Source: Candidatus Omnitrophota bacterium
GTDB lineage: Bacteria > Omnitrophota > Koll11 > JAHIPI01
Direction: 5' to 3'
Length of the DNA stretch: 5,396 bases
NCBI GenBank assembly: GCA_028718265.1
Contig: JAQUMG010000129.1
Coordinates: 1 to 5,396, forward strand
In this document: positions 1 to 5,396 of the stretch, in pieces
Layout: every line of letters begins with the position of its first letter
Position numbering within the stretch: the first letter of the stretch is position 1
The notes under the pieces: model-generated
What the model saw: only the letters and a program-made list of their open reading frames with translations
What the model was told of the DNA's origin: nothing
Database searches by the model: none
Program-made: the position numbers and the translations under genes

Positions 1-1
1 G

Positions 2-640
2 GAAGGCGATAGGGAATTTGCCATAGGACTCGTCGCTTTTAACGCGCTTTTCCAGGTCTTGTTCTACGCAGCCTACATCTATCTATTTATTACCGTCGGC
101 CTTAACTGGCTGGGACTTGCGAAGGGTCTGAATATCAGCATTTCGATGGTCGAAGCGGCTAAGACAGTTCTATTTTACTTAGGTATACCGTTTCTTGCCG
201 GAGTTCTTACGCGTGTTGGCCTTATTAGTATTAAAGGTAAAAAATGGTTTGAAGATGTTTTTATTCCAACGATCAGCCCGGTTACTTTGATCGCGCTTTT
301 GTTCACCATTATTATTATGTTTTCGCTTAAAGGGCGATACATCATACAGCTTCCTTTAGATGTGGTGAGAATTGCCGTACCGCTAATAATATATTTTTTT
401 ATTATGTGGTTTGTAACGTTCTTCATAGCCAGAAAGATGGGCATCGGCTATGGTCAGACTACGGCGACTTCTTTTACTGCGGCGAGCAATGATTTTGAGC
501 TGGCAATAGCGGTGGCGGTAGCGATTTTCGGTATCGGCTCAAACCAGGCGTTCGCGACGGTTATAGGGCCCCTGATAGAAGTTCCAGTCCTTATTATTCT
601 TGTAAACGTTGCATTGAAATTAAAAAAATCTTTCATATGA
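2..640 (+). CDS. ACR3-family arsenite efflux permease, C-terminal 212 residues (5' end outside window)
   Basis: ACR3 permeases are inner-membrane carriers of about ten helices that expel arsenite (sometimes antimonite), usually driven by the proton gradient. The open frame runs in from the left edge, so the TTG at 59 is only an internal codon. The first visible residues ([20 protein letters not shown]) are a classic ACR3 segment. Further hallmarks are [12 protein letters not shown] and [10 protein letters not shown] near the C-terminus, with Glu166 and Glu193 of the fragment. About six hydrophobic helices are visible, fitting the second half of a protein of roughly 350 residues. The conserved TM4 cysteine would lie upstream and cannot be checked. 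Its TGA overlaps the next gene's ATG. No other ars gene (arsR, arsC, arsM) is visible. Related families in the BART superfamily (bile acid symporters) are the alternative, but the motif match favours ACR3. Confidence 0.9.
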
Positions 641-1302
641 AAAAAATATTTACCAAAACGCTGCTGTTTTTGTCGTTCATTTTCTTCCTATCCACCCCGG
701 CGATGGCCCAGGACCAGGATGAGAACGCCCTCAATGAGCTTATTTCCAAAAATAAGAAAGATTATGTCGCGATAACAAAACTGGGTGTCCTCTATCAAGA
801 CCAGGGCCGTAAAGCAGAGGCGGGCCGTCATTTTAAAAAAGCGATAGAGATAGCCCCTGACTATCCGGATGCGCATCTTTATATCGGCCGGTTCTATTTT
901 CTTGAGAGAGATTTTGATAAGGCGGTTGAGGAATTAAAGACATACAAGAATATAATGAAAGCGTTGCCAGAGATGGATGAACAGACGAAGAAGATGTATA
1001 TAAATGACCTGTTTTACTTAAGCGAAGTATATTTTACGCTCAAGAGATATACGGAAGCCCGGGAAGAATTGGAAGAGATCCTGAAGTTAAACCCGAGCGA
1101 ACCGAGGGCCTACTATAATCTGGGCGTATATTATTATGTTTACGAACATTCCAGGTCTAAGGCATATAATAATTTTAAGAAGGCGATAGAGGTGGGCCCC
1201 TCTTCTGAAGCCGCAAAAAGCGCTGAATATGCAATTGAATTCATCAGGTCTAACCCCGATTCAAGATTTGCCCCGGACTTTTCCTTCATAGACCGAGAGT
1301 AA
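637..1302 (+). CDS. Exported TPR-repeat protein
   Basis: This is a 221-residue protein with a clear Sec signal peptide: MKK, a hydrophobic core at residues 8-20, then a signal peptidase I site after AMA (Ala24). The mature part is a helical TPR solenoid. Repeats lie at about 42-75 (A..LG.LY....G...EA...F.KAIEI.P), 76-105 ([23 protein letters not shown]), 122-155 ([26 protein letters not shown]) and 156-189 ([30 protein letters not shown]). A short non-repeat tail ends in [14 protein letters not shown] proteins are protein-binding scaffolds, and no enzymatic motif is present. The start ATG overlaps the ACR3 stop (ATGA) and has no recognisable Shine-Dalgarno, so translation is probably coupled to the transporter gene. 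There is no lipobox cysteine, so a soluble periplasmic protein is more likely than a lipoprotein. The partner is unknown. Confidence 0.85.
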
Positions 1303-1347
1303 AAAATAAAAAAGCTTGATTTTCTGACTTCCTATTTTTTCAACTCA

Positions 1348-1356
1348 TGCTATACT
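1348..1356 (+). promoter_or_regulatory. Candidate extended -10 promoter for the RlpA-like gene
   Basis: TGCTATACT is a near-perfect extended -10 element (TGn plus TATACT) in the 138-bp gap between the TPR gene and the RlpA-like gene. The positions 17 bp upstream (CTTCCT) make a poor -35. A better -35-like CTGACT at 1324-1329 is 21 bp away, which is too far. Extended -10 promoters can work without a -35. Transcription would start near 1363, leaving an untranslated leader of about 78 nt. Confidence 0.45.
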
Positions 1357-1429
1357 TTTATTGAAGGTTAGGTAATCTAAAAGGCAACAGATTTTTTTTG
1401 ATCAGTTAATAAAGAAGTTTAAAAAGTTC

Positions 1430-1435
1430 AGGAGG
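1430..1435 (+). promoter_or_regulatory. Strong Shine-Dalgarno that decides a GTG start
   Basis: AGGAGG lies 5 nt upstream of the GTG at 1441. This favours GTG over the in-frame ATG at 1450, which would be 14 nt away and would remove the two lysines that open the signal peptide. Confidence 0.85.
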
Positions 1436-1440
1436 CTACC

Positions 1441-1845
1441 GTGAAAAAAATGAACCTCTTGATAATAATCCTGGTTGGAGCAATGATGCTGGAAGCAGGC
1501 AGCTTGACCGCAGATGTGATCACGCCGATCGCAATGGCTAAACCTTATACAGTGGGGGTCGCAAGTTATTATTCTTACGAGTGTGCGGACCTGCCGATGG
1601 CGAATGGAGAACCGTTTGATCCGGAGAAAAGGACATGCGCAAGCTGGTTCTACAAATTCGGGACCATTTTGGCAGTTAAGAGCATAGATACCGGCCAGTC
1701 GACAGAGGTGGTAGTTACCGACAGAGGGCCGAACAAAAGGCTGGTAAAAGAAGGCAGGATAATAGATCTTTCCAAAAGGGCTTTTCAGGATATATGCAGA
1801 TTGGAGCAAGGCCTCACCCGCGTTACCGTAACGGTCAAAAAGTGA
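1441..1845 (+). CDS. Secreted RlpA-like double-psi beta-barrel protein (atypical)
   Basis: This 134-residue protein is a signal sequence plus one RlpA-type double-psi beta-barrel (DPBB) domain at about 36-132. RlpA proteins act on peptidoglycan; Pseudomonas RlpA is a lytic transglycosylase at septa. Family motifs in order are GVASYYS (39-45), MANGEPFDP (53-61), TCASWFYKFGT (65-75), VTDRGPNKR (92-100) and GRIIDLSKRAF (105-115). Glu57 and Asp60 align with the conserved ANGExFD acids, and Asp94 sits in the DRGP loop. The usual TAAHKTLPFGT segment has Ser68 where the family has His, so glycan cleavage is uncertain. Cleavage of the signal could follow SLTA (24) or AMA (33). There is no lipobox cysteine and no SPOR domain, unlike canonical RlpA lipoproteins. 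Cys48, Cys66 and Cys119 could include a disulfide. It is flanked by its own promoter and by the next operon's promoter, so it is probably monocistronic. Confidence 0.85.
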   Translation: MKKMNLLIIILVGAMMLEAGSLTADVITPIAMAKPYTVGVASYYSYECADLPMANGEPFDPEKRTCASWFYKFGTILAVKSIDTGQSTEVVVTDRGPNKRLVKEGRIIDLSKRAFQDICRLEQGLTRVTVTVKK

Positions 1846-1856
1846 AATTTTTTGTT

Positions 1857-1885
1857 TTGACTCCTTCCCGCAAATGGTGTAAAAT
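1857..1885 (+). promoter_or_regulatory. Sigma70-type promoter of the ParA/coiled-coil operon
   Basis: TTGACT (1857-1862), a 17-bp spacer, and TAAAAT (1880-1885) match the housekeeping consensus at 5/6 in each hexamer with ideal spacing. It starts 12 bp after the RlpA-like stop codon. Transcription would begin near 1892, giving a leader of about 77 nt. It marks the start of a new transcription unit running to the right edge of the window. Confidence 0.75.
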
Positions 1886-1915
1886 GCCCCTATTGGAAGA
1901 TGCAAAAGGTCCTTC

Positions 1916-1962
1916 TCCGCCTTCGGCGGATCAGGATCAAACCTACTTCGTAAGTTTGGAGG
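1916..1962 (+). promoter_or_regulatory. Structured 5' leader: two hairpins and the Shine-Dalgarno
   Basis: Hairpin 1 is a perfect 6-bp stem (TCCGCC at 1916-1921 with GGCGGA at 1925-1930) closing a TTC loop. Hairpin 2 pairs 1938-1946 with 1950-1958: five pairs, one C/A mismatch, then three pairs, again around a TTC loop (1947-1949). Its last base is the first G of the ribosome site GGAGG (1958-1962), which sits 6 nt before the ATG at 1969. As an alternative, TCTCC at 1914-1918 can pair with GGAGG. Neither hairpin is followed by a T-run, so these are not terminators. They may tune translation or belong to a dispersed repeat. Confidence 0.5.
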
Positions 1963-1968
1963 CTCAAT

Positions 1969-2328
1969 ATGCCAGAGGTCGGTCTTGTCAATATCGCCAC
2001 TTTTTTTGTCATAATCGGTGTAGGTCTTATATTTATCGCAGCGTGGATAATAAAATCTGAATCCAGAATAAATATCTGCAAAGAAGAGATCATCCGGCTC
2101 AGGAACCAGGCGGCGAGCATGGAGAGGGAAAGATCCGGCCTTCTGGAAAAGCTATCCTCCCAGGGAATCGTGCCCACCGAATTAGCGGATTCCGGGGATT
2201 CAGGCCGCGATCTGAAGGATGCGTTAAAAAAGAACGAATCTCTCGAAGCCGAGAACAAAAAGCTGAAGCGTGAATTGAACGAAGCCAAAAAATCTCTGGA
2301 AGAAGTCTATAAGGCGCTGAGCGCCTAA
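1969..2328 (+). CDS. Small single-pass membrane protein with cytoplasmic coiled coil
   Basis: This 119-residue protein has one hydrophobic segment at about 6-28 (rich in I, V, F, G). A charged amphipathic helix follows at about 31-63, then a short Ser/Gly/Asp linker (64-80, including DSGDSGRD), then a second Lys/Glu heptad helix at about 81-117. Positive residues just after the membrane segment (Lys29, Arg33, Lys38) predict the coiled coil on the cytoplasmic side with only a few residues outside. I recognise no named family. It is the first gene of the operon, with a good GGAGG site, and ends 13 bp before the long coiled-coil gene. Its terminal helix (NESLEAENKKLKRELNEAKK) resembles the coil of the next protein, so the two could co-assemble, with this one as membrane anchor. 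No enzymatic motif is visible. Confidence 0.8.
   Translation: MPEVGLVNIATFFVIIGVGLIFIAAWIIKSESRINICKEEIIRLRNQAASMERERSGLLEKLSSQGIVPTELADSGDSGRDLKDALKKNESLEAENKKLKRELNEAKKSLEEVYKALSA
2312..2326 (+). other. Perfect inverted repeat at the gene junction
   Basis: AGGCGCT-G-AGCGCCT is a 7-bp perfect inverted repeat (a 6-bp stem with TGA loop as RNA). It covers the last codons of the membrane coil gene, with its last base being the first base of the TAA stop (2326-2328). It is followed directly by AAGG (2327-2330), the likely ribosome site of the next gene. No T-run follows, so it is not a terminator. It may affect coupling between the two genes or be incidental to the codons. Confidence 0.4.
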
Positions 2329-2341
2329 GGTAAAACCCCAG

Positions 2342-4207
2342 ATGAGTAAAACCCTCAAATTATTAAAGAAAGCCTCCGAAAAAAAAGAATCGTCCGACTT
2401 CGGCGATATGGAAGTAAGCGACATAAGAAAAAAGATAATGGAGAAGATCCAGGAACAGCAGTCTTCTTCATCCGGAAACAAAAAAACGTTTGATCTCACG
2501 GCGTTATCGAAAAAATTGGGCCTCGATGAATCTGCCGGAACCCCATCCGATATTGTAACAGAAGAACCGCCCGTTGCCTCAATACCGATCCGTGCCGACG
2601 AAGGTGTTATAAACGACCTCAAAAAAAGCCTCGAAGATTACCGCAAGAAGCTATCTGATATCCAGCTCGAGAACGAACAATTGAAGAGAGAGAAGGAAGA
2701 AGCCCTTAAAGAGAGAGAAGGTTTGCTGAAAAGCAGCTCTTCCGAAATCAGCCTGAAAAGATCTCTGGATGAAGCAAGGCAGAAAGAATCTGCCCTCGAG
2801 TCGGAGAATAAGAAGCTGGCGAAACTGCATGACGAAACAGCCAGACAAAATGACAGCCTCTGTGCCCAGCTGGAGGAGAAGGATAAAGTAATATCAGAAT
2901 TACGGTCGAAGCTTACCGAAGAACCGGAACAACTGAAGAAAGAGAATGAGAAGGCGGCGGCTAACATAGAGGCGCTCAGATCTAAATTATATGTGGCTAC
3001 CAAAGAGACAAAAGAGCAATCGGGCCGTATAAATCAGTTCGAAGAGATGATGAAGACGAGAGACAAAAAACTTGCCGAGAATGACAGAGCGATAAAAGAG
3101 GTTGAGAATAAAAAAGAAGAGTTATCGGGAAAACTTGATACGGCGGAAAAAAACCTTAAGGACCTCGAGGATAAGATGTCGCAGCTTAGCGAAGAGATCG
3201 AGGCAAAAGAGAAAAAGGCCGCCGAGAACGAAAAAATTCATATTAAGAATATAGAGATGGCGAAGAGAGAACTCGTCCTTCAGCTTCAGGCATCCGAAAG
3301 GGAGAAGAGATCGCTGGAGGGGAAAGTTACCCAGCTTAATATAGAGTTAGAAGCGAAGAATAAGAGGATCGAAGAGACCGAAAATTCATACAAAGAGCTT
3401 GAGGGTACTGTACGGGATAGCGTGCTTAAACTCGAGACATCCGAAAGCCGTGCTAAAGACCTCGACGAAAAACTTATACAGCTCAACGAAGAGATAGAGA
3501 AGTACGGAAGAAAACTTTCAGCCAGCGATAAAGAGCTTAAAGATATCAGTGCCGAAAGAAAAGAGCTGGAAGAAAAACTGAAGTTGTCCGAAAAGAACGC
3601 AGAAAAACTGGATGACGAGTTGTCAAAATTAAAGGCAAATCTTGAGTCAAGAGACAAGAAGCTTGCGGAGAGCGACAAACTTTATAAAGAATCGGAACTT
3701 GCCAGGAAAGAGTTGACTCTGGAGCTTAAAGCGGCTGAGAGGGAAAGAAAGGCGCTTGAAGGAAAGATCGCTCAATTCAATATCGAATTGGAAGCGAAGG
3801 ATAAGAGGCTCGAGGAGAGCGAGAGGTCATACAAAGAACTCGACGGCATGGTGAAAGACGCAGGCCTGAAACTCGAAGAATCCGAAGGCCGTCTGAGAGA
3901 TTTCGAAGAACAGATATCACAGCTTAATAAAAAGCTCGAAGAGGCCGAAAAGAAACGCCAGGATGACGCGGCCGAGGCCCAGGGAAAGATAGGAAAGCTG
4001 GCCCAGGAAATGGATGAATTAAGAAATATAATCAAGGGAAAAGAAGAGGCTGAAAAAGGCCTCACAGAGGATATAGCCCGCCTTGAATCCGAGATCATAG
4101 AGCGCGACAAAAAAATCCAGACGGACATCAGATACTGCGAAGGTATCGTTAAGGAAGTTAACGATTTAAGGCAGAAAATGAAGGCCCTGCGCCTTAAGAT
4201 CAGGTGA
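2342..4207 (+). CDS. Long cytoplasmic coiled-coil protein with six 49-residue repeats
   Basis: This 621-residue protein has no signal peptide or membrane segment and is dominated by Lys, Glu, Leu, Ser and Asp. Residues 1-16 are basic (MSKTLKLLKKASEKKE). Residues 17-85 look poorly ordered, with one small amphipathic stretch (DLTALSKKLGLDE, 51-63). From about 86 to the end it is nearly continuous heptad coiled coil. Residues 240-534 are six tandem units of 49 residues (the second has 50), each opening with a KDKKLAESDKxYKE-like block. There are no Walker motifs, so it is not an SMC or Rad50 ATPase despite the superficial likeness. Such proteins serve as rods, spacers or scaffolds. The ATG follows AAGG with 11-nt spacing, and the stop is 1 nt before the ParA ATG, so synthesis of the two is probably coupled. 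I infer a scaffold or adaptor for the ParA ATPase. I do not recognise a family. Confidence 0.85.
   Translation: MSKTLKLLKKASEKKESSDFGDMEVSDIRKKIMEKIQEQQSSSSGNKKTFDLTALSKKLGLDESAGTPSDIVTEEPPVASIPIRADEGVINDLKKSLEDYRKKLSDIQLENEQLKREKEEALKEREGLLKSSSSEISLKRSLDEARQKESALESENKKLAKLHDETARQNDSLCAQLEEKDKVISELRSKLTEEPEQLKKENEKAAANIEALRSKLYVATKETKEQSGRINQFEEMMKTRDKKLAENDRAIKEVENKKEELSGKLDTAEKNLKDLEDKMSQLSEEIEAKEKKAAENEKIHIKNIEMAKRELVLQLQASEREKRSLEGKVTQLNIELEAKNKRIEETENSYKELEGTVRDSVLKLETSESRAKDLDEKLIQLNEEIEKYGRKLSASDKELKDISAERKELEEKLKLSEKNAEKLDDELSKLKANLESRDKKLAESDKLYKESELARKELTLELKAAERERKALEGKIAQFNIELEAKDKRLEESERSYKELDGMVKDAGLKLEESEGRLRDFEEQISQLNKKLEEAEKKRQDDAAEAQGKIGKLAQEMDELRNIIKGKEEAEKGLTEDIARLESEIIERDKKIQTDIRYCEGIVKEVNDLRQKMKALRLKIR
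3059..3943 (+). repeat. Six in-frame tandem repeats of 147 bp (one of 150)
   Basis: Units start at 3059, 3206, 3356, 3503, 3650 and 3797, encoding residues 240-288, 289-338, 339-387, 388-436, 437-485 and 486-534. Each begins with a block like RDKKLAENDR, KEKKAAENEK, KNKRIEETEN, YGRKLSASDK, RDKKLAESDK or KDKRLEESER. Most end near a QLNxELEA-like block. Units 2 and 5, and units 3 and 6, are the most alike (shared LEGK, NIELEAK, SYKEL), which points to a later duplication of a three-unit block. The half-unit before unit 1 (residues 226-239, QSGRINQFEE...) matches the end of a unit, so a worn seventh copy probably precedes the array. Confidence 0.85.
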
Positions 4208-4208
4208 T

Positions 4209-5024
4209 ATGAAAACGGCAAGAAAACAGCTGTTTCTCAACTATAAAGGCGGAACGGGCAAGACGAGCATCTCGAGCGCTTACGGATATTGTCTCGCGAA
4301 GGCCGGCAAAAAAGTGCTCATGGTCGACCTGGACGCACAGGCCCATCTGACGACATGCTTCGATCAGGAGCTCATTTCTCACGACAAAAGCCTATATAGC
4401 GTGATTTTAAATGACGGAAATGTTAAAGATGTAATAAGTAACACAAGCCTGCCGAACCTGAAATTGATACCATCGTCCATCTCCCTGTCGGCGCTGGAAC
4501 TTCCTCTCTTCGGGATGTATCTGAGGGAATACAGGCTTCGCCGGATCCTCAAAGAGGTGGAAAAAGATTTTGACTATATAATCATAGATTCCGCACCGGC
4601 GATCGGATTGTTGAGCCTCAACGCGATACTTGCCTCGGACGAAGTTCTTATACCGCTTCTGGCCGACTTCCTTTCGTTCCACGGCCTCAAGATCCTTCTG
4701 GAAACACTTTCCTCGATAGAAAAAGATTTTAGTTTTTATCTGGACAGGATCCATGTCTTTTTGAACAGGTATAATCCGGACTACCCCATATGCATGGAGT
4801 GCCGCGAAGCGGTAAATAAATTTTATCCGGAATATTCGCTTAAGACAGTTATCAGTGAGTCCAGGGAGATAATAGACGCTTCGAGTATGGGAAAATCTGT
4901 TTTTGAGCTTTATCCCGGATCGAAAATAACAGAAGATATAAAAAATCTGGTTGACGAAGTCAATAATCCGATAATAAAACCCGAGGGAAAGGAACTGGGC
5001 AATGAAGAAAAAATTCGAGTCTAA
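4209..5024 (+). CDS. ParA/MinD-family partitioning ATPase, orphan
   Basis: This 271-residue ATPase is of the ParA class, whose ATP-bound dimers bind DNA or membrane and move or position plasmids, chromosomes or protein clusters. The deviant Walker A is KGGTGKT (13-19), with signature Lys13 and catalytic-loop Lys18. Walker A' is VDLDAQAHLT (39-48, Asp40 and Asp42; the usual form is DLDPQGNAT). Walker B is DYIIIDSAP (122-130, Asp127). Later family blocks are IPLLADFLSFHGL (148-160) and SESREIIDASSMGKSVFE (216-233). The domain begins at the N-terminus, so there is no helix-turn-helix extension as in type Ia ParA. There is no obvious MinD-like C-terminal amphipathic helix. An extra CMEC (Cys195, Cys198) is unusual. 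The start lies 1 nt after the coiled-coil stop, and the end overlaps the next gene by 23 nt. No parB follows. BY-kinase is less likely because of the KGGTGKT loop. Confidence 0.9.
   Translation: MKTARKQLFLNYKGGTGKTSISSAYGYCLAKAGKKVLMVDLDAQAHLTTCFDQELISHDKSLYSVILNDGNVKDVISNTSLPNLKLIPSSISLSALELPLFGMYLREYRLRRILKEVEKDFDYIIIDSAPAIGLLSLNAILASDEVLIPLLADFLSFHGLKILLETLSSIEKDFSFYLDRIHVFLNRYNPDYPICMECREAVNKFYPEYSLKTVISESREIIDASSMGKSVFELYPGSKITEDIKNLVDEVNNPIIKPEGKELGNEEKIRV
4988..5004 (+). promoter_or_regulatory. Internal ribosome site and start inside the ParA gene
   Basis: AAAGGA (4988-4993) lies 8 nt before the ATG at 5002, inside the end of the ParA frame. It supports a real overlapping start and translational coupling with the ATPase. 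Confidence 0.65.
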
Positions 5025-5328
5025 TGTCGCGGCCGAAATACCGAAGACGAAACTTCACGAACCTGAATTACCGTGGAAGATAACGACGGATGACCTTGCC
5101 GAGGTTGCATCTAAGTCAAGCAGTTATAAATCGGCAGTCACGGGGACGCCGCCGTTTAAAACAAGGGCAATATTCCTGATACTCCTTGTTGCGGCCCTGT
5201 TTTTATTTACATCCATCGTGGTTCTGAATGCCGTAGTGGAGAACGAAAAAGTGCGCCAGGACATGCTGAAGAGAGAGACAGAGCTCGTTCTGATCAAAAC
5301 CGATCTCCAGAAATTGGAGAGCGATTAA
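5002..5328 (+). CDS. Single-pass membrane protein with N-terminal cytoplasmic tail and coiled coil (interrupted)
   Basis: This 108-residue frame has a basic start (MKKKFESN), a proline-containing tail to about residue 54 (including LHEPELPWKITTDDLAE), one hydrophobic helix at about 55-79, then a Lys/Glu heptad helix to residue 108. Lys53 and Arg55 before the helix predict a cytoplasmic tail and an outward-facing coil, the reverse of the 119-residue protein. The frame overlaps the ParA gene by 23 nt and has its own ribosome site, so it belongs to the operon. A TAA at 5326-5328 ends it, but the same frame resumes for 15 more coiled-coil-like codons, so the real protein is probably longer and the stop is suspect. 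The short cytoplasmic tail could be a ParA contact. No known family is recognised. Confidence 0.7.
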   Translation: MKKKFESNVAAEIPKTKLHEPELPWKITTDDLAEVASKSSSYKSAVTGTPPFKTRAIFLILLVAALFLFTSIVVLNAVVENEKVRQDMLKRETELVLIKTDLQKLESD

Positions 5329-5374
5329 GAGGCGCTGACCAAAAACTCCGCTTCTCTCGAGAAGAAGGTAAGCG
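5329..5374 (+). other. In-frame coiled-coil continuation after the TAA stop
   Basis: Reading on in the frame of the membrane coil gene gives EALTKNSASLEKKVS and then a Glu codon, running into the adapter-like tail. Leu, Leu, Val and Ile fall where the heptad of the preceding helix predicts them (the Ile overlaps the adapter-like bases). The stretch therefore looks like coding sequence of the same gene, cut from it by one stop codon. It may be a true nonsense mutation or an assembly error near the contig end. Confidence 0.55.
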
Positions 5375-5396
5375 AGATAGGAAGAGCGTCGTGTAG
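5375..5396. other. Illumina adapter remnant at the contig end
   Basis: The last 22 bases match the start of the Illumina TruSeq universal adapter read-through sequence (AGATCGGAAGAGCGTCGTGTAG) at 21 of 22 positions; the only difference is A at 5379 instead of C. This is a sequencing artefact, not genome. The true insert ends at about 5374-5378, and nothing after that should be translated. Confidence 0.92.

Follow-up and report, generated by a model that had tools for sequence, protein, structure and literature searches.

A PomZ-like ParA ATPase encoded with three coiled-coil proteins, two of which carry PomX-like ends, in Candidatus Omnitrophota

Architecture and conservation of the gene cluster

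Four ORFs on the plus strand, encoding a short coil (coil1), a long coil (coil2), a ParA ATPase and a third coil (coil3), were present in the 5,396-nt stretch of DNA analyzed here (the window; Table 1). They are spaced by 13 nt and 1 nt, followed by a 23-nt overlap, as given in the preliminary description of this DNA, and the four-gene order recurs across Candidatus Omnitrophota. The one strong promoter proposed there is weak when taken alone, the window holding 11 promoter-like sites as compared to 6.2 (sd 2.8) in shuffles; both hexamers are largely preserved in the closest relative (locus L001), which retains TTGAC and TAAAAT. The last gene is incomplete and cut short: its in-frame TAA is replaced by a sense codon in L001, and coil3 measures 150-186 aa in 10 relatives versus 108 in the window. 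The end of the contig presumably stems from a sequencing adapter. Whether the upstream RlpA-like gene belongs to the cluster is uncertain; an RlpA-like motif lies close to the cluster in 4 of the 11 loci scanned (the window, L001, L002 and L120).

Table 1. Positions of genes and sequence features in the window.
Feature	Position	Strand	Basis or remark
RlpA-like double-psi barrel protein, neighbor	1441..1845	+	Close to the cluster in some relatives too
Promoter-like site TTGACT-17-TAAAAT	1857..1885	+	10/12
coil1, 119 aa	1969..2328	+	Hydrophobic segment near the N-terminus (residues 10-28); predicted location of the coil, cytoplasm
PomX C-terminal motif, 14 residues, end of coil1	2278..2319	+	Profile and reciprocal scan
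coil2, 621-aa coiled coil	2342..4207	+	Variable length; N- and C-terminal stretches conserved
PomZ-like ParA ATPase, 271 aa	4209..5024	+	Identity, tree, pocket residues
coil3, interrupted after 108 codons	5002..5328	+	Hydrophobic segment (residues 57-75); predicted location of the coil, periplasm
NPEP-like peptide of the PomX type, coil3 residues 1-18	5002..5055	+	Profile ranking
In-frame stop TAA interrupting coil3	5326..5328	+	68 bases before the end of the window
Probable sequencing-adapter remnant, contig end	5375..5396	.	21/22 matches

The ParA is present in only 10 of the 27 genomes of the window's order, and in all 10 it adjoins coil3. Sixteen further genomes contained no coil3 except for one weak partial match. 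Likewise, a coil1 profile matched all 10 PomZ-positive genomes (fragments in two), with one further copy at a contig edge in a PomZ-negative genome. The linkage of ParA and coil genes that the preliminary description expected in relatives is therefore conserved and exceeds chance. No ParB was found within 50 kb of the PomZ-like ParA where both share one contig, and the parB neighbor that would have spoken against a positioning role was thus not encountered. In relatives, the gene after coil3 encodes a TPR protein; the distance between the two genes ranged from -35 to 40 nt over nine measured loci. Genes for a ROK regulator, OEP, HlyD and AcrB were identified further downstream in L002. Judged by eye, the other long loci resemble L002 in this downstream set.

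Kinship of the ATPase to PomZ

The intact Walker motif reported for the ParA stood up to alignment, in which the Walker A sequence KGGTGKT was invariant in 27/27 rows including the window. The window ParA is 43% identical to Myxococcus xanthus PomZ. Of 27 ordinary ParAs, 25 reached 27-34%, and the remaining two aligned only partially. The PomZ-like proteins separated from the rest of the tree with a support of 93/90, or 100/100 when five rows (three MyxoP, one archaeal and one MyxoZ) were set aside on account of their long branches or unusual composition. Since the background ParAs of this tree, which lacks MinD rows, come from few phyla, a third family might lie nearer either group. Taken together, the comparisons give good support to the predicted ATPase grouping with PomZ and not with ordinary ParAs. 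Phage and plasmid ParAs were also considered as kin and were more distant (at most 34.8% and 36.5% identity, respectively, among the rows listed). A solved McdA was a weaker sequence match to the window ParA.

Thirteen PomZ residues were modeled as contacts of the PomX peptide (PMC13170346, in part). Among these, F202, F205, A249, Y254 and S274 are identical in all 11 Omnitrophota and all 33 myxobacterial proteins. In the 27 ordinary ParAs, F202, F205 and Y254 were never found, A249 once and S274 nine times. Pocket position 271 differs in 11/11 and position 275 in 10/11 of the Omnitrophota PomZ-like proteins. The DNA-binding lysine of PomZ, K268, is replaced by E or D in 11/11 Omnitrophota cluster proteins, and this position was acidic in 110 of the 111 scored among 120 relatives listed (9 were unmatched by the pattern and dropped). 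As the residue is acidic, the known tether to the nucleoid may be lost. The same position is basic in just 8 of 17 ordinary Omnitrophota ParAs. The average net charge of the core, -4.0 in Omnitrophota PomZ-like proteins (some Omnitrophota DNA counted twice) versus -8.8 in myxobacterial PomZ, is no guide to DNA-binding ability, which counts against arguments from overall charge. One scan relied on two peptides conserved in the Omnitrophota PomZ-like family, so members from other phyla in which these peptides have drifted would be missed.

PomX-like ends on two coiled-coil proteins

Two profiles were built solely from myxobacterial sequences, both after the resemblance had been noticed by eye, and some Omnitrophota DNA is counted twice in the ranks obtained with them. 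Myxobacterial Pom genes were read outward from ParA, since gene calling in the GC-rich loci gave many false frames. The profile of the PomX N-terminal NPEP peptide (23 distinct N-termini) placed coil3 at ranks 1-10 of 5,525 Omnitrophota ORF starts, with scores of 9.1 to -1.8, the next at -4.7 and the rest averaging -39.6 (sd 8.0). L008 drops out of these ranks, its ORF beginning two residues further upstream. A looser NPEP-like motif occurred at 67 of 39,265 starts, all 67 in the gene directly after ParA; it was drawn up after both groups had been seen and therefore shows location only. In this tally, in which some Omnitrophota DNA is again counted twice, 6 of 73 loci lack the motif: variant forms or another start occur in L008, L020, L032 and L065, L061 ends at ParA, and none was seen in the stretch of L036 inspected. 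Lysine 13 of PomX is described as essential in M. xanthus (PMC7993993, in part). In all 113 coil3 relatives scored, its position holds I, M or L; a basic residue stands at position 15 in 81 of them. The profile ranking marks coil3 as carrying a PomX-type N-terminal NPEP activator peptide. The term 'orphan' previously applied to the ParA is wrong, because the next gene encodes an activator-like peptide.

The profile of the PomX C-terminus (18 distinct 14-mers) placed the C-termini of coil1 at ranks 1-9 of 194,672 scan windows, with scores of 19.5-24.6, the next match at 12.2 and the best of 5,775 coil2 windows at 8.3. In the reverse direction, the top 18 of 665,488 windows scored with the coil1 profile were PomX C-termini, leaving 8 of 26 outside the top 18; the 19th match lies inside a PomZ. 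Five further PomX C-termini were among the 34 rows listed, and those of L018, L063 and L065 were not. With the N-terminal peptide on coil3 and the C-terminal motif on coil1, PomX appears to be split over two putative membrane proteins. Neither the PomZ likeness of the ATPase nor the PomX ends of the two membrane coils had been noticed in the preliminary description.

K/R counts in the 15 residues on either side of the strongest hydrophobic segment plainly bear out, for coil1, the opposite topology that it assigned to these two coils; for coil3 they hint at it. In coil1 we counted none before and four after the segment, and all eight loci computed agree (0-1 before versus 3-6 after). In coil3 of the window the counts are 3 and 3; among 11 loci, the count before exceeds that after in six, equals it in four and falls below it in one. 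A periplasmic coil of coil3 is thus only suggested.

As a whole, PomX was not alignable to the cluster, the best tblastn match (E 0.018) falling in the long coil. The length of coil2 ranges from 434 to 807 aa across 10 loci including the window, so the role of a fixed ruler previously proposed for it is not favored. Its identification as PomY was unsupported by tblastn or peptide scan: in the 11 cluster loci, PomY was not found (best E 1.3), and no clear alpha5-like peptide was seen among 110,680 windows (the highest score, 14.7, came from the L003 reverse strand).

A putative membrane-tethered Pom system and its alternatives

The kinship to PomZ, the PomX end motifs on two genes, the hydrophobic segment in each and the linkage are read from the sequences themselves. 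From these we infer how the two coils insert and lie in the membrane, that the ATPase is activated, that a cluster forms and moves, what its cargo is and where it is localized. We consider it probable that a positioning system of the Pom type, driven by a ParA, is encoded here and that its PomX is divided between two inner-membrane proteins. The ParA-based positioning system with membrane anchors proposed earlier is in keeping with this. The peptide at the N-terminus of coil3 would meet the ATP-bound PomZ-like dimer on the membrane's inner surface and trigger ATP hydrolysis and release of the ATPase. Coil1 would contribute the PomX scaffold end, borne by a membrane-tethered coil, and, together with coil2, form a membrane-attached cluster whose position is determined by the ATPase cycle. 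The periplasmic coil of coil3 and the TPR protein encoded next to it in relatives may relay this position to the cell envelope. On the best reading, the system positions an envelope scaffold. Points that count against the Pom-type reading are the loss of Lys13 from the peptide, the divergent pocket positions 271 and 275, the acidic position 268, the lack of a PomY match at the locus, the weak charge signal for the topology of coil3, the PomX C-termini that the reverse profile left outside its top ranks, and the restriction of the ParA to 10 of 27 genomes.

PomXYZ is described for Cystobacterineae (PMC7993993, in part) and as conserved in myxobacteria (PMC13170346, in part). The cluster shares with it the PomZ-like ATPase, a coiled-coil scaffold, the PomX C-terminal motif and an NPEP-like peptide at the start of the gene directly downstream of the ATPase. 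It differs in that the PomX ends reside on separate proteins, each with a strong hydrophobic segment, whereas PomX is one protein without a membrane anchor. In addition, an extra long coil is present, searches of the locus yielded no PomY, an acidic residue takes the place of Lys268, and the target FtsZ was not found in the sampled Omnitrophota genomes. The earlier statement that no such system is described holds for the four-gene composition, of which we found no report, but not for its core, which is Pom. Among the papers searched, none joined PomZ with Omnitrophota. ParAs that place protein cargo are shared with McdA/McdB and PpfA/TlpT, and activation at the inner membrane is a conceivable likeness to MinD/MinE. 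Unlike the latter, MinC was found in none of 26 genomes of the order, and no MinD-type C-terminal membrane helix was seen by eye in the window ParA.

Regarding what is positioned, the cargo may be an envelope machine, namely the TPR protein and perhaps also an outer-membrane factor, a membrane-fusion protein and an RND pump. The TPR gene directly behind coil3 and the downstream set of L002 argue for this reading, but the regulator and pump genes are more distant and neighborhood is not interaction, and we regard it as possible yet doubtful. Alternatively, a membrane-bound Pom cluster could mark the division site directly and recruit wall or envelope enzymes independently of FtsZ, which we consider rather unlikely. 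Division placement is the known role of PomXYZ, which finds mid-cell in myxobacteria, and RlpA-like motifs occur near some clusters. An FtsZ/tubulin domain was found in 0/145 Omnitrophota genomes and 0/26 of the order (drafts, the window's own genome lying outside the sample), the FtsZ C-domain likewise in 0/26, and MreB in 26/26. Against this reading, fewer than half of the genomes of the order possess the ParA, and the literature, as far as its consulted parts go, is divided: a 2016 survey found FtsZ in one Omnitrophica-labeled genome (OLB16) and not in two others (PMC5147048), a 2017 review lists Omnitrophica among exceptions possessing FtsZ (PMC5945725), and a 2025 paper places Omnitrophota with phyla retaining most division genes (PMC12283558). 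The failure to find FtsZ in the sampled genomes runs against some of these accounts.

Because peptide and motif are short and PomX is mostly unalignable, convergence of another ParA system on PomX-like ends keeps a small probability; two separate motifs at matching protein ends in one operon, beside a PomZ-like ATPase, make it very improbable. An ordinary chromosome-partition ParABS ParA, suggested by the ParA fold family, its KGGxGKT motif and the name 'chromosome partitioning protein' of several relatives, is extremely improbable in view of the tree, the pocket residues and ParB, whose neighbor in 8 of the 9 genomes examined is another ParA of the ordinary kind.

The Pom-type reading can be extended to a system remodeled for the membrane, in which PomX has become two opposite-facing membrane halves and, together with an ATPase freed from the nucleoid, these set the place of division or of envelope building in Omnitrophota that lack FtsZ; in this full form we hold it to be unlikely. 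If PomX is indeed split and tethered to the membrane outside the myxobacteria, its irreducible pieces would be the activator peptide and the C-terminal motif; for the motif itself, the parts of the Pom literature consulted (PMC7993993, PMC13170346) describe no role. ATPase activation would then be separable from both nucleoid binding and FtsZ. The cluster provides a specific candidate for how position is controlled in a phylum without detected FtsZ.

The ATPase and its ligand pockets

Judged by its sequence, the ATPase of the window is PomZ-like. A genome scan, for which two peptides conserved in the Omnitrophota ParA family served as the query, returned 75 loci. Nine of them are from Omnitrophota, and nearly all others have titles that name Myxococcota, one of its genera or Deltaproteobacteria. 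The Myxococcus xanthus locus L038 encodes a ParA-type protein of 319 residues that agrees with PomZ at 23 of the 23 residues checked (22 given in PMC13170346, and D90 in PMC7993993), followed by a gene for 404 residues, the length stated for PomX in the latter. The window ParA shared 43% identity with M. xanthus PomZ, 40-46% with the 33 myxobacterial proteins, and 27-34% with 25 of 27 ordinary ParAs drawn from both groups, the remaining two being aligned over just 142 and 47 residues. In a tree of 69 rows the PomZ-like proteins were split from the rest at 100/100, and at 93/90 when five rows that were long-branched or of odd make-up were added; the Omnitrophota proteins may be either sister to the myxobacterial ones or nested among them (support 62/37 and 92/58). 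One locus titled Comamonas sp. KCTC 72670 (L040, BNCN01000008.1) carries myxobacterial-type PomZ and PomX, and its title may be wrong. In four relatives (L005, L007, L008 and L120) the PomZ-like protein has an N-terminal extension that resembles an amphipathic helix by eye and may be a membrane tether; the window ParA lacks it.

Thirteen PomZ residues have been modelled in contact with the PomX peptide and are described in PMC13170346 as conserved in PomZ and not in ParA or MinD. All 11 aligned Omnitrophota proteins have F202, F205, A249, Y254 and S274 unchanged; among the 27 ordinary ParAs, F202, F205 and Y254 occur in none, A249 in one and S274 in nine. Three positions are substituted (V229 to I or M, L242 to I or V, and F257 to Y in 10), and the others are retained in differing numbers of proteins (E248 in 10, E219 in 7, E256 in 5, E275 in 1 and Q271 in 0). 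The pocket for the PomY helix is less well conserved: L182 and L185 are kept in 11/11 and D221 in 10/11, A147 is changed to P in 10/11 and F180 to I in 11/11. Position 268, the DNA-binding lysine of PomZ, is K or R in 33/33 myxobacterial PomZ and E or D in the 11 Omnitrophota proteins, as well as in 110 of the 111 relatives that could be scored out of 120 listed. We regard nucleoid binding by the Omnitrophota ATPase as doubtful and go no further, since this position also varies in ordinary Omnitrophota ParAs, where it is basic in just 8 of 17.

PomX-like termini on coil1 and coil3

Of the 73 loci scanned, 67 carry the pattern M[KRS][KRTG]xF[ED]xN[VLI] at a single ORF start, each time in the gene after ParA. 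When a profile built from 23 distinct myxobacterial PomX N-termini and no others was run over 5,525 Omnitrophota ORF starts, ten coil3 starts took ranks 1-10. Coil3 relatives were selected in part by F at position 5 and N at position 8, and 113 of 120 listed were scored, seven lacking N at position 8 being dropped; outside these positions, among the matches listed, P14 and a basic residue at position 17 are present in 113/113 and a basic residue at position 15 in 81/113. At position 13, where M. xanthus PomX has an essential lysine (PMC7993993), all 113 of these listed and scored relatives have I, M or L. Beyond the activator peptide, 11/11 aligned coil3 rows share a further conserved motif, EPxLPWK, for which no PomX counterpart was noticed.

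Thirty myxobacterial PomX proteins have in common a C-terminal motif resembling EARKALEAVHRAL, to which that of locus L065 conforms only loosely. Coil1 ends in EAKKSLEEVYKAL, with SLEEVYKA invariant in 8/8 aligned rows. A profile of 18 distinct myxobacterial 14-mers placed the nine complete coil1 C-termini at ranks 1-9 among 194,672 Omnitrophota translation windows, the matches ending one to three residues before the stop. The lowest score of a coil1 C-terminus was 19.5, and that of the best of 5,775 coil2 windows 8.3. In the reverse search over 665,488 windows from 26 myxobacterial loci, the top 18 matches were all PomX C-termini; the other eight had lower scores, and match 19 lay within a PomZ. 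In two loci a PomZ stretch near the peptide pocket resembles the C-terminal motif, which may be chance (Table).

In M. xanthus, according to PMC7993993, the N-terminal domain of PomX activates PomZ, and the C-terminal domain serves self-assembly and PomY binding, without PomZ binding. With the corresponding ends on coil3 and coil1, these two roles thus seem to be divided between two genes. By positive-inside reasoning, the coil of coil1 is predicted inside at 8/8 loci. The same reasoning is weak for coil3, with an inside N-terminus favoured at 6 of 11 loci, tied at 4 and disfavoured at 1; we place its activator peptide inside chiefly on the ground that the ATPase is there.

Gene order, distribution and contig end

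The distances between the four genes given in the preliminary description, 13 nt, 1 nt and then an overlap of 23 nt, were borne out. It had also proposed a search for the same gene order in relatives, and the order coil1-coil2-ParA-coil3-TPR protein was indeed recovered in nine Omnitrophota loci (L001-L009) and in L120, as far as these contigs extend. The closest contig fetched was L001, a Ca. Omnitrophota MAG at 91% identity. A motif scan of 11 loci placed an RlpA-like protein upstream or downstream of the cluster in four (the window, L001, L002 and L120). In L002 the TPR gene is followed by a ROK/HTH regulator, a small protein without a Pfam match, an outer-membrane efflux protein, an HlyD-type fusion protein and an AcrB-type pump; similar loci seem by eye to share this arrangement, and the small protein has conserved cysteines.

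Features of the window and of fetched sequences
Feature	Sequence	Position	Strand
Transporter fragment (SBF family), first gene	window		+
TPR protein, second gene	window		+
RlpA-like double-psi barrel protein, third gene	window	1441-1845	+
coil1, coil2, ParA and coil3, fourth to seventh genes	window		+
In-frame TAA of coil3	window	5326-5328	+
Adapter-like final 22 bases	window	5375-5396	
Regulator, small protein with cysteines and OEP-HlyD-AcrB efflux set	L002	13975-20751	
PomZ stretch resembling the PomX C-terminal motif	L039	10580	
PomZ stretch resembling the PomX C-terminal motif	L065	10583	
Contig-edge coil1 copy	G294, contig C39	52-363	

In the window, coil3 stops after 108 codons at an in-frame TAA, where L001 has a sense codon; uninterrupted copies of 150-186 residues were found in 10 relatives. 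The stop sits about 50 bases upstream of the last 22 bases of the contig, which are probably sequencing adapter (21/22 positions matching). This resemblance makes the contig end unreliable, so the stop may be a sequencing error or a genuine mutation.

Among the best 120 matches to the ParA, organism names, where given, were all Omnitrophica or Omnitrophota, the majority having no name. At E <= 1e-60, 10 of the order's 27 genomes have the ParA, as do 6 of a phylum-wide sample of 285. The coil3 profile matched 10/10 PomZ-positive genomes and gave a weak partial hit in one of 16 others, and the coil1 profile matched the same ten, in two as fragments. A further coil1 copy lies at a contig edge in genome G294, where a PomZ-like ParA was undetected and the remaining locus may be unassembled. 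The genomes G001-G009 carry further ParA-like proteins, and in 8/9 ParB is no more than about 1 kb away from such a protein.

A probable Pom-type system and the question of FtsZ

We favour, as the fairly probable explanation, a membrane-anchored ParA positioning system of Pom type in which PomX is divided between two inner-membrane proteins; our confidence is slightly lowered by the weak topology argument for coil3 and by the variation that ordinary ParAs show at position 268. Of this model, the sequences themselves show the genes, their linkage, the PomZ kinship, the motifs and the hydrophobic segments. The hydrophobic segments of coil1 and coil3 would insert into the inner membrane, the ATPase dimer would form on a surface, either membrane or nucleoid, and the coil3 peptide would switch the ATPase off at the inner membrane. 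Coil1 and coil2 would assemble as a scaffold that may move and whose position, with that of any cargo, would be set by the ATPase cycle and relayed to the periplasm by coil3, perhaps with the TPR protein.

PomXYZ has one unanchored PomX, whereas in Omnitrophota the PomX ends lie on coil1 and coil3, each with a hydrophobic segment. The system lies outside PomXYZ as defined, since neither an undivided PomX free of the membrane, nor the DNA-binding lysine, nor (in the genomes sampled) FtsZ was found, yet it is of the Pom kind. PomY was not found in a search of the cluster loci, and in the open-licence literature no paper was found that combines PomZ with any word starting Omnitroph.

FtsZ (PF00091) was matched in 0/26 genomes of the order and 0/145 of the phylum, these being drafts in which a very divergent FtsZ could escape; PF12327 and MinC were each matched in 0/26 of the order. 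Controls gave an FtsZ match in 13/14 known genomes, and MreB was present in 26/26 genomes of the order, which are therefore searchable. The missing FtsZ/tubulin match in the 145 sampled genomes conflicts with parts of the literature: FtsZ is reported in Omnitrophica OLB16 and as absent from two others (PMC5147048, 2016), Omnitrophica are listed among phyla with FtsZ (PMC5945725, a 2017 review), and Omnitrophota are put with phyla retaining most division genes (PMC12283558, 2025); the main text of PMC10066038, a study of genomes from the phylum published in 2023, does not use the word FtsZ. Placement of division without FtsZ would be the boldest outcome of a Pom-type cycle, conceivable though less probable, and the question of FtsZ in Omnitrophota deserves a separate study.
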